64,000 nucleotides of DNA, taken from the NCBI RefSeq assembly GCF_021172165.1, contig NZ_CP089096.1, forward strand, positions 2,728,001 through 2,792,000. Reading direction: 5' to 3'. The notes beneath the pieces were generated by a model, which saw nothing but the letters and a program-made list of their open reading frames with translations, searched no databases and had not been told where the DNA came from. Positions 1 through 64,000 of this stretch are shown piece by piece (position 1 is the stretch's first letter; the number at the start of each line of letters is the position of its first letter). The stretch is from Flavobacterium channae. GTDB taxonomy: Bacteria; Bacteroidota; Bacteroidia; Flavobacteriales; Flavobacteriaceae. Position numbers and translations under genes: made by a program.

Positions 1-12
1 ATCTAAATATGA

Positions 13-2973
13 TTATTTATTGATAACCACTTTTTTAGTTGTTTTAGCACTTCCATTTTGAATGCTTAACATATAAATTCCGTCAGATAAATTTTCAACG
101 TTTAATGTCTCAATATTATTTGAAGAAACCTTAGTAATAACTTTTCTTCCTTGAACATCAAATAATTCATAAGTAGTATCACCTGTAACAGCTCCAGCTA
201 AATCAATATTAACAATTCCTTTTGCAGGATTTGGATACACAGTTAATGAATTTAAAACATTATCATTAGAACTTAATGAAGCCGTAACCGCACAAATTTC
301 AATAGTAAAGTTACTAATTGTTCCACCATCACCATTAAATGGATCATCAACAAGTAAAGTCCAAACTCCATCAGCAGCTAATCCGTTTAAATTACTTAAA
401 GGATCAAGTGGTGCAATATCACCTGAAATTGCAGGAACACCAGTACAAGCAGGATCAGTTCCTGAATCTACAAATCTACAATTAATGTCATCGTTATCTC
501 CACATGGTTGGTTTAATAATGTAATAATTGGACTTCCAATAGAAGCTGGTCCTTGTAATACAATTGTCATATCTTGTACATAAGTATGTGTCATTGCAAA
601 TGAAATTCTCATTTCACCAATTGTATGACCTCCAGTAATTGTTACTGGAACACTTGCACTTGAATTTGCAACATCAGCTACAGTTGCGTTTGAAAAATCA
701 GTTGCAGAGAAAGTATGTCCACAAGATAAAATTCCTGTTCTAAAAGAACTAACAGCCGCAGAACTTTCAGTTGCAGCACCACATCTGTTTGATGGTACAA
801 TTCTCCAATAATATAATGTATCTTCTAATAAACCTGAAACAATATAATTTGAAGCAGTTGTTGATTGATTTACAACAAAAGTTGTAAATGAAGGACTTGT
901 TGAAACCTGAACAATTTGACTTTCAACATTAATATTAGCATCCCAATCCAAATTAACTGTTGTAGCTGTTCCATTGAATCCATTTGAAGGAGAAACCATT
1001 ACAACTGGACTAAATGTTGAACTGTAAATTTTTAAAACTTTTGTTCTTGTTTCTGATTCTGTTCCGTTGTTTCCAACAATTCCAATATTATATTCTCCAG
1101 GAATTACTGCTGCTAAATTTGAAACAGTCATAGTAACAGTTCCATCAGCACTTAAACTTGTTGGTGAAATAGAAACATTTGCTCCTGCAGGAATTCCTGT
1201 TGCAGAAAAATTAGTTGTTCCTGCTCCTGTTTGTTTATAATTAAATGTATATGATGCCGTTTGATTACTACATAACTCTAAATTATCAGAAGTAGGTATA
1301 AGTGCAATGCTTGAAGCAATTCCTGTAACTACTAATGAATAATTTTGACCACCATTAACTAAATTTCCTTTGTGAGTAACTGTGATTACATAATTACCAG
1401 CAGCTGGAGCATCAATTTTTATTACTTCAACATTATCAACATTGTTATCACCATTTCTTAGTGCTGGAGATGTTGGTGAAGCTACATCTAATCTCCAAGG
1501 ATAATATGTATTTCCATCTTTAGTAATCCTAATATCTAAATCATTTACTAATGCTCTAAATGGATCATTTGGTGTTAATCTCTGACCGTTGTTTGCTTCA
1601 CCTGGTACATCTGTCCAGGTAATTGAAGCTATTAATGGATTATTTGCTCCACCTGTAGATGCAACAGTCATTGTAAAAGTTTGTCCTTGATTTAATCTCT
1701 CTTCAGAAACCCAAGAAGAAAGTCCATTATTTGAAAGTGTTTCAGCAGCTTTTTTAGCATTCAATAATCCCCAACCAAATTTTGGATCTGGTCCTGCAAC
1801 ACCTGCATCATCAGCTGTATGACAAGCTAATCCTTTTAAAGTTGCAGCCTTCATAAAACTATTAGTAAGATTTTTAGAATGTTGTTGTAACAATAATAAT
1901 GTTCCTGTAACATTTGGAGCAGCCATTGAAGTTCCCGACATTTGCCCAGTAGCTATGTCTGTTGTGCTTACAACAGAATTTACTCCTGTTCCGTTGCCTG
2001 CAATATCTGGTTTAATTCTTCGATCATCAGTTGGACCTTGACTACTACTTGAATTAATTATTACACTATTTAATGTACCATCAGCATTAATAGTAGCATC
2101 TTCTGCATTGGCAACTGTTAAAACATTTTTTGAAACTTTATTTCCAACCAATTTATCAAATCCAGGAGCAATTGGAGTTGTATTATTATTTGTTCCATCA
2201 TTTCCTGCAGAATAAACGGGCAAATAATAAGGAGAAATGAAGGCAATTTCATCCCAAACCCTTGAATCTTCTACATATGAACCCACATACCAAGCAGGTA
2301 AAGTATTTCCATTACTCACTAACGGCACTCCATATGAATGATTTGAAAGTAACATTCCCATTGCCACTTCTGAAAGCGCTTCTGATTCATCATCTGTCCA
2401 GTTAAAAGTTCTTGCTGTTGCTTGAGTAGCCATTCCTTTAATACTATTAGAACCAACACTCCATCTATTAGCCATAATTGTTCCTGTAACATGAGTAGAG
2501 TGATCATTGTAACTAGTTCCTGAAGCATCATCAACCGTTGTAACTCTTCCTGTTTCAAATCCTCTGTGTGTTCTTCTAACTGTTCCTCCATCCCATACAC
2601 GAGCAACCATATTCTGACCGTCTAAAGATAAGCCTAAGCCACCACCTGTATTAAGATAATTTGTTCTTGTTGATCTTGCTGCATTTACATTGTCAGTAGA
2701 ATAATAAATAGGGAAACCATCAGGAGTTAATTTCATTAATTCTTGAAAAGTTCCATCTTCATTTTTAATGATAATTGGCCAACCATTTTTTTCAGCTGCC
2801 TCATATGCTGCTTTTTTTTCAGCTGCTTCTTTTTTCTTTAAAGCAACTTCTAATTCTTTGATTTTAACTAAATCGTAATCTTTGGTTATTTTTACTGCAT
2901 CTTCCTTGGTTTGCGAAAAAACAAAACCCGAAAAAGTAAGCGTAAAAACAAACAGTAATTTTCTGATTTTCAT
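13..2973 (-). CDS. Secreted S8 (subtilisin-like) serine protease with P-domain and C-terminal sorting tail
   Basis: Extracellular endopeptidase of 986 residues. A signal peptide covers about residues 1-20 (hydrophobic core, then VFS|QT). The subtilase triad is visible as Asp128 (ARVWDGG), His158 (DHSTH) and Ser349 (GTSMAAP), with oxyanion Asn258 (SAGNDG). The His motif reads HSTH where most subtilases have HGTH. Beta-rich regions follow, including a fibronectin III-like segment near 655-745 and a proprotein-convertase-like P-domain near 750-895. The last 80 residues begin with LTVYPNPA and end in a Lys-rich strand, as in type A sorting domains cleaved during type IX secretion. A charged helical segment (about 33-60) follows the signal peptide and is probably part of a propeptide. 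The family assignment is strong; the substrate is unknown. Confidence 0.93.
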   Translation of the reverse strand: MKIRKLLFVFTLTFSGFVFSQTKEDAVKITKDYDLVKIKELEVALKKKEAAEKKAAYEAAEKNGWPIIIKNEDGTFQELMKLTPDGFPIYYSTDNVNAARSTRTNYLNTGGGLGLSLDGQNMVARVWDGGTVRRTHRGFETGRVTTVDDASGTSYNDHSTHVTGTIMANRWSVGSNSIKGMATQATARTFNWTDDESEALSEVAMGMLLSNHSYGVPLVSNGNTLPAWYVGSYVEDSRVWDEIAFISPYYLPVYSAGNDGTNNNTTPIAPGFDKLVGNKVSKNVLTVANAEDATINADGTLNSVIINSSSSQGPTDDRRIKPDIAGNGTGVNSVVSTTDIATGQMSGTSMAAPNVTGTLLLLQQHSKNLTNSFMKAATLKGLACHTADDAGVAGPDPKFGWGLLNAKKAAETLSNNGLSSWVSEERLNQGQTFTMTVASTGGANNPLIASITWTDVPGEANNGQRLTPNDPFRALVNDLDIRITKDGNTYYPWRLDVASPTSPALRNGDNNVDNVEVIKIDAPAAGNYVITVTHKGNLVNGGQNYSLVVTGIASSIALIPTSDNLELCSNQTASYTFNYKQTGAGTTNFSATGIPAGANVSISPTSLSADGTVTMTVSNLAAVIPGEYNIGIVGNNGTESETRTKVLKIYSSTFSPVVMVSPSNGFNGTATTVNLDWDANINVESQIVQVSTSPSFTTFVVNQSTTASNYIVSGLLEDTLYYWRIVPSNRCGAATESSAAVSSFRTGILSCGHTFSATDFSNATVADVANSSASVPVTITGGHTIGEMRISFAMTHTYVQDMTIVLQGPASIGSPIITLLNQPCGDNDDINCRFVDSGTDPACTGVPAISGDIAPLDPLSNLNGLAADGVWTLLVDDPFNGDGGTISNFTIEICAVTASLSSNDNVLNSLTVYPNPAKGIVNIDLAGAVTGDTTYELFDVQGRKVITKVSSNNIETLNVENLSDGIYMLSIQNGSAKTTKKVVINK

Positions 2974-3006
2974 AATAGTTAGTAGGTTATGTTGATATTA
3001 ATTTTA

Positions 3007-3014
3007 CAAATATA
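3007..3014 (-). promoter_or_regulatory. Probable -7 promoter element for the S8 protease gene
   Basis: Read on the minus strand this is TATATTTG, a full match to the Bacteroidetes TAnnTTTG element, 34 bases upstream of the protease start. No TTG at the usual -33 distance was found, so this is a half-supported promoter. Confidence 0.4.
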
Positions 3015-3060
3015 TAATTATTTATTAAAACCCCTAATTCTTTATATTTTTTTAAAAACA

Positions 3061-3090
3061 TTGTTCTTTTTTGTTTTAATATTACATTTA
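3061..3090 (+). promoter_or_regulatory. Promoter for the SpmA/SpmB-like gene
   Basis: TTG at 3061-3063, a 19-base spacer, then TACATTTA at 3083-3090, one base off TAnnTTTG. It lies 17 bases upstream of the ATG at 3108, which implies a very short leader. Confidence 0.5.
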
Positions 3091-3107
3091 CGAAAAAATA
3101 CAAGCAT

Positions 3108-4547
3108 ATGGTTTTAAGTAGATTTTGGTTAGTCATATTTGTTTCTTCCATCTTTTTTATTGTTTTTGGACTGTTTTCTTCTCAGTATTATTCTATCGAT
3201 TATGTATTGAATGGTAAAAAAGACGATCCTATACTTATTTCTGAAAAATTCATTGATGAAATTCCTGTATTCATAAAAGATAGTATTCAAAAATCAAAAG
3301 ACAAAACTTATAACCTTAATAGAGATACTTTAAATATTGACACAACTTATGTGTTTAAAAATCAAACGGTAAAAATTTATAGTGGTAAACAAAAATCAGA
3401 TGGATTATTACCTACTTGTAAAACCAGTTTATTTGATATCATTTTGCCACTTATGGCTTATTTAGCATTCTTCTGTGGTTTAATGGAATTACTTATCATA
3501 TCTGGAGCTTCAGAAAAATTAGCCAAAAAGTTAAGTCCGTTTTTCTCTAAAATTTTCCCATCCGTGCCAAAAAATCACGAGTCGGTTTCTTATATGACTT
3601 TGAATTTTGCCGCTAACTTTTTAGGATTGGATTCAGCAGCTACTCCATTTGGATTAAAAGCTATGGAAAGTCTACAAGAATTGAATGTTGAAAAAGATAA
3701 GGCCAGCGATGCCCAAATCATGTTTATGTGTTTACATGCAGCTGGTTTAACTTTAATCCCAACTTCAATTATTGGTTATCGTGCTGCGGCTAATGCAGCT
3801 AACCCAGCCGATGTAATGTTGCCTTGTATTATTACGTCATTCATTGGAACAATTGCAGCAATGATTATTGTTGGAATAAGACAAAAAATTAATTTTAGAA
3901 GTGCAACACTTGTTGTAGGGTTAATGACTGTTATTGCTGCGATTGCCGGTTTGTTATTTTACATTAACGGTTTAAACTTGGTTGAAAAGAACTTTTTTAC
4001 ATCCAACTTATCTGGATTAATGTTGGTTGCCATAATTGGAATTACATTAATTTATGCCTTTGTAAAAGAAAAGAAATTTGTTGAGGATAAAACCACCATT
4101 TTTGATGCTTTTGTTTCGGGTGCTAAGAACGGATTAACTACAGGTGTAACCATTTTTCCTTATGTTATGGGAATGTTAGTTGCCATTTCATTTTTTAGAA
4201 ACAGTGGCTTATTTGAAATTATGAGTAATGGAATTTCGTTTTTCTTCTCCAATATTGGAGTTAGTAAAGAAATTACCGATTCCTTACCTGTTGCCATGTT
4301 ACGCCCATTCAGTTCAAGTGGTTCACGTGGTTTTATGTTGGATGCCATGAGTACTTTTGGTGCGGATTCGTTAACCGGAAGATTGAGTTCTATTTTTCAA
4401 TGTAGTGCCGAAACTACTTTTTATGTAATTGCAGTTTATTTTGGTTCGGTAAAAATTAAAAATACCCGATACACTTTAGGCACCATGCTTTTAGTAGATT
4501 TAATTTGTGTAATTACAGCGATTTTTGTGGCAAGTTGGTTTTTTTAA
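3108..4547 (+). CDS. Nucleoside-recognition (Gate) domain membrane protein, fused SpmA/SpmB type
   Basis: Integral inner-membrane protein of 479 residues. A first membrane helix (about 7-25) is followed by an extracytoplasmic segment of some 90 residues. Two Gate-type halves come next. The first carries GLDSAATPFGLKAM, resembling the N-T-A-x-P-x-G-x-KAM region of spore maturation protein A. The second carries FVSGAKNGL and MLRPFSSSGSRG, resembling spore maturation protein B. In Bacillus these are two proteins; in Bacteroidetes they are usually one chain, as here. The organism does not sporulate, so a role in transport or envelope homeostasis is more likely, but the substrate is unknown. The inserted extracytoplasmic segment after the first helix shows no recognisable motif. 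Confidence 0.85.
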   Translation: MVLSRFWLVIFVSSIFFIVFGLFSSQYYSIDYVLNGKKDDPILISEKFIDEIPVFIKDSIQKSKDKTYNLNRDTLNIDTTYVFKNQTVKIYSGKQKSDGLLPTCKTSLFDIILPLMAYLAFFCGLMELLIISGASEKLAKKLSPFFSKIFPSVPKNHESVSYMTLNFAANFLGLDSAATPFGLKAMESLQELNVEKDKASDAQIMFMCLHAAGLTLIPTSIIGYRAAANAANPADVMLPCIITSFIGTIAAMIIVGIRQKINFRSATLVVGLMTVIAAIAGLLFYINGLNLVEKNFFTSNLSGLMLVAIIGITLIYAFVKEKKFVEDKTTIFDAFVSGAKNGLTTGVTIFPYVMGMLVAISFFRNSGLFEIMSNGISFFFSNIGVSKEITDSLPVAMLRPFSSSGSRGFMLDAMSTFGADSLTGRLSSIFQCSAETTFYVIAVYFGSVKIKNTRYTLGTMLLVDLICVITAIFVASWFF

Positions 4548-4594
4548 ATGATAATAAATTAATATCAAGCTCGTTTTTACTTTAAAATTAGTCA

Positions 4595-5722
4595 ATGAAA
4601 AAATTATGTTTAATCGTCTGTTTTATAATATTTTTCTCATGTTCTAAAAACAAGAATGAAGAAATTTATGGTAATTGGTATTTTGAAAGAGAATTAGATT
4701 CTAAAAAAAATCAGAAAAAATCACTTTTAAGACATTTAGATATAGAAGGCTTTAATATTTGTAATGATAGTATAATCGATTTTAAAAAACCTTTTTTTTA
4801 TACTATTGAAACGAAAACTAGATTTGGAGAAATAGAAAATACTCAATACAATTATAGTAGTTATTATTTAGGATCAAAAACTAAATATATTTATACTGGA
4901 AATAAATTGATTTATTTCAATAAGAGCATTAATAAAAATGATACTATAATATTAAAAAAGGTTAAAGATAATTTAATTATTAAATTATCAAATGAAGATA
5001 AAAAATATGAATTTGTAAAAAGAACTTCTAACTATTCAAATAGTACTTTTTATGATGCAATAATAATTGACAGAGGACCCTGCTTTGGAGATTGTCCAAT
5101 TAACTCAACTTACATAAATAGAAATGGTGAATATTTTTTTAAAGCCACTGGTCATAATACAGTTTTTGATGGAAATTACACTGCTGAAATAGAAAAAAAC
5201 AGAATAAAACAAATTTTTAATATTTTCGATAAAATTGAATTTAAAAAATTAAAAGACGTATACACATACTCTGCAACAGATTCGCAAACAAACTATATTA
5301 CTTTTATTAAAAATGGTAAAATTGTAAAAACTATTTCGTCTTACATTGAATGTCCAATTGATTTAAAGAAAGCTTTAACTGAGCTAAGTTATCTATATCA
5401 GCAAGTAAATATTAATTACAATCAAAACTTCATTTTTAATGAAAAATTGATGAATTGCTCTTTTGATGATTCAATAAAACTTAAGGATTCGGAAATTTTT
5501 TTCTTAGAAATTCTTCTTTCAAAAGCAAAAGATGTAAAATTGAATTTTAATCAGAAATACAAATTAGATTTTTTTTCTTGGGGAGATGAAAAAATAAAAA
5601 GTATTTATACTGATGGCAGATACTATCAAATTATCTACAAAAACAATACTTCAGTAATAAAAGATATTGGCTTTAACTTTGTTATCGCTAATCCTATACT
5701 TAAAACGATGAGATTAGAGTAA
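4595..5722 (+). CDS. Lipoprotein with DUF6438-like domain
   Basis: A 375-residue lipoprotein of unknown function. The N-terminus has a lipoprotein signal peptide with lipobox ending at the Cys of FFSCSKN (residue 16). A segment near residues 150-245 contains DRGPCFGDCPINS, the paired-cysteine GPCFGxCP signature I associate with DUF6438, followed by short beta strands and a Gly/Asn-rich region. The remaining sequence is AT-rich in codon use, Lys/Asn/Ile-rich and without a recognised fold. It starts 47 bases after the preceding gene and could be cotranscribed with it. The two cysteines could form a disulfide or bind a metal; that is a guess. Confidence 0.7.
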   Translation: MKKLCLIVCFIIFFSCSKNKNEEIYGNWYFERELDSKKNQKKSLLRHLDIEGFNICNDSIIDFKKPFFYTIETKTRFGEIENTQYNYSSYYLGSKTKYIYTGNKLIYFNKSINKNDTIILKKVKDNLIIKLSNEDKKYEFVKRTSNYSNSTFYDAIIIDRGPCFGDCPINSTYINRNGEYFFKATGHNTVFDGNYTAEIEKNRIKQIFNIFDKIEFKKLKDVYTYSATDSQTNYITFIKNGKIVKTISSYIECPIDLKKALTELSYLYQQVNINYNQNFIFNEKLMNCSFDDSIKLKDSEIFFLEILLSKAKDVKLNFNQKYKLDFFSWGDEKIKSIYTDGRYYQIIYKNNTSVIKDIGFNFVIANPILKTMRLE

Positions 5723-5803
5723 TTAATTCAATACCAATTAACCAAAATTCATTTTTTCATTCCCATCAAAAATCCGTAACTTTACCTTTCAAAACATACA
5801 CAA

Positions 5804-7405
5804 ATGGACTTTTTATATCAAGACCCGTATCCTATTTTAAAAGATGATACGCACTACAAAAAATTAACTTCAGATTACGTAAAAGTAGAAAAATTAGGCG
5901 ATAGAGAAATCTTAGTAGTCGACCCAAAAGGGTTAGAATTATTAGCGCAAGAAGCCATGGACGACGTTTCGTTTATGTTGCGTTCTGCTCACTTACAAAA
6001 ACTACGAAATATTATCGATGATCCGGAAGCAACAGATAATGATCGTTTTGTAGCTTATAATTTATTGCAAAATGCTTCAGTAGCCGTTGAAGGGCAATTG
6101 CCTTCTTGTCAAGATACTGGAACTGCGATTGTAGTTGCTAAAAAAGGTGAAAACGTGTACACTGGTGTTGATGATGGCGAGTGGTTGTCTAAAGGAATTT
6201 ACAATACGTACCAAAATAAAAATCTTCGCTACTCGCAAATTGTTCCGATTTCGATGTTTGAAGAGAAAAATTCGGGTTCAAACTTACCAGCTCAAATTGA
6301 TATTTATGCTAAAAAAGGAAGTTCATACGAATTCTTGTTTTTAACAAAAGGTGGTGGATCGGCAAACAAAACGTTCTTATATCAAAAAACAAAATCGTTG
6401 TTGAATGAAAAATCTTTAGACGAATTCATTCGCGAGCGCATTATGGATTTAGGAACAGCAGCATGTCCTCCGTATCACTTGGCAATCGTAATTGGTGGAA
6501 CATCTGCCGAAGCAAATTTAGCTGCTGTTAAAAAAGCCTCTGCAGGTTATTATGACCATCTACCAACTTCTGGAAACATGTCTGGACAAGCTTTCCGCGA
6601 TTTAGAATGGGAAAAAAGAATTCAAATCATCTGTCAAGAAAGTCAAATAGGTGCTCAATTTGGTGGAAAATATTTAACGCATGATGTTCGAGTTATTCGT
6701 TTACCTCGTCATGCTGCATCTTGTCCTGTTGGAATGGGAGTATCATGTTCTGCCGATAGAAATATTAAAGGAAAAATTACAAAAGATGGTATTTTCTTAG
6801 AACAATTAGAAACCAATCCAGGTCAATTTTTACCAGATACAGCTCCACATTTAGAACCTGCTGTAGAAGTTAATTTGAACAGACCAATGCAAGAAGTATT
6901 GGCAGAATTGTCAAAATATCCTATCAAAACACGTTTAAAATTAAACGGAACTTTGATTGTAGCTCGTGATATTGCGCATGCCAAAATCAAAGAATTATTA
7001 GATGCTGGAAAACCAATGCCAGAGTATTTCAAAAATCATCCAGTGTATTATGCTGGTCCTGCAAAAACTCCAGACGGAATGCCTTCAGGAAGTTTTGGTC
7101 CAACGACTGCTGGAAGAATGGACGTTTATGTTGACGAATTCCAAGCGGCTGGTGGAAGTATGATTACGTTAGCTAAAGGAAACCGAAGCAAAGACGTAAT
7201 GAACGCTTGTAAAAAACACGGCGGATTCTATTTAGGTTCGATTGGTGGTCCTGCTGCAATTTTAGCAAAAGAAAATATCTTATCGGTTGAAGTTGTTGAT
7301 TTCCCAGAATTAGGTATGGAAGCCGTAAGAAAAATTGAAGTAAAAGACTTCCCTGCGTTTATTATTACTGATGATAAAGGAAACGATTTCTTTATGAATT
7401 TGTAA
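5804..7405 (+). CDS. fumA: Class I fumarate hydratase (iron-sulfur)
   Basis: Interconverts fumarate and L-malate in the TCA cycle with an oxygen-sensitive [4Fe-4S] cluster. The 533-residue length and continuous alpha plus beta domains match single-chain class I fumarases. Likely cluster ligands are Cys102 (LPSCQDTGT), Cys221 (TAACPPYH) and Cys315 (GVSCSADRN). The C-terminal part has the [12 protein letters not shown] and [11 protein letters not shown] motifs of the beta domain. The ATG at 5804 gives a normal N-terminus. The gene stands alone, with a terminator-like hairpin at 7517. Its codon use is less extremely AT-rich than that of the upstream lipoprotein gene, as expected for a well expressed housekeeping gene. 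Confidence 0.95.
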
Positions 7406-7516
7406 ATAATAAAAGAGTTGTTGATATATAGTTTTTTAATTAGTAATAAATTTATTTAATAAATATTATAAATAAAATCAATAGATTTTATTATTTAAAT
7501 AAATTCAATATTAGAT

Positions 7517-7547
7517 AAAGTTGTGTTAAAATAACGCAACTTTTGTT
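7517..7547 (+). terminator. Terminator-like hairpin downstream of fumarase
   Basis: AAAGTTGTGTTA pairs with TAACGCAACTTT (one G-U pair) across a loop of about three bases and runs into TTTTGTTT. The hairpin lies 112 bases after the fumarase stop and overlaps the -33 element of the next promoter. Confidence 0.6.
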
Positions 7548-7575
7548 TAAAAAATAAAATTATGTGCTAATTTTG
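7543..7575 (+). promoter_or_regulatory. Promoter for the hairpin RNA and NYN gene
   Basis: TTG at 7543-7545, 22-base spacer, then TAATTTTG at 7568-7575, a full TAnnTTTG match. Transcription would begin near 7582, just before the two-hairpin RNA. Confidence 0.6.
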
Positions 7576-7581
7576 CACCAT

Positions 7582-7641
7582 AAACGTCACGCTTTACTGT
7601 CAAGTAAAGTATAGCTACCGACTTAGGTAGCTTTTTTTTTG
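7582..7641 (+). ncRNA. Short two-hairpin RNA ending in an intrinsic terminator
   Basis: About 60 bases between a good promoter and the NYN gene. Hairpin 1 is GCTTTACT (7591-7598), loop GTCA, AGTAAAGT (7603-7610). Two bases later hairpin 2 is AGCTACC (7613-7619), six-base loop, GGTAGCT (7626-7632), followed at once by nine T residues (7632-7640). Both stems are 7 bp perfect, and hairpin 2 plus the T run is a textbook intrinsic terminator. The nuclease ATG lies 10 bases further on. The element is either a stand-alone small RNA or a termination-controlled leader; the sequence cannot decide. I do not recognise a named RNA family. Confidence 0.65.
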
Positions 7642-7650
7642 TAAAAATTT

Positions 7651-8292
7651 ATGAGAACTATTGTTTACATTGATGGGTTTAATTTTTACTATGGTTTGCG
7701 AAACAAATCCAGAATGGATGCAAATTGGAAAAAATTCTATTGGATAGATTTTGTAAAATTAAGTGAGCAATTTTTAATGAATGGTGAAGTTCTCGAAAAA
7801 GTTAAATACTTTACTGCCCCTCCTTTAAACAGAAACAAACAAAGTCGTCAAAGCGCCTTATTTAAAGCTAATTCGTTATTAAATGAAGATCGATTTGAAG
7901 TTATTAGAGGGAAATATTATGATAAACAAATTACTTGTTCTGGTTGTGGAATATCTTTTTCGAAACCAGAAGAAAAGAGAACTGATGTTAACATTTCTGT
8001 TAATATGGTTGGTGACAGCGCATTAGGACTGGTAGATAAAATTATATTAATATCCGCAGATAGTGATTTAGTTCCTCCACTTGAATTTATTAAGACGCAT
8101 TATCCAAATATTGCAATTAAAATTTACTTCCCTCCTTGCAACTTTAGCTATGATCTGAAAGAAATTGCAAAAGGGAAAAAAATAACCAAATTAGAAGATA
8201 ACTCTTTTAGATTTAGAAATTCTATAATGGATGAAATTGTATTTAACAAAGAAAAAAGCGATAATGCAACTATTCCTGAAAAATGGAAATAA
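7651..8292 (+). CDS. NYN-domain (PIN-like) ribonuclease
   Basis: Predicted metal-dependent endoribonuclease of the NYN/LabA (DUF88) group, 213 residues, cytoplasmic. Acidic positions expected in the PIN-like active site are present: Asp8 in YIDGFN with Asn11, Asp112 in KRTDVN, and Asp137/Asp139 in ISADSDL. One CxxC (Cys96, Cys99) lies just before the second motif, and another Cys occurs at about 153; a zinc knuckle is possible but incomplete. The gene has no same-strand partner downstream and faces rlmI convergently. Immediately upstream is a terminator-ended hairpin RNA, so expression depends either on read-through or on an RNA-based control. Substrate unknown; roles in RNA decay or defence are both open. 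Confidence 0.82.
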   Translation: MRTIVYIDGFNFYYGLRNKSRMDANWKKFYWIDFVKLSEQFLMNGEVLEKVKYFTAPPLNRNKQSRQSALFKANSLLNEDRFEVIRGKYYDKQITCSGCGISFSKPEEKRTDVNISVNMVGDSALGLVDKIILISADSDLVPPLEFIKTHYPNIAIKIYFPPCNFSYDLKEIAKGKKITKLEDNSFRFRNSIMDEIVFNKEKSDNATIPEKWK

Positions 8293-8406
8293 CTTCATCG
8301 AAAATTTTAAAAAAATCAATTTTGAACATCTTTTTAGTTTTGAAAACTACCATCCTAAAAAAATCGATACAAATTTAGTAGGACAGATTACTTAACACTT
8401 TGAAAT

Positions 8407-9570
8407 CTATTCCACAAACAACACCAATCCTTTTAAATAATGACCTTCTGGATGGTAAATATTGGTTGGGTGATCTGGCCCTTGTTCTAATTTGTGTAAA
8501 ACTCTAATGTTTCTTCCTGTTTCAATCGCGGCGGCGGCAACCGTATTGTAAAACAAAACATCGTCAATGACTTGCGAGCACGAGAATGTGAATAAAATTC
8601 CGTTTGGAGCTAAAGCTTTTAATCCGGCAATATTTAAACGTTTGTAAGCTTGCGTTGCGGTGTGTTTACTTTTGATGCTTTTCGCGAAAGCTGGTGGATC
8701 TAAAACAATTACATCGTAAATTTGATGATTCTCCTTCATGAAGTTGAACACATCGTCAGCAACAGCTTTATGATTGGCTTTTGGGAAATTTAATTCCATA
8801 TTACTGGCTGCTAAATCCACAGCTTTTTGAGAAATATCTACCGAAGTTACTAATTCTGCTCCAGCACTCATGGCGTAAATTGAAAATCCGCCTGTGTAGC
8901 AAAAGGTGTTTAGTACTTTTTTGCCTTTTGAAAATTCGCCTAGTAACTTTCTATTTTCGCGTTGGTCTAAGAAGAAACCTGTTTTTTGACCTTCTACCCA
9001 ATTTACCGAAAACAAAATGTTGTTCTCTTTTGCAACTGCTTCTACTTTATTTCCGAATAAGAAATAATCAGTTCCTGTATTTGGTAAAGTTCCTGAACTT
9101 TTGCAATAAATAGTTTCGCAATAGTCTGGAAAATTGGATTTTATGGCTTCAGCTATTTTCTCCATTTGAAGAAAAACTCCAATGGAATGCGCTTGAATTA
9201 CCCAATTATTATCGTAATAATCAATGATTAATCCAGGAATCCCATCGCCTTCTCCGTGAATCACACGAAAAGCATTCGTAACTTCAAAATCCAATATTTG
9301 GGTGCGTAAATACCAAGCCGATTGTAGTTTGGTTACCCAAAAATTCTCAGAAAAAACTTCATCACCAAAAGTCAAAATTCGGACAACAATACTTCCTTTA
9401 TCGCTAAAATAACCTGTTCCTAAATGGTTATTTTTTGCATCCACAACATCAACCATTTCACCATCGTTAATTTCACGACTTACGCCATAAACTGCACCGC
9501 TGAAAATCCAAGGATGACGACGTTGTATAGATTTTTCTTTGCCTGATTTTAAAATTACTTTTGGGAACAT
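8407..9570 (-). CDS. rlmI: 23S rRNA cytosine-C5 methyltransferase, RlmI family
   Basis: SAM-dependent class I methyltransferase of 387 residues predicted to make m5C in 23S rRNA (C1962 in E. coli numbering). Residues 1-75 form a PUA-like RNA-binding domain containing RRHPWIFSGAV. The Rossmann domain follows, with NTFCYTGGFS (SAM motif I), VVxDPPAFAKS-type motif IV (VLDPPAFAKS) and FTFSCSQ carrying the probable catalytic Cys. Length and domain order are normal for the family. It is the last gene of the minus-strand run; its ATG is preceded directly by the repeat at 9573-9687, so any private promoter would have to lie in or beyond that repeat. Confidence 0.9.
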   Translation of the reverse strand: MFPKVILKSGKEKSIQRRHPWIFSGAVYGVSREINDGEMVDVVDAKNNHLGTGYFSDKGSIVVRILTFGDEVFSENFWVTKLQSAWYLRTQILDFEVTNAFRVIHGEGDGIPGLIIDYYDNNWVIQAHSIGVFLQMEKIAEAIKSNFPDYCETIYCKSSGTLPNTGTDYFLFGNKVEAVAKENNILFSVNWVEGQKTGFFLDQRENRKLLGEFSKGKKVLNTFCYTGGFSIYAMSAGAELVTSVDISQKAVDLAASNMELNFPKANHKAVADDVFNFMKENHQIYDVIVLDPPAFAKSIKSKHTATQAYKRLNIAGLKALAPNGILFTFSCSQVIDDVLFYNTVAAAAIETGRNIRVLHKLEQGPDHPTNIYHPEGHYLKGLVLFVE

Positions 9571-9572
9571 GT

Positions 9573-9687
9573 TAATGTGTCAATTTGAAAATGTGTCAAT
9601 GTGCCGATACAATGTGTCAATTTGAAAATTAGTCAATTATTAAATTGCTAACTCATCAATTAATTGGCATATTGTCTCATTGCCTTA
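9573..9687 (-). repeat. Degenerate intergenic repeat, copy 1 (between four-helix gene and rlmI)
   Basis: Read on the minus strand it begins at the stop codon of the four-helix-bundle gene and ends two bases before the rlmI ATG. It is built of short alternating units such as AATTGACACATT and GCAATGAGACAAT. The end next to the ATG, CACATTGACACATTTTCAAA then TTGACACATTAA, is almost identical to the same end of copy 3. Confidence 0.85.
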
Positions 9688-10053
9688 TTGACTAATTTTT
9701 TTGGTTGTTGAAATGATTTTATTTGTAATTTTTAATATATCAAAAACTTCCGTTAGTAATTCTTCTGCATTTGGATAATTTTCTAATTCGTTACAAAGAA
9801 ATAACCAAAATTCGGTTTCATCGGCTTCTTTCATTGCAATTTTCATTTTATGAATAAAGTCTGCTTTGCTTTCAGAATTTTGAGCTTCTTTAATATTTGC
9901 TCCTATTGAAGTTCCTGATTTTAATAGTTGATTGGCGATTACATACTTTCTGTCTTCTTCTAATTTTTCTGTGTATTGAACTACTTTTTTAGCAAATTCA
10001 AATGATTTTAAAAGAATTAAATTGTTTTTGTACTTTTCTTGAAATGTTATCAT
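9685..10053 (-). CDS. Four-helix-bundle protein, S23/23S intervening-sequence-protein family
   Basis: A 122-residue all-helical protein of the family first seen inside 23S rRNA intervening sequences and related in fold to the Avd accessory protein of diversity-generating retroelements. The family core is clear: NQLLKSGTSIGANIKEAQNS (residues 41-60), then KADFIHKMKIAMKEADETEFW. The biochemical role of solitary members is unknown; nucleic-acid binding is a reasonable inference from the basic surface of relatives. There is no 23S gene and no reverse transcriptase here. The gene is flanked on both sides by degenerate repeats, and its last codons and TAA are themselves within the repeat, which suggests the gene arrived with, or expanded with, the repeat. 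Confidence 0.88.
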   Translation of the reverse strand: MITFQEKYKNNLILLKSFEFAKKVVQYTEKLEEDRKYVIANQLLKSGTSIGANIKEAQNSESKADFIHKMKIAMKEADETEFWLFLCNELENYPNAEELLTEVFDILKITNKIISTTKKISQ

Positions 10054-10068
10054 GGCTTATATATTTGT

Positions 10069-10139
10069 TTAATGTGTCGATGTTTCAATTGAACTATAGT
10101 TAAGCAAATTGACACATTGACTAATTGCCTCATTGGCTA
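10069..10139 (-). repeat. Degenerate intergenic repeat, copy 2 (between scoB and four-helix gene)
   Basis: Shorter and more diverged copy. On the minus strand it starts with TAGCCAATGAGGCAATTAGT at the scoB stop, passes CAATGTGTCAATTTG and ends with ATCGACACATTAAAC, 15 bases before the four-helix ATG. Confidence 0.75.
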
Positions 10140-10796
10140 ATCGATTTTCATTTCTGGAATTTCTCCTTCGATGATTAAATCGGCTTCTGTTGCTTTGATG
10201 ATGTCTTCTACTGAAACTCCTGGTGCGCGTTCTAACAATTTGAATCCTTTTGGTGTGATTTCTAAAACCGCTAATTCCGTAACGACTTTTTTCACACAAC
10301 CAACACCCGTTAATGGAAGCGTACATTTTTTCAAGATTTTAGATTCTCCTGCTTTATTTACGTGCATCATAGCTACGATAATATTTTCTGCCGAAGCTAC
10401 TAAATCCATAGCGCCACCCATTCCTTTTACCATTTTTCCTGGAATTTTCCAGTTGGCAATATCGCCGTTTTCAGAAACTTCCATAGCTCCTAAAATGGTT
10501 AAATCTACTTTTTGAGCTCGAATCATTCCGAAACTAAATGCTGAGTCAAAGAAACTCGCTCCTGGTAAAGTAGTAATAGTTTGTTTTCCAGCATTGATGA
10601 TGTCGGCATCTTCTTCACCTTCAAAAGGGAAAGGTCCCATTCCTAAAACACCATTTTCTGATTGAAATTCAACTGAAATATCTGTACGAACATAATTGGC
10701 AACTAAAGTTGGTATTCCGATTCCTAAATTAACATAATAACCATCTTTAACTTCTTGTGCTATTCTTTTTGCGATTTGATTTTTATCTAATGCCAT
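10137..10796 (-). CDS. scoB: Succinyl-CoA:3-ketoacid CoA-transferase subunit B
   Basis: Second subunit of 3-oxoacid CoA-transferase, moving CoA between succinyl-CoA and acetoacetate. The SENG motif in EFQSENGVLGMG carries the catalytic Glu that forms the thioester intermediate, and GIGIPTLVANY is the family N-terminal signature. I start it at the ATG at 10796 (MALDKNQ, 219 residues). The five extra residues of the longest frame (MTHYI) are translated repeat sequence and are not expected. It pairs with scoA just upstream; unlike most sco operons, where the two genes abut, they are separated here by 133 bases of repeat. Its stop codon lies in the next repeat copy. Confidence 0.93.
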   Translation of the reverse strand: MALDKNQIAKRIAQEVKDGYYVNLGIGIPTLVANYVRTDISVEFQSENGVLGMGPFPFEGEEDADIINAGKQTITTLPGASFFDSAFSFGMIRAQKVDLTILGAMEVSENGDIANWKIPGKMVKGMGGAMDLVASAENIIVAMMHVNKAGESKILKKCTLPLTGVGCVKKVVTELAVLEITPKGFKLLERAPGVSVEDIIKATEADLIIEGEIPEMKID

Positions 10797-10798
10797 AA

Positions 10799-10931
10799 TG
10801 TAATGTGTCAATTTGATAATGTGTCAATGTGCCTATTTTAATGTGTCAATTTGAGAATGTATCAATATGTCAATTATTTTATTGACTAATTGGCTCATCG
10901 TCACATTGGCTCATTTGCACATTGGCTAATT
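10799..10931 (-). repeat. Degenerate intergenic repeat, copy 3 (between scoA and scoB)
   Basis: The longest copy. On the minus strand it starts at the scoA stop (TAATTAGCCAATGTGC), runs through units AATGAGCCAATGTGA, CAATTAGTCAATAA and AATTGACATATTG, and ends in CACATTGACACATTATCAAA then TTGACACATTACATT, directly before the scoB ATG. Confidence 0.85.
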
Positions 10932-11628
10932 ATTTTTGTCTAACGGTTCTTTGCTCAATTCTTTTCTCAAATTTCTCACCCTGGAAAATACGATTAATCA
11001 TAATTCCTGGAATGTGAATTTCATTTGGATCTAAAGTACCAGCTGGTACCAATTCTTCTACCTCAGCAATAGTAATTTTTGCTGCGCCAGCCATTGGTGC
11101 ATTAAAGTTACGAGCTGTTCCTTTGAAAATCAAATTTCCTGCTTCGTCACCTTTCCATGCTTTAACAATAGAGAAATCAGCTTTGAAAGCGTGTTCTAAA
11201 ACATGCATTTTTCCGTTAAATTCTCGAACTTCTTTTCCTTCCGCTACTTCAGTTCCGTAACCTGCTGGCGTAAAGAATGCAGGAATTCCGGCTTGTGCAG
11301 CACGACATTTTTCCGCTAAGGTTCCTTGTGGTGTTAATTCCACTTCCAATTCCCCTGAAAGCATTTGACGTTCGAACTCTGCATTTTCTCCCACATACGA
11401 AGAAATCATTTTTTTAATTTGGCGTTTTTGTAATAGTAATCCCAATCCGAAATCATCAACTCCTGCGTTGTTTGAAATACAAGTTAGATTGGTTACATTT
11501 TTACGAACTAATTCAGCAATACTATTTTCAGGAATACCACAAAGACCAAAACCACCTAACATGATGGTTTGTCCGTCTTGAATGCCTTCTAAAGCCTCTT
11601 TAACGTTGTTAACTTTTCTAGAAATCAT
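10930..11628 (-). CDS. scoA: Succinyl-CoA:3-ketoacid CoA-transferase subunit A
   Basis: First subunit of the 3-oxoacid CoA-transferase, used in ketone body and branched-chain or butyrate-type metabolism. Its 232 residues match the family. Recognisable are the N-terminal [10 protein letters not shown] glycine-rich CoA-binding loop, [15 protein letters not shown], and FFTPAGYGT. It begins 20 bases after the PBP1A stop, so it is likely to be read as part of the ricT-gldH-PBP1A transcript. Its TAA is the first element of repeat copy 3. Confidence 0.94.
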
Positions 11629-11648
11629 ATTTAGTTTGTTGTTGTTTT

Positions 11649-13940
11649 TTATAATCCAAATTCATCCATGTCAGGTTCGTCTGTTGGAACTGCAGTAGAA
11701 TCTACTACTTTTTTAGGTGTCCAACAATCTACCTTAATCGATAAATCTTCGGGTCTTTCAAATGGTTCTTTAGAAACATCTAAATCGCTATCAGCATAAC
11801 ATTTCTTCATGAAAAGACCCCAAATTGGTAATGCCATAGTAGCTCCTTGTCCTAATCTTGTTGCTCTAAAGTGAGCTGCTCTATCTTCATTTCCTACCCA
11901 AATTCCAGTAGCTAAATTTGGCACCATTCCGATAAACCATCCATCAGAATTGTTTTGAGAAGTTCCTGTTTTTCCTGCAATTGGGTTTCCAAAACTATAA
12001 TCGTATTGGATAAAACCACCACCACCGTATTTCAATCTTGCTCCTGTTCCAGACTGAGTTACACCTTCCATTAATTTAATTACTGTATAGGCTACATCTT
12101 TGTTAACTACATCCTTTGTAACTGGAGTTGGCTGATCTAAAACCACACCATTTTTATCTTCTATTTTGATAATGAATGTTGGTTTTACATAAACTCCTTG
12201 ATTAGCAAATGTACTCATGGCACCTACCATTTGCTCAACTGTAATATCAACTGCTCCTAACGCAATTGAAGGTTGAACTGGAATATCTGAAGTAACACCC
12301 AATTCTTTTGCCATGTCAACTACAGCTTGTGGACCCACTCTATCAATTAATTTTGCAGAAACCGTATTGACCGAATTGGCAAGTGCTTTTTGTAACGTAA
12401 TGGTTCCTCTATAATTTCCATCTGAATTTTTAGGCGACCAATCAGCATCAATTCCCCATTTACCCTTTGGCATTGTAAAATAACTATCAATAATTGAATC
12501 ACAAGGCGACATACCCAATTGTTCAATAGCAGTTGCATATAAGAAAGGCTTAAATGTTGACCCTACCTGTCTTGCTCCTTGACCTACGTGATCGTATTGG
12601 AAATATTTATAATTAACTCCTCCAACCCATGCTTTAATGTGACCGTTTCTTGGCTCCATTGCCATCATACCGGTTTGTAACATGTGTTTGTAGTAAATGA
12701 TAGAATCTTTAGGTTTCATGATGGTATCTTTTTCACCTTCATAAGTAAAGATTTTCATTTTTGCAGGAACTTCAAAAGATTTTATTATTTCATCTTTTGT
12801 CTTGCCATTCAAGTCCATTTTTCTCCAACGTTCTGAATTTTTCATGGCTTGCATCATGATTTGCTGCGTTTGCTCTGGAGTAATGTCTACGAAAGGTGCG
12901 TTTTCTTTTCCTTTAGCCGCTATAAAAAATTCTTTTTGTAAATTTTTTAAATGTTCGGTTACCGCTTCCTCAGCATATTGTTGCATTTTAGAATCGATAG
13001 TAGTATAAATTTTTAACCCATCACGATACAAATCATATTCTGTTCCATCAGGTTTTAAATGGTCTTTAATCCATTTTTTCATGTAATCTCTTAAGTACTC
13101 TCTGAAATAAGTTGCACTACCTTCAGAATGACTTTCTGGTCTGAAATCCAGTTTGATTGGCAACTTTTTTAACTGCTCTTTTTGAGCTTCAGTAATTACA
13201 TCGTTTTTAACCATTTGTCCCAAAACTGTATTTCTTCTATCTAATACTAATTGGGCTCTTTTTTTTCTGTTTGGATTATACAACGATGGGTTTTTTAACA
13301 TTCCAACGAATAAAGCGCCTTCTTCGATAGTTAAATCTTTTGGTTCTTTATTCATATAGATTTTTGCTGCAGAACGAATTCCAACTGCACCATTAACAAA
13401 ATCTACTTGGTTCAAGTACAAAGCAATGATTTCTTGTTTTGTATATTGACGTTCCAAACGAATAGCAATAATCCATTCTTTTACTTTTTGAATAATTCTG
13501 AATAAAATAAATTTAGAACCTTCACCATGGAAAAGGTTTTTTGCTAACTGTTGTGTTAATGTACTTGCTCCACCATCTCTACCTAAACGAACAACGGCTC
13601 TTAATGTTCCTTTAGCATCGATACCTGAGTGCTCATAAAAACGTTCGTCTTCAGTAGCAACTAAAGCTTTTACTAAATGCTGAGGCAATTCTTCATACTT
13701 AACAGGTGTTCTATTTTCTTTGTAGAATTTACCAATTACAACTCCATCTGAAGAAATAATTTCGGTTGCAACATTTGAATCTGGATTTTCTAAATCATCA
13801 AACGATGGCATTTTTCCGAAAAATCCCCATGAAGCAAAAAGGAATAATAAGATTACCCCTAAAAATCCATAAGCGAATAATTGCCAAAATTTTCTTTTGT
13901 ACTCTGAAAAATCGTTTGTATTTGCTTTTTTAGTAGCCAT
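11649..13940 (-). CDS. mrcA: Class A penicillin-binding protein 1A (transglycosylase/transpeptidase)
   Basis: Bifunctional peptidoglycan synthase of 763 residues anchored by one N-terminal helix (about 20-42). The GT51 domain shows [12 protein letters not shown] (catalytic Glu97) and [13 protein letters not shown] (123-135). The transpeptidase domain shows the active-site STFK in [12 protein letters not shown] in [10 protein letters not shown], and KTGT in AGKTGTSQN. Length is normal. The start is only one base after the gldH stop, so the genes are almost certainly cotranscribed and perhaps translationally coupled. The gene symbol is by analogy with E. coli; many flavobacterial annotations call it PBP1A. 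Confidence 0.95.
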
Positions 13941-13941
13941 A

Positions 13942-14439
13942 CTATTTTATTTTTTCAATTCTTAATCCTAGTTCTGTAATTCCGTTAAGTTCAGCAACAC
14001 CATCTACTTTTCCTGTTTCTCTAACCGCCTGAACTACCTCAACGTTATATTTTCCTGGTCTTTTGAAAATAAAATTTTCTAAATACCACAGTTTGCTTTC
14101 TTTAATATCCGAAAAACCTTCACCCATTAAAGTCCCATCTGGATTTGCCATTTGATATTCTAAAGTATCCACTTTAATCGTAGGTTTTTTTCCTGGCTCT
14201 TTTAAAGTAACAATCAAATACATGTTATTAAACGGATAATCGTTATTGTTTCTTACATTTAAAAACAAATGATACGGGTTTACAGTATCATTTTGTTCAA
14301 ATGCAAAACGCAAAGTGTCCGATTTTTTCCATGTGCCGTCTAACTCTTTGTATTCGCTAAAAAACTGCTTTTTATCACAAGAGAAAAAAAGCATTGACAA
14401 CATCATTAACCCAATAAGTTTATTCTTTTTTTGGAGCAT
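13942..14439 (-). CDS. gldH: Gliding motility lipoprotein GldH
   Basis: A 165-residue lipoprotein with signal peptide and lipobox Cys in MLFFSCDKK (about residue 21). The body matches GldH: a beta-sandwich with DTVNPYHLFLNVRNNNDYPF and NMYLIVTL early, and WYLENFIFKRPGKYNVEVVQ late. GldH is required for gliding and type IX secretion in Flavobacterium johnsoniae, where it is peripheral to the core secretion complex. The start overlaps the end of ricT by 20 bases, and PBP1A follows with one base between. I recall ricT-gldH-PBP as the usual flavobacterial order. It fits with the type IX-type sorting domain on the protease at the start of the window. Confidence 0.9.
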   Translation of the reverse strand: MLQKKNKLIGLMMLSMLFFSCDKKQFFSEYKELDGTWKKSDTLRFAFEQNDTVNPYHLFLNVRNNNDYPFNNMYLIVTLKEPGKKPTIKVDTLEYQMANPDGTLMGEGFSDIKESKLWYLENFIFKRPGKYNVEVVQAVRETGKVDGVAELNGITELGLRIEKIK

Positions 14440-15580
14440 TTTTAAAATTTGATGGTTTACGTTTTTTATTTTTATTGTTATTCTTTTTCTTAGGCTGATC
14501 GAAACGTGTTAAACTATCCTGACCAACAACATTTTCAAATTTTTTCTCTACCTCTTGAACTGTTTCAACTACATAATCTTCTAAAGCAGCAACACGTTCT
14601 TTTTTCTTATTAACAGCCAAGATTTCTTTTACTTTAGACACAGGCAATACTAACCATTGTGCTGGTGCATTTGCATAAGAAAACCACATAATTTCTTTAA
14701 ATATGTCGATTTTTTGGCAATACGCATCACCTTTCTCCGTATATAATTTAGTATCAATATCTGGCATGTCTTTAAGCGCATCCAAATAAGTATCTAATTC
14801 GTAATTTAAACAACATTTTAATTTACCACACTGACCTGCTAATTTTTGTGGATTTAATGACAATTGCTGATAACGAGCTGCTGAAGTATTAACACTTCTA
14901 AAATCGGTTAACCAAGTTGAACAACACAATTCTCTTCCGCAAGAACCAATTCCTCCTAAACGAGCTGCTTCTTGACGGAAACCAACTTGTTTCATTTCGA
15001 TTCTTACTTTAAATTCTTGTGCAAATTCTTTAATTAATTGACGAAAATCTACTCGATCATTTGCTGTATAATAAAACGTTGCTTTTGATCCATCACCTTG
15101 AAATTCTACATCAGAAATTTTCATTTCTAGTTTTAAATTTATGGCAATTTCTCTTGCACGCATACGCACAATTTCTTCTTTATTTCGAGCTTCTGTCCAA
15201 ATATCAATATCGCGTTGTGAAGCTTTTCTATAAATTTTAGCTAATTCTTTATCAGGATTTTCACCTTTCTTTTTCATTTGAATTTTAACCAATTCGCCTG
15301 TTAAAGTTATTATCCCAATATCATGACCCGGAGAAGCTTCTGTAGCTACAATGTCTCCTATTGCTAAAGTTAGCTTTTCTGTATTTCTAAAAAATTCTTT
15401 TCTACCATTTTTGAAACGGATTTCAGCCGCATCAAAAGGCGCCTGCCCTCCTGGTAATGTCATGTTTGACAACCAATCAAATACCGAAAGTTTGTTGCAG
15501 CTATCGGTGCCGCAAGTCCCATTATTATTACACCCCTTTGGTGCACCACCATCAGCGGTTGAACAGTTTGTACATGCCAT
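14420..15580 (-). CDS. ricT: RicT (PSP1/YaaT-family) regulatory iron-sulfur subunit
   Basis: A 386-residue cytoplasmic protein of the PSP1 C-terminal family. In Bacillus the homologue YaaT/RicT forms a Fe-S-containing complex with RicA and RicF that stimulates RNase Y processing; the role in Bacteroidetes is not established. The N-terminus is Cys-rich (MACTNCST, KGCNNNGTCGTDSC). The PSP1 core shows IGSCGRELCCSTWL and GQCGKLKCCLNYELD, with many conserved cysteines. The C-terminal 35 residues are a Lys/Asn-rich tail. It is first in the operon with gldH and PBP1A, behind its own promoter. Confidence 0.9.
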   Translation of the reverse strand: MACTNCSTADGGAPKGCNNNGTCGTDSCNKLSVFDWLSNMTLPGGQAPFDAAEIRFKNGRKEFFRNTEKLTLAIGDIVATEASPGHDIGIITLTGELVKIQMKKKGENPDKELAKIYRKASQRDIDIWTEARNKEEIVRMRAREIAINLKLEMKISDVEFQGDGSKATFYYTANDRVDFRQLIKEFAQEFKVRIEMKQVGFRQEAARLGGIGSCGRELCCSTWLTDFRSVNTSAARYQQLSLNPQKLAGQCGKLKCCLNYELDTYLDALKDMPDIDTKLYTEKGDAYCQKIDIFKEIMWFSYANAPAQWLVLPVSKVKEILAVNKKKERVAALEDYVVETVQEVEKKFENVVGQDSLTRFDQPKKKNNNKNKKRKPSNFKNAPKKE

Positions 15581-15638
15581 AATTTAAATATATAGTGATT
15601 GTCCTCAAAAGGACTACGTTTCAAAATGTTTTTGAGCG

Positions 15639-15670
15639 TAAAGATATTGATTTTTTATGGAAACTTTCAA
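15639..15670 (-). promoter_or_regulatory. Promoter for ricT-gldH-PBP1A operon
   Basis: On the minus strand TTG (15668-15670 complemented), a 21-base spacer and TATCTTTA (15639-15646), one base off the consensus. The leader would be about 50 bases and contains a small GTCCTTTTGAGGAC hairpin. Confidence 0.5.
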
Positions 15671-15694
15671 ATTAGCCTTTTGAAGTTTTACAAA

Positions 15695-15731
15695 ACAAAA
15701 AAACCTATCTCATTTAAAACGAAATAGGTCT
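15695..15731 (-). terminator. Terminator of the trhO-trhP-ferredoxin operon
   Basis: On the minus strand GACCTATTTC pairs with GAGATAGGTT (one G-U) around a loop of about nine bases and runs into seven T residues. It lies 27 bases past the ferredoxin stop. Confidence 0.75.
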
Positions 15732-15757
15732 TTTATTAGTATTTTAAACTTAAAAAA

Positions 15758-15988
15758 TTATGTTTCTTTTACGGAAATTATATGTACTGGACAAGCTTTT
15801 GCTGCTAATTCACAATTCTCTACTATTGCGTGATCTGGCGATTTTAATGTGTGAAATCCTTTAGAATCGACCGCTTTAATTAATACAGATTTTCCGTCTT
15901 TTTTTGACATTTGAAATTGCGCCGGAGCCATTTCAACACAATAATTGCAACCAATACATTTGTCTCTTTGAAGCGTAACAACAACCAT
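15758..15988 (-). CDS. Small ferredoxin, [4Fe-4S] type
   Basis: Electron carrier of 76 residues. CIGCNYC near the N-terminus and CELAAKACPV near the C-terminus supply four cysteines for one [4Fe-4S] cluster; the second half lacks the full CxxCxxC, so a single cluster is expected. The start overlaps the trhP stop by one base, and the operon terminator follows. TrhP itself is reported to need an iron-sulfur cluster, so this ferredoxin may be its electron or cluster partner; that is inference from position only. Confidence 0.9.
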   Translation of the reverse strand: MVVVTLQRDKCIGCNYCVEMAPAQFQMSKKDGKSVLIKAVDSKGFHTLKSPDHAIVENCELAAKACPVHIISVKET

Positions 15989-17229
15989 TAGTTTTCTACA
16001 ATTTTATACATTTTGTCCGATAAACGAATTCTAAATGGAACTTTCAATGTACAACTATCTCCTTTTGTAGCTTTTTCTGAAGATGCATCATTAACAAAGA
16101 AATCATCTAAAATTAATTCTTGAGCTCCAGTGCTTGGTCCGGTTATCAAAATCTTGTCGCCTTTTTTAATATCATAAGCTTCAATCTTGAACTCGGCAAT
16201 ATTCGATTTTGGAAAATAATGCATTCCTTTTCCAACATATACTTTTCGTTGAGTTGCATTTGAGCCAGGGTTATCAGACCATTCGCCTAATTTTTGTCCC
16301 AAATAATAACCACTCCAAAAACCTCGATTATAAACCGTTGCCAAAGCAGCCATCCAAGTATTGATTTTTTCTTTAGTAAAAGTTCCTTCGTAATACGAGT
16401 CAATAGCTTCGCGATACGTTTTGATAACTGTTGCAACATAATCAGCAGCTCTACCACGACCTTCAATTTTCAAAACTTTTATTCCTGAATCGATTACTTG
16501 GTCAAGAAAATCCAACGTGCACAAATCTTTTGGAGACATCATGTATTCGTTGTCAATCTCAATTTCAAATCCCGATTCTTGATCAATAACCGTGTATTTT
16601 TTTCGGCAATTTTGTTTGCAAGCGCCTCTGTTAGCAGAAGAATTATGCGAATGTAAACTCAAATAACATTTTCCTGAAACCGCCATACACAAAGCTCCGT
16701 GACCAAAGATTTCAATCTCAACTAAATTGCCACTTGGTCCTTTTATTTGCTCTTTTTCAATATCATCGGTGATTTTCTTTACTTGGCGTAAACTCAACTC
16801 GCGAGACAGAACAATCGTATCAGCAAACATGGCGTAGAATTTTACCGTTTCTATATTGGTTACATTCAATTGGGTAGAAATATGCACTTCCATTCCCATC
16901 GTACGAGCCGTCATAATCACCGCTTGGTCAGATGCAATTACGGCTGTAATTCCTGCTTCTTTAGCTTTAGTCAAAAGTGTTTTTACAATCGATAAATCAT
17001 GATCGTAAATAATGGTATTTAAAGTTAGATAGGTTCTAACGTTTTTTTCGTTGCAACGACGCGCAATTTCTGGCAAATCATCTAAAACGAAATTCACAGT
17101 TGCACGAGCTCGCATGTTTAATTGTTCTACACCAAAATAAATTGAGTCGCAACCATTATCTAAAGCTGCTTGCATGGATTCGAAATTTCCTGCAGGCGCC
17201 ATTAATTCTATTCTTCCAGAAGTTGTCAT
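15988..17229 (-). CDS. trhP: tRNA uridine-34 hydroxylation protein TrhP (peptidase U32 family)
   Basis: U32-family protein of 413 residues, the group containing E. coli YegQ/TrhP, which acts in prephenate-dependent hydroxylation of U34 in tRNAs. Family marks are LMAPAGNFESMQAALDNG at the N-terminus, the central IFGHGALCMAVSGKCYLS with conserved Cys, GACKQNCRKKY and KIEGRGRAADYV. The last 80 residues are a beta-rich C-terminal domain (GDKILITGPSTGAQELIL, VPFRIRLSDK). A closely similar domain ends the adjacent TrhO. The gene overlaps trhO and the ferredoxin gene by one base each, so all three are surely one transcript. Annotation as a collagenase-like protease would be misleading. Confidence 0.88.
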   Translation of the reverse strand: MTTSGRIELMAPAGNFESMQAALDNGCDSIYFGVEQLNMRARATVNFVLDDLPEIARRCNEKNVRTYLTLNTIIYDHDLSIVKTLLTKAKEAGITAVIASDQAVIMTARTMGMEVHISTQLNVTNIETVKFYAMFADTIVLSRELSLRQVKKITDDIEKEQIKGPSGNLVEIEIFGHGALCMAVSGKCYLSLHSHNSSANRGACKQNCRKKYTVIDQESGFEIEIDNEYMMSPKDLCTLDFLDQVIDSGIKVLKIEGRGRAADYVATVIKTYREAIDSYYEGTFTKEKINTWMAALATVYNRGFWSGYYLGQKLGEWSDNPGSNATQRKVYVGKGMHYFPKSNIAEFKIEAYDIKKGDKILITGPSTGAQELILDDFFVNDASSEKATKGDSCTLKVPFRIRLSDKMYKIVEN

Positions 17230-18587
17230 TAGCTGATAATTTTAAATAATTTATCGGATAATCTTACTCTAAAAGGCACTTCAAAAGTTACTTTATCGCC
17301 AACTTTAGCTGATGAATTTTCAGTTCCGTTTACGAACATTTTTTCTAGAATCAATTCTTGGTTTCCAGTTGTTGGTCCCGAAATTAGAATGCTGTCACCA
17401 AGATTTAACTCTTGATTTTCTATAACGAAAAGTCCTACTTGTGCTTTCACATAATAGTGTTCGGCTTTACCAAGCAATACTTTTTTTACTTTTATTTTTT
17501 GACGAATGTCTTTGGTTTTTTGGGCTACAGCCAAAGGTTTGTCAGAAAGTTCTCCTGAATGTTTGAATTTCAAATTTTCTGATTTTCCTTTTCGGAAAAC
17601 CTTATTTCCTACTTGTTTTCCTCTACGAAGTTTTACTTGTTCGGCTAATGGTAAATGCGTGATTTCTAAACATTCGGTAGAACAACAATTTTCCATAGCT
17701 GCTTTACATTCGTCACATTGAATGAATAATAAATGACAACCATCGTTCAAACAATTCGTGTGATTGTCGCAAGGTTTTCCACATTGGTGACATTGCGAAA
17801 CGATATCGTCGGTAATTCTTTCCCCTAATCTGTGGTCGAAAACGAAGTTCTTTCCAATGAATTTACTTTCCAAACCTTCTTCTTTGATTTGTTTGGCGTA
17901 ATTAATAATTCCGCCTTCAAGTTGGAAAACATTTTTAAAACCTTGGTGTTTGAAATACGCCGATGCTTTCTCGCAACGAATTCCTCCGGTGCAATACATC
18001 ACCAAGTTTTTATCTTCTTTGAAATCTTTTAATTGTTCGTTAATAATTGGTAACGATTCACGAAAAGTTTCTACATCTGGAGTAATTGCACCTTTAAAAT
18101 GACCGATTTCACTTTCGTAATGATTTCTAAAATCTACTACAATCGTGTTTGGATCTTCTAAAATTTGATTGAATTCTTTCGCTTTTAAATGCACTCCAAT
18201 ATTGGTTACATCAAACGTTTCGTCGTTCAAACCATCGGCTACAATTTTATCACGAACTTTTACCGTTAATTTTAAAAACGAATGGTCGTCGTGTTCTACA
18301 GCAACATTCAATCGAATGCCACGCATAAAATCGTAAGCTTCTAAAGTTTCTCTAAAAGCTTCAAAATTTTCGGCTGGAACCGACATTTGAGCATTGATAC
18401 CTTCTTTGGCTACATACGTTCGACCAAGAGCATCGAGTTTGTTCCATTCGATAAATAAATCGTCGCGAAATTTTTTGGGATCTTCAATTTTGGCATACGC
18501 ATAGAAAGATAATGTAAGACGTTGTTTTCCGGCTTCATCAATTAATTGAGCTCTTTCTTCTGCGCTTAAAGTGTTATACAGTTGCAT
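17229..18587 (-). CDS. trhO: Oxygen-dependent tRNA uridine-34 hydroxylase TrhO with extra U32-type C-terminal domain
   Basis: Rhodanese-family protein of the UPF0176/YceA group, which makes 5-hydroxyuridine at tRNA position 34 using oxygen. An N-terminal acylphosphatase-like domain spans about 1-110, the rhodanese domain about 130-230 with Cys189 in MYCTGGIRCEKA, and a Cys-rich metal-binding stretch lies at about 256-300 (CHQCGKPC, CDECKAAMENCCSTEC). Typical members have about 320-350 residues; this one has 452. The additional residues from about 355 contain GDSILISGPTTGNQELIL and VPFRVRLSDKLFKI, the same domain that ends TrhP next door. First gene of the operon; its leader carries a palindrome at 18610-18629. 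Confidence 0.88.
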   Translation of the reverse strand: MQLYNTLSAEERAQLIDEAGKQRLTLSFYAYAKIEDPKKFRDDLFIEWNKLDALGRTYVAKEGINAQMSVPAENFEAFRETLEAYDFMRGIRLNVAVEHDDHSFLKLTVKVRDKIVADGLNDETFDVTNIGVHLKAKEFNQILEDPNTIVVDFRNHYESEIGHFKGAITPDVETFRESLPIINEQLKDFKEDKNLVMYCTGGIRCEKASAYFKHQGFKNVFQLEGGIINYAKQIKEEGLESKFIGKNFVFDHRLGERITDDIVSQCHQCGKPCDNHTNCLNDGCHLLFIQCDECKAAMENCCSTECLEITHLPLAEQVKLRRGKQVGNKVFRKGKSENLKFKHSGELSDKPLAVAQKTKDIRQKIKVKKVLLGKAEHYYVKAQVGLFVIENQELNLGDSILISGPTTGNQELILEKMFVNGTENSSAKVGDKVTFEVPFRVRLSDKLFKIIS

Positions 18588-18609
18588 GCTATAAACGTTT
18601 TAAGATTAG

Positions 18610-18629
18610 AGACGTGATAAATCACGTCT
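18610..18629. repeat. Palindrome in the trhO leader
   Basis: AGACGTGAT and ATCACGTCT are perfect inverted copies with two bases between (effectively an 8-bp stem and a TAAA loop). The flanks TTAG and GTAC resemble a class of dispersed palindromic repeats common in Bacteroidetes. It sits about 40 bases into the predicted trhO transcript. Confidence 0.7.
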
Positions 18630-18672
18630 GTACAGAATTATGTTATGAATTCTAAATGGAAGAATTCGGGCA

Positions 18673-18701
18673 CAAAGGTAATAAAATTGATTAAAAATCA
18701 A
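18673..18701 (-). promoter_or_regulatory. Promoter for trhO-trhP-ferredoxin
   Basis: On the minus strand TTG, an 18-base spacer and TACCTTTG, both elements matching consensus. Transcription would start about 79 bases upstream of the trhO ATG. Confidence 0.65.
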
Positions 18702-18736
18702 ATCTTTAATAGCCTATCAAAACATATTAACATTTT

Positions 18737-18766
18737 TTGTATCGAATAAAAAAAGATGTATTTTTA
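18737..18766 (+). promoter_or_regulatory. Promoter for recA
   Basis: TTG at 18737-18739, 19-base spacer, TATTTTTA at 18759-18766. It covers the first codons of the longest possible reading frame (from 18756), which supports the start at 18783. No SOS-box palindrome was recognised. Confidence 0.5.
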
Positions 18767-18782
18767 CGAAAAATATTTTATT

Positions 18783-19787
18783 ATGAGCTCAGATAAAGAC
18801 GCAAAATTAAAAGCCTTACAACTAACATTAGACAAACTTGACAAAACGTACGGAAAAGGAACCGTAATGAAATTAGGTGATAGCGCTGTTGAAGAAGTAG
18901 AAGCTATTCCGTCAGGTTCATTAGGTGTTGATTTGGCTCTTGGAGTAAATGGATATCCAAGAGGAAGAATCATAGAAATCTACGGACCAGAATCGTCAGG
19001 TAAAACCACGTTAACATTACACGCCATTGCAGAAGCTCAAAAAGCGGGTGGAATTGCAGCATTTATTGATGCCGAGCACGCATTTGACCGTTTTTATGCT
19101 GAGAAATTAGGGGTTGATATTGACAATTTAATTATTTCGCAACCAGACAATGGAGAACAAGCATTAGAAATTGCTGAAAGTTTAATTCGTTCTGGAGCTG
19201 TAGATGTTGTGGTAATTGACTCGGTTGCTGCCTTAACTCCAAAAAGTGAAATCGAAGGCGACATGGGTGATTCTAAAATGGGATTACACGCTCGTTTGAT
19301 GTCTCAAGCATTAAGAAAATTAACAGGAACTATTCATAAAACAAACTGTACTGTTTTCTTCATTAACCAATTACGTGATAAAATTGGTGTTATGTTTGGA
19401 AGCCCTGAAACAACAACGGGTGGAAACGCGTTGAAGTTTTATGCTTCAGTTCGTATTGATATTCGTAAATCGACACAAATTAAAGATGGTGATAATGTTT
19501 TAGGAAACAGAACTAAAGTAAAGGTTGTAAAAAACAAAGTAGCACCACCATTTAGAACTGCTGAATTTGACATCATGTATGGAGAAGGGATTTCTAAAGT
19601 AGGTGAAGTTTTAGACTTGGCTGTAGAATTTGAAATTATCAAAAAAAGCGGTTCATGGTTTAGTTATGGTGAAACAAAATTAGGACAAGGTCGTGATGCG
19701 GTTAAAGCCTTAATAAAAGACAATCCAGAATTAATGGACGAATTGGAACAAAAAATCAAAGAAACCATTAAAGAAAATAACGTTTAG
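18783..19787 (+). CDS. recA: RecA recombinase
   Basis: DNA strand-exchange and SOS co-protease protein, 334 residues from the ATG at 18783 (MSSDKDAKL). Walker A is GPESSGKTT, Walker B lies in [10 protein letters not shown], and the loop regions contain [18 protein letters not shown] and [19 protein letters not shown]. Starting further upstream would add MYFYEKYFI, which is translated promoter sequence, so that start is rejected. The gene is monocistronic, with a strong terminator three bases after the stop, and is divergent from trhO. Confidence 0.97.
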
Positions 19788-19789
19788 AA

Positions 19790-19818
19790 AAATCACGCCT
19801 AGTGCGTGATTTTTTTTT
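19790..19818 (+). terminator. recA terminator
   Basis: AAATCACGC, five-base loop CTAGT, GCGTGATTT, then a run of eight or more T. A strong intrinsic terminator. Confidence 0.9.
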
Positions 19819-19875
19819 AAGGTTACGCAACCTTTTAATTAAATTTGAATCTATCTTATATAACAAATCATTAAA

Positions 19876-20277
19876 ATGAAAAAATTAGTTTTATTAGTAA
19901 GTATTCTGTTTTTGTTCAATTCTTGTCAATTAGATGACAACGATTTTCATGTTGAAATTTTACCTGTTCATTCAGTTGAAATGCCAGCTGAATTTGAACT
20001 TGGAGCAGTTTATCAAATTACGATGGAATATTACAGACCTACAAATTGTCATTCGCCGTATGGGATTTACTATGAAAAAGACTTGAATGTTAGAACTTGT
20101 GCAGTACAAAATTTAGTTGAAGAAAGAGGCAATTGTGCTCCTGTTGAAAATGTTTTAGTTCAAGAAACTTTTACGTTTAAAGTTACAAATACTGGAAATT
20201 ACATTTTTAAATTTTGGACTGGAGAAGACACAGAAGGTAATGACACATTTTTAGAATATGATATTCCTGTTAATTAA
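19876..20277 (+). CDS. Small lipoprotein upstream of sigma factor
   Basis: A 133-residue lipoprotein of unknown function. The signal peptide ends at a lipobox with Cys17 in FNSCQLDD. The mature part is a predicted beta sandwich with three further cysteines (NCHSPYG, RTCAVQ, GNCAPV) and a C-terminal strand pair (YIFKFWTGEDTEGND). It ends 11 bases before the sigma-factor gene, so the two are likely cotranscribed. A TAAATTTG element at 19840-19847 could be its -7 box, but no TTG partner was found. The gene may be a sensor or target linked to the sigma factor; this is only suggested by position. Confidence 0.7.
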   Translation: MKKLVLLVSILFLFNSCQLDDNDFHVEILPVHSVEMPAEFELGAVYQITMEYYRPTNCHSPYGIYYEKDLNVRTCAVQNLVEERGNCAPVENVLVQETFTFKVTNTGNYIFKFWTGEDTEGNDTFLEYDIPVN

Positions 20278-20288
20278 CACTTAGTAAA

Positions 20289-20831
20289 TTGATCTTAGAG
20301 CAATTAATACATGAATGTAGTAACAACAATACTAAAGCACAAGAGCAAATTTATCGCTTACTAGCGCCAAAATTGTTTACTGTGTGTTTGAAGTATTCGC
20401 GTAATTATGAAGAAGCTCAAGATAATTTACAAGAAAGTTTTTTAATAATTTTTGATAAAATAAGTCAATATAAGAATACAGGTTCTTTTGAAGGTTGGGC
20501 AAAAAGAGTTGTTATAAATTATGTTTTACAACAATACAGAAAACAAAATGTTTTTGAAATAGTTTCTGAAAAAATTCCTGATGAAGAAGAAATAGAAATT
20601 GACGATGAAAATGTGAGTTTGGAATTTCTAACAAAAATCATTCAAGAATTACCAGATAGGTATCGATTGGTTTTTAATCTTTATGTTTTAGATGGATACT
20701 CACATAAAGAAATTTCAGAAATGTTAGAAATTAACATTGGTACTTCGAAATCAAATTTAGCAAGAGCTAAAGCAATTTTGAAGAATAAAATTGAATCAAA
20801 TAATAGTTTTGATGTAAAAAAAAGTAGATGA
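20289..20831 (+). CDS. ECF-type RNA polymerase sigma factor
   Basis: Sigma-70 family factor of 180 residues with region 2 (EEAQDNLQESFLIIFDKI and FEGWAKRVVINYVLQQYRK) and region 4 (LPDRYRLVFNLYVLDGYSHKEI, SKSNLARAKAILK). It binds core polymerase and directs transcription of a small regulon. The only in-frame start after the previous stop is TTG at 20289; no ATG occurs before region 2, so a rare start codon is used. Its end overlaps the start of the next gene by four bases (ATGA), which points to translational coupling with the membrane protein that probably controls it. Confidence 0.92.
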   Translation: MILEQLIHECSNNNTKAQEQIYRLLAPKLFTVCLKYSRNYEEAQDNLQESFLIIFDKISQYKNTGSFEGWAKRVVINYVLQQYRKQNVFEIVSEKIPDEEEIEIDDENVSLEFLTKIIQELPDRYRLVFNLYVLDGYSHKEISEMLEINIGTSKSNLARAKAILKNKIESNNSFDVKKSR

Positions 20832-22543
20832 AAGACAATAAAAATATAGAACGATTATTTCAGGAGAAATTCAAAGATTTTGAAGCCACACCGCCTCAAG
20901 AATCTTGGGATATTATCGCTAGTCGACTTAATGAAAAGAAGAAAAAGAAACGCGTTATACCAATTTGGTTCCGCTATTCTGGAATAGCTGCTTCTTTGTT
21001 CTTAGTTGGTGGATTAATTTGGAATTTTACAGCAAATAATAATGAAACTGAAAATGTTCCAAATTTTGAAAACACAATTGTAAATGCTGATGAATCTTCA
21101 ACAAATAAAAACGGATTAGAAACAAATTCTTCGATTGATAATGATAATGCAATAGTTTACGATTCTGAATTAAACAGTTCAGAATCTGAAACCAATTCAG
21201 AAAACTCATATCAAAAACAAGAGAACTCCTATCGAGAGTTTAACGGAAGAGAAAACAAATCAACAATTAAAAAGAATTTACTAAATAAAAAAGTTCGAAA
21301 CAATTCTGGTCAACAAAATTCTGTGGTTTCTAACAACAAAATTGAAAAATACACCGAACCAAATGCTGATCAAAATTCAAGACGAAAAACAAACAAAAAA
21401 TACAACAAACAACAACGTGCTGTTTTTACAAATTCTGACGCAGCTGTTGTTTCTAATGTTCAAAAAAACAAATCGAAAAGAAAAACTAAATTCAATTCTA
21501 ACAAAAACAATTCTATTGTAGAGAATGAAATTTTAAACGATACTGATTTAGTTGTTGACAATAAGAAAAAAGATAAGGCTTCAATTAATAAAGAAGGTAT
21601 TGATGCTTACTTTGGTAAAGAGTCGTCTAATTCAACTATTGTCAATAACAACAATAATGATTCCATTACAACTCAAACAATCAATTCAAATGTTGTTGTT
21701 TCAAATGAAATCATTACTCAAGATAGTACTCTAGTGGCTGAAGTTTTGAAAGAAACGAATCCGTTAGAGGAATTGCTAAAAGAAAAAGAGGCTGGGAAAA
21801 ATGAAGATGAAAAAGAAGAAAAAAGAAGTAAATGGGCGATTAGCACTAACGCGTCGCCTGTTTATTTCAATTCCTTAGCAGAAGGTTCTTCTCTTGACGA
21901 GCAATTCAGTTCAAATAGCAAAAACTACACAACTACTTTAAGTTATGGTTTAGCTGGAATTTACGCTATAAATGATAAATTGAGTGTAAAAACTGGAGTT
22001 AATAGTATAAATCTTAGTTACAATACAAACGATGTAATTTTTGATTCTAGAATGAGTGGTGCCGAAAGTAATGTTCCTGCAATTTCAAGAAATGCAGATG
22101 CGAGTCAAATGGTGTTTAGTTCAAAAAGTAGTGAAATACAAACTTTATCTGGCGATATTGAAAATGTTTCGATTCAAAATAACGTAGGTGCTTTAAAACA
22201 AAACATCAGTTATATTGAAGTTCCATTAGAACTGAGTTACAAATTGATTGATAAAAAATTTGGTATCGAACTAATTGGCGGTATGAGTACTTTATTTCTA
22301 AACCAAAACAATATTTCATTGGTTGCAAATGGTGTAGAAATGGAAGTTGGAAAAGCTAATAATTTAAACAATATACATTTTAGTAGTAATGTCGGTTTGG
22401 GTTTTAAATATTCATTTTGGAAAAGCTTCAATGCTAATTTCCAACCTATGTTTAAATACCAAATCAATACGTTTAGTGAAAACACTAGTAATTTTAAACC
22501 TTATTTCATAGGGTTGTATACTGGTGTAAGTTTTAGTTTTTAA
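20828..22543 (+). CDS. Membrane-anchored protein with C-terminal outer-membrane beta-barrel, probable sigma-factor partner
   Basis: A 571-residue protein with three parts. Residues 1-42 are a soluble helix-rich head (FKDFEATPPQESWDIIASRL), a pattern seen at the N-terminus of Bacteroidetes anti-sigma-like proteins. A single membrane helix spans about 43-66. A long Asn/Ser/Lys-rich linker covers about 70-325. The last 230 residues are amphipathic beta strands ending in Phe (GVSFSF), as in outer-membrane barrels of the PorT-like type. If both ends insert, the chain would cross the whole periplasm. It is coupled to the sigma-factor gene by a 4-base overlap, so sigma-factor control is a reasonable inference; direct binding is not shown. 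Confidence 0.72.
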   Translation: MKDNKNIERLFQEKFKDFEATPPQESWDIIASRLNEKKKKKRVIPIWFRYSGIAASLFLVGGLIWNFTANNNETENVPNFENTIVNADESSTNKNGLETNSSIDNDNAIVYDSELNSSESETNSENSYQKQENSYREFNGRENKSTIKKNLLNKKVRNNSGQQNSVVSNNKIEKYTEPNADQNSRRKTNKKYNKQQRAVFTNSDAAVVSNVQKNKSKRKTKFNSNKNNSIVENEILNDTDLVVDNKKKDKASINKEGIDAYFGKESSNSTIVNNNNNDSITTQTINSNVVVSNEIITQDSTLVAEVLKETNPLEELLKEKEAGKNEDEKEEKRSKWAISTNASPVYFNSLAEGSSLDEQFSSNSKNYTTTLSYGLAGIYAINDKLSVKTGVNSINLSYNTNDVIFDSRMSGAESNVPAISRNADASQMVFSSKSSEIQTLSGDIENVSIQNNVGALKQNISYIEVPLELSYKLIDKKFGIELIGGMSTLFLNQNNISLVANGVEMEVGKANNLNNIHFSSNVGLGFKYSFWKSFNANFQPMFKYQINTFSENTSNFKPYFIGLYTGVSFSF

Positions 22544-22608
22544 GCTTTGTTGGTTAAGCTTAAATTTTTAGTTAAGTTATGTTTCATTTCTTTTTAAAAT
22601 GAAGCTGA

Positions 22609-22637
22609 AAAAGTCCAAATGCGTTTGGACTTTTTTA
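22609..22637. terminator. Bidirectional terminator
   Basis: AAAGTCCAAA pairs with TTTGGACTTT across a short TGCG loop, with T runs on both strands. It separates the convergent barrel-protein and plsC genes. Confidence 0.85.
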
Positions 22638-23375
22638 TTTTAAATCGTTTTCTAATGGCGTTAAAATAATTTGACGAACTTGTTTTTTCAACTCATGTCT
22701 GTCGTCTAATGTTTTTCCTTTTGTTTCAATTATTGGAAATATTTTGGCTCTCATTCTTCCAGGACTTCCGCTGAAGAATGTATATGAAAAACGTTTTTTG
22801 TTGTCAAAAAACACCATTGGAACAATTGGCAAACCATGTTCAATAGCAATTCTAAAAGCACCATCTTTAAATTCATCTAGTACAACATGTTCTTCTGGAA
22901 CTCCTCCTTCTGGAAAGATACAAATACTCAACCCTTGATGAATTCTTTTTTGAGCTCTTTCAAAAACAGCATATCTACTTTTGCTATTACTTCTATCTAC
23001 CATTATGCAAACACGCTTGTAAATAAACCCAAAAATTGGAATCTTAGCCAATTCTTTCTTTCCTACAAAAACAAACGGATGATTCTTAACAGCAATCAAC
23101 ATCAACATAATATCTGTCATTGAAGTATGATTAGCCACCAACATATAACTTTTACCTTCTTCAAAAACCTCATCACCTTCAATAGAATAATTGAAACCCA
23201 TTCCTATTAAAATAACTTTTGCCCAAATACGAGCAATTTTAAAAAATAATGGATACGTTTTTTCGCTAATTATAGTTGCAAAAATTAATGGAAATAAAAC
23301 GATTATAGGAACCAAAACCAAAATATAAAACCAAATTCGGTATAATAAGGTCAGTGGATATTTTAAAAACTTCAT
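22635..23375 (-). CDS. plsC: 1-acylglycerol-3-phosphate acyltransferase (PlsC family)
   Basis: Membrane enzyme that acylates lysophosphatidic acid to phosphatidic acid. NHTSMTD (about residues 82-88) is the HxxxxD catalytic motif, and FPEGG (about 154-158) is the substrate-binding motif III. Two N-terminal hydrophobic helices lie at about 8-32 and 50-65. Its 246 residues are typical. A probable -7 element (TACTTTTG) is present upstream. Confidence 0.92.
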   Translation of the reverse strand: MKFLKYPLTLLYRIWFYILVLVPIIVLFPLIFATIISEKTYPLFFKIARIWAKVILIGMGFNYSIEGDEVFEEGKSYMLVANHTSMTDIMLMLIAVKNHPFVFVGKKELAKIPIFGFIYKRVCIMVDRSNSKSRYAVFERAQKRIHQGLSICIFPEGGVPEEHVVLDEFKDGAFRIAIEHGLPIVPMVFFDNKKRFSYTFFSGSPGRMRAKIFPIIETKGKTLDDRHELKKQVRQIILTPLENDLK

Positions 23376-23397
23376 CGATTGGTATAAATTATATTTC

Positions 23398-23405
23398 CAA
23401 AAGTA
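23398..23405 (-). promoter_or_regulatory. Probable -7 element for plsC
   Basis: TACTTTTG on the minus strand, 23 bases upstream of the plsC ATG. No clear TTG partner. Confidence 0.4.
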
Positions 23406-23457
23406 GTGATTTTAATAAAACTTAACTCTTTTACTTTTCCGTTTTTACATTATGGAT

Positions 23458-23465
23458 TACATTTG
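23458..23465 (+). promoter_or_regulatory. Probable -7 element for trpS
   Basis: TACATTTG, a full match, 18 bases upstream of the trpS ATG; the leader would be about 10 bases. No TTG at the usual distance. Confidence 0.45.
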
Positions 23466-23482
23466 CAAAAATTAGTTTAATA

Positions 23483-24451
23483 ATGGCAAAAATTTTAACC
23501 GGAGTTCAAAGTACAGGAACGCCTCACTTAGGAAACTTATTAGGAGCAATTTTACCTGCAATTAAAATGGCAGAAAATCCTGATAATCAATCATTTCTTT
23601 TCATTGCCGATTTGCACTCAATTACGCAAATCAAAAATGGAGCAGAATTAAGACAAAATACCTATAGTACGGCAGCAACTTGGCTTGCTTGCGGATTAAA
23701 TACTGATAAAGTCATTTTCTACCGTCAATCTGATGTACCACAAACAGCAGAATTGTCTTGGTATTTGAGTTGTTTCTTTCCGTTTCAGCGATTAACATTA
23801 GCACATTCTTTCAAAGATAAAGCTGATCGATTAGAAGATGTAAATGCTGGATTATTTACGTATCCAATGTTAATGGCGGCCGATATTTTATTGTATGATG
23901 CCAATATTGTACCAGTAGGAAAAGACCAATTACAACATATCGAAATTACCAGAGATGTTGCTTCGCGTTTTAACCATCAAATGGGAGAAACCTTTGTATT
24001 ACCAGAAGGAAAAACAAGTGAAGAAACCATGTATGTTCCTGGAACAAATGGTGGAAAAATGAGTAAATCGGCAAACAATTTTATCAATATCTTTTTAGAT
24101 GATAAAGCGCTTCGTAAACAAATTATGGGAATTCAAACCGATAGTACACCACTAGAGGAACCAAAAAACCCAGACACTTGTAATTGTTTTGCATTATATA
24201 AAATATTAGCAACTCCTGAACAAACTGAAGTAATGAGAGCTAATTATTTAGGTGGAAATTATGGCTATGGTCATGCCAAACAAGAATTGTTTGAATTGAT
24301 TTTAGACAAGTTTGGTCCAATTAGAGAAAAATACAATTACTACATCAACAACTTAGAAGAAGTAGATCGTTTGTTGTTAGAAGGCGCTGCAAAAGCTGGT
24401 GAAGTAGCAAATGGTGTTTTGAAAAGAGTAAGAGAGAAGTTGGGATATTAA
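23483..24451 (+). CDS. trpS: Tryptophanyl-tRNA synthetase
   Basis: Class I aminoacyl-tRNA synthetase charging tRNA-Trp, 322 residues. The HIGH-type motif is GTPHLGN (residues 12-18) and the KMSKS loop is GGKMSKSANNF. PVGKDQLQHIEITRD and FPFQRLTLAHSFKDK are family signatures. Monocistronic between its own promoter element and a bidirectional terminator. Confidence 0.96.
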   Translation: MAKILTGVQSTGTPHLGNLLGAILPAIKMAENPDNQSFLFIADLHSITQIKNGAELRQNTYSTAATWLACGLNTDKVIFYRQSDVPQTAELSWYLSCFFPFQRLTLAHSFKDKADRLEDVNAGLFTYPMLMAADILLYDANIVPVGKDQLQHIEITRDVASRFNHQMGETFVLPEGKTSEETMYVPGTNGGKMSKSANNFINIFLDDKALRKQIMGIQTDSTPLEEPKNPDTCNCFALYKILATPEQTEVMRANYLGGNYGYGHAKQELFELILDKFGPIREKYNYYINNLEEVDRLLLEGAAKAGEVANGVLKRVREKLGY

Positions 24452-24471
24452 GAACCAATTCCTATTAAATT

Positions 24472-24513
24472 AAAAACCTCAAAGTTTAGATGTATAAATT
24501 TTGAGGTTTTTTA
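24472..24513. terminator. Bidirectional terminator after trpS
   Basis: AAAACCTCAAA pairs with TTTGAGGTTTT around a loop of about 16 bases, with T runs on both strands. It serves trpS and the convergent lipoprotein gene. Confidence 0.75.
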
Positions 24514-25119
24514 TTCTTTAATGATTTCTTTTACAATCCATTTTTGGTTTTCTTTTGAAAAGGAACAAATTACATCATAACCACCATAATACTTATAAAC
24601 TGAAAATCTAGCTGTATTTTCATTTTTACTAATAAGAACTCTACATAAAAATAATAAAGGGGTTTCAGAGTTCCTTTCATCTCCTTCAAAAGTGTTTTTA
24701 TAGTTTACTAAATGGACTTTAAGATTGGATTTTTCAAATTCTTTTATATCTAATCCTCTAACTCCTAATGAATCAAATTTATAATTATTTTTATCCTCTT
24801 TTACTTTATTTGCAGTATATAAAGTATCTAAAACTCCAATCTCAACTTTTTTGTATTCATTCAATAAACTTATAATATTAGAAATTTTTTCATCTCTTAT
24901 TTTTTTTAAATATTTCTTGTCTTCAATTTTGGTGCTATCAATTTGTAGAGATTCAAGTCGATAATACAAAAAATAGTTTTCCAATTCATATTTAGCAACC
25001 TCCGGCAACACATCACACAAAACTTCCGCTTCTAATTCTTCATAGGTTTTTTCCTTCTCAGTACAAGAAAGTAAGAAAAAAGAAAATAACGTTAACACTA
25101 CTAGTTTTTGCATAAACAT
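24511..25119 (-). CDS. Lipoprotein of unknown function
   Basis: A 202-residue lipoprotein. The signal peptide ends at Cys19 in FFLLSCTEK; a start at the second Met (MQKL, 25113) is equally likely. The mature part is charged and helical up to about 120, with a heptad-like Lys/Glu/Leu pattern around 60-90, and ends in beta strands (ARFSVYKYYGGYDVICSF). No family is recognised. It begins 25 bases after ppc on the same strand and is probably read through from it. It shows no special similarity to the other lipoproteins in the window. Confidence 0.65.
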   Translation of the reverse strand: MFMQKLVVLTLFSFFLLSCTEKEKTYEELEAEVLCDVLPEVAKYELENYFLYYRLESLQIDSTKIEDKKYLKKIRDEKISNIISLLNEYKKVEIGVLDTLYTANKVKEDKNNYKFDSLGVRGLDIKEFEKSNLKVHLVNYKNTFEGDERNSETPLLFLCRVLISKNENTARFSVYKYYGGYDVICSFSKENQKWIVKEIIKE

Positions 25120-25144
25120 TGAATTTTCTTTTCAAACACAAAAA

Positions 25145-27718
25145 CTAAGCCGAATTTCTGCTTGCATTAATATTTCCAAACAACGAACGTGTTACAATTT
25201 TTTCGTATACCTCAATTTGTTTTTCATCTGGGTTTTTGCTCTCTTTTAATTCTTTGATTTTTAATAACGCATATTGCTGAATGGTTAAAAGAGGTAACAC
25301 GATTTTCTCACGAAGTTCAACGGAAGCTTTCCCGTCTGGATAGTTTTCCATTAGTTCTTTGTATCCCGAAAGTTTTAATAACAAACGTTTGGTTTCTAAA
25401 AACTCGGTGTAAATCAGTTGCCAAAATTCGCCAAACTCTTTGTCGTTTTTCATATAAGCAGTTAACGGAAAGAACGATTTGCTCAATGCCATCATACTGT
25501 TTTCTATAAGGGTTTTAAAGAATAACGAATTGTGGTATAAATCGGAAACTTTTTGCCATTCGTTGTTTTCTTCATAAATTTTCAAAGCTGTTCCTACGCC
25601 ATAAAAACCAGGAACGTTTTGCTTCAATTGACTCCACGAACCTACAAAAGGAATGGCTCTTAAATCGGCAAAATTCAATTTATCAGAAGCATTTCTTTTT
25701 GAAGGGCGACTTCCAATATTGGTTTTTGCGTAATAATTCAACGTACTCATTCGTTCCAAATAAGGCACAAACATCTCGTGATTTTTAAAATCAACGTATT
25801 TCTGATAGCTAATTTCTGAAAGTTTTTGTAAAACTACTTTTTCTTCAGCCGTTAACTCATTTTCGGTTTTAGTAAATACCTGATTACTTGCTCCAGCACT
25901 TAATAAATTCTCTAAATTATAACGACAAGAATCTAAGGTTCCAAAATTAGAACTAATGGTTTGCCCTTGAACCGTAAGTTGAATTTGTTGGTTTTCAATC
26001 GTTGGACCTAAAGAAGCATAAAACTTATTGGTTTTACCACCACCACGAGCTGGAGGTCCACCACGACCATCAAAAAACACTACCTTAATATCATATTTTC
26101 TTGAAATTGCAGTTAGTGCTTCTTTTGCTTTGTATATACCCCAATTGGCCATTAAATAACCACCATCTTTTGTTCCATCGGAAAAACCTAGCATAATGGT
26201 TTGTTCATTTCCGCGTTGTTGTAAATGTTTGGCATAAGTAGGATTGGTATACAATTTTTCCATTACCTGATCCGCTTTTTCTAAATCGTCTACCGATTCA
26301 AAAAGTGGTACAATATCAACTGTAGGGTTTTGCCAACCACACAAATGGAACATACTTAGAGTTTCGAAAACATGCAAAGCACTTTCGTTATTACTAATGA
26401 TGTATCGATTACAAGCTCTTTCTCCATTATTTTCTTGTATGGTTTTCATTGCTCGAATTGATCCGATAGTTGATTTTACCATTTCGTCATCAAAATCAGT
26501 AACTTCTAAATTAGACGAAACATCTGATAAAAATTGTATTTTCTCGTTTTCGGTTAAGCTCTTGTAATTTTCAGGGAAACTTGATTTTTTGTTAGCAATG
26601 ATAGCATCAAAAAATTTTGCATGAATTTTACTGTTCTGACGAATATCTAATGTTGCAAAATGGAAACCAAATAAATTTAATTTGTTCAATAATAAATCGA
26701 TTTCATCAATATATAACGACTGATGCTTTTCGGTTACCAATTGCTTTACTTCTAATAACTTTTGATTTAATTCTTCTAATGAAATAAATAATTCACCCTG
26801 AGAATAAAAAACAGAACGATACAACTTGCTTTCAATTTCCGCGATTATGGTATCGACTCCTAAGAAAGTAAGTTTTCGTTTTAATTTTCTAATATCAGTA
26901 TAATAACTTTTTAAGATAGAAGTTCGTAAACGATCAGCAACTTTTAAAGTGATTTCCGTGGTAACAAAAGGATTTCCGTCTCTATCGCCACCAGGCCAAA
27001 AACCAAGATTTAAAATGTCGTTTTTAGGTAATTCGCCATTTAAAATGTTCTTTTGGATGTATTGCATCATGGCACCAGCTGTTTCATAAAATACATTTTC
27101 CAAATACCATATTAAACTAACCGCTTCATCAAAAGGCGTAGGTTTTTCTTTTTTAATAAAAGGTGTTTTTCCTAATTGCGCCAATAATTCTTTTATAGAA
27201 TTTAAATCGTTTAGTCGGATAGCTTCGGTTAAGTCGGTTATAATTCCCAAAACTGAACCTGGGTAAAATTGTGTGGGATGCGCTGTTAAAACAGTTCGTA
27301 TTTTAAAACTATTTAAAAATTCTTTTAAATCGGCTTGTTTGTTTTTTTGTTCCGCATTTTCTTTCATATCACGAAGCGAACCTCTTCCTTCCAAATTATT
27401 CACAACAGCAAAAGCTGCATCTTCAATAGCATCAAAAAGAACAACTTGTCTTTCTATATATTGAATAAAACGGAACATCAACGTTTCCTTTTCGTGCTGT
27501 GTTGGATTGTCTAAATATTTTGAAACAAATGTGTCAAAAATCTCTTCTGGGCTATGATGGTTTTTAAATCCATTTTCGCAAACCTCTGCAAACAAAGGCA
27601 ACAAAACACCGGTGTTGTTAATTTCGTCGAAAGGTAAAGTGATAAAAACACTGTTATAAATGTTGTATTTTGAAGCGACACTTTGATTAAATCGCTCAAT
27701 TTTTGGAAGCGTATACAT
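25145..27718 (-). CDS. ppc: Phosphoenolpyruvate carboxylase
   Basis: Anaplerotic enzyme converting PEP and bicarbonate to oxaloacetate, feeding the TCA cycle. The active-site His motif is LTAHPTQF, the substrate loop is GFSDGTKDGGYL, and the Gly/Arg-rich motif is FFDGRGGPPARGGG. The 857 residues fall in the shorter part of the family range. The N-terminal 100 residues are more diverged than the core. The gene appears to head a two-gene unit with the lipoprotein; I found no clear TAnnTTTG element in the 105-base gap upstream. Confidence 0.95.
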   Translation of the reverse strand: MYTLPKIERFNQSVASKYNIYNSVFITLPFDEINNTGVLLPLFAEVCENGFKNHHSPEEIFDTFVSKYLDNPTQHEKETLMFRFIQYIERQVVLFDAIEDAAFAVVNNLEGRGSLRDMKENAEQKNKQADLKEFLNSFKIRTVLTAHPTQFYPGSVLGIITDLTEAIRLNDLNSIKELLAQLGKTPFIKKEKPTPFDEAVSLIWYLENVFYETAGAMMQYIQKNILNGELPKNDILNLGFWPGGDRDGNPFVTTEITLKVADRLRTSILKSYYTDIRKLKRKLTFLGVDTIIAEIESKLYRSVFYSQGELFISLEELNQKLLEVKQLVTEKHQSLYIDEIDLLLNKLNLFGFHFATLDIRQNSKIHAKFFDAIIANKKSSFPENYKSLTENEKIQFLSDVSSNLEVTDFDDEMVKSTIGSIRAMKTIQENNGERACNRYIISNNESALHVFETLSMFHLCGWQNPTVDIVPLFESVDDLEKADQVMEKLYTNPTYAKHLQQRGNEQTIMLGFSDGTKDGGYLMANWGIYKAKEALTAISRKYDIKVVFFDGRGGPPARGGGKTNKFYASLGPTIENQQIQLTVQGQTISSNFGTLDSCRYNLENLLSAGASNQVFTKTENELTAEEKVVLQKLSEISYQKYVDFKNHEMFVPYLERMSTLNYYAKTNIGSRPSKRNASDKLNFADLRAIPFVGSWSQLKQNVPGFYGVGTALKIYEENNEWQKVSDLYHNSLFFKTLIENSMMALSKSFFPLTAYMKNDKEFGEFWQLIYTEFLETKRLLLKLSGYKELMENYPDGKASVELREKIVLPLLTIQQYALLKIKELKESKNPDEKQIEVYEKIVTRSLFGNINASRNSA

Positions 27719-27823
27719 GCTAAAAAATCTTTTTTACTAAAGTACTGCTTTTATTTTAAAAAATATAAATCGATTAAATTTTATAACAAAACCATAAAAT
27801 TTATAACATTTTGAGTCCTAAAT

Positions 27824-28927
27824 TTACACCAACTCAAACATCTTTCCTGGTAATGGTCTAATAATTCCTTTTAGTTCCATATTTAATAAAATGGTGGAAA
27901 TCTTGTAAATAGGAAAATCGCATTCTAGTGCAATAATATCCATAAGTTCTTTTCCCGTTCTTTGAAGATAATTGTAAATGGTTTGCTCCTCTTCGGTTAA
28001 TGTAATGAATAATTGTTTTTGTACTACTTTTTGTGATTCGCGTTGTAATTCCCAATTAAGGATATAAACCAAATCTGCCGCTGAAGAAAGTAGATTAGCT
28101 CGCTGTGTTTTAATCAAATTATTACAACCTTGACTGTATTTGTCTGAAATTCTCCCAGGTACTGCAAAAACATCTCGGTTGTATTCGTTAGCCAAATTTG
28201 CCGTAACCAACGAACCTCCTTTTTCGGCACTTTCTATAACAATAGTAGCTTCGCTAATACCTGCCACTATTCTATTTCTTTTTATAAAATTTTCTTTATC
28301 TGGCTTGCTCGTACTCCAAAATTCAGTTAAAAAACCGCCATTTTGTTCCATTTTTACCATGTACTTTTTATGTACTTTAGGATAAATTTGATTCAATCCG
28401 TGCGCCAAAACACCTATTGTTTGCAATCCACAATCCATCGCTATTTGATGTGCATAAATATCAACTCCATAAGCAAAACCGCTTACAATGATTGGATTTA
28501 ATGGCGTAATATCTTCAATTAGTCTTTTGGTAAACTCCATCCCATAGGTTGTAATTTGGCGCGTTCCTACAATACTGATTATTCTTCGATTTTGTAAATC
28601 GATATTCCCTGCTTGAAACAAAAGAACAGGACAATCAAAGCAATGTTTTAATCTTTCGGGATAATTTTCTGATTGAAAATACGTAGTAGAAATATTTTCT
28701 TTGGAAATGAATTGTAACTCTGATTCTGCTTTTGCAAAAACCGATTTGTCTTGCAAATTTTTGATTACGACCGAACCAATTCCGTCAATTGTTTGAAGAT
28801 GTGATTTTTTTGAAGCAAAAACTTCAGCGGCATTTCCGCAATTTTGGATGAGTTTTTTAGCGATTACATCGCCCACTCCTTCCACTTGCATCAACGCAAG
28901 CGTGTAGTACAAATCTGACTGTGTCAT
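27824..28927 (-). CDS. dprA: DNA-processing protein DprA
   Basis: Single-strand DNA-binding, RecA-loading protein used in natural transformation and related recombination, 367 residues. A helix-hairpin-helix-like N-terminus (VEGVGDVIAKKLIQNCG and IDGIGSVV) is followed by the Rossmann-like core with SIVGTRQITTYG, SGFAYGVDIYAHQIA and GGSLVTANLANEY, and a C-terminal winged-helix segment (about 305-365). The start overlaps nothing, and a perfect promoter lies 39 bases upstream. Competence is not proven by this gene alone because dprA is widespread in non-competent bacteria. Confidence 0.94.
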   Translation of the reverse strand: MTQSDLYYTLALMQVEGVGDVIAKKLIQNCGNAAEVFASKKSHLQTIDGIGSVVIKNLQDKSVFAKAESELQFISKENISTTYFQSENYPERLKHCFDCPVLLFQAGNIDLQNRRIISIVGTRQITTYGMEFTKRLIEDITPLNPIIVSGFAYGVDIYAHQIAMDCGLQTIGVLAHGLNQIYPKVHKKYMVKMEQNGGFLTEFWSTSKPDKENFIKRNRIVAGISEATIVIESAEKGGSLVTANLANEYNRDVFAVPGRISDKYSQGCNNLIKTQRANLLSSAADLVYILNWELQRESQKVVQKQLFITLTEEEQTIYNYLQRTGKELMDIIALECDFPIYKISTILLNMELKGIIRPLPGKMFELV

Positions 28928-28965
28928 GGCGTATAAAAAATTTAATTGGCATATATAATTGATAG

Positions 28966-28995
28966 CAAAAATAGTAGTTTTTAATTGTAATCCAA
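28966..28995 (-). promoter_or_regulatory. Promoter for dprA
   Basis: On the minus strand TTG, a 19-base spacer and TATTTTTG; both elements match consensus. Confidence 0.65.
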
Positions 28996-29087
28996 ATTAT
29001 AAAATAAAAGATCGAAATTTATAACGCTTTCTTTTACAGAAACATAAGCACAATGGCGAATTGTTAATAATTTTTGTTGATAAAATT

Positions 29088-29116
29088 TTGATATTACTAT
29101 TGATTATCTAACTTTG
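29088..29116 (+). promoter_or_regulatory. Promoter for the HU-like/SPOR gene
   Basis: TTG at 29088-29090, 18-base spacer, TAACTTTG at 29109-29116. The ATG at 29122 follows six bases after the -7 box, so the transcript is nearly or fully leaderless. Confidence 0.6.
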
Positions 29117-29121
29117 TTGTT

Positions 29122-30063
29122 ATGCAGATAGAAAAACACATATCCGACTTATTATATCGTTATCAGTGCGTTACTGTTCCTGGCTTTGGTGCGTTTTTAA
29201 CCGAAACTGTGTCCGCTAACGTTACTGGAAGCGCAAGTTCGTTTTTTCCACCTAAAAAAGTGGTTTCGTTTAATGTGAATGTAAAAAACAATGATGGTTT
29301 ATTGGTAAATCATGTGGCATTACAAGAAAAAATGTCATACGAATTAGCCGTAGTCAAAATTGGTGATGTGGTGAACGAATGGACGTATTTGTTACAAAAC
29401 CGCAATCGTGTGGTGTTGAAAAACATTGGCGAAATTTCGGTTAACAATGAAATGAATTGGGTTTTTGAACCGGCGAATACGGTAAACTATTTAACAGATT
29501 CTTTTGGATTAACTCCTTTTGTTTCTCCAGAAATTACAAGAGAAATTTTAAAACAAGAAGTAGAAGCTTTAGAAGAAAAAACTCCGATTATTTTTACTCC
29601 TGAAAGAAAGAAAGATTACTCGTATTTGAAATATGCTGCTATTTTTGTGGTGATGTTGGGCGCTGGTGGTTTTGGATATAAAACGTATTACGATCAACAA
29701 ATTGAGACTAAAACTTTAGCGGTTCAGAAAAACGTACAAGAAAAAGTACAACAACAAATTCAAGAAGCGACTTTTGTAATTAGCGCTCCGGTTGAAGCCG
29801 TTGAATTAAGTGTAGCTGCTCCAGTTGAAGAAAAAATGCCTTATCATTTGGTAGCTGGTGCTTATAGAAGTGAAGTGAATGCTAACAAAGCTATTGCCGA
29901 ATTAAAAGCCGCTGGTTTTGAAAATGCTAAGATGCTTCCTATAAACAAACACAATTTATATCCTGTGGTTTACGGAAGTTTCAAAAACTTAAACGAGGCT
30001 CAAACTGAAAGAAAAAACATTCAAAAATCGCACAATGCGGAAGCTTGGTTGTTAATCGAATAA
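29122..30063 (+). CDS. Membrane protein with cytoplasmic HU-like domain and periplasmic SPOR domain
   Basis: A 313-residue single-pass protein. Residues 1-130 resemble the bacterial CCDC81-type HU domains (LLYRYQCVTVPGFGAFL, VLKNIGEISVN). A membrane helix spans about 170-186. After a Gln/Val/Glu-rich linker, the last 75 residues are a SPOR domain (YHLVAGAYRSEVNANKAI, LYPVVYGSFKNLNEA), a fold that binds denuded septal peptidoglycan. By analogy it should act at the division site, with the HU-like part inside the cell. Whether the HU-like domain binds DNA or protein is not known. It has its own promoter and terminator. Confidence 0.85.
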   Translation: MQIEKHISDLLYRYQCVTVPGFGAFLTETVSANVTGSASSFFPPKKVVSFNVNVKNNDGLLVNHVALQEKMSYELAVVKIGDVVNEWTYLLQNRNRVVLKNIGEISVNNEMNWVFEPANTVNYLTDSFGLTPFVSPEITREILKQEVEALEEKTPIIFTPERKKDYSYLKYAAIFVVMLGAGGFGYKTYYDQQIETKTLAVQKNVQEKVQQQIQEATFVISAPVEAVELSVAAPVEEKMPYHLVAGAYRSEVNANKAIAELKAAGFENAKMLPINKHNLYPVVYGSFKNLNEAQTERKNIQKSHNAEAWLLIE

Positions 30064-30092
30064 AAATTTAACACTTTGCGTAATAATTATTG

Positions 30093-30118
30093 AAATCCCA
30101 ATTTTGGGATTTTTTTTT
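30093..30118 (+). terminator. Terminator after the HU-like/SPOR gene
   Basis: AAATCCCA, four-base loop, TGGGATTT followed by T residues to 30118. The last bases supply the TTG of the next promoter. Confidence 0.85.
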
Positions 30119-30150
30119 GCATTTAATTTTAAAATTCCTCTTTATCTTTG
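30117..30150 (+). promoter_or_regulatory. Promoter for the acyl-CoA thioesterase
   Basis: TTG at 30117-30119, 23-base spacer, TATCTTTG at 30143-30150. It lies inside the longer upstream frame, so the gene must start after it, at 30162. Confidence 0.55.
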
Positions 30151-30161
30151 CAAAAAAAACA

Positions 30162-30674
30162 ATGCAACCAAAATTCCCTTCAGAATCGGTAACTACTTTA
30201 ACCGACTTAGTTTTACCAGGTGAAACGAACCCATTAAACAACTTATTTGGTGGTGAATTGCTAGCGCGTATGGACAGAGCAGCGAGTATTGCCGCAAGAA
30301 GACATTCGAGAAGAATTACCGTTACAGCATCTGTAAACCATGTGGCTTTTAATAGAGCCATTCCGTTAGGAAGTGTTGTTACTGTAGAGGCCAAAGTTTC
30401 TAGAACATTCAACACTTCAATGGAAATTTTTATTGATGTTTGGATTGAAGACCGTGAATCAGGAATTAAAAATAAAGCGAACGAAGCGATTTATACTTTT
30501 GTAGCAGTAGATGAAACGGGAAGACCAATTCCAGTTCCACCAATTGTGCCTGAAACCGATTTAGAAAAAGAGCGATTTGCCGCAGCATTAAGAAGAAAAC
30601 AACTAAGCTTAGTCTTAGCCGGAAAAATGAAACCAAGCGAAGCAACGGAATTAAAAGCCTTGTTTATGGAATAA
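30162..30674 (+). CDS. Acyl-CoA thioesterase, hotdog fold (YciA/BACH type)
   Basis: Hydrolyses acyl-CoA thioesters; 170 residues from the ATG at 30162. The hotdog core carries NNLFGGELLARMDRAASIAA with the catalytic acidic residue, then RRITVTASVNHVAFNRAIPLG-type strands (conserved VNHVAF) and a C-terminal helical tail (ERFAAALRRKQ). The frame is open 24 codons further upstream, but that region is the preceding terminator and this gene's promoter, so it is not coding. Chain-length preference cannot be told from the sequence. Confidence 0.9.
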   Translation: MQPKFPSESVTTLTDLVLPGETNPLNNLFGGELLARMDRAASIAARRHSRRITVTASVNHVAFNRAIPLGSVVTVEAKVSRTFNTSMEIFIDVWIEDRESGIKNKANEAIYTFVAVDETGRPIPVPPIVPETDLEKERFAAALRRKQLSLVLAGKMKPSEATELKALFME

Positions 30675-30680
30675 CAAACG

Positions 30681-30705
30681 AAAGCCTACTCATAAAGTAG
30701 GCTTT
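30681..30705. terminator. Bidirectional terminator
   Basis: AAAGCCTACT, loop CATA, AGTAGGCTTTTT. It separates the thioesterase from the convergent PadR-linked cluster. Confidence 0.85.
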
Positions 30706-30709
30706 TTGT

Positions 30710-31411
30710 TTAATTGGCATTTTCTAATGCATATTCGGGATAGGTTTCTTTTAAATAGTCTTCTGCTTTTGATGGGATAATTTTAAGAATAACAAAACCC
30801 AATAAGAAAAAACAAACTACCGTTGCGCTAATAATTGTAGCTGAAATTATACCAAATTGAGCGGTATCTTCTATTCGTAATCCAAACTGAAGTGGTAATG
30901 GAATAAAACCTGTGAATGAACCTAATCCAAAAATGATGTCTTTGTACAGCCATTTTTTTCCAGAAAGCTTCGCTTCTTTTTTGTTTTTTCTTGACATTTT
31001 TACAATTCCAATCCAAAACAAGAAAGTAAAAAGCACAAAAATTGGAATTATAATTAAATAAGCATGTTCAAATTTCAACATCAACTGAACTAAAATTGCA
31101 AAAACAGTAGCTGTGCCAATTATTTTAGGAATTGTAAAAAACGACTTAAAATGTTTCCAAACCAATTTATTGTATTTTTTTCCTAAAGCAATTTGACGTT
31201 CTTCTACAACTGTCATAAACCCAAAAACCCCAAATTTTTTGAATTCCACTTGCAAAGCATCTTCAAAAGAAACTTTAGGGTTTTCTTGCCATTGTGCTTC
31301 AATTGAATTAGCCAAATGATCTACTAATTCCGTTTGTAAATCATACCATTCCACGTAATGTTGCCGTGTGAATTGGTAAAGACGTTCTATTTGTTCTGGT
31401 GTTAGTTTCAT
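30710..31411 (-). CDS. PadR-linked membrane protein, paralog 3 of 3
   Basis: A 233-residue membrane protein of unknown function. The N-terminal helical domain (1-75) reads MKLTPEQIERLYQFTRQHY, then EWYDLQTELVDHLANSIE and FEDALQVEFKKFG. The same pattern (LT-x2-QI, [YW]Y-D/E-x4-E-x2-DH, F-x-DA) is found in the next two genes. About four membrane helices follow (roughly 103-125, 129-147, 165-190, 197-220). The start codon overlaps the stop of paralog 2 by four bases (ATGA). The N-terminal domain resembles the helical domain often found beside PadR regulators (DUF1700/HAAS-like); this is a resemblance by eye. Last gene of the cluster. Confidence 0.75.
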   Translation of the reverse strand: MKLTPEQIERLYQFTRQHYVEWYDLQTELVDHLANSIEAQWQENPKVSFEDALQVEFKKFGVFGFMTVVEERQIALGKKYNKLVWKHFKSFFTIPKIIGTATVFAILVQLMLKFEHAYLIIIPIFVLFTFLFWIGIVKMSRKNKKEAKLSGKKWLYKDIIFGLGSFTGFIPLPLQFGLRIEDTAQFGIISATIISATVVCFFLLGFVILKIIPSKAEDYLKETYPEYALENAN

Positions 31412-32028
31412 TGGAATAAAAATCGATTTTTTTGTTTAAAAGACTTCATTTCTAAATAATAAAATCGGAGAAAAGCAAAAAAGACAAATAATATACTGGA
31501 ATTAAAAACAACAAAAGTTACTAAATTTTCATTAGCATTTCTATGCAGTGGATTTGCGATTTGAAAAAGTAGAAAAATGATTGAAAAATTTCTATCAATG
31601 TAATAGAATTTCTTTCTTTTAGTTAGTAAAAAATGTGAAATGCCAAATATTAAATAAGTTATAATTATGAATAGATAAAGATAATTTGAGTATACATTTA
31701 ACCCATATATATTAGAAAAAAAATAAACTATAGAAAAAATACCTATTGCTAAAAGTATCTGAATTGGTTGAATTGAAAATAAGACAAACTTTTTCAAAGG
31801 TTCTTTAAAATATAATCCTTCTTCTTTATTTCCTTTCAAAATTTCCTTCTTATTCGTCACCATATAACTTTTGAAAGCATCATAAAAATCTAAATTTTCG
31901 GTTTGCATTTTTCGCTCTACTGCCGTCGCTACATGGTCGAGCATTTCCATGCGAATGTCGTAATAAATGACTTCGCTGTTTTTTAGGTAGTTGTCTATAA
32001 ATTTTATGTTTTGTGAGGTCAACATCAT
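31408..32028 (-). CDS. PadR-linked membrane protein, paralog 2 of 3
   Basis: A 206-residue membrane protein from the ATG at 32028 (MMLTSQNIKFIDNYL). The frame extends to a TTG at 32037, but the ATG aligns with the MKLTxEQI starts of the two paralogs and leaves one base between it and the upstream stop. The N-terminal domain has VIYYDIRMEMLDHVATAVE and FYDAFKSYM, as in its neighbours. About five membrane helices follow; this copy is the most diverged in the membrane part. Function unknown, probably acts with its paralogs under PadR control. Confidence 0.73.
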   Translation of the reverse strand: MMLTSQNIKFIDNYLKNSEVIYYDIRMEMLDHVATAVERKMQTENLDFYDAFKSYMVTNKKEILKGNKEEGLYFKEPLKKFVLFSIQPIQILLAIGIFSIVYFFSNIYGLNVYSNYLYLFIIITYLIFGISHFLLTKRKKFYYIDRNFSIIFLLFQIANPLHRNANENLVTFVVFNSSILFVFFAFLRFYYLEMKSFKQKNRFLFQ

Positions 32029-32029
32029 C

Positions 32030-32704
32030 TTAAACAAAAATTTGAGTTTTTAATTCCTCTATTGTTTTCTTTCTAATTTCTATGTAAACCAATAAAGAAA
32101 TCAAGGAAAAAGTGAAAACTGATGTCATGAATAATCGCATTAGAATATGATTGAAATCGAGGGTTTCTTTGCCTAAATTGTAGATTAATTGTGTAATATT
32201 AACCCCTGCAAAAGACAAAAAATACATATTACTTAAAACCTGTGTCTTTAAAACATTCAATTTGTTTATTTTTCTAAATTTCCAAAAATAAACAAATTGT
32301 AATATTGCCAATAATGCAATAAAAACAATGCAATTGATGTTGATTTTTTTAGGGTCATCAAAAAAGCCCAAAAAAACAAAATAACCTACAAAAACAGACA
32401 AAGTCATCACAATTTTAGGAAATGTAAAATATTCCTTAATCATTTTGTTGTTTTGCCTTCTGGCTTGATTTTGTGCTAATTTTAGTTTTTCATCCATCAT
32501 GCCTTTAAACCCTTTTTTGCCAAAGCCTTCATTTTTCGCTTGTACCACAGCATCTTCAAAAGAAATCTCTGTTTTTTCTTCCAAAATAGCTTCCACACTC
32601 AAAATCATGTGGTCTAAAATTTCCATATAGACTTCATAATATTTAATGTCAAAACTTTTGATGTAGTTCTCTATGTAGGTGATTTGTTCTTCTGTCAATT
32701 TCAT
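32030..32704 (-). CDS. PadR-linked membrane protein, paralog 1 of 3
   Basis: A 224-residue membrane protein. The N-terminal domain (1-75) shows MKLTEEQITYIENYIK, KYYEVYMEILDHMILSVE and FEDAVVQAKNEGFG; a basic linker (QARRQNNKMIKEYF) leads to about four membrane helices starting at FPKIVMTLSVFVGYFVF, which matches the FFTIPKI region of paralog 3. It starts one base after the padR stop, so it is cotranscribed and probably coupled. Function unknown; proteins of this layout beside PadR regulators are thought to be envelope-stress or signalling components, which I cannot confirm. Confidence 0.75.
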   Translation of the reverse strand: MKLTEEQITYIENYIKSFDIKYYEVYMEILDHMILSVEAILEEKTEISFEDAVVQAKNEGFGKKGFKGMMDEKLKLAQNQARRQNNKMIKEYFTFPKIVMTLSVFVGYFVFLGFFDDPKKININCIVFIALLAILQFVYFWKFRKINKLNVLKTQVLSNMYFLSFAGVNITQLIYNLGKETLDFNHILMRLFMTSVFTFSLISLLVYIEIRKKTIEELKTQIFV

Positions 32705-32705
32705 C

Positions 32706-33041
32706 TTAATAACTCAATTTAGGATTTACAATCGTTTGCATGTTTTTGATGAATTCTTCCAATTCGGCTAAACGATTTACGGTTTCTGTGGTGCCTTTTT
32801 CGGTAAGCTTGTAGTATTTTCTTAGGCGATTGTCTACTTTTTCCACCTCAACATCCAGTAAACCCTCGGCTTCTAATTTGTGTAAAGCAGGATACAAAGC
32901 ACCTTCGGTGATGTTCAATTCTCCCTTTGTAATTTCTTTTACTTTCTGCGTAATTTCATAACCATACATTCGGCCTTGCTCTTCTAAAAGCTTCATAATG
33001 ATGGTGTTTAAACTACCTTTATATAATTGTGAATTTTTCAT
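32706..33041 (-). CDS. PadR-family transcriptional regulator
   Basis: Winged-helix repressor of 111 residues in the short PadR class. YKGSLNTIIMKLLEEQGRMY and GYEITQKVKEITKG form the recognition region, and ITEGALYPALHKLEAEGLL is the family hallmark. The C-terminal helix for dimerisation is short (about 85-108). It leads an operon of four genes, and a perfect palindrome lies across its own promoter, so self-repression is likely. The inducing signal is unknown; PadR proteins commonly respond to phenolics or envelope-active drugs. Confidence 0.93.
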   Translation of the reverse strand: MKNSQLYKGSLNTIIMKLLEEQGRMYGYEITQKVKEITKGELNITEGALYPALHKLEAEGLLDVEVEKVDNRLRKYYKLTEKGTTETVNRLAELEEFIKNMQTIVNPKLSY

Positions 33042-33059
33042 AAATCTAAAATTTCAAAA

Positions 33060-33088
33060 CAAATATATACATAATTTTCTTATGTATA
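33060..33088 (-). promoter_or_regulatory. PadR promoter and palindromic operator
   Basis: On the minus strand TATATTTG (33060-33067) is a consensus -7 box 19 bases before the padR ATG. Directly upstream, 33066-33088 is a perfect inverted repeat: TATACATAA, five bases, TTATGTATA. It contains ACAT-N9-ATGT, similar to known PadR operators, and would block polymerase binding when occupied. Confidence 0.75.
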
Positions 33089-33155
33089 ATATTCTTAAGT
33101 ATATTTTTTTGACCTCTATTTTCTAAATTCTATCTTCTATTTTCTTGATAAATAG

Positions 33156-33163
33156 TATTTTTG
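33156..33163 (+). promoter_or_regulatory. Probable -7 element for the PaaE-like gene
   Basis: TATTTTTG, full match, 16 bases upstream of the ATG at 33180; no TTG at a good distance. Confidence 0.45.
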
Positions 33164-33179
33164 TAAAAAATAAAATACC

Positions 33180-34232
33180 ATGTCATCATTTTATAAATTA
33201 AGCATTAAAGAAATCATCAAAGAAACAGCCGATGCGGTTTCGATTCTTTTTAATGTTCCAGACGAATTAAAATCATATTACCAATTCGTTGCAGGACAAT
33301 ATGTAAACTTAAAAATCACCCTTGACGGACAAGAAATTAGAAGAGCATATTCGATTTGCTCATCTCCAAAAAGTGGCGAATTACGAATTGCTGTTAAAGC
33401 CATCCAAAACGGATTCTTCACTAAGTTTGCCAATGAAAAATTAGCGGTTGGGAATGTAATCGAAGTAGGAACTCCAGAAGGAAAATTCACTTTCGAACCA
33501 AAAGCAGAACGTCAAAAAAATTACGCGGCTTTCGTGGCGGGTAGCGGAATTACACCTGTTTATTCGATTTTAAAATCGGTTTTAGAAGAAGAACCAAATA
33601 GTACTTTTGTTTTGGTTTACGGAAATAAATCAGAAAAAGATACCATTTTCCACAACCAATTACATGATTTACAGTTACAATATGTAGGACGTTTGTTTGT
33701 GCAATATGTGTACAGTCAATCAACGGCTGATAATGCTTTATCTGGTCGAATTGATAAATCAACGGTGAATTTCATCTTGAAAAACAAACATGCCGAAATG
33801 GAATTTTCAAAATTTTATCTGTGCGGACCTGAAGAGATGATTAATTTGGTTTCGGACACTTTAAAAGAAAATAATATTTCCGATTCAGATATTAAATTCG
33901 AATTATTCTCTACCTCTTCAAGCGAAGGAGAAACAGTTGTAAGCGCCGATGGTCACACTAAAATTTCAATTTTAGTTGATGATGAAGAAACAACTTTCGA
34001 AATGAGTCAAAAGCAAACATTATTAGAAGCGGCTTTGAAACAAGGTTTAGATGTTCCGTATTCTTGTCAAGGTGGAATTTGCAGCAGTTGTATTTGTAGA
34101 ATTACAGAAGGTGAAGCGGTCTTGAAAAAGAACCAAATTTTAACCGATGCTGAAATTGCAGAAGGTTTAACTTTAGCATGTCAAGCGCATCCAACAACAG
34201 CTACTATTAAGATAGATTTTGATGATGTATAA
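33180..34232 (+). CDS. Ferredoxin-type FAD/NAD(P) reductase, PaaE-like
   Basis: A 350-residue flavin reductase with a C-terminal plant-type [2Fe-2S] domain. Order: FAD-binding barrel (about 1-105, RRAYSICSSP for FAD), NAD(P)-binding domain (about 110-235, FVAGSGITPVYSI and YLCGPEEMI), then 2Fe-2S domain (about 262-350) with CQGGICSSCICRI and LACQAHP providing the four cysteines. This is the layout of PaaE, the reductase of phenylacetyl-CoA epoxidase. No paaABCD genes are in the window, so the true partner is uncertain; it may serve a fatty-acid desaturase or another monooxygenase. It is divergent from padR. Confidence 0.88.
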   Translation: MSSFYKLSIKEIIKETADAVSILFNVPDELKSYYQFVAGQYVNLKITLDGQEIRRAYSICSSPKSGELRIAVKAIQNGFFTKFANEKLAVGNVIEVGTPEGKFTFEPKAERQKNYAAFVAGSGITPVYSILKSVLEEEPNSTFVLVYGNKSEKDTIFHNQLHDLQLQYVGRLFVQYVYSQSTADNALSGRIDKSTVNFILKNKHAEMEFSKFYLCGPEEMINLVSDTLKENNISDSDIKFELFSTSSSEGETVVSADGHTKISILVDDEETTFEMSQKQTLLEAALKQGLDVPYSCQGGICSSCICRITEGEAVLKKNQILTDAEIAEGLTLACQAHPTTATIKIDFDDV

Positions 34233-34259
34233 TCGTTGAAATTCCAAATAATAAATTCT

Positions 34260-34300
34260 AAATTCCAATTTTATCTAGGTAAGATTGGAATTTATTTTTT
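34260..34300 (+). terminator. Terminator after the PaaE-like gene
   Basis: AAATTCCAATTTTA pairs with TAAGATTGGAATTT (one mismatch) around a six-base loop, followed by ATTTTTT. The hairpin covers the last codons of the convergent GT9 gene. Confidence 0.65.
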
Positions 34301-35315
34301 CAATAACTTGAGATGGCAAAATCGTTCGCATCACATCCTTATAACCTTCCACTTTTTTATTTCCATAAATAGAAGTTGGTAATAATGGATATTGAGTTCT
34401 ATCTGAAGTCAAACAAAAATCATCGAGTTGATTGAATGGTTTAAAACCAGCATAAGGATGTGTGGCGCCCCAAAGTGTTATCACTTTTACACCCATCATC
34501 GCTGCAATATGTGCATTTCCGGAATCCATGGAAAGCATAACGTCTAAATTAGAAATCACTTCTAATTCTTGCTTGAATTTTAGTTTTCCAGCTAAAACAA
34601 TTACATTTTCGTGTTGGTTTTGTAATTGATTTAACAATTGAATTTCTTTGTCGCCTCCACCAAATAAGAAGATTTTTTGGTTTTTATTTTCTGCTAAACC
34701 ATCAATTACTTCTTGCATTAAATCAATTGGATACACTTTACTTTCATATTGAGCAAAAGGCGCAATTCCAATCCAATTTTGGTTTTTATTTCCAGTAATT
34801 AAGATGATTTCATCCGACAGATTTGCTTTTTTAGGAAATTTAGGACTCGTTAAATCAACTGAAAATCCAAGTTGCTTGAACGTTTCAACATGTCTTTCAA
34901 CCATTGATTTTACTGGAGCAAAAACTTTGTTGGTTAAACTGGTTAAGGCTTTCTTGTCAGTTCTTCCTTTATCGGTTGCGGCGACTTTTTTTCCGCTTAA
35001 AGCGAATAAGGTTCGAACAACTTTAGAACGAAGTACATTGTGTAAATCGGCAACTACATCAATATTTAATTTTCGCAAATCGGAAAATAATCGAAGTAAT
35101 CCGATAAAACCTTTGTGATGTTTATTCAAATCCACACCAAAGAAATTCACATTTGGAATTCCATCAAAAAAAGGCTGAAAAAAAGGTCGTGAAACTACTG
35201 TGATTTTTACTTCGGGATATTGCAAAACTAAGGCTCTCAACACAGGAACTGTCATAGCAACATCACCCATGGCTGAGAGCCTTATTACCAATATGTGTTT
35301 TGGTTTAGACATCAA
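34275..35315 (-). CDS. Glycosyltransferase family 9 (heptosyltransferase-like)
   Basis: Cytoplasmic GT-B enzyme of 346 residues, related to LPS heptosyltransferases. The N-terminal Rossmann domain begins ILVIRLSAMGDVAMTVPVLR, and the C-terminal nucleotide-sugar domain has FLFGGGDKEIQLL and LSMDSGNAHIAAMMGVKVITLWGATHP in pieces (conserved MDSGNxHxAA). It adds a sugar to the lipopolysaccharide core by analogy. The DUF4254 gene precedes it by seven bases, a common Bacteroidetes pairing. A start at the second Met (35312) is as likely as the first. Confidence 0.88.
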   Translation of the reverse strand: MMSKPKHILVIRLSAMGDVAMTVPVLRALVLQYPEVKITVVSRPFFQPFFDGIPNVNFFGVDLNKHHKGFIGLLRLFSDLRKLNIDVVADLHNVLRSKVVRTLFALSGKKVAATDKGRTDKKALTSLTNKVFAPVKSMVERHVETFKQLGFSVDLTSPKFPKKANLSDEIILITGNKNQNWIGIAPFAQYESKVYPIDLMQEVIDGLAENKNQKIFLFGGGDKEIQLLNQLQNQHENVIVLAGKLKFKQELEVISNLDVMLSMDSGNAHIAAMMGVKVITLWGATHPYAGFKPFNQLDDFCLTSDRTQYPLLPTSIYGNKKVEGYKDVMRTILPSQVIEKINSNLT

Positions 35316-35322
35316 ACGATGA

Positions 35323-35928
35323 CTATTTTTTATTTTGATACAACACCGGATTTAACTCCTCGTCGTTGTACATTTTCATTTGTTTATACACTTTCATGTA
35401 TTTGTCACCCGCTTCAATTTCTTCGATTAATTGACTGATTGACGTAAACATATCGTTCTTTTGGTCTAACAATACATTCAATTTTTCTTGACATTTTGCT
35501 CTGTGTTCAGCCGTAGCTTCAGCACGAGTTGCTTCTTCGTTCATGTGATAAATTTTCAAAGCTAAAATCGACAAACGGTCAATTGCCCAAGCTGGACTTT
35601 CTGTATTGATTTTTGCATTTGGTTTTACCTGAACATCTTTGTATTTATCTAAGAAATAACTATCGATATATTCCACCATATCCGTACGAACTTGGTTAGA
35701 AGCATCAATTTTACGTTTTAAATCTAAAGCGGCAACCGGATCAATATTTGGATCACGAACGATATCTTCATAATGCCATTGCACCGTATCTACCCAGTTT
35801 TTTGCAAACAACAAATATTCAATTGTCCCTTTTTCATAAGGATTTACAACTGGTTGATACACATCGTCAATAATGTGATACGTTTTGATACTTTGTTCAA
35901 AAATGGGAAATGCAAATTCAGCAAACAT
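35323..35928 (-). CDS. DUF4254 family protein
   Basis: A 201-residue, mostly helical cytoplasmic protein of unknown function. Marks are NWVDTVQWHYEDIVRDPNID, VAALDLKRKIDASNQVRTDM and SPAWAIDRLSILALKIYHM, which match DUF4254. It is the first gene of a two-gene unit with the GT9 enzyme, so a role in lipopolysaccharide core assembly is inferred. A TATTTTTG element at 35951-35958 on the minus strand provides a -7 box. Confidence 0.85.
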   Translation of the reverse strand: MFAEFAFPIFEQSIKTYHIIDDVYQPVVNPYEKGTIEYLLFAKNWVDTVQWHYEDIVRDPNIDPVAALDLKRKIDASNQVRTDMVEYIDSYFLDKYKDVQVKPNAKINTESPAWAIDRLSILALKIYHMNEEATRAEATAEHRAKCQEKLNVLLDQKNDMFTSISQLIEEIEAGDKYMKVYKQMKMYNDEELNPVLYQNKK

Positions 35929-35944
35929 AATTATCTCTTTTAAA

Positions 35945-35977
35945 TTGATACAAAAATAGCGATTTTTTGTACTTTTA
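35945..35977 (+). promoter_or_regulatory. Divergent promoter region of upp and DUF4254
   Basis: For upp: TTG at 35945-35947, 22-base spacer, TACTTTTA at 35970-35977. For the opposite gene: TATTTTTG on the minus strand at 35951-35958. The two overlap, so the genes probably compete for polymerase. The upp element covers the start of the longest frame. Confidence 0.5.
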
Positions 35978-36002
35978 TCCTGAATTACAAAAAATAAAAT
36001 CG

Positions 36003-36656
36003 ATGCACATTCATTATATCTCCGAACAAAACAGTATTCTTAATCATTTTTTAGCTCAAATTCGTGATGTGAACATCCAAAAAGACAGCATGCGTTTTCG
36101 AAAAAATATTGAACGTATTGGAGAAATAATGGCATATGAATTAAGCAAAACACTTGATTATAAAAACATCGATGTGCAAACGCCTCTTGGCATCAAACAC
36201 ACAACAACTATTGCAGAACCTGTCGTTTTATGTTCGATTTTACGTGCTGGTTTGGCCTTGCATCAAGGTTTTATGAGCTTTTTTGACAACGCAGAAAACG
36301 GATTTGTTTCTGCTTACCGTCATCATTACAACAACGATGATAAGTTTGAAATTTTAGTAGAATATCAAGCAGCGCCATCATTCGAAGAAAAAAATTTAAT
36401 TTTAATTGACCCGATGTTAGCCACTGGACAATCATTAGTTGCAGTTTTACACAAATTACATTTGGAACAAAAACCTAAAGAGATTCATATTGCTGTTGTT
36501 ATTGCAACTCCAGAAGGAATTGAATATTTAGAGAAAAACGTTCCTTCAACTTGTCACTTATGGGTAGCGGCTTTGGATGAAAAACTAAACGAACACAACT
36601 ACATTGTTCCGGGTTTAGGCTATGCTGGAGATTTAGCTTACGGAATCAAATTATAA
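36003..36656 (+). CDS. upp: Uracil phosphoribosyltransferase
   Basis: Pyrimidine-salvage enzyme making UMP from uracil and PRPP, 217 residues from the ATG at 36003 (MHIHYISEQ). The PRPP loop is LIDPMLATGQSLVA and the uracil-binding end is YIVPGLGYAGDLAYG. The 12 extra codons of the longest frame fall in the promoter. Its end overlaps the end of the convergent DUF6427 gene by six bases. Confidence 0.94.
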   Translation: MHIHYISEQNSILNHFLAQIRDVNIQKDSMRFRKNIERIGEIMAYELSKTLDYKNIDVQTPLGIKHTTTIAEPVVLCSILRAGLALHQGFMSFFDNAENGFVSAYRHHYNNDDKFEILVEYQAAPSFEEKNLILIDPMLATGQSLVAVLHKLHLEQKPKEIHIAVVIATPEGIEYLEKNVPSTCHLWVAALDEKLNEHNYIVPGLGYAGDLAYGIKL

Positions 36657-37580
36657 TTGCATCACAAAGAAGAAAATTCCCAAACCTAATAACGCATAAA
36701 CTACAATTTCTTTCACCCAATTGTTTTCGATTTTCTCTATAAAATTGGCTCCAATTATAGCTAAAGGTCCGAAACAGAACGCTAAACATCCGTTGTTTTT
36801 ATTGGCAGAAAGTAAATAAATTCCAACTCCAAGAATAAATGAAAACAAAATGGTTTTGTGAGACGATTGCATGTTCAGAGCTTTATTTGGTATATCAAAA
36901 ACATGCGTTACAAAGAAAAACAAACTTATTGAGGTAAATAAGGCCAAAGCAATTCGTTGGTAAACATTTTCGAAATAATAAAAATCAAAACTGATATACG
37001 TTTTATCTAACAGTGTACTCAATAGTGTATTGTCTAAAATACTATTCGCTAGAAAGAACAAAATGGTTACGGCAAACAAAGCGATGAAAGGAATAATCCA
37101 ATTTCGGTAATCTTTTGAAACGTGAAGGATAATAGCTATGAACACCAAAACAATGTAAAAAATACTCCAAAAGTGAAATAAAGCCGCTAGGAAAATCCAA
37201 AACGAAGCATCAAAAATTTTCTCTTTTGTTTGCAATAAAGATTTCAAGGAAATTAATCTTCTTAATGCTAAAAGCAATAAAAAGTTAGAAATAATGATGT
37301 TTTTATTCTGGAAAATAGAGGAAAAGAACAAAAGAAAAACAAAGAATAAAAATAACGCATAATTGTTTCCTTTGGTTAATCCGTTCTTAAGGGTAATGAA
37401 ATTTAAAATGAATAATGACCCAAAAAGTAATAGATACAAACCAAATTCTTCAGCATAATAAATCCAATTAGCATTAGGTTGTGCTAACGCAATTATCTTC
37501 ACAGAAAAGAAAAAAAGCGATAGAATACCTACTACTAAATAATTAAATGGTCTTGTTTTACTAAAAATGCTTGCTAACAT
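36651..37580 (-). CDS. DUF6427 family polytopic membrane protein
   Basis: A 309-residue protein with about nine or ten hydrophobic helices and short loops (for example FNYLVVGILSLFFFSVKII, FLLFFSSIFQNKNIIISNF). I recognise the order upp / this protein / small DUF6341 protein / purD as one conserved in flavobacteria, which is why I name it DUF6427. Function unknown; the conserved SLKSLLQTKEKIFDASFW loop is the most family-like part. It resembles polymerase-like or acyltransferase-like membrane proteins only in topology. Its ATG lies 46 bases from the divergent DUF6341 gene. Confidence 0.78.
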   Translation of the reverse strand: MLASIFSKTRPFNYLVVGILSLFFFSVKIIALAQPNANWIYYAEEFGLYLLLFGSLFILNFITLKNGLTKGNNYALFLFFVFLLFFSSIFQNKNIIISNFLLLLALRRLISLKSLLQTKEKIFDASFWIFLAALFHFWSIFYIVLVFIAIILHVSKDYRNWIIPFIALFAVTILFFLANSILDNTLLSTLLDKTYISFDFYYFENVYQRIALALFTSISLFFFVTHVFDIPNKALNMQSSHKTILFSFILGVGIYLLSANKNNGCLAFCFGPLAIIGANFIEKIENNWVKEIVVYALLGLGIFFFVMQL

Positions 37581-37600
37581 CCGAATATTTTATATTTTTG
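37571..37600 (+). promoter_or_regulatory. Promoter for the DUF6341 gene
   Basis: TTG at 37571-37573, 19-base spacer, TATTTTTG at 37593-37600: both elements ideal. The TTG lies inside the first codons of the divergent DUF6427 gene. Confidence 0.65.
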
Positions 37601-37626
37601 TGGTGTAAATATAATACTTTATCAAA

Positions 37627-37857
37627 ATGAAATCATTTTTTGAAGGAATACAATCACTTTTCGTAGATTTTTTATTCTTACCAATGGATTGGTTAAGAGA
37701 ACTAGAATTAACTAATTGGTGGACTGCAAATATCTTAAACTGGATTTTTATTATTATTTGTTGTGGTGCAATGACATATTGGATTAAGCAATTAAACATC
37801 TTCAAAGCAAACAATGAAGATGAACAAGATACTACTGCACACTCATTTTTAAAATAA
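37627..37857 (+). CDS. Small DUF6341 family membrane protein
   Basis: A 76-residue protein with one clear membrane helix (about 37-54, NILNWIFIIICCGAMTYWI) after an aromatic N-terminal helix (FFEGIQSLFVDFLFLPMDWL), and an acidic C-terminal tail. Well conserved in flavobacteria in this position as far as I recall, with no known function. It has the clearest promoter in the region. Confidence 0.78.
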   Translation: MKSFFEGIQSLFVDFLFLPMDWLRELELTNWWTANILNWIFIIICCGAMTYWIKQLNIFKANNEDEQDTTAHSFLK

Positions 37858-37862
37858 TCTTA

Positions 37863-37899
37863 AGATATTAGCAAGGATTATAAATCCTTACCAATATCT
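37863..37899. repeat. Long hairpin at the purD / DUF6341 junction
   Basis: AGATATT-AGC-AAGGATT, loop ATA, AATCCTT-ACC-AATATCT: two perfect 7-bp blocks with a symmetric three-base bulge. It spans the purD stop codon (37878). No T run follows, so it may stabilise 3' ends of the two convergent mRNAs instead of terminating alone. Confidence 0.6.
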
Positions 37900-39149
37900 C
37901 TTCTAAAATACATCTTATCAAATTGTAGTTTTGCTATACTTTGATAAGATTTTTTTATGGCTTCTTGAAAGTCATTTCCATACGAAGTTACCGCAATTAC
38001 ACGACCTCCGTTAGTTACCACTTTTCCGTTTTCTAATTTTGTTCCGGCATGAAATGGAATAGACTCGGTCATATTTTCTAAACCGAAAATTTCTTTTCCT
38101 TTTTCGTAATCTTCTGGATAACCTCCTGAAACAACCATAATCGTTGTAGCTGCTCTTTCATCGATTTCCAAAGTAATTTTATCTAATTCTTGATTTCCGA
38201 TGGCTTCAAAAATTTCAACTAAATCACTTTTTAATCTTGGCATCACCACTTCTGTTTCTGGATCGCCCATACGAACATTGTATTCGATAACCATTGGTTC
38301 GCCTTTCACGTTGATTAATCCAATGAAAACAAATCCTTTGTATTCAATTCCGTCTTTTTGTAAACCTGCGATGGTTGGTTTTACAATTCGAGTTTCGATT
38401 TTTTCTAATAAAACCGCATCGGCAAATGGAACTGGAGAAACCGCACCCATACCGCCAGTATTTAATCCTGTATCGCCTTCTCCGATTCTCTTGTAATCTT
38501 TTGCTGTTGGTAATACTTTATATGATTTTCCGTCGGTTAAAACGAAGCAGCTTAATTCGATTCCGTCTAAAAATTCTTCGATAACTACTTTTGAACTTGC
38601 TTGTCCAAATTTAGCTCCAACTAACATATTTCGTAATTCGGTTTTCGCTTCTTCTAAATCCGATAAGATTAAAACGCCTTTTCCAGCAGCTAATCCATCT
38701 GCTTTTAAAACGTATGGCGCTTCTAAAGTTTCTAAAAATTTACAACCTTGCTCTACGGTTTCTTTAGTGAAACTTTCGTAACGAGCGGTTGGAATGTTGT
38801 GTTTTACTAAAAACTCTTTAGCAAATTCTTTACTACCTTCTAATTGTGCACCAACTTTTGATGGTCCAATTACAGGAATATGGTTAAGTGCAGCATCATT
38901 TTTGAAGAAATCGTAAATTCCTAACACCAATGGATCTTCTGGTCCAACTACTACCATTGCTACTTTTTCTTGTAGAACAAAAGCTTTAACAGCATCAAAA
39001 TTATTTGGGTTTAAATCCACATTTTTTGCGATGGATGCTGTTCCTGCATTTCCAGGAGCAACAAAAAGAGACGTACATTTTGAAGATTGAAGCATTTTCC
39101 AAGCTAGTGCGTGTTCGCGACCGCCAGAACCAAGAAGTAAAATAGTCAT
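37878..39149 (-). CDS. purD: Phosphoribosylamine-glycine ligase
   Basis: Purine-synthesis ATP-grasp enzyme (GAR synthetase), 423 residues from the ATG at 39149 ([17 protein letters not shown]). Further marks are [41 protein letters not shown] and [18 protein letters not shown] in pieces. The longest frame adds MPNNITTHK, but its first codon lies close to a TACTTTTG promoter element, and the family starts at [10 protein letters not shown]; the shorter start is chosen. Confidence 0.95.
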
Positions 39150-39173
39150 TTTGTGTGTTGTTATGTTGTTTGG

Positions 39174-39181
39174 CAAAAGTA
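39174..39181 (-). promoter_or_regulatory. Probable -7 element for purD
   Basis: TACTTTTG on the minus strand, 25 bases upstream of the chosen start; no TTG partner in the purine-rich stretch beyond it. Confidence 0.45.
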
Positions 39182-39238
39182 CTATTTCTTAAGAAGAAAG
39201 AAAAAAGAAAAAAGAAGAAAGATTATTTTCAGATTTAT

Positions 39239-39246
39239 TACTTTTG
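39239..39246 (+). promoter_or_regulatory. Probable -7 element for the CapK-like gene
   Basis: TACTTTTG, full match. It contains the TTG (39244) that opens the longest frame of the next gene, which argues against that start. Confidence 0.5.
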
Positions 39247-39261
39247 GATAAATTCCAACAA

Positions 39262-40572
39262 ATGTTCAACTTGTTTCATCTTTCTTTAAAATTAAGCGGT
39301 TTTCCGATTGTGAAAGCTCAGGCTGATTTTGAGAAAATTCTACAAATTTCAGAGGCAGATTATCCCAATTATCTCGAAACTAAAAAGCGAGAAATTGTAG
39401 AATTTCATTTGAAAAACAATGCTTTTTATCAAAATTTAGTTGGGAAAAATTCATTTAAGAATTGGGATGATTTACCCGTTTTGAGCAAAAAAGATTTACA
39501 AAAACCTTTAAAAGATAGACTTTCCAAATGTTATTCTGAGAAAACTGTTTTCGTAAATAAAACTTCGGGTTCGAGTGGTGATCCGTTTGTTTTTGCTAAG
39601 GATAAAGAAGCGCATGCTATTACTTGGGCTTCGATTATTCATCGTTTTGGTTGGTATGGTGTTGATTTTAATTCGTCGTATCAAGCGCGTTTTTATGGAA
39701 TTCCGTTGGATTTTATTGGGTACAGAAAAGAACGTTTGAAAGACTTTTTAAGCAAAAGATATCGCTTTCCAATTTTTGATTTGTCGGATACTATTTTAGA
39801 TGATATTTTGGAACATTTCAAAACCAAAAAGTTTGATTACATCAATGGTTATACGAGTTCAATTGTGCTTTTTGGCAAATATTTACAAGCACGAAATATC
39901 ATTTTAACTGATGTTTGTCCAACATTGAAAGTTTGCATGGTGACATCGGAAATGTTGTTTGAAGAAGATAAAATCTTGCTTGAAAAACACTTAGGAATTC
40001 CAGTTGTGAATGAATATGGTGCTTCGGAATTAGACTTGATTGCTTTTCAAAATCCAAATGACGAATGGCAAGTAAATTCAGAAACCTTATTTGTGGAAAT
40101 TTTAGATGAAAACAACCAACCTGTTCCGTATGGAAAAGAAGGAAAAGTGGTGATTACTTCCTTGTACAACAAAGCACATCCTTTTATTCGTTATGAAATT
40201 GGCGATGCTGGGATTTTGGATGAAAAAAGCACATTGAAAAAACCCATTCTGAAAAAATTAATTGGAAGAACCAGCGATGTGGCGCTTTTACCAAGTGGAA
40301 AAAAATCACCAGGATTAACCTTTTACTACGTAACCAAAAGCATTATCGAAGACGATGGAAACGTAAAAGAATTCATTGTGCGTCAAACGAAATTAGATAG
40401 TTTTGAGATTGATTATGTGAGTTCGGTGGAATTGACTTCAGAACAAATTCAAGAAATTGAAAAAGCAATTGCAAAATATTTAGAGCCAGGATTACATTTT
40501 ACTTACAACCGAAAAGAAGTTTTGAAACGCACAAAAAGAGGAAAATTGAAGCAATTTCAATCACTACTTTAA
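39262..40572 (+). CDS. CapK/PaaK-like adenylate-forming enzyme of polysaccharide locus
   Basis: A 436-residue member of the phenylacetate-CoA ligase-like family often found in capsule loci (CapK). The ATP loop is NKTSGSSGDPFVFAKD; the family motif VNEYGASELDLIAFQ binds the substrate end; ITSLYNKAHPFIRYEIGDAG and KLIGRTSDVALLPSGK mark the C-terminal lid. I use the ATG at 39262 because the TTG at 39244 lies in a -7 box. It is the only plus-strand gene of the locus, and its stop overlaps by four bases the stop of the convergent GT2 gene. Probable role: activating an acyl or amino acid for attachment to the glycan. Confidence 0.82.
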   Translation: MFNLFHLSLKLSGFPIVKAQADFEKILQISEADYPNYLETKKREIVEFHLKNNAFYQNLVGKNSFKNWDDLPVLSKKDLQKPLKDRLSKCYSEKTVFVNKTSGSSGDPFVFAKDKEAHAITWASIIHRFGWYGVDFNSSYQARFYGIPLDFIGYRKERLKDFLSKRYRFPIFDLSDTILDDILEHFKTKKFDYINGYTSSIVLFGKYLQARNIILTDVCPTLKVCMVTSEMLFEEDKILLEKHLGIPVVNEYGASELDLIAFQNPNDEWQVNSETLFVEILDENNQPVPYGKEGKVVITSLYNKAHPFIRYEIGDAGILDEKSTLKKPILKKLIGRTSDVALLPSGKKSPGLTFYYVTKSIIEDDGNVKEFIVRQTKLDSFEIDYVSSVELTSEQIQEIEKAIAKYLEPGLHFTYNRKEVLKRTKRGKLKQFQSLL

Positions 40573-41324
40573 TTTCTATACTTCATAAAACCGCGATACA
40601 TCCAATGTAACATATAGTAAGCCGATTGAAAAACATTCAATTTTTCAACTTCTCTATAAAATTGCCATTGGTATTTTATTAAATCAGTTTTTTTTCTGGA
40701 AAGTGAATTTTCTCTAATTCTGTAAATCGCTTGTGTTTCTTGAATTCCGTAAGCAAATGGAATTACTTTTAAATAATTCAACCACAATCCCATATCTTGA
40801 CGTTTTCGAATTAATGGCATGTATTTCTTTCCTAGTTTTTTTATATCTACAAAAGCAGTTAAGCAACTAATAGAATTAGATTTTAAAATATCGGTATAGG
40901 AAACCTTATGAGGTACTATAAAATCAGAATACACAAATTCTAATTTTTCATTGGCTCTTTTGTAAGATGAAAACACAAAAGGAATTCCAGTTTCTTGAAT
41001 GGTTTTGATATTGTTTTCGATGAAGGTTGGGAACCAAATATCATCGGCATCAATAAACGTCATATAATCTCCAGAGGCTTTTTCAATTCCTGTATTTCGA
41101 GCCACAGCAGCACCAGAATTTTGGCTTAATTTATGAAATTGGATACGGTTGTCGTTTTCGATAATAGATAAAACTACTGTTTCCGTTTCATCAGATGAAC
41201 CATCATCTACAATAATCATTTCCCAGTTTTGATACGTTTGATTTTGTACCGATTGAATGGTTTCAGCAATAAATTTTGCAGAATTGTAGGACGGCGTAAT
41301 TATGGAAACTAAAGCATGATTCAT
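40569..41324 (-). CDS. Glycosyltransferase family 2
   Basis: GT-A glycosyltransferase of 251 residues. VSIITPSYNSAKFIAETIQS and MIIVDDGSSDET bind the nucleotide sugar; TFIDADDIWFPTF is the DXD region. The C-terminal helices (YMLHWMYRGFMKYRN) are typical of capsule transferases that sit on the membrane surface. It overlaps the initiating transferase by one base. Sugar specificity unknown. Confidence 0.9.
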   Translation of the reverse strand: MNHALVSIITPSYNSAKFIAETIQSVQNQTYQNWEMIIVDDGSSDETETVVLSIIENDNRIQFHKLSQNSGAAVARNTGIEKASGDYMTFIDADDIWFPTFIENNIKTIQETGIPFVFSSYKRANEKLEFVYSDFIVPHKVSYTDILKSNSISCLTAFVDIKKLGKKYMPLIRKRQDMGLWLNYLKVIPFAYGIQETQAIYRIRENSLSRKKTDLIKYQWQFYREVEKLNVFQSAYYMLHWMYRGFMKYRN

Positions 41325-42682
41325 CAGTAGGCTTTTTCCTCTCCTTTAAAAATATTAACTACCGTTTGAATAATAATCTTAATGTCCATCAACAAAGACC
41401 AATTTTCTATGTAGTAAACATCGTATTTTATTCGATTTATCATATCATTATCGGTTTCTATCTCACCCCTACATCCTTTTACTTGTGCCAAACCTGTAAT
41501 TCCTGGTTTAACATAATGGCGCACCATATATTTTTTTATTCGATTTCCATAGTTTTTATTCTGAGACCACAAATGAGGTCTTGGCCCTACAACTGACATA
41601 TCGCCTAATAAAACATTAAAAAACTGTGGTAATTCATCGATACTGGTTTTTCTAATAAAACGACCTATACGAGTTACTCTAGGATCATTTCTCGATGCTT
41701 CTTTTTCTGTTGTAACATTAACTTGCATCGATCTAAATTTATAACACAGAAATTCTTGCTCATCTAATCCTGGTCTGCTTTGTTTAAAAAAAACAGGTCC
41801 TCTAGATTCTAATTTTATTAACAAGGCCATTAAAGGCGTTAACCATGATAAAACTAATATAATTACAAATAGAGAAAATATAAAATCAAATCCTCTTTTA
41901 AAGTTTTTTATTAAAGGGTCGTGTAACGCTGTTTTTTGAAGCGATAACACAGGAAAAAGTTCGTAATAATCAATTTTTAAATTTTTGGAAAAAATTGCTT
42001 TAGAATCTGGTATAAACTTCAGTATAATATTATTCTCGTCTCCAAATTCAACTAAACTTTTTAATTTTTCATTTGAAATTTCATTTAAAGAACAATAAAT
42101 TTCATCAATCTTGTTTTCTAAACAATATTGTTTAATTTCATCTGTTTTACCAATGATGTTCTCATTTTCTTTCTTGTCGGAAAAAAAACCTTTGAAACGA
42201 TAACCATAATCAGGTCTTTCTTCAAATATTTTTTTCAAATCTGTTGCTTCGTTTGAATATCCTATAATTATAGCATTTCTAAAATTGTTTCCAGTAACTA
42301 TTCTATATTTTTTTAAATAATAGAAAAACAAACTTTTGATGACAATTATAATAGAAAACAAACTGATTGAATAGAGAGCAATTGCTTTACCACTAAATAT
42401 AAATTCTTTATTAAAAGGAAAATACGCAATTATAAAAAGAACAAAAATGACACTTTGCTTGGTAATCTTACTTAATATTTCAACAGGCGTAGTAAACCTG
42501 TAAACTTCATAAAATTTTGAAAAAAAAGAAATAATAATCCAAACACAAAATAGATATATTGCGAAAAAAATATAATCAATATTTAAACCTTTATAAAAAA
42601 AAGGGATTAATATTAAAATTAATAACAAATCCGTAAATATACTTATAGGTCTAATATATTTGGAATATCGTCCTTTTTGCAT
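41324..42682 (-). CDS. Initiating polyprenyl sugar-phosphate transferase (WcaJ/WbaP type)
   Basis: Starts the lipid-linked repeat unit by moving a sugar-1-phosphate to undecaprenyl phosphate; 452 residues. Four N-terminal membrane helices (about 12-130), a CoA-binding-like segment (about 140-240, AIIIGYSNEATDLKKIF), one more helix, and the catalytic bacterial sugar transferase domain (about 265-452): KRGFDFIFSL, CYKFRSM, RKTSIDELPQFFNVLLGDMS with SVVGPRPHL, and KPGITGLAQV. The presence of this enzyme and a flippase indicates a Wzx/Wzy-type pathway. Confidence 0.93.
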   Translation of the reverse strand: MQKGRYSKYIRPISIFTDLLLILILIPFFYKGLNIDYIFFAIYLFCVWIIISFFSKFYEVYRFTTPVEILSKITKQSVIFVLFIIAYFPFNKEFIFSGKAIALYSISLFSIIIVIKSLFFYYLKKYRIVTGNNFRNAIIIGYSNEATDLKKIFEERPDYGYRFKGFFSDKKENENIIGKTDEIKQYCLENKIDEIYCSLNEISNEKLKSLVEFGDENNIILKFIPDSKAIFSKNLKIDYYELFPVLSLQKTALHDPLIKNFKRGFDFIFSLFVIILVLSWLTPLMALLIKLESRGPVFFKQSRPGLDEQEFLCYKFRSMQVNVTTEKEASRNDPRVTRIGRFIRKTSIDELPQFFNVLLGDMSVVGPRPHLWSQNKNYGNRIKKYMVRHYVKPGITGLAQVKGCRGEIETDNDMINRIKYDVYYIENWSLLMDIKIIIQTVVNIFKGEEKAY

Positions 42683-42685
42683 AAA

Positions 42686-43669
42686 TTAATAGATATATTT
42701 AGAAAAATCTTTATGCTCCTCTTTTAACAACTCTTCTGATGAAAGCGTTTTAAAATATTCGTATGTGATTTTCATTCCTTCAGCTCTTGATACTTTTGCT
42801 TCCCAGCCTAAAATTTCTTTAGCTTTAGTTGTGTCTGGTTGTCTTTGCATAGGATCATTTACTGGTAATGGATGATAAACCACTTTTTGATTAGTCCCTG
42901 TTAATTTAATGATTTCTTCGGCGAACTCTTTAATTGTAATTTCATCAGGATTTCCAATATTAACAGGTAAATGATAATCAGAATGTAACAATCTGAAAAT
43001 TCCTTCTACCTGATCGTCTACATAGCAAAACGAACGTGTTTGACTACCATCACCAAAAATAGTTAAATCTTCACCTCTTAAAGCCTGTCCAATAAATGCC
43101 GGAATAACTCGACCGTCATTTAATCGCATTCGAGGGCCATAAGTATTAAAAATTCTTACGATTCTAGTTTCTACTCCATGAAAAGTATGATACGCCATAG
43201 TAATAGATTCTTGAAAACGTTTTGCCTCATCATAAACACCTCTTGGACCAATAGTATTTACATTTCCGTAATATTCTTCTGTTTGTGGATGAACTAAGGG
43301 ATCACCGTATACTTCAGAAGTAGAAGCAATTAGAATTCTGGCTTTTTTTACTCGAGCTAAACCTAACAAATTATGAGTTCCTAAAGAACCAACCTTTAAA
43401 GTTTGAATTGGAATTTTTAAGTAATCAATGGGACTTGCAGGTGAAGCAAAGTGTAAAATATAATCAAGTTTTCCAGGTACATGAACAAACTTAGTAATAT
43501 CGTGATGATAAAATTCAAAATTTTCATCTTTAAAAAGATGTTCAATATTTTTTAAATCACCTGTAATTAGGTTATCCATTCCAATAACAAAATATCCTTC
43601 TTTAATAAATCTATCGCAAAGGTGTGAACCTAAAAAACCTGCTGCACCTGTTATTAATATTCTTTTCAT
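42686..43669 (-). CDS. uxs: UDP-glucuronate decarboxylase (UDP-xylose synthase), SDR family
   Basis: Extended SDR enzyme of 327 residues that turns UDP-glucuronate into UDP-xylose with [13 protein letters not shown] binds [13 protein letters not shown] holds the YxxxK pair; the stretch [19 protein letters not shown] and the [12 protein letters not shown] motif are characteristic of UXS, less so of dTDP-glucose dehydratase. No UDP-glucose dehydrogenase is in the window. It suggests that xylose or a derivative is in the glycan. Confidence 0.88.
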
Positions 43670-45016
43670 TTATTTTCTCTCAATTTTAAATTGTGCGGAA
43701 ATGTTAAAAAGGCAATAAAATACCATAAAAAAGATAACACCTCTCTGTCTCCATAAAAAAGATTCTGTCAAAAATAAGCTTATCATTAGAATTGAAAAAG
43801 CAATATGAATAAAATCTTTACTTTTTAATGCGTTTTTTATATTTAAAATAACCATTAATAACAACAAAAAAAATCCTACAACACCTAAATCAACAAAATT
43901 TTGAATGTATTGGTTGTGAAAATTCTTCTTTTGGTAGCCTTCGGTAATTTCATCACCAAGAAAAACATTGTATTTTTTTCCTTTTTCTTCTGTTTTCTTT
44001 AAAGTGGCATTTAATCCAAATCCTTTCCAAAAAATAGGCTCTTCTTGAAGAAGTTCTAAAAATATTCGAGCCTGATATACTCTAAAAGCAGTTCCCGGAA
44101 AAAATGCATTAGGATAAAACTTTTCATTATTCCATGCTTCATAAATACTTATGTTATGAACATTTTGAACGCTCTTTTTTATAACATTATCTGATAAACT
44201 TTTTGCTGTGTTTTGTTGAAATTCAGTAAGAAAACGTTCTTTTATCTTTCCAAAAGAAAAAATCAATCCGATTATGAACACCATAACCATTAAGTTTCTT
44301 AATCGCATTTTATTAGCGATTTTAGAATAAAATAGAAAATACAGAATTATTAGAGCTACTACTACTAAAATTATGTTTTTTGAAGACAATAAAACAATAA
44401 AACCAAACAATAAAAAAGTAATAAACAAATTTATCTTTGTTTTTACTTCATGTGTTAAAAAATAAAAAAATGCAATGGAAACAAATACTGAAAAATGGAT
44501 AGCATTTAACATTTTAGGAACTAATCCAAAGTCATCTTCATATTCGCCGTGATAGAAAAAAACATTACTATCTTGGGTAATTATATATCTTACAACAGCT
44601 CTTAGTAAATAATAAACAACATAAAGAACCATAGTGTAACTATAAACACTTATGGCTTTATCTTTTTGTTGATTAGAATAAGGAATCCATAAAAAAACAA
44701 CAGGTAATAAAAGAAGTCCTATTTCTTTGGGTATTGCATTTAAAGTTCTTGCTGTATCAATAGACCAAAAATAAGACAAGCCCATCCATACAAAGAGTAC
44801 AATAGGCAAAATATACAACCATGAAAAAGATAAATTTCTTTTATTCTTGTTTAAAATAGCAGTTAAAACAAATAGTACTAAAAAGATATTATTTATCCCT
44901 AATGGTAATGGAATTGTTACCATTAATAAAATTAAAGGTAAAAAAGAAATGTTCGTTTTACTTTCGTTTAGAAGATTGTTCCATACATTTTTCAAAAAGT
45001 TGTAAATAATCGCCAT
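43670..45016 (-). CDS. O-antigen polymerase/ligase-like membrane protein 1
   Basis: A 448-residue protein with about eleven membrane helices and one large extracytoplasmic loop (about 270-370), the layout of Wzy polymerases and WaaL ligases. The loop has FWKGFGLNATLKKTEEKGKK and NFHNQYIQNFVDLGVVGFF; the HNQY with preceding GFG is typical of the Wzy_C/O-antigen ligase family. The chosen start overlaps the end of the upstream GT4 gene by 59 bases; no nearer Met precedes the first helix. Polymerase or ligase cannot be told apart by sequence. Confidence 0.82.
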   Translation of the reverse strand: MAIIYNFLKNVWNNLLNESKTNISFLPLILLMVTIPLPLGINNIFLVLFVLTAILNKNKRNLSFSWLYILPIVLFVWMGLSYFWSIDTARTLNAIPKEIGLLLLPVVFLWIPYSNQQKDKAISVYSYTMVLYVVYYLLRAVVRYIITQDSNVFFYHGEYEDDFGLVPKMLNAIHFSVFVSIAFFYFLTHEVKTKINLFITFLLFGFIVLLSSKNIILVVVALIILYFLFYSKIANKMRLRNLMVMVFIIGLIFSFGKIKERFLTEFQQNTAKSLSDNVIKKSVQNVHNISIYEAWNNEKFYPNAFFPGTAFRVYQARIFLELLQEEPIFWKGFGLNATLKKTEEKGKKYNVFLGDEITEGYQKKNFHNQYIQNFVDLGVVGFFLLLLMVILNIKNALKSKDFIHIAFSILMISLFLTESFLWRQRGVIFFMVFYCLFNISAQFKIERK

Positions 45017-46067
45017 TTATTTTTTCCCAATTAAAATCGTTTGCTATTGCCTGATAATTGTTTTTTATAAAGTGCAAGTTATCACTTTTTTTAATAATAT
45101 TTAAGATTTTTTTAACCTCTGTTGGGTTTGAAAAATAATATGCGTTTTCCTTGAGTACCCCTTTATTAAAATCGTTGTTATGAGCAATTACCAATGCTTG
45201 AGACGCCATTGCCTCTAAAAGTGATGGGTTAGTTCCGCCAACACTATGTCCGTGAAAATACAGATTACTATAATATCTTAAATTATTTAAATGCTCTAAA
45301 TTGTAAACACCACCGATAAATCGAATATTTGAATAATTTTTATATTTATCTTTTAGATAAGCACCATATTTTGTTTCGTGTTTTCCAATAACTAAAATTG
45401 GAGTTTGGTCCTCATTGTTTAACGCTACCCCTTCTAACACCATATCTAAGTTGTTTTCGGGTTCAAATCGCGCCATAATCATGTTATAGTTACCTGATTC
45501 GACTTGGTATTGCTTTAAAATTTCTTCGTTTGGTGAATCAAATAAATGTGCACCATAAGCTATATAAGTAGACTCTTTTTTATATTTTTTCTTTAAAAAT
45601 GATTGAATTCCTAATGAATCTGCCACCAGATAATCCCCCGATTTTGCTGCTAACCATTCTGCAACTTTCAAAAACTGTTGCACAGGCCAAGAATATTTAG
45701 AACGTTTCCACTCTAAGCCGTCCATATTAATAATGTTTATGGTTTTCTTTGGCATTAAAAAGAACCAAATAGAATTACTAGTGTACCCCAATTGTAAGAT
45801 GATATCAAAATTACGTTTACGCGCATCAATTATACAATTATAATCATAAATGAATTGCCCAAAAGTACCATACTTGTATTCAGGATCATGTTGATGTATT
45901 ATATGAACACCATTAAAGATTTTTTCTTGAAATGGGTGATTATGTGAATTATAACAATAAACTTCGTGACCTTTATTTGCTAAATACACAGAAAAAAATT
46001 CTGCAAATTGTTCAAATCCTCCGTAATAATTGGGAACGCCACGCGTTCCTAAAATAGCAATTTTCAT
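44958..46067 (-). CDS. Glycosyltransferase family 4 with DUF1972 N-terminus
   Basis: GT-B retaining transferase of 369 residues. The N-terminal half KIAILGTRGVPNYYGGFEQF is the DUF1972 signature found in rhamnosyl- and similar transferases, and the C-terminal half has YNMIMARFEPENNLD and HGHSVGGTNPSLLEAMASQ with the E-x7-E-type region. Likely adds one sugar of the repeat unit on the cytoplasmic face. The end overlaps the next gene in the transcript. Confidence 0.9.
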   Translation of the reverse strand: MKIAILGTRGVPNYYGGFEQFAEFFSVYLANKGHEVYCYNSHNHPFQEKIFNGVHIIHQHDPEYKYGTFGQFIYDYNCIIDARKRNFDIILQLGYTSNSIWFFLMPKKTINIINMDGLEWKRSKYSWPVQQFLKVAEWLAAKSGDYLVADSLGIQSFLKKKYKKESTYIAYGAHLFDSPNEEILKQYQVESGNYNMIMARFEPENNLDMVLEGVALNNEDQTPILVIGKHETKYGAYLKDKYKNYSNIRFIGGVYNLEHLNNLRYYSNLYFHGHSVGGTNPSLLEAMASQALVIAHNNDFNKGVLKENAYYFSNPTEVKKILNIIKKSDNLHFIKNNYQAIANDFNWEKINGDYLQLFEKCMEQSSKRK

Positions 46068-46123
46068 TAAAAAAATAATATTTTTTCAAATGTAACTATT
46101 TTAGAATTATTATTAAAAGAAAG

Positions 46124-47287
46124 TTAAACAACAATGTTTTCAAATAATTTTTCAAAAGATTGCACATACTGTTCAACCGAAAACTGATGGATTACTCTAT
46201 GAAAACCATTTTGACCCATTTGTGTTCTCAATTCTTGATTTTGTAGTAATTTTTCAAGAGCGAAAATCAATTCTTGTTGGTTATTTGGTTGAACTAAAAA
46301 GCCTGTTTTATTGTCTTCAACTATTTCAGATAATCCACCATGATTAGAGGCAACAACCGGTTTTTGAGCCAACATAGCTTCAATGGCAACCATACCAAAA
46401 GGCTCTGGTTCTGTTGAAGGAACAACAGCTATATCAATTGATTGCCATATCTTTTGAATTTCATTTTGAAAAGGCAAAATCAATACATTATTTTCTAATT
46501 GATATTCCGCTATTTTTTTTTCTAAATCTTCTTGAAAGTTTTCTTGATTTGGTGGAGGTGCACCAACGAATACTAACTTAATGTCTGTTCTGCTTTTAAT
46601 TAATTTTTGAAAAGCTTCTAACAAAATCATTTGGCCTTTCCATCTACTTATCCTTCCTACTAAAGCAATTACAATTTCATCGGAATTTAGCTTGAATTTA
46701 TTGGTTCTTATATCTAAAACATCATTGTGATTAATTTCCAAAGAATTCGTTTCTATTCCGTTCCAAATTACTATTCCTTTTTTGGAAATATTTTCATTAG
46801 CTTCCCAAAATGTCTGAGTTGCTTTTGAATTATACACAATAAAATTATTGCACTTTAAACTTAATAAAGCTATGAAACCTTTTTTAAACAAAGTGGGTTT
46901 CTCAATAATTTCATGCACATGCCATAAATGTTGGATGTTGTTTTTCCAAGCATACATAATACCTAATAAAACAGCTAATGTGTTAGAATAAATAAGATCA
47001 AATTGATGCTTTTTATGTAGCTCATTTATTATTTTAAACGCTTTTTTAATATCGCCAAAAAATCCTAAAATGTTCTTAGGTGTAAATAATTTTCTATATA
47101 ATTTTAATACTGGAGCAATTACTACTTCAATTTTTTCGGATTCCAATGCTTCTTTCAAAGGACCATCGAAAGGTAAAATTACAATAGGCTTAAATTTAGT
47201 TTTATCTAAATTTTTCAACAACAATAATAATGTTTTGTCTGAACCATAAAGTTCTGCCGATTGATGAATAAAAAGAATTTTTTTCAT
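46124..47287 (-). CDS. Glycosyltransferase family 4
   Basis: GT-B transferase of 387 residues. N-terminal ILFIHQSAELYGSDKTLLLL, middle LVGRISRWKGQMILLEAF, and the C-terminal PSTEPEPFGMVAIEAMLAQK acid pair typical of GT4. Overlaps the next upstream polymerase-like gene by one base. Sugar unknown. Confidence 0.9.
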   Translation of the reverse strand: MKKILFIHQSAELYGSDKTLLLLLKNLDKTKFKPIVILPFDGPLKEALESEKIEVVIAPVLKLYRKLFTPKNILGFFGDIKKAFKIINELHKKHQFDLIYSNTLAVLLGIMYAWKNNIQHLWHVHEIIEKPTLFKKGFIALLSLKCNNFIVYNSKATQTFWEANENISKKGIVIWNGIETNSLEINHNDVLDIRTNKFKLNSDEIVIALVGRISRWKGQMILLEAFQKLIKSRTDIKLVFVGAPPPNQENFQEDLEKKIAEYQLENNVLILPFQNEIQKIWQSIDIAVVPSTEPEPFGMVAIEAMLAQKPVVASNHGGLSEIVEDNKTGFLVQPNNQQELIFALEKLLQNQELRTQMGQNGFHRVIHQFSVEQYVQSFEKLFENIVV

Positions 47288-48513
47288 TAATAAGTAATTT
47301 TTCTCAAATGGTTTTTATAAGAAAATAAAAATCCAATTAATAATGATTTAGAATCTAATAAGTTATAAAAACCCATAAAAACCCAATAAGAAATAATGAG
47401 AAATAAACCTGTTCCAATAAATAATAAATTTATGTTGTGATCTAAATCGTTTACACTTGATTGTTTTCTAAAAAAATAAAAAATAGAGCCAAAAAGTAAT
47501 AATAATCCAGGGATTCCGGCTTTTAGATAAACCGTCATATAACCATTATGCAATATAGAAATATGTCTTAAATCCATATCGCCTAATCTAACTTTTTGTT
47601 TTAAATCAACTTGCGAACCAATTCCTTCACCTAAAATATAAGAGTCATTATAGGTTAATTGTTCTATAGTTCGAACATTTTCATAAGAACGGTAATGGTC
47701 ATGAAAATCTTTCCAATCATTTCTGTTAATTTTAGTTGCAAAAGCTTCTAAGGGAATTAATTTTATTTTGTATAGAAATTCATTAACGCTATCTCCATTT
47801 CGCTTAGGGTTATACAAATAAATAGCTGTATAAGATAATACTGAAGCTATTATAAGAGTTCCAATGATGGTTAATGATTTTTTATTAAGTATCAACCAAC
47901 CTTTCATCGCCATGAATAATATTACCAGCTGAATAAAATTTGTTCGTGCTAAATAAAAAAAGGTTGAAAGCCCCATAATGATAAAAAACAATCTGTATCT
48001 TTTAGTAGACAAATCAACTTGAAACTTCTTATGAAATAATAAAATAATAAAAGTGTAAATTTCGTAATCATTAAAATAGCCACCATATTCTCTAATGCTT
48101 GCCACACTTTTTGCTCCTTGAAAAACAATTCCATAACCAACTAAAGCTAAATGAATTATAGCCATAGCTAACCCAGAATATAATAAAAACTTAAAAGGAT
48201 TTTTAATTTGACTATTAAAAAATTGATACCCAATAAAAAGCCCTAAAATTGGTTTTAATAAATAGGTTATATCTCTAATTACAAAATATAAACGGTATTG
48301 ATAAAAAACCCCAACTATAAAAGCTAATATAAAAATGAAAATAAAATACGATACATATCGTAAAAAGGATGCGGAATATGATTTTTTAAATGTTAAGACT
48401 AAAGCTAATAGCCAAGAAATAAATGATAATTCGTAATTATTAAAAAAAGGAATAACTACACAAAAAGTAAAGAACAATTGATAAAAAAACTCTTTATTTA
48501 AAGATAATTTCAT
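47287..48513 (-). CDS. O-antigen polymerase-like membrane protein 2
   Basis: A 408-residue protein with about ten membrane helices and an extracytoplasmic loop (about 250-330) carrying YILGEGIGSQVDLK and SILHNGYMTVYLKAGIPGLL; the HNGY-type motif with a following hydrophobic helix resembles Wzy. It differs in sequence from the other polymerase-like protein of the locus (43670-45016). One of the two is probably the polymerase and the other a ligase or a second polymerase. Confidence 0.8.
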   Translation of the reverse strand: MKLSLNKEFFYQLFFTFCVVIPFFNNYELSFISWLLALVLTFKKSYSASFLRYVSYFIFIFILAFIVGVFYQYRLYFVIRDITYLLKPILGLFIGYQFFNSQIKNPFKFLLYSGLAMAIIHLALVGYGIVFQGAKSVASIREYGGYFNDYEIYTFIILLFHKKFQVDLSTKRYRLFFIIMGLSTFFYLARTNFIQLVILFMAMKGWLILNKKSLTIIGTLIIASVLSYTAIYLYNPKRNGDSVNEFLYKIKLIPLEAFATKINRNDWKDFHDHYRSYENVRTIEQLTYNDSYILGEGIGSQVDLKQKVRLGDMDLRHISILHNGYMTVYLKAGIPGLLLLFGSIFYFFRKQSSVNDLDHNINLLFIGTGLFLIISYWVFMGFYNLLDSKSLLIGFLFSYKNHLRKITY

Positions 48514-49190
48514 TGAGTTATTGTTTTTATAATTTTGGCTGGCACACCGCCAATTACTGTATTATCAGGAAACTCGCCATTTACTACAGCTCCAGCTGCA
48601 ATCACACAATTATTTCCGATTTTTGAACCATCTAAAAAAGTAACTTTGGCGCCAATCCAAACATTGTTTCCAATCAAGATACCTTTTGATGTAACACCTT
48701 GTTCTCTTATCAATTTTGAAGGGTCTTGAAAAACATGATTTTCTGAATGAAAACTAATATATGATCCTGCAATAACATCACTGCCAATTTGGATACCACC
48801 TGCCGCACCAAACTCGGTAAACTTCCCAAAAGCGGAATTGTTTCCAATAGTAATTCCTTCGCCATATTTAGAAAAATGACTGGTGCAAGAAATCCATGAG
48901 TAAGCACCTATTTTTACATTATTGCCAAATGATAATTTATTTTTGGAATATCCATCTATACTAACGTTGTTTTCTATTGTGATATTGCTTCCAAAAATAA
49001 TATTACGTTTATTCGAAATTTTACAATTTTTTCCTAAAAAAATCTTTTTATACAACCAAAAATATCCTCTACACACCATTATTAATCTAGAAAACATACT
49101 TGACATGAATAAACTAGATGGAATATTGGGATCGATTTTATAGTTTTTTCCTGCTCTATTAAGTGATTTTTGAAATATTAACTTAATCAT
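48510..49190 (-). CDS. Hexapeptide-repeat O-acetyltransferase
   Basis: Left-handed beta-helix acyltransferase of 226 residues. Imperfect hexapeptides run from about 65 to 205 (for example VSIDGYSKN, GNNVWIGAKVTFLDGSKIGNN), ending in the usual GAVVNGEFPDNTVIGGVPAKIIK in pieces. An N-terminal 45-residue extension is hydrophobic around LFMSSMFSRLIMVCRGYFWL, perhaps for membrane association. It probably O-acetylates a sugar of the glycan. Overlaps its neighbours by a few bases on both sides. Confidence 0.85.
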   Translation of the reverse strand: MIKLIFQKSLNRAGKNYKIDPNIPSSLFMSSMFSRLIMVCRGYFWLYKKIFLGKNCKISNKRNIIFGSNITIENNVSIDGYSKNKLSFGNNVKIGAYSWISCTSHFSKYGEGITIGNNSAFGKFTEFGAAGGIQIGSDVIAGSYISFHSENHVFQDPSKLIREQGVTSKGILIGNNVWIGAKVTFLDGSKIGNNCVIAAGAVVNGEFPDNTVIGGVPAKIIKTITQ

Positions 49191-50442
49191 GAAATTTGTT
49201 GTTTTTCTTTAATTGGTAAATATAAAAAATTATAACCATTAAATCTGTTGCAATTAAAGAATAAAAAACGCCATAAACTTTAAATAAGGGAAGTAAAAAT
49301 ACGATAGCCAATAAGTTAATTGCCACCATAATTGACGTCAATCGGACATAAAATTTTTTATAATTTAAAGCTAGTATTAATTGTTTTAAAGGAACCGAAA
49401 TGGCTAAGATTAAGGGAATAAATACAGCTACTTCCAGCAAATTACTTAAAACATATCTGTTGGTTGGATTAAAATAAGCTACAATTTCGTATGAGAAAAG
49501 ATGAAAAAGTGCCATGCTTATTAAAACAAAAACAAAATTTACACCATTATAAATTATCCAATTTTTTAATCCTCTTTTAAAATCTGTTTCTATTAAATAA
49601 CAAACTCTAGGGAAAACATAATTAAAAAATAGAAAGATATATGTTTTGAATATTACAATAATTTGTTCTACTATTCTATATTGACCTGCCATTAAATTAT
49701 TTCCAAAATAACTAATTAAAACAACTGGTGCATATAATTGTAATGAGACGAAAATTTGAGATGAAAACATAGAGAAGTCATTTCTGATATGTTTAAAAAC
49801 TTCTTCTTTATTTACCATTAAAAAAGAGAATCGATGTTTTTTAATAATCCAAATAAGGATTAAAAAGTTTGAGAAAATCATTCCTAAACCCCACCATAAA
49901 TTGACGTATATATAATCTGTTTCTTTTTTTATAGTAAAGAATATCCCTAATAAATATATTCCTTTTGATATAATATTAACTAATGTAATCCATTTTACAT
50001 TTTCAACTCCTTGTAAGAACCATGTGGGATTAAGAAATTGCCCTATTAATACCGAAAGTCCTAAGGTAAACATTATTTTTTCGGATTTGAAATAAGGAAA
50101 TGTAAAAAAAATAAAAGTGGCAAAAGTTAAAACAATCAATAAAATAATCCCTTTTACAGCATATGTAGTTGTAAAAATTTTATTTAATACTTCTGGATTA
50201 TCTCTGTTTACAGAAACTTCTCTAACTCCAATAATGTCAGAACCAAAATCGATAAATACAATTAAGAAAAAAGCAATCGCCATTCCTACAGCTGTTTTTC
50301 CAAAATTTTCTTCACCACAAACTGATACAATATAGGGAACAACCAATAGAGGAGTAACCAAATTGAAAAGTTGACCAAAACCATAAATACTAAGTTTATG
50401 AAATTGCGGATGGAATAGTATTTTATTGAAGATTTTTAGCAT
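49183..50442 (-). CDS. wzx: Oligosaccharide flippase (Wzx type)
   Basis: A 419-residue MOP-superfamily exporter with about twelve helices. It moves the lipid-linked repeat unit across the inner membrane. Typical are FGQLFNLVTPLLVVPYIVSV at the start, GEENFGKTAVGMA, and the short cytoplasmic loops between helix pairs. One flippase in the visible part of the locus fits a single glycan. Confidence 0.88.
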   Translation of the reverse strand: MLKIFNKILFHPQFHKLSIYGFGQLFNLVTPLLVVPYIVSVCGEENFGKTAVGMAIAFFLIVFIDFGSDIIGVREVSVNRDNPEVLNKIFTTTYAVKGIILLIVLTFATFIFFTFPYFKSEKIMFTLGLSVLIGQFLNPTWFLQGVENVKWITLVNIISKGIYLLGIFFTIKKETDYIYVNLWWGLGMIFSNFLILIWIIKKHRFSFLMVNKEEVFKHIRNDFSMFSSQIFVSLQLYAPVVLISYFGNNLMAGQYRIVEQIIVIFKTYIFLFFNYVFPRVCYLIETDFKRGLKNWIIYNGVNFVFVLISMALFHLFSYEIVAYFNPTNRYVLSNLLEVAVFIPLILAISVPLKQLILALNYKKFYVRLTSIMVAINLLAIVFLLPLFKVYGVFYSLIATDLMVIIFYIYQLKKNNKFHD

Positions 50443-50958
50443 TTACTTTTCAGTATACAATTGGCTTAGTTTTTTATATAATTTATCGCCTTTAGGATAT
50501 AGTGATGGACCTGTTTCTTGATCAGGTTCTTTTCTTTTTAAACTTCCAACTAATTTATCAATTACAGTATTTGATTCATCTACCCTAAATAAAAAATATA
50601 CTTCTTCTCCTTTAGCTGTAATTTTTTCATTTTTATAAAAAAAAGCTATTTCATTTAATATGATTTCGGGTTGTTTTTTATTACGCCCCAAATCTATTCT
50701 AATTTGTTTCGGTTGAATTGTATCTGGAAAAGTAAAACTAATGGTTTGATTTTTTTTACTTCCCTTAACATTTATCCAATAGGATTGTTTTTCATTAAAT
50801 TCAACTGAAGAATTATTTGAATAAAAAACATGGATTGAATCATTCTCTCTCACGACAATATCAAAATCCATCTTTAATGAATCTGTTTTTGAGTTTTTTT
50901 CACAACAAGTAAAAAAAACACAAAGCATTAAAATGCTCATAATTTTATAAAAATTCAT
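50443..50958 (-). CDS. Lipoprotein in polysaccharide locus, beta-sandwich type
   Basis: A 171-residue lipoprotein; lipobox Cys in CVFFTCCEKN (about residues 18-19). The mature part reads IVVRENDSIHVFYSN, ISFTFPDTIQPKQIRIDLGR and PEIILNEIAFFYKNEKI, a strand pattern seen in carbohydrate-binding-like modules attached to some large surface-glycan membrane proteins. Directly upstream of the flippase with no gap. Unknown function; could bind or measure the nascent glycan. Confidence 0.6.
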   Translation of the reverse strand: MNFYKIMSILMLCVFFTCCEKNSKTDSLKMDFDIVVRENDSIHVFYSNNSSVEFNEKQSYWINVKGSKKNQTISFTFPDTIQPKQIRIDLGRNKKQPEIILNEIAFFYKNEKITAKGEEVYFLFRVDESNTVIDKLVGSLKRKEPDQETGPSLYPKGDKLYKKLSQLYTEK

Positions 50959-50980
50959 AATATGTTTTTTATATAAAAAT

Positions 50981-51012
50981 AAAAAATCCGACTAAATTAA
51001 TCGGATTTTTTA
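50981..51012. terminator. Terminator inside the polysaccharide locus
   Basis: AAAAAATCCGA, loop of nine bases, TCGGATTTTTT with T runs on both strands. It would end the transcript coming from 51033 on the minus strand, so the genes to its left need read-through or a second promoter. Confidence 0.75.
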
Positions 51013-51032
51013 TTTAATAAATATACTTAAAA

Positions 51033-51416
51033 TTATTTAATTGTAATTTCATTTGGATATTCAATTGCTGCTTGATAAGCTGTTGGCTTATCTGCTAACA
51101 TTATGTGAATATAATTGTCTTGTTTTTCATACCCTATATAAGGCACTATTTCACCGCTAGGTAATTGTAACTGTGTACCTTTAGAAATTAATTCAAATTT
51201 TGCTTCAGAAAAATCAACTAACAACATGTTGAAAGTTAATCCTACTCCATTTTTCCAATTGTCATCAGAATAATTTGCTAATTGAATTGATGTAACTGCT
51301 GGTGCAACATTCTCGGTAGATGTTTCTTGTGTTGCTTTTTCTTCAACTTCACTTTTTTGCTTACAAGAAAAAACTAGTGACAAAGCAAACAAACCAATTA
51401 ATACTCTTATTTTCAT
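51033..51416 (-). CDS. Small lipoprotein, stand-alone version of the giant protein's C-terminal domain
   Basis: A 127-residue lipoprotein with lipobox Cys18 (LVFSCKQK). After an acidic Glu/Thr-rich linker, residues about 45-127 form one domain: DDNWKNGVGLTFNMLLVDFS, then LQLPSGEIVPYIGYEKQDNY and IEYPNEITIK. The end of the 1201-residue membrane protein at 53525 has the matching series DENWINGCSLQYNMVLFDYS, RLSNGSVLNIKGF and GYPNPIEFIK. It is followed by a terminator. Function unknown; a surface-glycan binding module is one possibility. Confidence 0.72.
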   Translation of the reverse strand: MKIRVLIGLFALSLVFSCKQKSEVEEKATQETSTENVAPAVTSIQLANYSDDNWKNGVGLTFNMLLVDFSEAKFELISKGTQLQLPSGEIVPYIGYEKQDNYIHIMLADKPTAYQAAIEYPNEITIK

Positions 51417-51468
51417 TGTTTTTCAATATTTTTTTACAATGCGAAATTATAAAATTTTTTTACACAAA

Positions 51469-52389
51469 TTAGATTTTTTCAATATTTTCTTGAATGTATG
51501 ATTTTTTCTTAAAAACTAATTCCAAAATTAAAGATAAATACTTGATAATTATTGCACTTAAAAAGAAAAAACCCGAGAAACCTCCTGACAACAATAGCAT
51601 AATTGTTGTCCATCCTTCAATTGGTTTATCTTTACCAAAATATATAAAGACAGTGTAAATAATTATGCTTAGTGTACAAAACAATAATAATAATGAAATA
51701 CTAACTGAAATTGTGAACGCCAAATTCGTATAAATAATCAAAGAATCTATTGCTGTTTTGTTTCTTAAATAACTTTTTTCAGTTATTCTTTTTTTATTAT
51801 TTATTTTTTGATACTCTAGAGTGTTAATTTTTAATCCACTATTAATATACATTGCCTTTCTGTATGGTATATTAACACTAATAGAAAAAGCTCTGTTTAT
51901 TGCTCTTCTAGATAAAATTCTAAAACGATCTGTTCGGAGTTTGTATTTTGATTTTGAGAAAAAATTATAAGTAGAATAGAAAATTTTTGAAGAAAATTTT
52001 TCGTTACTATTTGGTGAAACCGATACAATATCAAATCCTTCCAATATTTTTCGAAAAGATTGTTCAATTAATTTAATATCGTAATCAATTACTACACTAT
52101 CAAACTCATACACGAAATCTCCAGTGGAAAAATCTAAACCTGCATTCATAGACAACTCGACACCTTGATGAAAACTCATTTGAATAACTGAAACTTGAAA
52201 TGGTTTTAAAAATTCAGCCGATTTAATTTTTTGAACAGAATTATCGTTAGAACAATCATTCACAATTATTAATTCAAATTGTTCAAATAACAAATCTGCT
52301 TGTTGTGTAATTTGAAATAAAAAATCCAGAATATTGTTTTCATTGTTATATAAATAAACGATTACTGATATTAATTTTTTTTCTTTCAT
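51469..52389 (-). CDS. Glycosyltransferase family 2, polyprenyl-phosphate type
   Basis: A 306-residue GT-A enzyme with two C-terminal membrane helices (about 232-257 and 268-292), the layout of bactoprenol or dolichol phosphate glycosyltransferases. VIVYLYNNENNILDFL and LIIVNDCSNDNSVQ are the nucleotide region; YEFDSVVIDYD replaces the usual DxD with DSV, so metal binding may differ. It may charge undecaprenyl phosphate with a sugar that the large membrane protein or the GT39-like enzyme then uses. Confidence 0.82.
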   Translation of the reverse strand: MKEKKLISVIVYLYNNENNILDFLFQITQQADLLFEQFELIIVNDCSNDNSVQKIKSAEFLKPFQVSVIQMSFHQGVELSMNAGLDFSTGDFVYEFDSVVIDYDIKLIEQSFRKILEGFDIVSVSPNSNEKFSSKIFYSTYNFFSKSKYKLRTDRFRILSRRAINRAFSISVNIPYRKAMYINSGLKINTLEYQKINNKKRITEKSYLRNKTAIDSLIIYTNLAFTISVSISLLLLFCTLSIIIYTVFIYFGKDKPIEGWTTIMLLLSGGFSGFFFLSAIIIKYLSLILELVFKKKSYIQENIEKI

Positions 52390-52390
52390 T

Positions 52391-53521
52391 TTATTCTTTA
52401 TTAGATAAAATAAGGTCTAAATCATAAACTGTATTAATTTTTCCTGACAAAACAGATACTAATTTAGGTTTTTTTGTGAACTCTTTTATAACTGTTGGTC
52501 TTGAATCATCAATTTCAGATTCTTGTAAAATGGGTTTGATAGAGAATAAAGATTCTACATATTCAATAGTAATATCATCATTCAAATATTTTTTTGCTAG
52601 CGCCAACATATAAGGCCAAGAGGTCTTAGGCTTTGCAACACAAATATTACAATTACCTAATTTACTACTACTACATGTTTTATTGCTTAGTTTTTGACAA
52701 TCAAATTCTGGCAAAAAGGAATAAGATGTTTTATGTGGTGTATAATTTACAGCTGTTAAAGAATGATAACCAGTTTGTCCAAAAGGCATTAATGAAAAAA
52801 ATGGGCCATCCATCATTGTAACACCAATATTTTTTAAATTATCACTAACCTTACAAAGTATAACCTCACAAAGTTCATATTTAATTTTTAAAGGTTCTTC
52901 GTTAAAAAGTTGTAATACTTGATTTACAGACGCATAAGTTGTATTTAAAACAAAATCCGACGCATATTGTTTGTCATGATTTGTTGTAAGTTGATAAAAT
53001 TCTGCATCTTTTTGAACATGTGTAATATGAGTATTATATTGAATTTCTACATTATTATACTTATCTAATTGATCTAAAAAATATTTTTTTAAAATCATGG
53101 CATCATAAGTACATTCTTTAGATAAATATGCCCCTTCACAAAATTCTTCTTTAAAATATTCATCAATATTTATGGGTTTACATAAAATATCTGTATCGGC
53201 ACAAAATTTTTTAAATTGGGTTGCATTTGTCCATGAAAAATTCTTAGAAATGGCATAAATTTTATCAAAGGTGTTATGTATACAAAAGTTGTAATCCTCA
53301 ATAAATCTGTCGTAATAGTCTGCTGATTTTTTTGCTGTTGTATAAGACCTCGGATAATGGTATCCCATATGAACACGAGCTTGATTGATATATGTAGCTC
53401 TCGAAAATGCTTCTTCATCATGTTCAAAAACAAGTACATTTTCACCTCTCTTTGCACAAAATAGAGCTGCATAAAGACCGTACAAGCCTGCACCAATTAT
53501 TATTTTATCAAATTTTTGCAT
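52391..53521 (-). CDS. FAD-dependent oxidoreductase (DAO family) of polysaccharide locus
   Basis: A 376-residue flavoprotein. DKIIIGAGLYGLYAALFCA is the N-terminal FAD-binding fold and VFEHDEEAF the second-strand acidic residue. The family resembles amino-acid and 2-hydroxyacid oxidases, but the substrate is unknown. A Cys cluster near 285-300 (KTCSSSKLGNCNIC) is unusual and could hold a metal or cluster. It sits tightly between a GT2 gene and the giant membrane protein (gaps of one to three bases). A role in oxidising a sugar of the glycan is inferred from position only. Confidence 0.8.
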   Translation of the reverse strand: MQKFDKIIIGAGLYGLYAALFCAKRGENVLVFEHDEEAFSRATYINQARVHMGYHYPRSYTTAKKSADYYDRFIEDYNFCIHNTFDKIYAISKNFSWTNATQFKKFCADTDILCKPINIDEYFKEEFCEGAYLSKECTYDAMILKKYFLDQLDKYNNVEIQYNTHITHVQKDAEFYQLTTNHDKQYASDFVLNTTYASVNQVLQLFNEEPLKIKYELCEVILCKVSDNLKNIGVTMMDGPFFSLMPFGQTGYHSLTAVNYTPHKTSYSFLPEFDCQKLSNKTCSSSKLGNCNICVAKPKTSWPYMLALAKKYLNDDITIEYVESLFSIKPILQESEIDDSRPTVIKEFTKKPKLVSVLSGKINTVYDLDLILSNKE

Positions 53522-53524
53522 ACA

Positions 53525-56500
53525 TTATTTAATGAATTCAATTGGATTTGGATAACCAATTAAAGAAATGTAATCAGGTATTTTTTCACTGATTGTTACA
53601 TTAATATAATTGCCTGAAACATAAAAACCTTTAATGTTTAAAACTGAGCCATTTGAAAGTCTTATTTTTTTAAACTCTTTCAATAATTTTTCTCTTTTAG
53701 GCGAATAGTCAAACAACACCATATTATATTGCAAGCTACAACCATTTATCCAGTTTTCATCATTTAAATTTGTTAAAGTAATTCCATTTCCTTTAAATGT
53801 TTTTTGTTGAGAACCATCAGATGAAATAAGTGAAAATTTTGAAATTTTCATTACTTTTTCCGCTCTAAAATTAATTTTTGGCGCATTTGTATTCCACCAA
53901 TAATAACTATTACTAATTCGTATTGCATAACTATGTTTTCCTGGCACTATACTAAATGCATAGCTAGCTTTTACATTATCATCAGAAATTATTTCTATTA
54001 TTCCATTAGAGTCTCCATCAGATTCTAATTCTAAATACGCAAAACAACCTTGTGAAGAAGAGTTAAGTTGGTTAGAATTAATACTCGCAAAAGTTTCTTC
54101 TTCAATTTCTTTTAATGGCTTAACTTTTTCAAAGGCAATTTCTTCTGATTCTTCTGCCCAAATTTTAGGTACAAATCCAATAAAATAATCAATTTTTTCT
54201 GGGTTTTTTATTTCGGATTGTGAACCATTTGTAATATTAAATTGCTTTAATACAATTCCCGATGTGTTCACCGCGACCATAATTTCTACAGGTGTTTTGG
54301 GTAAATCTAAATTAATTTTCGTGTCTTCCAAGCTTGTTATTGGAAACTCTTTTACATAGTTTTCCGAAAAAGATTCTTCTGGAGTTAATTTATAATAGAT
54401 TCTTATATTTCCTTGTGAAAAAGATTGTATTGAAAATCCAAGTTTACATGGTAAATTGGTTTCTTTTAATAAATTTTGTTTTCTTAAATAATCCATCAAT
54501 CCTATAAAGTGAGAACTAGCTCCAATTGCATTAATTGTAATACTTTTATCAGGATTTAAACCTACTTGAAGATTGTTTTTTGATATGGCATCAGTATTAA
54601 AGAATGTAAAATCTGAAAAACTTGATTTATTTTCTAAAAACCCTGCTTTCTTAATTTTAGCTATATACTCACTTTCCTTTTCTTTAAGAACATAAATATC
54701 AAAAGTTGCCATTCTGTAAAGAGGAGTATAATTTTTGTAGATATACTCACTCATTTTATAGTATTTAAAATCAGTATAAACCTCATCTATAGCATGCCAA
54801 ATTATACCTTTTATTGGCATTAGAACAATAGGAATTTTAGCTTCTTTAATTCTTTCTATTTCAATTTCTTGTGCTTTGTCACCATTTATCATTAAAGGAG
54901 TTTGATTAACATAAGATGGATTTTTTCTTGCTGTTAAAGCATGATAAAAGTTTTTAGATGAAAAATCATAGTAAGTTTCACTAGGTTTTAAAACTACATT
55001 TAAGAATTTCTTAAACATTGTAATTTCACTTTGATCAAAAGCCACTCTAACTCTTGATTTATTAAAACTTTGTGCTTCTAAAAATTTTTCTTGAAAAGAA
55101 TAAGAATTAATTACGTCTTTGAAAATGGTTGTATTTCTATCTTTAAAATCGGTTTTAGCTGAATTAAGAATTAAAAATGAAATGAAAAAAATTGTTAACA
55201 CAACAATCATTTTATTTTTCCTATTAAAGAAAAATGCCAACATTATTAGCGCAAGTGGTATAGTGCTTGTTATTTTTCTAATATTCGCATACTCAAAATT
55301 ATGTCTTACTATTCCTCTTTGTGCATTAAAAAAGAAAAATAATGCAAAAAATACGAAAAAAGCTAAAGCATAAAAAACATGTTTCTTTTTAAAATGATTA
55401 TAGTATTTCTCATTGTTAAAAACATATTTAAATACAACTGATATAAAAGAAATTGCTATAATTACAGGAAATATATAATAGCCTACTCTAAATAAAAAAT
55501 GACTAGTGTCTCCCATTCGAGTTACTCCCCAGTTTTGATCTGATTTTGCGGCAAATAAAAATTCTTGTAATCTAAAAAATGGATTTATACCTTTTATTAA
55601 ACATAAAATCACAAAAATTAACATCAAAACTATTCCAACAAAAGCTCCTGATTTTAATATTGGTCTTACCGAAATTGTATTGTATTTTATTTTGTCTAAG
55701 ATTATATAAGTTATTAAACTAGCTAAAACCGCCGCGTAACCAATGTCTAACTTATATAAACATAAAAATATTGCTACTATCCAATAAACATAAAAATTTC
55801 TAGTGGTTTTGTTTTCAATTAATTTGAGAACTGTTAAAATTAACAAACTTGATAAAGTGAATTCATTAATAACACCCGTAAAAATAGGTAAGCAAAATAC
55901 CAAAACAAAACTGTTAAAGCTTCCTATAATTTTTTTGAAAACAAAAAACAGAACTAAAATTTCTATTGCAAAAAAATAACTATGGTAAAGCATTACGGCT
56001 GATGGTTCATAACCATTTACAAAACCATATATAAAAGCAAAAAATTGATAATGCATCATATGAGCATCAAAATTTTCTATAATAGGAATACTTCCATATC
56101 TAAAAAAATGATCTATAGATAAACCATGATTTGCTGTTTCAAAAAATTCATTTTCTGGGCTAACCATTCTCCATGGCTGAGTCATAATTAATAATAACCC
56201 TATTATTAATATTGGCAAAAAATAATTGTCAAAATACGATTTTGATAATTTCTGTTCTCTATATCGTTGTAATAAAAAGTAAAAAACGATAAATGAAATG
56301 ATAAGTAAAAAAGTAAAAAGATAAAAAGGTTTATTAAAAACATATCCAAATCTTAAATTAACCACATTCCCGAACTCTAATAAAAACGACAATACTATTG
56401 GAACACTTACTAAAGCAATTGAAGCTTTAAAAAGAATATTTGGATTTGAGTTGTTTTTCCTAGCTATAAAATGAAAAACGAATGTAAATGGAAGTAAAAA

Positions 56501-57130
56501 AAGTACAAATACTAACAGAAAAGGGTCAATTGTTAGAATATGGGTTTTTATTGAAATTTCAGGTTTTATTATTTCAAAGAAATTATTTTGTTTAAAATAA
56601 GTAAAAAATAAAAGAGCAGTTGGTATTGATACTAAAACAGGCCAAACGGTAAGATTTACATTTTGGTTTAATTTATTAAATTTTATTTCGGCTACTAATA
56701 ATAGCACAAAAAGTAACATTATATAGACCGAAAAGTCGATATTAATAAGTAATAATCCCGAGATAACTGAAAAAATTCCAATAATCGAGATTGTATATAT
56801 TGATTTTAAAATTTCTTTTGTAGCAAAAGCAGCTTTATTTGTAATCCTGTTAATAAATATAAAAAAACTTAACGTTGTGGTTATTATTAAAATAAGTGCT
56901 TTGTAAAACAAAGAAACCCTTTTAGATACATCTAATCCATAAAGTGAAGCGTTTGAAATTATGTGCTCTGAAAAATCTTTAATACCAGGCTTAAACTCAA
57001 ACAATATATTTAAAATTGGTGCAGCTAACGCTAGTGAAAAAAAGATACTTAATGCCCAATAAGCCTTAAATGCTTTTTCATTTGTTTGAAAAAGCTCTTT
57101 TACAAAAGGAATTATCTTATTCTTAAACAT
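53525..57130 (-). CDS. Giant polytopic membrane protein with soluble C-terminal domains, glycosyltransferase-like
   Basis: A 1201-residue protein from the ATG at 57130 (MFKNKIIPF); the longest frame starts at a TTG inside the previous gene and is rejected. The first 660 residues hold about 16-18 membrane helices, including an extracytoplasmic DHFFRYGSIPIIENFDAHM segment of the sort seen in membrane-embedded GT-C enzymes. About 540 soluble residues follow: a mixed domain, beta-sandwich modules (near 880-1110), and a final 85-residue module with DENWINGCSLQYNM that matches the small lipoprotein at 51033. Possibly transfers a lipid-linked sugar outside the membrane. The family is not named with certainty. 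Confidence 0.7.
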   Translation of the reverse strand: MFKNKIIPFVKELFQTNEKAFKAYWALSIFFSLALAAPILNILFEFKPGIKDFSEHIISNASLYGLDVSKRVSLFYKALILIITTTLSFFIFINRITNKAAFATKEILKSIYTISIIGIFSVISGLLLINIDFSVYIMLLFVLLLVAEIKFNKLNQNVNLTVWPVLVSIPTALLFFTYFKQNNFFEIIKPEISIKTHILTIDPFLLVFVLFLLPFTFVFHFIARKNNSNPNILFKASIALVSVPIVLSFLLEFGNVVNLRFGYVFNKPFYLFTFLLIISFIVFYFLLQRYREQKLSKSYFDNYFLPILIIGLLLIMTQPWRMVSPENEFFETANHGLSIDHFFRYGSIPIIENFDAHMMHYQFFAFIYGFVNGYEPSAVMLYHSYFFAIEILVLFFVFKKIIGSFNSFVLVFCLPIFTGVINEFTLSSLLILTVLKLIENKTTRNFYVYWIVAIFLCLYKLDIGYAAVLASLITYIILDKIKYNTISVRPILKSGAFVGIVLMLIFVILCLIKGINPFFRLQEFLFAAKSDQNWGVTRMGDTSHFLFRVGYYIFPVIIAISFISVVFKYVFNNEKYYNHFKKKHVFYALAFFVFFALFFFFNAQRGIVRHNFEYANIRKITSTIPLALIMLAFFFNRKNKMIVVLTIFFISFLILNSAKTDFKDRNTTIFKDVINSYSFQEKFLEAQSFNKSRVRVAFDQSEITMFKKFLNVVLKPSETYYDFSSKNFYHALTARKNPSYVNQTPLMINGDKAQEIEIERIKEAKIPIVLMPIKGIIWHAIDEVYTDFKYYKMSEYIYKNYTPLYRMATFDIYVLKEKESEYIAKIKKAGFLENKSSFSDFTFFNTDAISKNNLQVGLNPDKSITINAIGASSHFIGLMDYLRKQNLLKETNLPCKLGFSIQSFSQGNIRIYYKLTPEESFSENYVKEFPITSLEDTKINLDLPKTPVEIMVAVNTSGIVLKQFNITNGSQSEIKNPEKIDYFIGFVPKIWAEESEEIAFEKVKPLKEIEEETFASINSNQLNSSSQGCFAYLELESDGDSNGIIEIISDDNVKASYAFSIVPGKHSYAIRISNSYYWWNTNAPKINFRAEKVMKISKFSLISSDGSQQKTFKGNGITLTNLNDENWINGCSLQYNMVLFDYSPKREKLLKEFKKIRLSNGSVLNIKGFYVSGNYINVTISEKIPDYISLIGYPNPIEFIK

Positions 57131-57140
57131 ATTAATTATT

Positions 57141-57941
57141 TTATGGGTTATATTTCCCAAATAAATTAGCAACTAGAATCTTTATCAAGTTGAAATTTCC
57201 TTTAAAAAAACTAATTTTTGTAGGCACTTTTCCACTTTCAGGATATTTACGCTCTACTGGAACTTCTCCAACTTTTAAACCTAACTGCGATGCTCTTACC
57301 GATAAAAAAGCAAGTAATTCATAGGTAGTAAAAATAGGTCGAAATGGTTGTACTTTAGTATGAGTCAAATATTTTTTTGAATAACATCTAAAAGCATTTG
57401 TTGAATCTGTGAAACGATGACGAGCCGTTAAAGATATTAGAGGAGAGTGAATAAATTTTACCGCAAAATGTCTAATTTTTGGCGTATTAATTGCTTTTCC
57501 TCCTGCAACGTATCTTGAACCTTGAATAAAATCAAATCCTTCTTCTAATTTTTCAATAAATAATGAAACCGATTCAATACTATCCTTGTTATTCCCGTCG
57601 ATAGTTATAATACCATCATATCCTCTTTCTAGGGCAAACCAAAAACCCATTCGCAATTGAGCACCTTGTTTTCCGGTATCCTTTTTTATCAGAAGAGTAT
57701 TAACTCCCAATTCTTTTAATGTATTTATTTCGGTTGAACCATCAGTAGAATCGCCATCACAAATAATAATATCAACTAATTTGTCAATTCCGTGTTGTTG
57801 TGCTCTTTGCAACTGTTTGTGGATGCGTTCTCCTTCATTTATAATGGGAATACACAAACAATATTTTGTTTTTCTTTCGTCTATTTCAGTAGAAAGAAAC
57901 TTAGGAACACCATAAATTGCTTCGTTAGTTTTTGAAAACAT
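57141..57941 (-). CDS. Glycosyltransferase family 2, DPM1-like
   Basis: A 266-residue soluble GT-A enzyme related to dolichol-phosphate mannosyltransferases without membrane helices. CLCIPIINEGERIHKQL and IIICDGDSTDGST bind UDP or GDP sugar; GIITIDGNNKDS is the acidic metal site, and FIQGSRYVAGG and RFTDSTNAFRCYS are family motifs. The start overlaps the end of the TIM-barrel gene by 17 bases. Confidence 0.88.
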   Translation of the reverse strand: MFSKTNEAIYGVPKFLSTEIDERKTKYCLCIPIINEGERIHKQLQRAQQHGIDKLVDIIICDGDSTDGSTEINTLKELGVNTLLIKKDTGKQGAQLRMGFWFALERGYDGIITIDGNNKDSIESVSLFIEKLEEGFDFIQGSRYVAGGKAINTPKIRHFAVKFIHSPLISLTARHRFTDSTNAFRCYSKKYLTHTKVQPFRPIFTTYELLAFLSVRASQLGLKVGEVPVERKYPESGKVPTKISFFKGNFNLIKILVANLFGKYNP

Positions 57942-58713
57942 CTTGAGTATATTGTATTATGTCTTTAATTTTTTCTAATTCACTTCCGCCTTTCATTTCA
58001 ATTGAAATATAATTGGCATATTTTCCTTTTCGTAAAATAGAAGCTAATTCTTCATGTAGTAATCGATGCTGAATTTCTTCTAAATAGGGTTCACTTATAT
58101 GAACATGATTAATCCATTTTAAATTGTTTTCTATAATAGCTAAACTTTCTTCGTTATAAATTACGGTTCCTAAATCAAAGTTTACTTTTAATCCTTCCAC
58201 ATTACACGCTTTAGCAAAATCTAACGCTTGATTAGTGGTGTTTACGAAATTGGTTCCATAAATAACTGGATTAGGTTCGAAAGCAAAAACGGTATTTTTT
58301 TGGGATGCATATTTTCCAATTTCTGAAAAATATGAAATGGCAATTTCTTCTTGATTTGGATTGATATTTCTGTTTTTGGGCGAACCGAAAACTAAATTTT
58401 TACATCCCAAAACCGATGCAAAATCGATAGCTTCTTTAATATAATCTAACAAAGAATTTCGTTCTTCTTCTGATGAAAATATAGCTTCGTTTCTGCCATA
58501 ACAAATCGATTGCATAGAAACCACTTGTAAACCATAATTTACATTCAAATCGTCTCTAAAATCAGCCACTTTTTCTAAATCAGAATACGGCTTTTCTGGA
58601 AAAATTCGGGTTGGGGCAATTTCGATTCCAGCACACTTTTTTTCCTTCAGAAAAGCATACATTTCTGCATCATTTTCGGGTTGCCATGCGATATTTGAAA
58701 TGGTTACTTTCAT
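57925..58713 (-). CDS. Sugar phosphate isomerase/epimerase-like TIM-barrel protein
   Basis: A 262-residue xylose isomerase-like barrel (AP endonuclease 2 family). Metal-binding positions are visible as Glu in VFAFEPNP, Asp in KVNFDLGTV and His in WINHVHISEP, with the last Glu in YISIEMKGG. The enzyme could isomerise or epimerise a sugar precursor of the glycan. One base overlap with the SDR gene upstream. Confidence 0.85.
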   Translation of the reverse strand: MKVTISNIAWQPENDAEMYAFLKEKKCAGIEIAPTRIFPEKPYSDLEKVADFRDDLNVNYGLQVVSMQSICYGRNEAIFSSEEERNSLLDYIKEAIDFASVLGCKNLVFGSPKNRNINPNQEEIAISYFSEIGKYASQKNTVFAFEPNPVIYGTNFVNTTNQALDFAKACNVEGLKVNFDLGTVIYNEESLAIIENNLKWINHVHISEPYLEEIQHRLLHEELASILRKGKYANYISIEMKGGSELEKIKDIIQYTQDVFKN

Positions 58714-59630
58714 TATTGTTGGCTTTTAATAAAGTTAACAATATCGTGTAACACTTCTTGTTTTGTACTTATATAATTCCCTTGTTTTTGAAACAATTGT
58801 CCGTGAATGGTATAAAAATCGTAATTCGGAACAGGATTATTTAATTCGTTAACGAAATCCTTTCCATAAACGGCTTTATAAATTTCATTAACAACAATAG
58901 GTTCTGTAGCTAAGTTTAACTTTTTTACACCGTTTTTTTGCGCGATTTGAATATCGTTCCAAAGGTTGTTTAGATTATAAAATTGAAAACTTCCTCTACT
59001 ATCTGTAAAATTTAAAGCCGAAAAGCCTACATCTAAAAACTGTTGTTTTAAAATTTTTCTTTCCGAATTTTCGATAGTATTTAACTTATAGAAACCATTT
59101 TCTTGTAAGGTGTAATTAGTAACAATCCAATTGTGTGAAGCTAATTCTTGATATTTTGCTTCGTTCAACATAGAAGGAATAACCGAAATTAAATCGAAAA
59201 TAAAATTCTTTTTAATGTTTTTTCCGAATAAACCAGGAAGTCTAACAATTAGATAATCATCGAAGTTTGAGGCTACCCAATTCTCTAAATACAATCTGTT
59301 TTTTCCGTAAGGTTGAATTGCTTCTAAATCAATTTCTGTATTTTCATCAACAGCGATTGGATTTGGATAAACATCAACAGTTGAAATTAAAACAATTTGT
59401 TTCGGATTAATTTTTTTGATGTTTTCAATAGCTTCTAAAATGATTTCGAAGTCTTTTTCAGGTTCTTTATTGGCTAAAAATTTCTCGGCTCTAACTCCAG
59501 AATAAACCAATACATCTGGATTAAGTCCAAATGCCTCTGTGATATTTTTGGAATTAAAACACAAATCAAAAGCGTTGCTTTCTAATAAATTAGAACCTAC
59601 AAAACCAGTATGACCAACTAATACTTTCAT
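58713..59630 (-). CDS. NAD(P)-dependent SDR-family sugar-nucleotide-like reductase
   Basis: A 305-residue extended SDR protein. VGHTGFVGSNLL is the nucleotide loop. IVLISTVDVYPNPIAVDEN with QPYGKNRLYLEN gives the S/T-D-V-Y and YGKNR (YxxxK-like) catalytic region, and VRLPGLFGKNI follows. The substrate-binding half is diverged, so the exact reaction is open. Part of the tight block with the TIM-barrel and GT2 genes. Confidence 0.82.
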   Translation of the reverse strand: MKVLVGHTGFVGSNLLESNAFDLCFNSKNITEAFGLNPDVLVYSGVRAEKFLANKEPEKDFEIILEAIENIKKINPKQIVLISTVDVYPNPIAVDENTEIDLEAIQPYGKNRLYLENWVASNFDDYLIVRLPGLFGKNIKKNFIFDLISVIPSMLNEAKYQELASHNWIVTNYTLQENGFYKLNTIENSERKILKQQFLDVGFSALNFTDSRGSFQFYNLNNLWNDIQIAQKNGVKKLNLATEPIVVNEIYKAVYGKDFVNELNNPVPNYDFYTIHGQLFQKQGNYISTKQEVLHDIVNFIKSQQ

Positions 59631-61088
59631 TTATTTTTTTATATAATGTCTTGCGATTGCACCTAAACCATCATAGGTTTCTTGTAATCTAAAATGCGTG
59701 TCTAAAAATTGCTGATCGGCATCAGATAATTTTACGATATCTTGATATCCATCTACAATCCAAAACGATTTTAACAATGCTGGATTGGCTTGCATTTCTT
59801 TTACCAAAACGGTTAAATTAGGTTTATCAACAACTTCAAATTTTTGTCCGTGATTGTTTAAAAAATAATCGTACCAATATTTTAAACTCGTGTACACCAC
59901 ATCTTTGTTAGGATTGTAAAACTTAACCATATCCGAAGCTTCTCTAAATTGAGCTTTCAAAGGGGTGTGATAATATTTTTTTACAACCACCAAATCAAAA
60001 GCCATAAAAAACACCAACAAAGCGAGAAAAGATAATCTAACTTGAATGTTTTTTATACTTACTAAAGCAATTGAAATCACTAAAATTATTGCAGGAAAAA
60101 TGCTTATAAAGTACCTAGAAACATATAAAGATGAACTTAAATAAGATTTCAATAAAATAACAACTACAACAAATGAAATCCAAGCAGCTATTAATAAATA
60201 ATTAAAAACTAATTTATTATCAATTATTTCTTTAATGGATTTTGTTCGTTTTTGATTAAATACTTTTATTATAAAAAAGGTGAATAATATACCATAAACA
60301 AATACCAAAATTTCTGAAACACTTATAAATTCTTTTAAAATATTAGTTAATCCATCATTTGAAGGAGCAGGAATCCAAGAAGATTTGAATTTACTCAATA
60401 AATAGAATTTATATGCATTTGGAATAAAAAACAATAAAATAATTCCAGCAATAACTAGTAATTTTTTAAAATAGGCAACTCGTTCTGATTTATCTAAGTT
60501 AAACAGTACAAATAGCAATATAAATCCTTGAGTAATTACATTAAGTACACTAAAAAAGTTTACATTAACTAGTAAACCAGCACTAATTGCAAACCAAATC
60601 ATGTTTTTTTGTGTGTTATTCTTCAAGAAAATTACAAATTTGTAAAAAGAGAATAATAAACATAGTAAATATAAGGAATATGCTCTAGCATCTTGAGAGT
60701 GGAAAATTGCATATTCGTTGAAAGTAAATAGGAGTGCTGCTATTAAGCCAACTTTTTTAGAATAGGTTTCTTTACCAAATTTATACATCATCCAAACTGC
60801 CGCGATGCCGAAAATTACTGATGGAATTCTGGCTACAATTGAAGTGTCTCCAAACAAAGAAAACATTGTATTCATAATAAAAAAATACAAATAGGGAAAA
60901 CTTTCTCTAAGATTTACTTCTGAAATAATTTGTGAAAATGAATGTTTTGGACTAGCAACATTTAATGTATAAATTTCATCCATCCATAAACTTTGGTAAT
61001 CAAGATTATACAATCTTAAAATTGTTGCTACAATTAATATTAAGATTATCCATTTGTTGCTTTTAACAAAACTAATAAACTGGCTCAT
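59631..61088 (-). CDS. GT39-like membrane glycosyltransferase (ArnT/PMT type)
   Basis: A 485-residue GT-C enzyme with about eleven helices. The first extracytoplasmic loop has LWMDEIYTLNVASP with the catalytic-type Asp-Glu, and FNEYAIFHSQDARAYSLYLL is the second conserved region. Such enzymes use a polyprenyl-phosphate sugar to decorate lipid or glycan outside the membrane. The donor could come from the GT2 enzyme at 51469 or 63089. Confidence 0.87.
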   Translation of the reverse strand: MSQFISFVKSNKWIILILIVATILRLYNLDYQSLWMDEIYTLNVASPKHSFSQIISEVNLRESFPYLYFFIMNTMFSLFGDTSIVARIPSVIFGIAAVWMMYKFGKETYSKKVGLIAALLFTFNEYAIFHSQDARAYSLYLLCLLFSFYKFVIFLKNNTQKNMIWFAISAGLLVNVNFFSVLNVITQGFILLFVLFNLDKSERVAYFKKLLVIAGIILLFFIPNAYKFYLLSKFKSSWIPAPSNDGLTNILKEFISVSEILVFVYGILFTFFIIKVFNQKRTKSIKEIIDNKLVFNYLLIAAWISFVVVVILLKSYLSSSLYVSRYFISIFPAIILVISIALVSIKNIQVRLSFLALLVFFMAFDLVVVKKYYHTPLKAQFREASDMVKFYNPNKDVVYTSLKYWYDYFLNNHGQKFEVVDKPNLTVLVKEMQANPALLKSFWIVDGYQDIVKLSDADQQFLDTHFRLQETYDGLGAIARHYIKK

Positions 61089-61090
61089 AT

Positions 61091-62218
61091 TTAAAAAGAT
61101 AAAATTTTAGTACTAACCTCTTTAGAATCTAACTCGAAAAACAAAGGTAAACGAAGTAAACGATTCGTAAAATTATCGGTTTCTGGTAATACTCTTCCGT
61201 CATGCTTGTCCACATAAAACGGACTTTTATGTAAACTTATATAATGAAAAACAGCCCAAATATCATTTTGCTTTAAATGATTGATCAATGCAGTTCTTTG
61301 CTCTAAATTTTTACATACCAAATAAAACATATGTGCATTATTTGTGGCATAATGAGGCAATTCTGGTAAACTAATTTCATGTTTTTTTGCCCAATCGATT
61401 AATGCCAAATTATAATTTTCCCAATGTGACTTTCTTGTATTTTGAATAGTTTCTAAATTTTCTAATTGTGCCCATAAAAAAGCAGCAACAATTTCTGAAG
61501 GCAAAAATGAACTTCCTATATCCACCCAGCCGTATTTATCTACTTCACCTCTAAAAAAAGATGAACGATTCGTTCCTTTCTCCCAAATTATTTCAGCTCT
61601 GTTAATAAATTCTTCGTCATTAATTGCTAACATTCCACCTTCTCCAGAAATAATATTCTTAGTTTCATGGAATGAAAAAGCAGCTAAATGTCCTATGGAA
61701 CCCAATGCTTTTTTTAAACCATCTTTTCCAATAAAATAACTATCAATCGCTTGAGCAGCATCTTCAACCACAAATAAGTTATACTTTTTTGCTAAATCCA
61801 TAATCGTGTCCATATCACATGCCACTCCGGCATAATGAACAGGAACAATTGCTTTTGTTTTAGATGTAATTAAAGGCTCTATTTTAGTTGCATCCATGTT
61901 TGGATGATTTGGCATACTATCAGCAAATACTATTTTAGCACCTCTAAGTACAAATGCATTTGCAGTAGATACAAAAGTGTAAGATGGCATAATTACCTCA
62001 TCTCCTTCTTTGATATTTATTAAAATAGCTGCCATTTCAAGTGCATCAGTACAAGAAGTGGTTAACAACGTTTTTTTGAAACCATAATTAGACTCGAAAA
62101 ACTGTTGGCATTTTTGTGTAAAAATACCATTACCAGAAATCTTTCCCGATTTTACTGCTTCTTCTATATATTGTGTTTCTTTACCTGTTAAATAAGGTTT
62201 ATTGAATGGGATTTTCAT
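61091..62218 (-). CDS. rffA: dTDP-4-amino-4,6-dideoxygalactose transaminase
   Basis: A 375-residue PLP enzyme of the DegT/DnrJ/EryC1 family, RffA (WecE) branch. SGNGIFTQKCQQFF and LTTSCTDALEMAA are near the N-terminus, VVEDAAQAIDSYF holds the PLP-binding Asp, and SFHETKNIISGEGG holds the Schiff-base Lys. The C-terminal WAVFHYISLHKSPFY is the RffA mark. It makes a 4-amino sugar nucleotide that the neighbouring formyltransferase could modify (4-base overlap). Confidence 0.93.
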   Translation of the reverse strand: MKIPFNKPYLTGKETQYIEEAVKSGKISGNGIFTQKCQQFFESNYGFKKTLLTTSCTDALEMAAILINIKEGDEVIMPSYTFVSTANAFVLRGAKIVFADSMPNHPNMDATKIEPLITSKTKAIVPVHYAGVACDMDTIMDLAKKYNLFVVEDAAQAIDSYFIGKDGLKKALGSIGHLAAFSFHETKNIISGEGGMLAINDEEFINRAEIIWEKGTNRSSFFRGEVDKYGWVDIGSSFLPSEIVAAFLWAQLENLETIQNTRKSHWENYNLALIDWAKKHEISLPELPHYATNNAHMFYLVCKNLEQRTALINHLKQNDIWAVFHYISLHKSPFYVDKHDGRVLPETDNFTNRLLRLPLFFELDSKEVSTKILSF

Positions 62219-63096
62219 TTTAATCTCGTTCTAAATTTATTAAAAACCACTTCATTTCCATTGTCTAAATAATGTGCTTTTTCTATTTTTAATAGTCCTT
62301 TGCCACAAACAATTGTTGGTTGATTGTTGTCCAAAAATATTATTTTTCCAGGTGTTCTGTTTTCAATTTTCACATCTGGAATCGATTTTATTTCGTCTAA
62401 AATTATGATATTGTCTTCCATTTTGGTTCTAGCACCACCATAAGGAAAACCTAAAGCATGTATTGTTCGTTCTAAAGTTGAAGCTTCCAAATTCCAATCG
62501 ATAAAATAATCTTCTTCATCTCTCCACAAACTAAAAGTGGCTTGGGTTTCATCTTGAGGAGTAGCAACTAAAGAATTTTCGGCTATTTGTTTAACTATTT
62601 TTATTACTAAATCTTGATAACAAACACTAATTATATCAATCGCTTCACTAATCTTTATTGGATAAATTACATTTACTTTTTCTACTCCTAAAATATCACC
62701 TTTATCGAATTCTTTATTAGCAAAAATAGCAGTTACTCCTATTTCTTCATCTCCATTAATTAAGGCAGTTACTAATGGATTAAATCCTCTATTTCTTGGT
62801 AAAATGGAATCATGAAACACAATCAACTTTTCCAAATTAGATTTAATTAACCATCTCCAAGCAACAGCAATATAATAAGAAACATTATTTAGTAAAGTTT
62901 CATCGAAAGTATTTTTGTTATAATGCAAAATATTGTGCTTTGTACATAAAGCGACAATTTCATCAGCATAATCTTTTTCTACATTTTTATCTGTAGCATA
63001 AATGACAAACTTTAATTCAACAGCGGTAGTGTTTAGAACAGTTTCTAAACAAGCTAATCCTTTTTTACCCATAATAAACATGGCAATACTATTCAT
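62215..63096 (-). CDS. Sugar N-formyltransferase (Fmt/ArnA-like fold)
   Basis: A 293-residue formyltransferase, likely using N10-formyl-tetrahydrofolate to formylate the 4-amino group made by RffA. The active-site region VFHDSILPRNRGFNP has His95 and the LPxxRG motif, with Asp131 in FDKGDIL. The Asn two residues before the His in most formyltransferases is Val93 here. A C-terminal OB-like segment follows (about 210-293, RTPGKIIFLDNNQPTIVCG). Overlaps rffA by four bases and the GT2 gene by eight. Confidence 0.85.
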   Translation of the reverse strand: MNSIAMFIMGKKGLACLETVLNTTAVELKFVIYATDKNVEKDYADEIVALCTKHNILHYNKNTFDETLLNNVSYYIAVAWRWLIKSNLEKLIVFHDSILPRNRGFNPLVTALINGDEEIGVTAIFANKEFDKGDILGVEKVNVIYPIKISEAIDIISVCYQDLVIKIVKQIAENSLVATPQDETQATFSLWRDEEDYFIDWNLEASTLERTIHALGFPYGGARTKMEDNIIILDEIKSIPDVKIENRTPGKIIFLDNNQPTIVCGKGLLKIEKAHYLDNGNEVVFNKFRTRLK

Positions 63097-64000
63097 CTGT
63101 TGATTTTTCTATAATGTAACTTGGTCTGTTTTTTACTCCTTCAAAAATTTTACCTATGTATAAACCTACTACTCCAAGTGTGGTTAATAAACATCCACTC
63201 AAAAACCAAATACTAATTATTAAACTAGCATATCCACTTACTGAAACTTTACCCGTAATTTTTTCAAATAAAACATAAATAACCATTAAAAAGGATACCA
63301 TGGCAATAGACAATCCAAATTTAATAATTAATCGCAAAGGCTTATCTGAATACGCTAAAATAATGTCTAAAGCTAAATTGAGTAGTTTTTTTAAATTATA
63401 ATTTGATTTTCCCTCTGATCTTGATGCGTGTTCAACATTGACATAACTCGTTGAAAACCCTACCCATTTTACCATAGTAGGAAAATATTTGATTTTCTCT
63501 TCTAATTTTACAACTTCATCTATGACTTGTTTTGAATATATTCCAAAGTTAGCCACCGTTGCATCTTGTTTTGTGCCTGTTAAATAAGAAAGTGTTTTAT
63601 AAAACAGCTTGGAAACAGTCTTTTTATAAAGTGAATCTTTTCGTTCGTATCTTCTTGCTAATACAATATCAAACCCTTTTTGTGATGCATTGAATAGTTT
63701 TTCAATTTCTTCAGGTTGGTCTTGTAAATCACAGTCTAAAACTACCACATAATCCCCAAAAACTTGATTTAATCCTGCAGTTATAGCATAATGCTGTCCA
63801 AAGTTTCTACTTAATTTAAAACCTCTTACATTAGAATTTTTACTAGAAATTTCAACTATTTTCTGCCATGATTTATCGGGACTAAAATCATCTACCAAAA
63901 TAATTTCATAAGAATTAAAAGAAGAAGGAATACTATTTGAAATTCTTTCCACTAACTCCTCTAAAACTAACTCAGCTCTATAAACTGGTGAAACAACTGA
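63089..64000 (-). CDS. Glycosyltransferase family 2, ArnC/DPM1-like (5' end beyond the window)
   Basis: Partial gene: the frame is open to the right edge and reads SVVSPVYRAELVLEELVERI before the first internal candidate start, so the true start lies a few codons outside. The N-terminal GT-A domain has IILVDDFSPDKSWQ, SRNFGQHYAITAGLNQ and VVLDCDLQDQPEEI. Two C-terminal helices (near 205-230 and 245-270 of the visible part) mark the ArnC/GtrB type that charges polyprenyl phosphate. The product could feed the GT39-like enzyme in this locus. Confidence 0.9.
   Translation of the reverse strand, partial: SVVSPVYRAELVLEELVERISNSIPSSFNSYEIILVDDFSPDKSWQKIVEISSKNSNVRGFKLSRNFGQHYAITAGLNQVFGDYVVVLDCDLQDQPEEIEKLFNASQKGFDIVLARRYERKDSLYKKTVSKLFYKTLSYLTGTKQDATVANFGIYSKQVIDEVVKLEEKIKYFPTMVKWVGFSTSYVNVEHASRSEGKSNYNLKKLLNLALDIILAYSDKPLRLIIKFGLSIAMVSFLMVIYVLFEKITGKVSVSGYASLIISIWFLSGCLLTTLGVVGLYIGKIFEGVKNRPSYIIEKSTDE

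Follow-up and report, generated by a model that had tools for sequence, protein, structure and literature searches.

A small RNA of two hairpins, its stems conserved by compensatory change, accompanies the gene of a NYN (PIN-like) ribonuclease across one nuclease family. We describe the pair from a 64,000-nucleotide stretch of Flavobacterium channae DNA (hereafter the window), and find it also in other Bacteroidota, in Pseudomonadota, Actinomycetota and Deinococcota and in viral contigs, so that it looks like an unrecognised module shared by bacteria of distant lineages, by phages and by plasmids. What might this module do? Probably it is an antiphage device akin to toxin-antitoxin systems, in which the RNA would neutralise a toxic PIN-like NYN nuclease. 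Few toxin folds underlie the known RNA-antitoxin systems; to these, a PIN-like nuclease with a conserved RNA partner would contribute one more. The features of the window copy are as follows.

7406..8406, no strand assigned: variable cargo slot, the fumarase / RlmI-like methyltransferase interval (comparison of related genomes)
7541..7575, plus strand: putative promoter of Bacteroidota type, TTTTG at 7541-7545 and TAATTTTG at 7568-7575 (read from sequence)
7580..7640, plus strand: small structured RNA, proposed RNA antitoxin (model R1 score, conserved architecture, covariation)
7583..7590, plus strand: AC-rich single strand AACGTCAC, immediately 5′ of hairpin 1
7591..7610, plus strand: hairpin 1, loop GTCA (sequence and RNAfold)
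7613..7632, plus strand: hairpin 2, the terminator stem, 7 pairs, loop GACTTA
7632..7640, plus strand: run of nine T, the first of which belongs to the hairpin 2 stem
7651..8292, plus strand: NYN (PIN-like) ribonuclease, 213 aa, PADLOC family HEC-09
7672..7674, plus strand: Asp8 codon, predicted catalytic (D in 118/118 aligned rows)
7984..7986, plus strand: Asp112 codon, predicted catalytic (D in 118/118)
8059..8067, plus strand: Asp137 to Asp139 codons, predicted catalytic (D137 in 118/118; D139 in 117/118, with one gap)

The original prediction of a hairpin RNA with a terminator in front of a NYN gene proved real, and its coordinates held on re-reading the sequence. From an AC-rich 5′ end, the RNA runs through hairpin 1 and a short linker to terminator hairpin 2, and the ATG of the NYN gene follows at 7651, 10 bases past its end. 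The claim of two perfect 7-bp hairpins stands for hairpin 2 (arms AGCTACC, 7613-7619, and GGTAGCT, 7626-7632) and needs amending for hairpin 1, whose arms GCTTTACT (7591-7598) and AGTAAAGT (7603-7610) form 8 pairs, seven Watson-Crick and an outer G-U; the nine T residues said to follow the second hairpin are present at 7632-7640, though the first lies inside the stem. RNAfold, run on 58 nt of the RNA, returns just these two hairpins at -19.5 kcal/mol. The consensus promoter claimed ahead of the RNA is borne out as well: we call TAATTTTG a -7 box on the strength of TAnnTTTG, which we take to be the Bacteroidota -7 consensus, and this motif lies 14-31 nt 5′ of hairpin 1 in all 20 hand-grouped co-directional loci of Bacteroidota type, versus 3.4% in shuffles. 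We infer a transcription start near 7580. A sigma-70 search had placed no promoter at the RNA among the 60 of its 77 sites that were listed. Our RNA model R1 gives the element 58.1 bits at 7579-7639, a score to be read in the knowledge that the window RNA is one of its training sequences. Rfam has no match in the window at gathering cut-off. In a generic scan of 16 kb, the number of terminator-like sites by itself is not above chance (6 versus 7.6 expected), the hairpin 2 site ranking first; the element rises above chance because its stems, promoter box and RNA are conserved in relatives.

The protein matches the NYN domain (PF01936, 36.4 bits against a gathering score of 24.2) and, over nearly its full length, the PADLOC HEC-09 model (E 1.1e-46, model positions 3-202 of 203), as do 40/40 members of protein alignment A7; no NCBIfam model matches it. 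The best named relative found among genome contigs is that of Flavobacterium sp. CYK-55 (71% protein identity). In a CRISPR-associated NYN of Bacteroides fragilis, the accessible part of one study reports predicted active residues and a D13A variant that failed to cleave (PMC11346440); those residues sit at spacing like that of D8, D112 and D137, the comparison being one of spacing alone. NYN genes are patchily distributed at E <=0.001 (6/199 genomes of the genus, 8/349 of the family, 57/345 of the class and 49/395 of the phylum), the class count in particular consisting mostly of weak matches to other NYN genes. Matches also lie in 407 plasmid records, and the window protein matches three phage records, each at <60% identity; the window DNA has no match among the phage records. 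Some plasmid relatives (OW969950, OW967205, NC_019328, CP027479) are annotated as 6-hydroxy-3-succinoylpyridine hydroxylase or monooxygenase (HspA, NicB), probably a carried-over name.

How tightly is the RNA bound to this nuclease family? From 168 distinct NYN loci in genomes, viral contigs, plasmids and phages, we retained 135 (>=70 bits, 120 nt upstream, 150 aa), or 118 once near-copies were removed. An automatic rule, requiring within 80 nt a stem of at least 6 with 4 G-C pairs and a T-rich tail, detected a co-directional terminator hairpin at 84/118, and a like rule for the other strand over 120 nt found a divergent element only at a further 16, leaving 18 with neither. Controls were far lower, both for the co-directional rule (1.6% of dinucleotide shuffles, 2/188 other ORF starts in the same loci, 0/13 distant LabA-type NYN genes) and for the divergent one (9/1180 shuffles, 3/170 other ORF starts, 0/13 distant NYN genes). 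The opposite-strand pattern also occurs at 13 co-directional loci (29/118 in all), mainly a consequence of terminators being readable in both directions; we therefore counted as divergent only the 16 loci with no co-directional element, one of which, L176, looks co-directional by eye. A post hoc second look at the 18 remaining loci, combining visual reading with a relaxed rule, revealed an element at 11, divergent in L060, L069 and L189 and co-directional in L061, L029, L102, L246, L254, L174, L129 and L236. The other seven (L075, L091, L180, L068, L146, L117, L235) show no convincing element, which counts against a toxin-antitoxin pair.

By eye, genomes, viral contigs and plasmids repeat one pattern: AC-rich strand, hairpin 1, linker, hairpin 2, T-rich tail, start codon. 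The AC-rich strand has counterparts such as AACGCCAC, AACGCCCC and CACCCC; CYK-55 carries a near-identical RNA amid unlike surroundings, and a relative in a Bacteroidales MAG (59% protein identity) shares the layout with stem letters that differ yet still pair. Several loci (L097, L098, L121, L128, L152, L164 and others) share a linker of TGC, CTGC or CCGC ahead of hairpin 2 and the letters TGCTTTTT after it. At three loci (L036, L253, L255) the NYN reading frame is broken or holds a stop codon and the RNA element looks intact, as expected if the RNA alone is harmless.

The test set in advance by the original prediction was whether the stems persist ahead of other NYN homologues. They do, with the element automatically found at 100/118 loci and compensatory changes in three alignments, which we built from sequence and compared with 500 column shuffles and six versions with slid partners. 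All three drew on loci hand-picked for similar length: A9, 15 of the 20 sequences in the Bacteroidota-type group; A12, 11 out of 23, 8 being viral contigs (its forerunner A10 had 15, of which 4, shifted or stretched by the alignment, were dropped); and A13, 17 divergent loci, some outside the 118. Paired cells reached 89.7% in A9 (67.2 shuffled), 92.1% in A12 (72.7) and 93.0% in A13 (77.0), and covariation scores were 0.601 (shuffled mean 0.203, best slid version 0.199), 0.662 (0.266) and 0.575 (0.248), respectively. No shuffle out of 500 matched any of the alignments in covariation score, in percentage of cells paired or in the count of two-sided cells, and the covariation score exceeded each of the six slid versions; the aligned sequences are related, so shuffle ranks are not probabilities, and the slid controls agree.

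Hairpin 2 (96.7% of cells paired in A9) was a selection criterion for most loci of A9 and A12, and hairpin 1 is therefore the fairer witness in these two; in A9, each of the seven hairpin 1 pairs has changed on both sides in one sequence or more. Several observations count the other way. Neither the 9/13 A9 pairs with two-sided change nor the further pair types are unusual (69/500 and 62/500 shuffles, respectively, are as high), and of the 84 co-directional loci only 64% have a hairpin 1 score above the 95th percentile of shuffles, so that in a good third the first element is weaker or of another kind. In one enterobacterial-pseudomonad group, the first hairpin is more complex or different.

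The strongest evidence that selection has kept the RNA itself, rather than termination before the gene, comes from loci at which the RNA points away from the nuclease and ends in its own terminator. Fifteen of these (L008, L011-L014, L016-L018, L020-L022, L243, L251, L253, L063), from Bacteroidota and Thermus, form one clade on the protein tree (support 98/93), and this clade separates the RNA's job from that of the terminator. Most of this group also has conserved loop and linker letters (GATAGCATC-like and CCGACG-like). Outside the 15, Microbacterium L060 is divergent, and with L060 and L189 included the divergent label needs three changes on the tree. Two features of the arrangement weigh against a toxin-antitoxin interpretation: the TAnnTTTG box stands at the right end in only 9/15 members of the clade, and a divergent RNA cannot dose the nuclease by read-through.

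Structured RNA gene, terminator and ribonuclease gene, as in the window and at 84/118 loci, are reminiscent of type III toxin-antitoxin systems (ToxIN, CptIN, TenpIN). Unlike those, the protein here is NYN/PIN-like and outside the ToxN family, the RNAs are predicted to be plain hairpins, and the family includes divergent members without the RNA-terminator-gene layout. The window RNA, moreover, is a single unit: a direct-repeat search of 7400-7650 found 0 families, which upholds the original prediction's caveat about missing tandem repeats and counts against the type III parallel. For the family as a whole that caveat fails, because some relatives (L065, L164, L340-L343) carry tandem units in varying copy number, of ~33 nt in some of the plasmids and repeated four or five times in some enterobacterial ones. 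Klebsiella plasmid L065 has four copies of the hairpin 1 unit, at spacings of 33, 33 and 29 nt, followed by the terminator and the NYN gene. Near-identical arrays have four units in L340, L341 and L342 and five in L343 (five plasmids examined in all), with a base change in one unit of each of the L340-L343 arrays; L164 has two units. For comparison, ToxI/antiQ repeats are given as 34-36 nt, repeated 2.8-5.5 times, in the accessible text of PMC12373285, and as numbering 3 to 5.6 in E. coli clusters in that of PMC8860590. Such copy-number variants in small plasmids are a natural test of what a single unit does. On the enterobacterial plasmid of L070, degenerate repeats with GCGATTAAGTTACGC lie at 1298-1378, and other loci of that protein group have a similar loop, ATTNAGTT. 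By canonical standards the window copy falls outside type III, sharing the layout but neither the repeats nor a ToxN-family protein; a type III-like layout, as originally proposed, is nevertheless strengthened by the relatives' tandem repeats, the divergent copies and the match to a defence candidate.

That candidate, HEC-09, belongs to a set said to come from a preprint by Payne et al. (2024). It was catalogued as a single gene with a protein model only, and our comparison extends to that protein model alone, which matches the window protein, the 40 A7 members and a gene lying between hmaA and hmaC in Thermus: on Thermus oshimai plasmid pTHEOS01 (L344), HmaA, a divergent RNA, NYN, an IS4 transposase and HmaC follow in this order. 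HEC stands for Hma-embedded candidate (PMC12988326, accessible part), the embedding being how HECs were found and not a requirement for each member. Should HEC-09 indeed work with an RNA, assays of the protein without it could fail or prove toxic. The only mention of HEC-09 that we found, in the accessible part of PMC12447246, correlates it in Pseudomonas with phage susceptibility and not resistance, contrary to a defence role.

If the pair does act as a toxin-antitoxin-like module, its promoter at 7541-7575 would drive an RNA of 60 nt, terminated at hairpin 2, and occasional read-through of that terminator would supply the NYN message. Binding of the RNA, most likely through hairpin 1 plus the AC-rich stretch 5′ of it, which together form the unit that some plasmid relatives repeat, would hold NYN inactive. 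When transcription stops, for example on takeover by a phage, or when the element is lost, the RNA would decay and the freed NYN could cut RNA of the cell or of the phage. The divergent clade would make such an RNA from the other strand, with the RNA retained as a product rather than for termination before the gene.

Precedents for an RNA-controlled toxin outside the ToxN family exist. AbiF is a HEPN-type protein. In AbiF/RCd22, as in the NYN pair, a noncoding RNA stands ahead of the toxin gene, with a terminator and either one motif or two; this RNA is Rfam RF03085, which the window RNA does not match and which a search of 20 loci, L001 among them, did not return at E up to 0.5. It is described in the accessible part of PMC12373285 as an antitoxin acting through RNA-protein binding. 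The sole match on an element in that 20-locus search, a sub-threshold threonine leader on L066, is taken as a chance hit (30.1 bits against 55, E 0.14), the others lying elsewhere in the loci. In AvcID, too, an RNA adjoins a non-ToxN toxin in what is called a type III system, and AvcI is lost when phage inhibits transcription (accessible text of PMC10511110); its toxin, however, is a deaminase, its RNA 171-300 nt long and no terminator is predicted between the genes. The accessible sources on the CRISPR-associated NYN of B. fragilis and on the MARF1 NYN, in contrast, mention no upstream RNA partner. Among the titles and abstract openings listed by our literature searches, a weak sample lacking bioRxiv and most subscription journals, none joins a NYN nuclease with an RNA antitoxin.

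The main rival is that the RNA activates or directs NYN rather than inhibiting it, as a cofactor, sensor or guide that reports invader RNA, for instance, or presents a cleavage site. We consider this possible, if rather unlikely. An effector RNA would account just as well for the conserved RNA-protein pairing in both orientations, for the loop and linker letters that most divergent members conserve and for the Hma surroundings of the Thermus copy, and a NYN nuclease is already known from a CRISPR context (PMC11346440, accessible part). We noticed, however, no spacer-like part in the RNA, its stems vary, though by compensation, and arrays of near-identical units in varying copy number are typical of type III antitoxins. 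A bolder and more doubtful version would make HEC-09 a widespread antiphage RNA-protein particle, a stable complex with the small RNA, single, divergent or arrayed, as its sensing or directing part, in which damage to the RNA or pairing with it switches the nuclease on; if true, this would constitute a new RNA-controlled immune nuclease on the PIN-like fold, parallel to AbiF on HEPN.

A second alternative, in our judgement unlikely, is an attenuator or autoregulatory leader, whose hairpins merely set NYN expression or feed back on it, perhaps as a NYN cleavage site. Promoter, hairpins, terminator and ORF do stand in a single line, and dosing by read-through is shared with type III logic. The attenuator proposal, as distinct from a feedback by cleavage, is weakened, however, by the opposite-strand RNA of a well supported clade, by antiterminator pairing no better than in shuffled sequence (>=6 bp in 12/84 loci, with 15% expected, and 3 bp in the window) and by the lack, in the window RNA, of an ATG for a leader peptide.

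A third, still less probable, is an sRNA that regulates other mRNAs and simply accompanies the NYN gene. Its terminator and free 5′ end are common among sRNAs, but its presence follows the NYN family and not the neighbours or distant NYN genes, and no confident copy apart from NYN emerged from 395 Bacteroidota genomes. R1 is insensitive here: it found matches in 53 of these genomes, only two above 39 bits, both of them training loci adjoining NYN, and since, of 30 match loci fetched and 27 readable, the 25 beyond the training loci look like plain terminators, R1 cannot settle whether orphan copies exist. An ordinary terminator of the upstream gene beside an unrelated gene, for which only the chance-level number of terminator-like sites in 16 kb speaks, can be set aside, contradicted already by conservation and by the element's own promoter box, two hairpins, covariation and family-wide position.

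Returning to the proposed toxin-antitoxin-like pair, its setting in the window is that of isolated cargo. Promoter, RNA and NYN lie between a fumarase gene ending at 7405 and an RlmI-like methyltransferase gene on the other strand ending at 8407, and a Pfam scan of four neighbours identifies the flanks as fumarase and methyltransferase. Of the related genomes, six gave a close RlmI-like match: one (G011) has the same neighbours 52 bp apart, three (G012, G023, G009) hold other sequence in the slot and two have no fumarase match within reach. No Rfam rRNA match occurs in the window, where a protein of the 23S rRNA intervening sequence family (PF05635) is encoded at 9685-10053 on the minus strand. 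Viral contig L166 carries a C4 antisense RNA with its target region at 2708-2898 on the minus strand, near the NYN gene.
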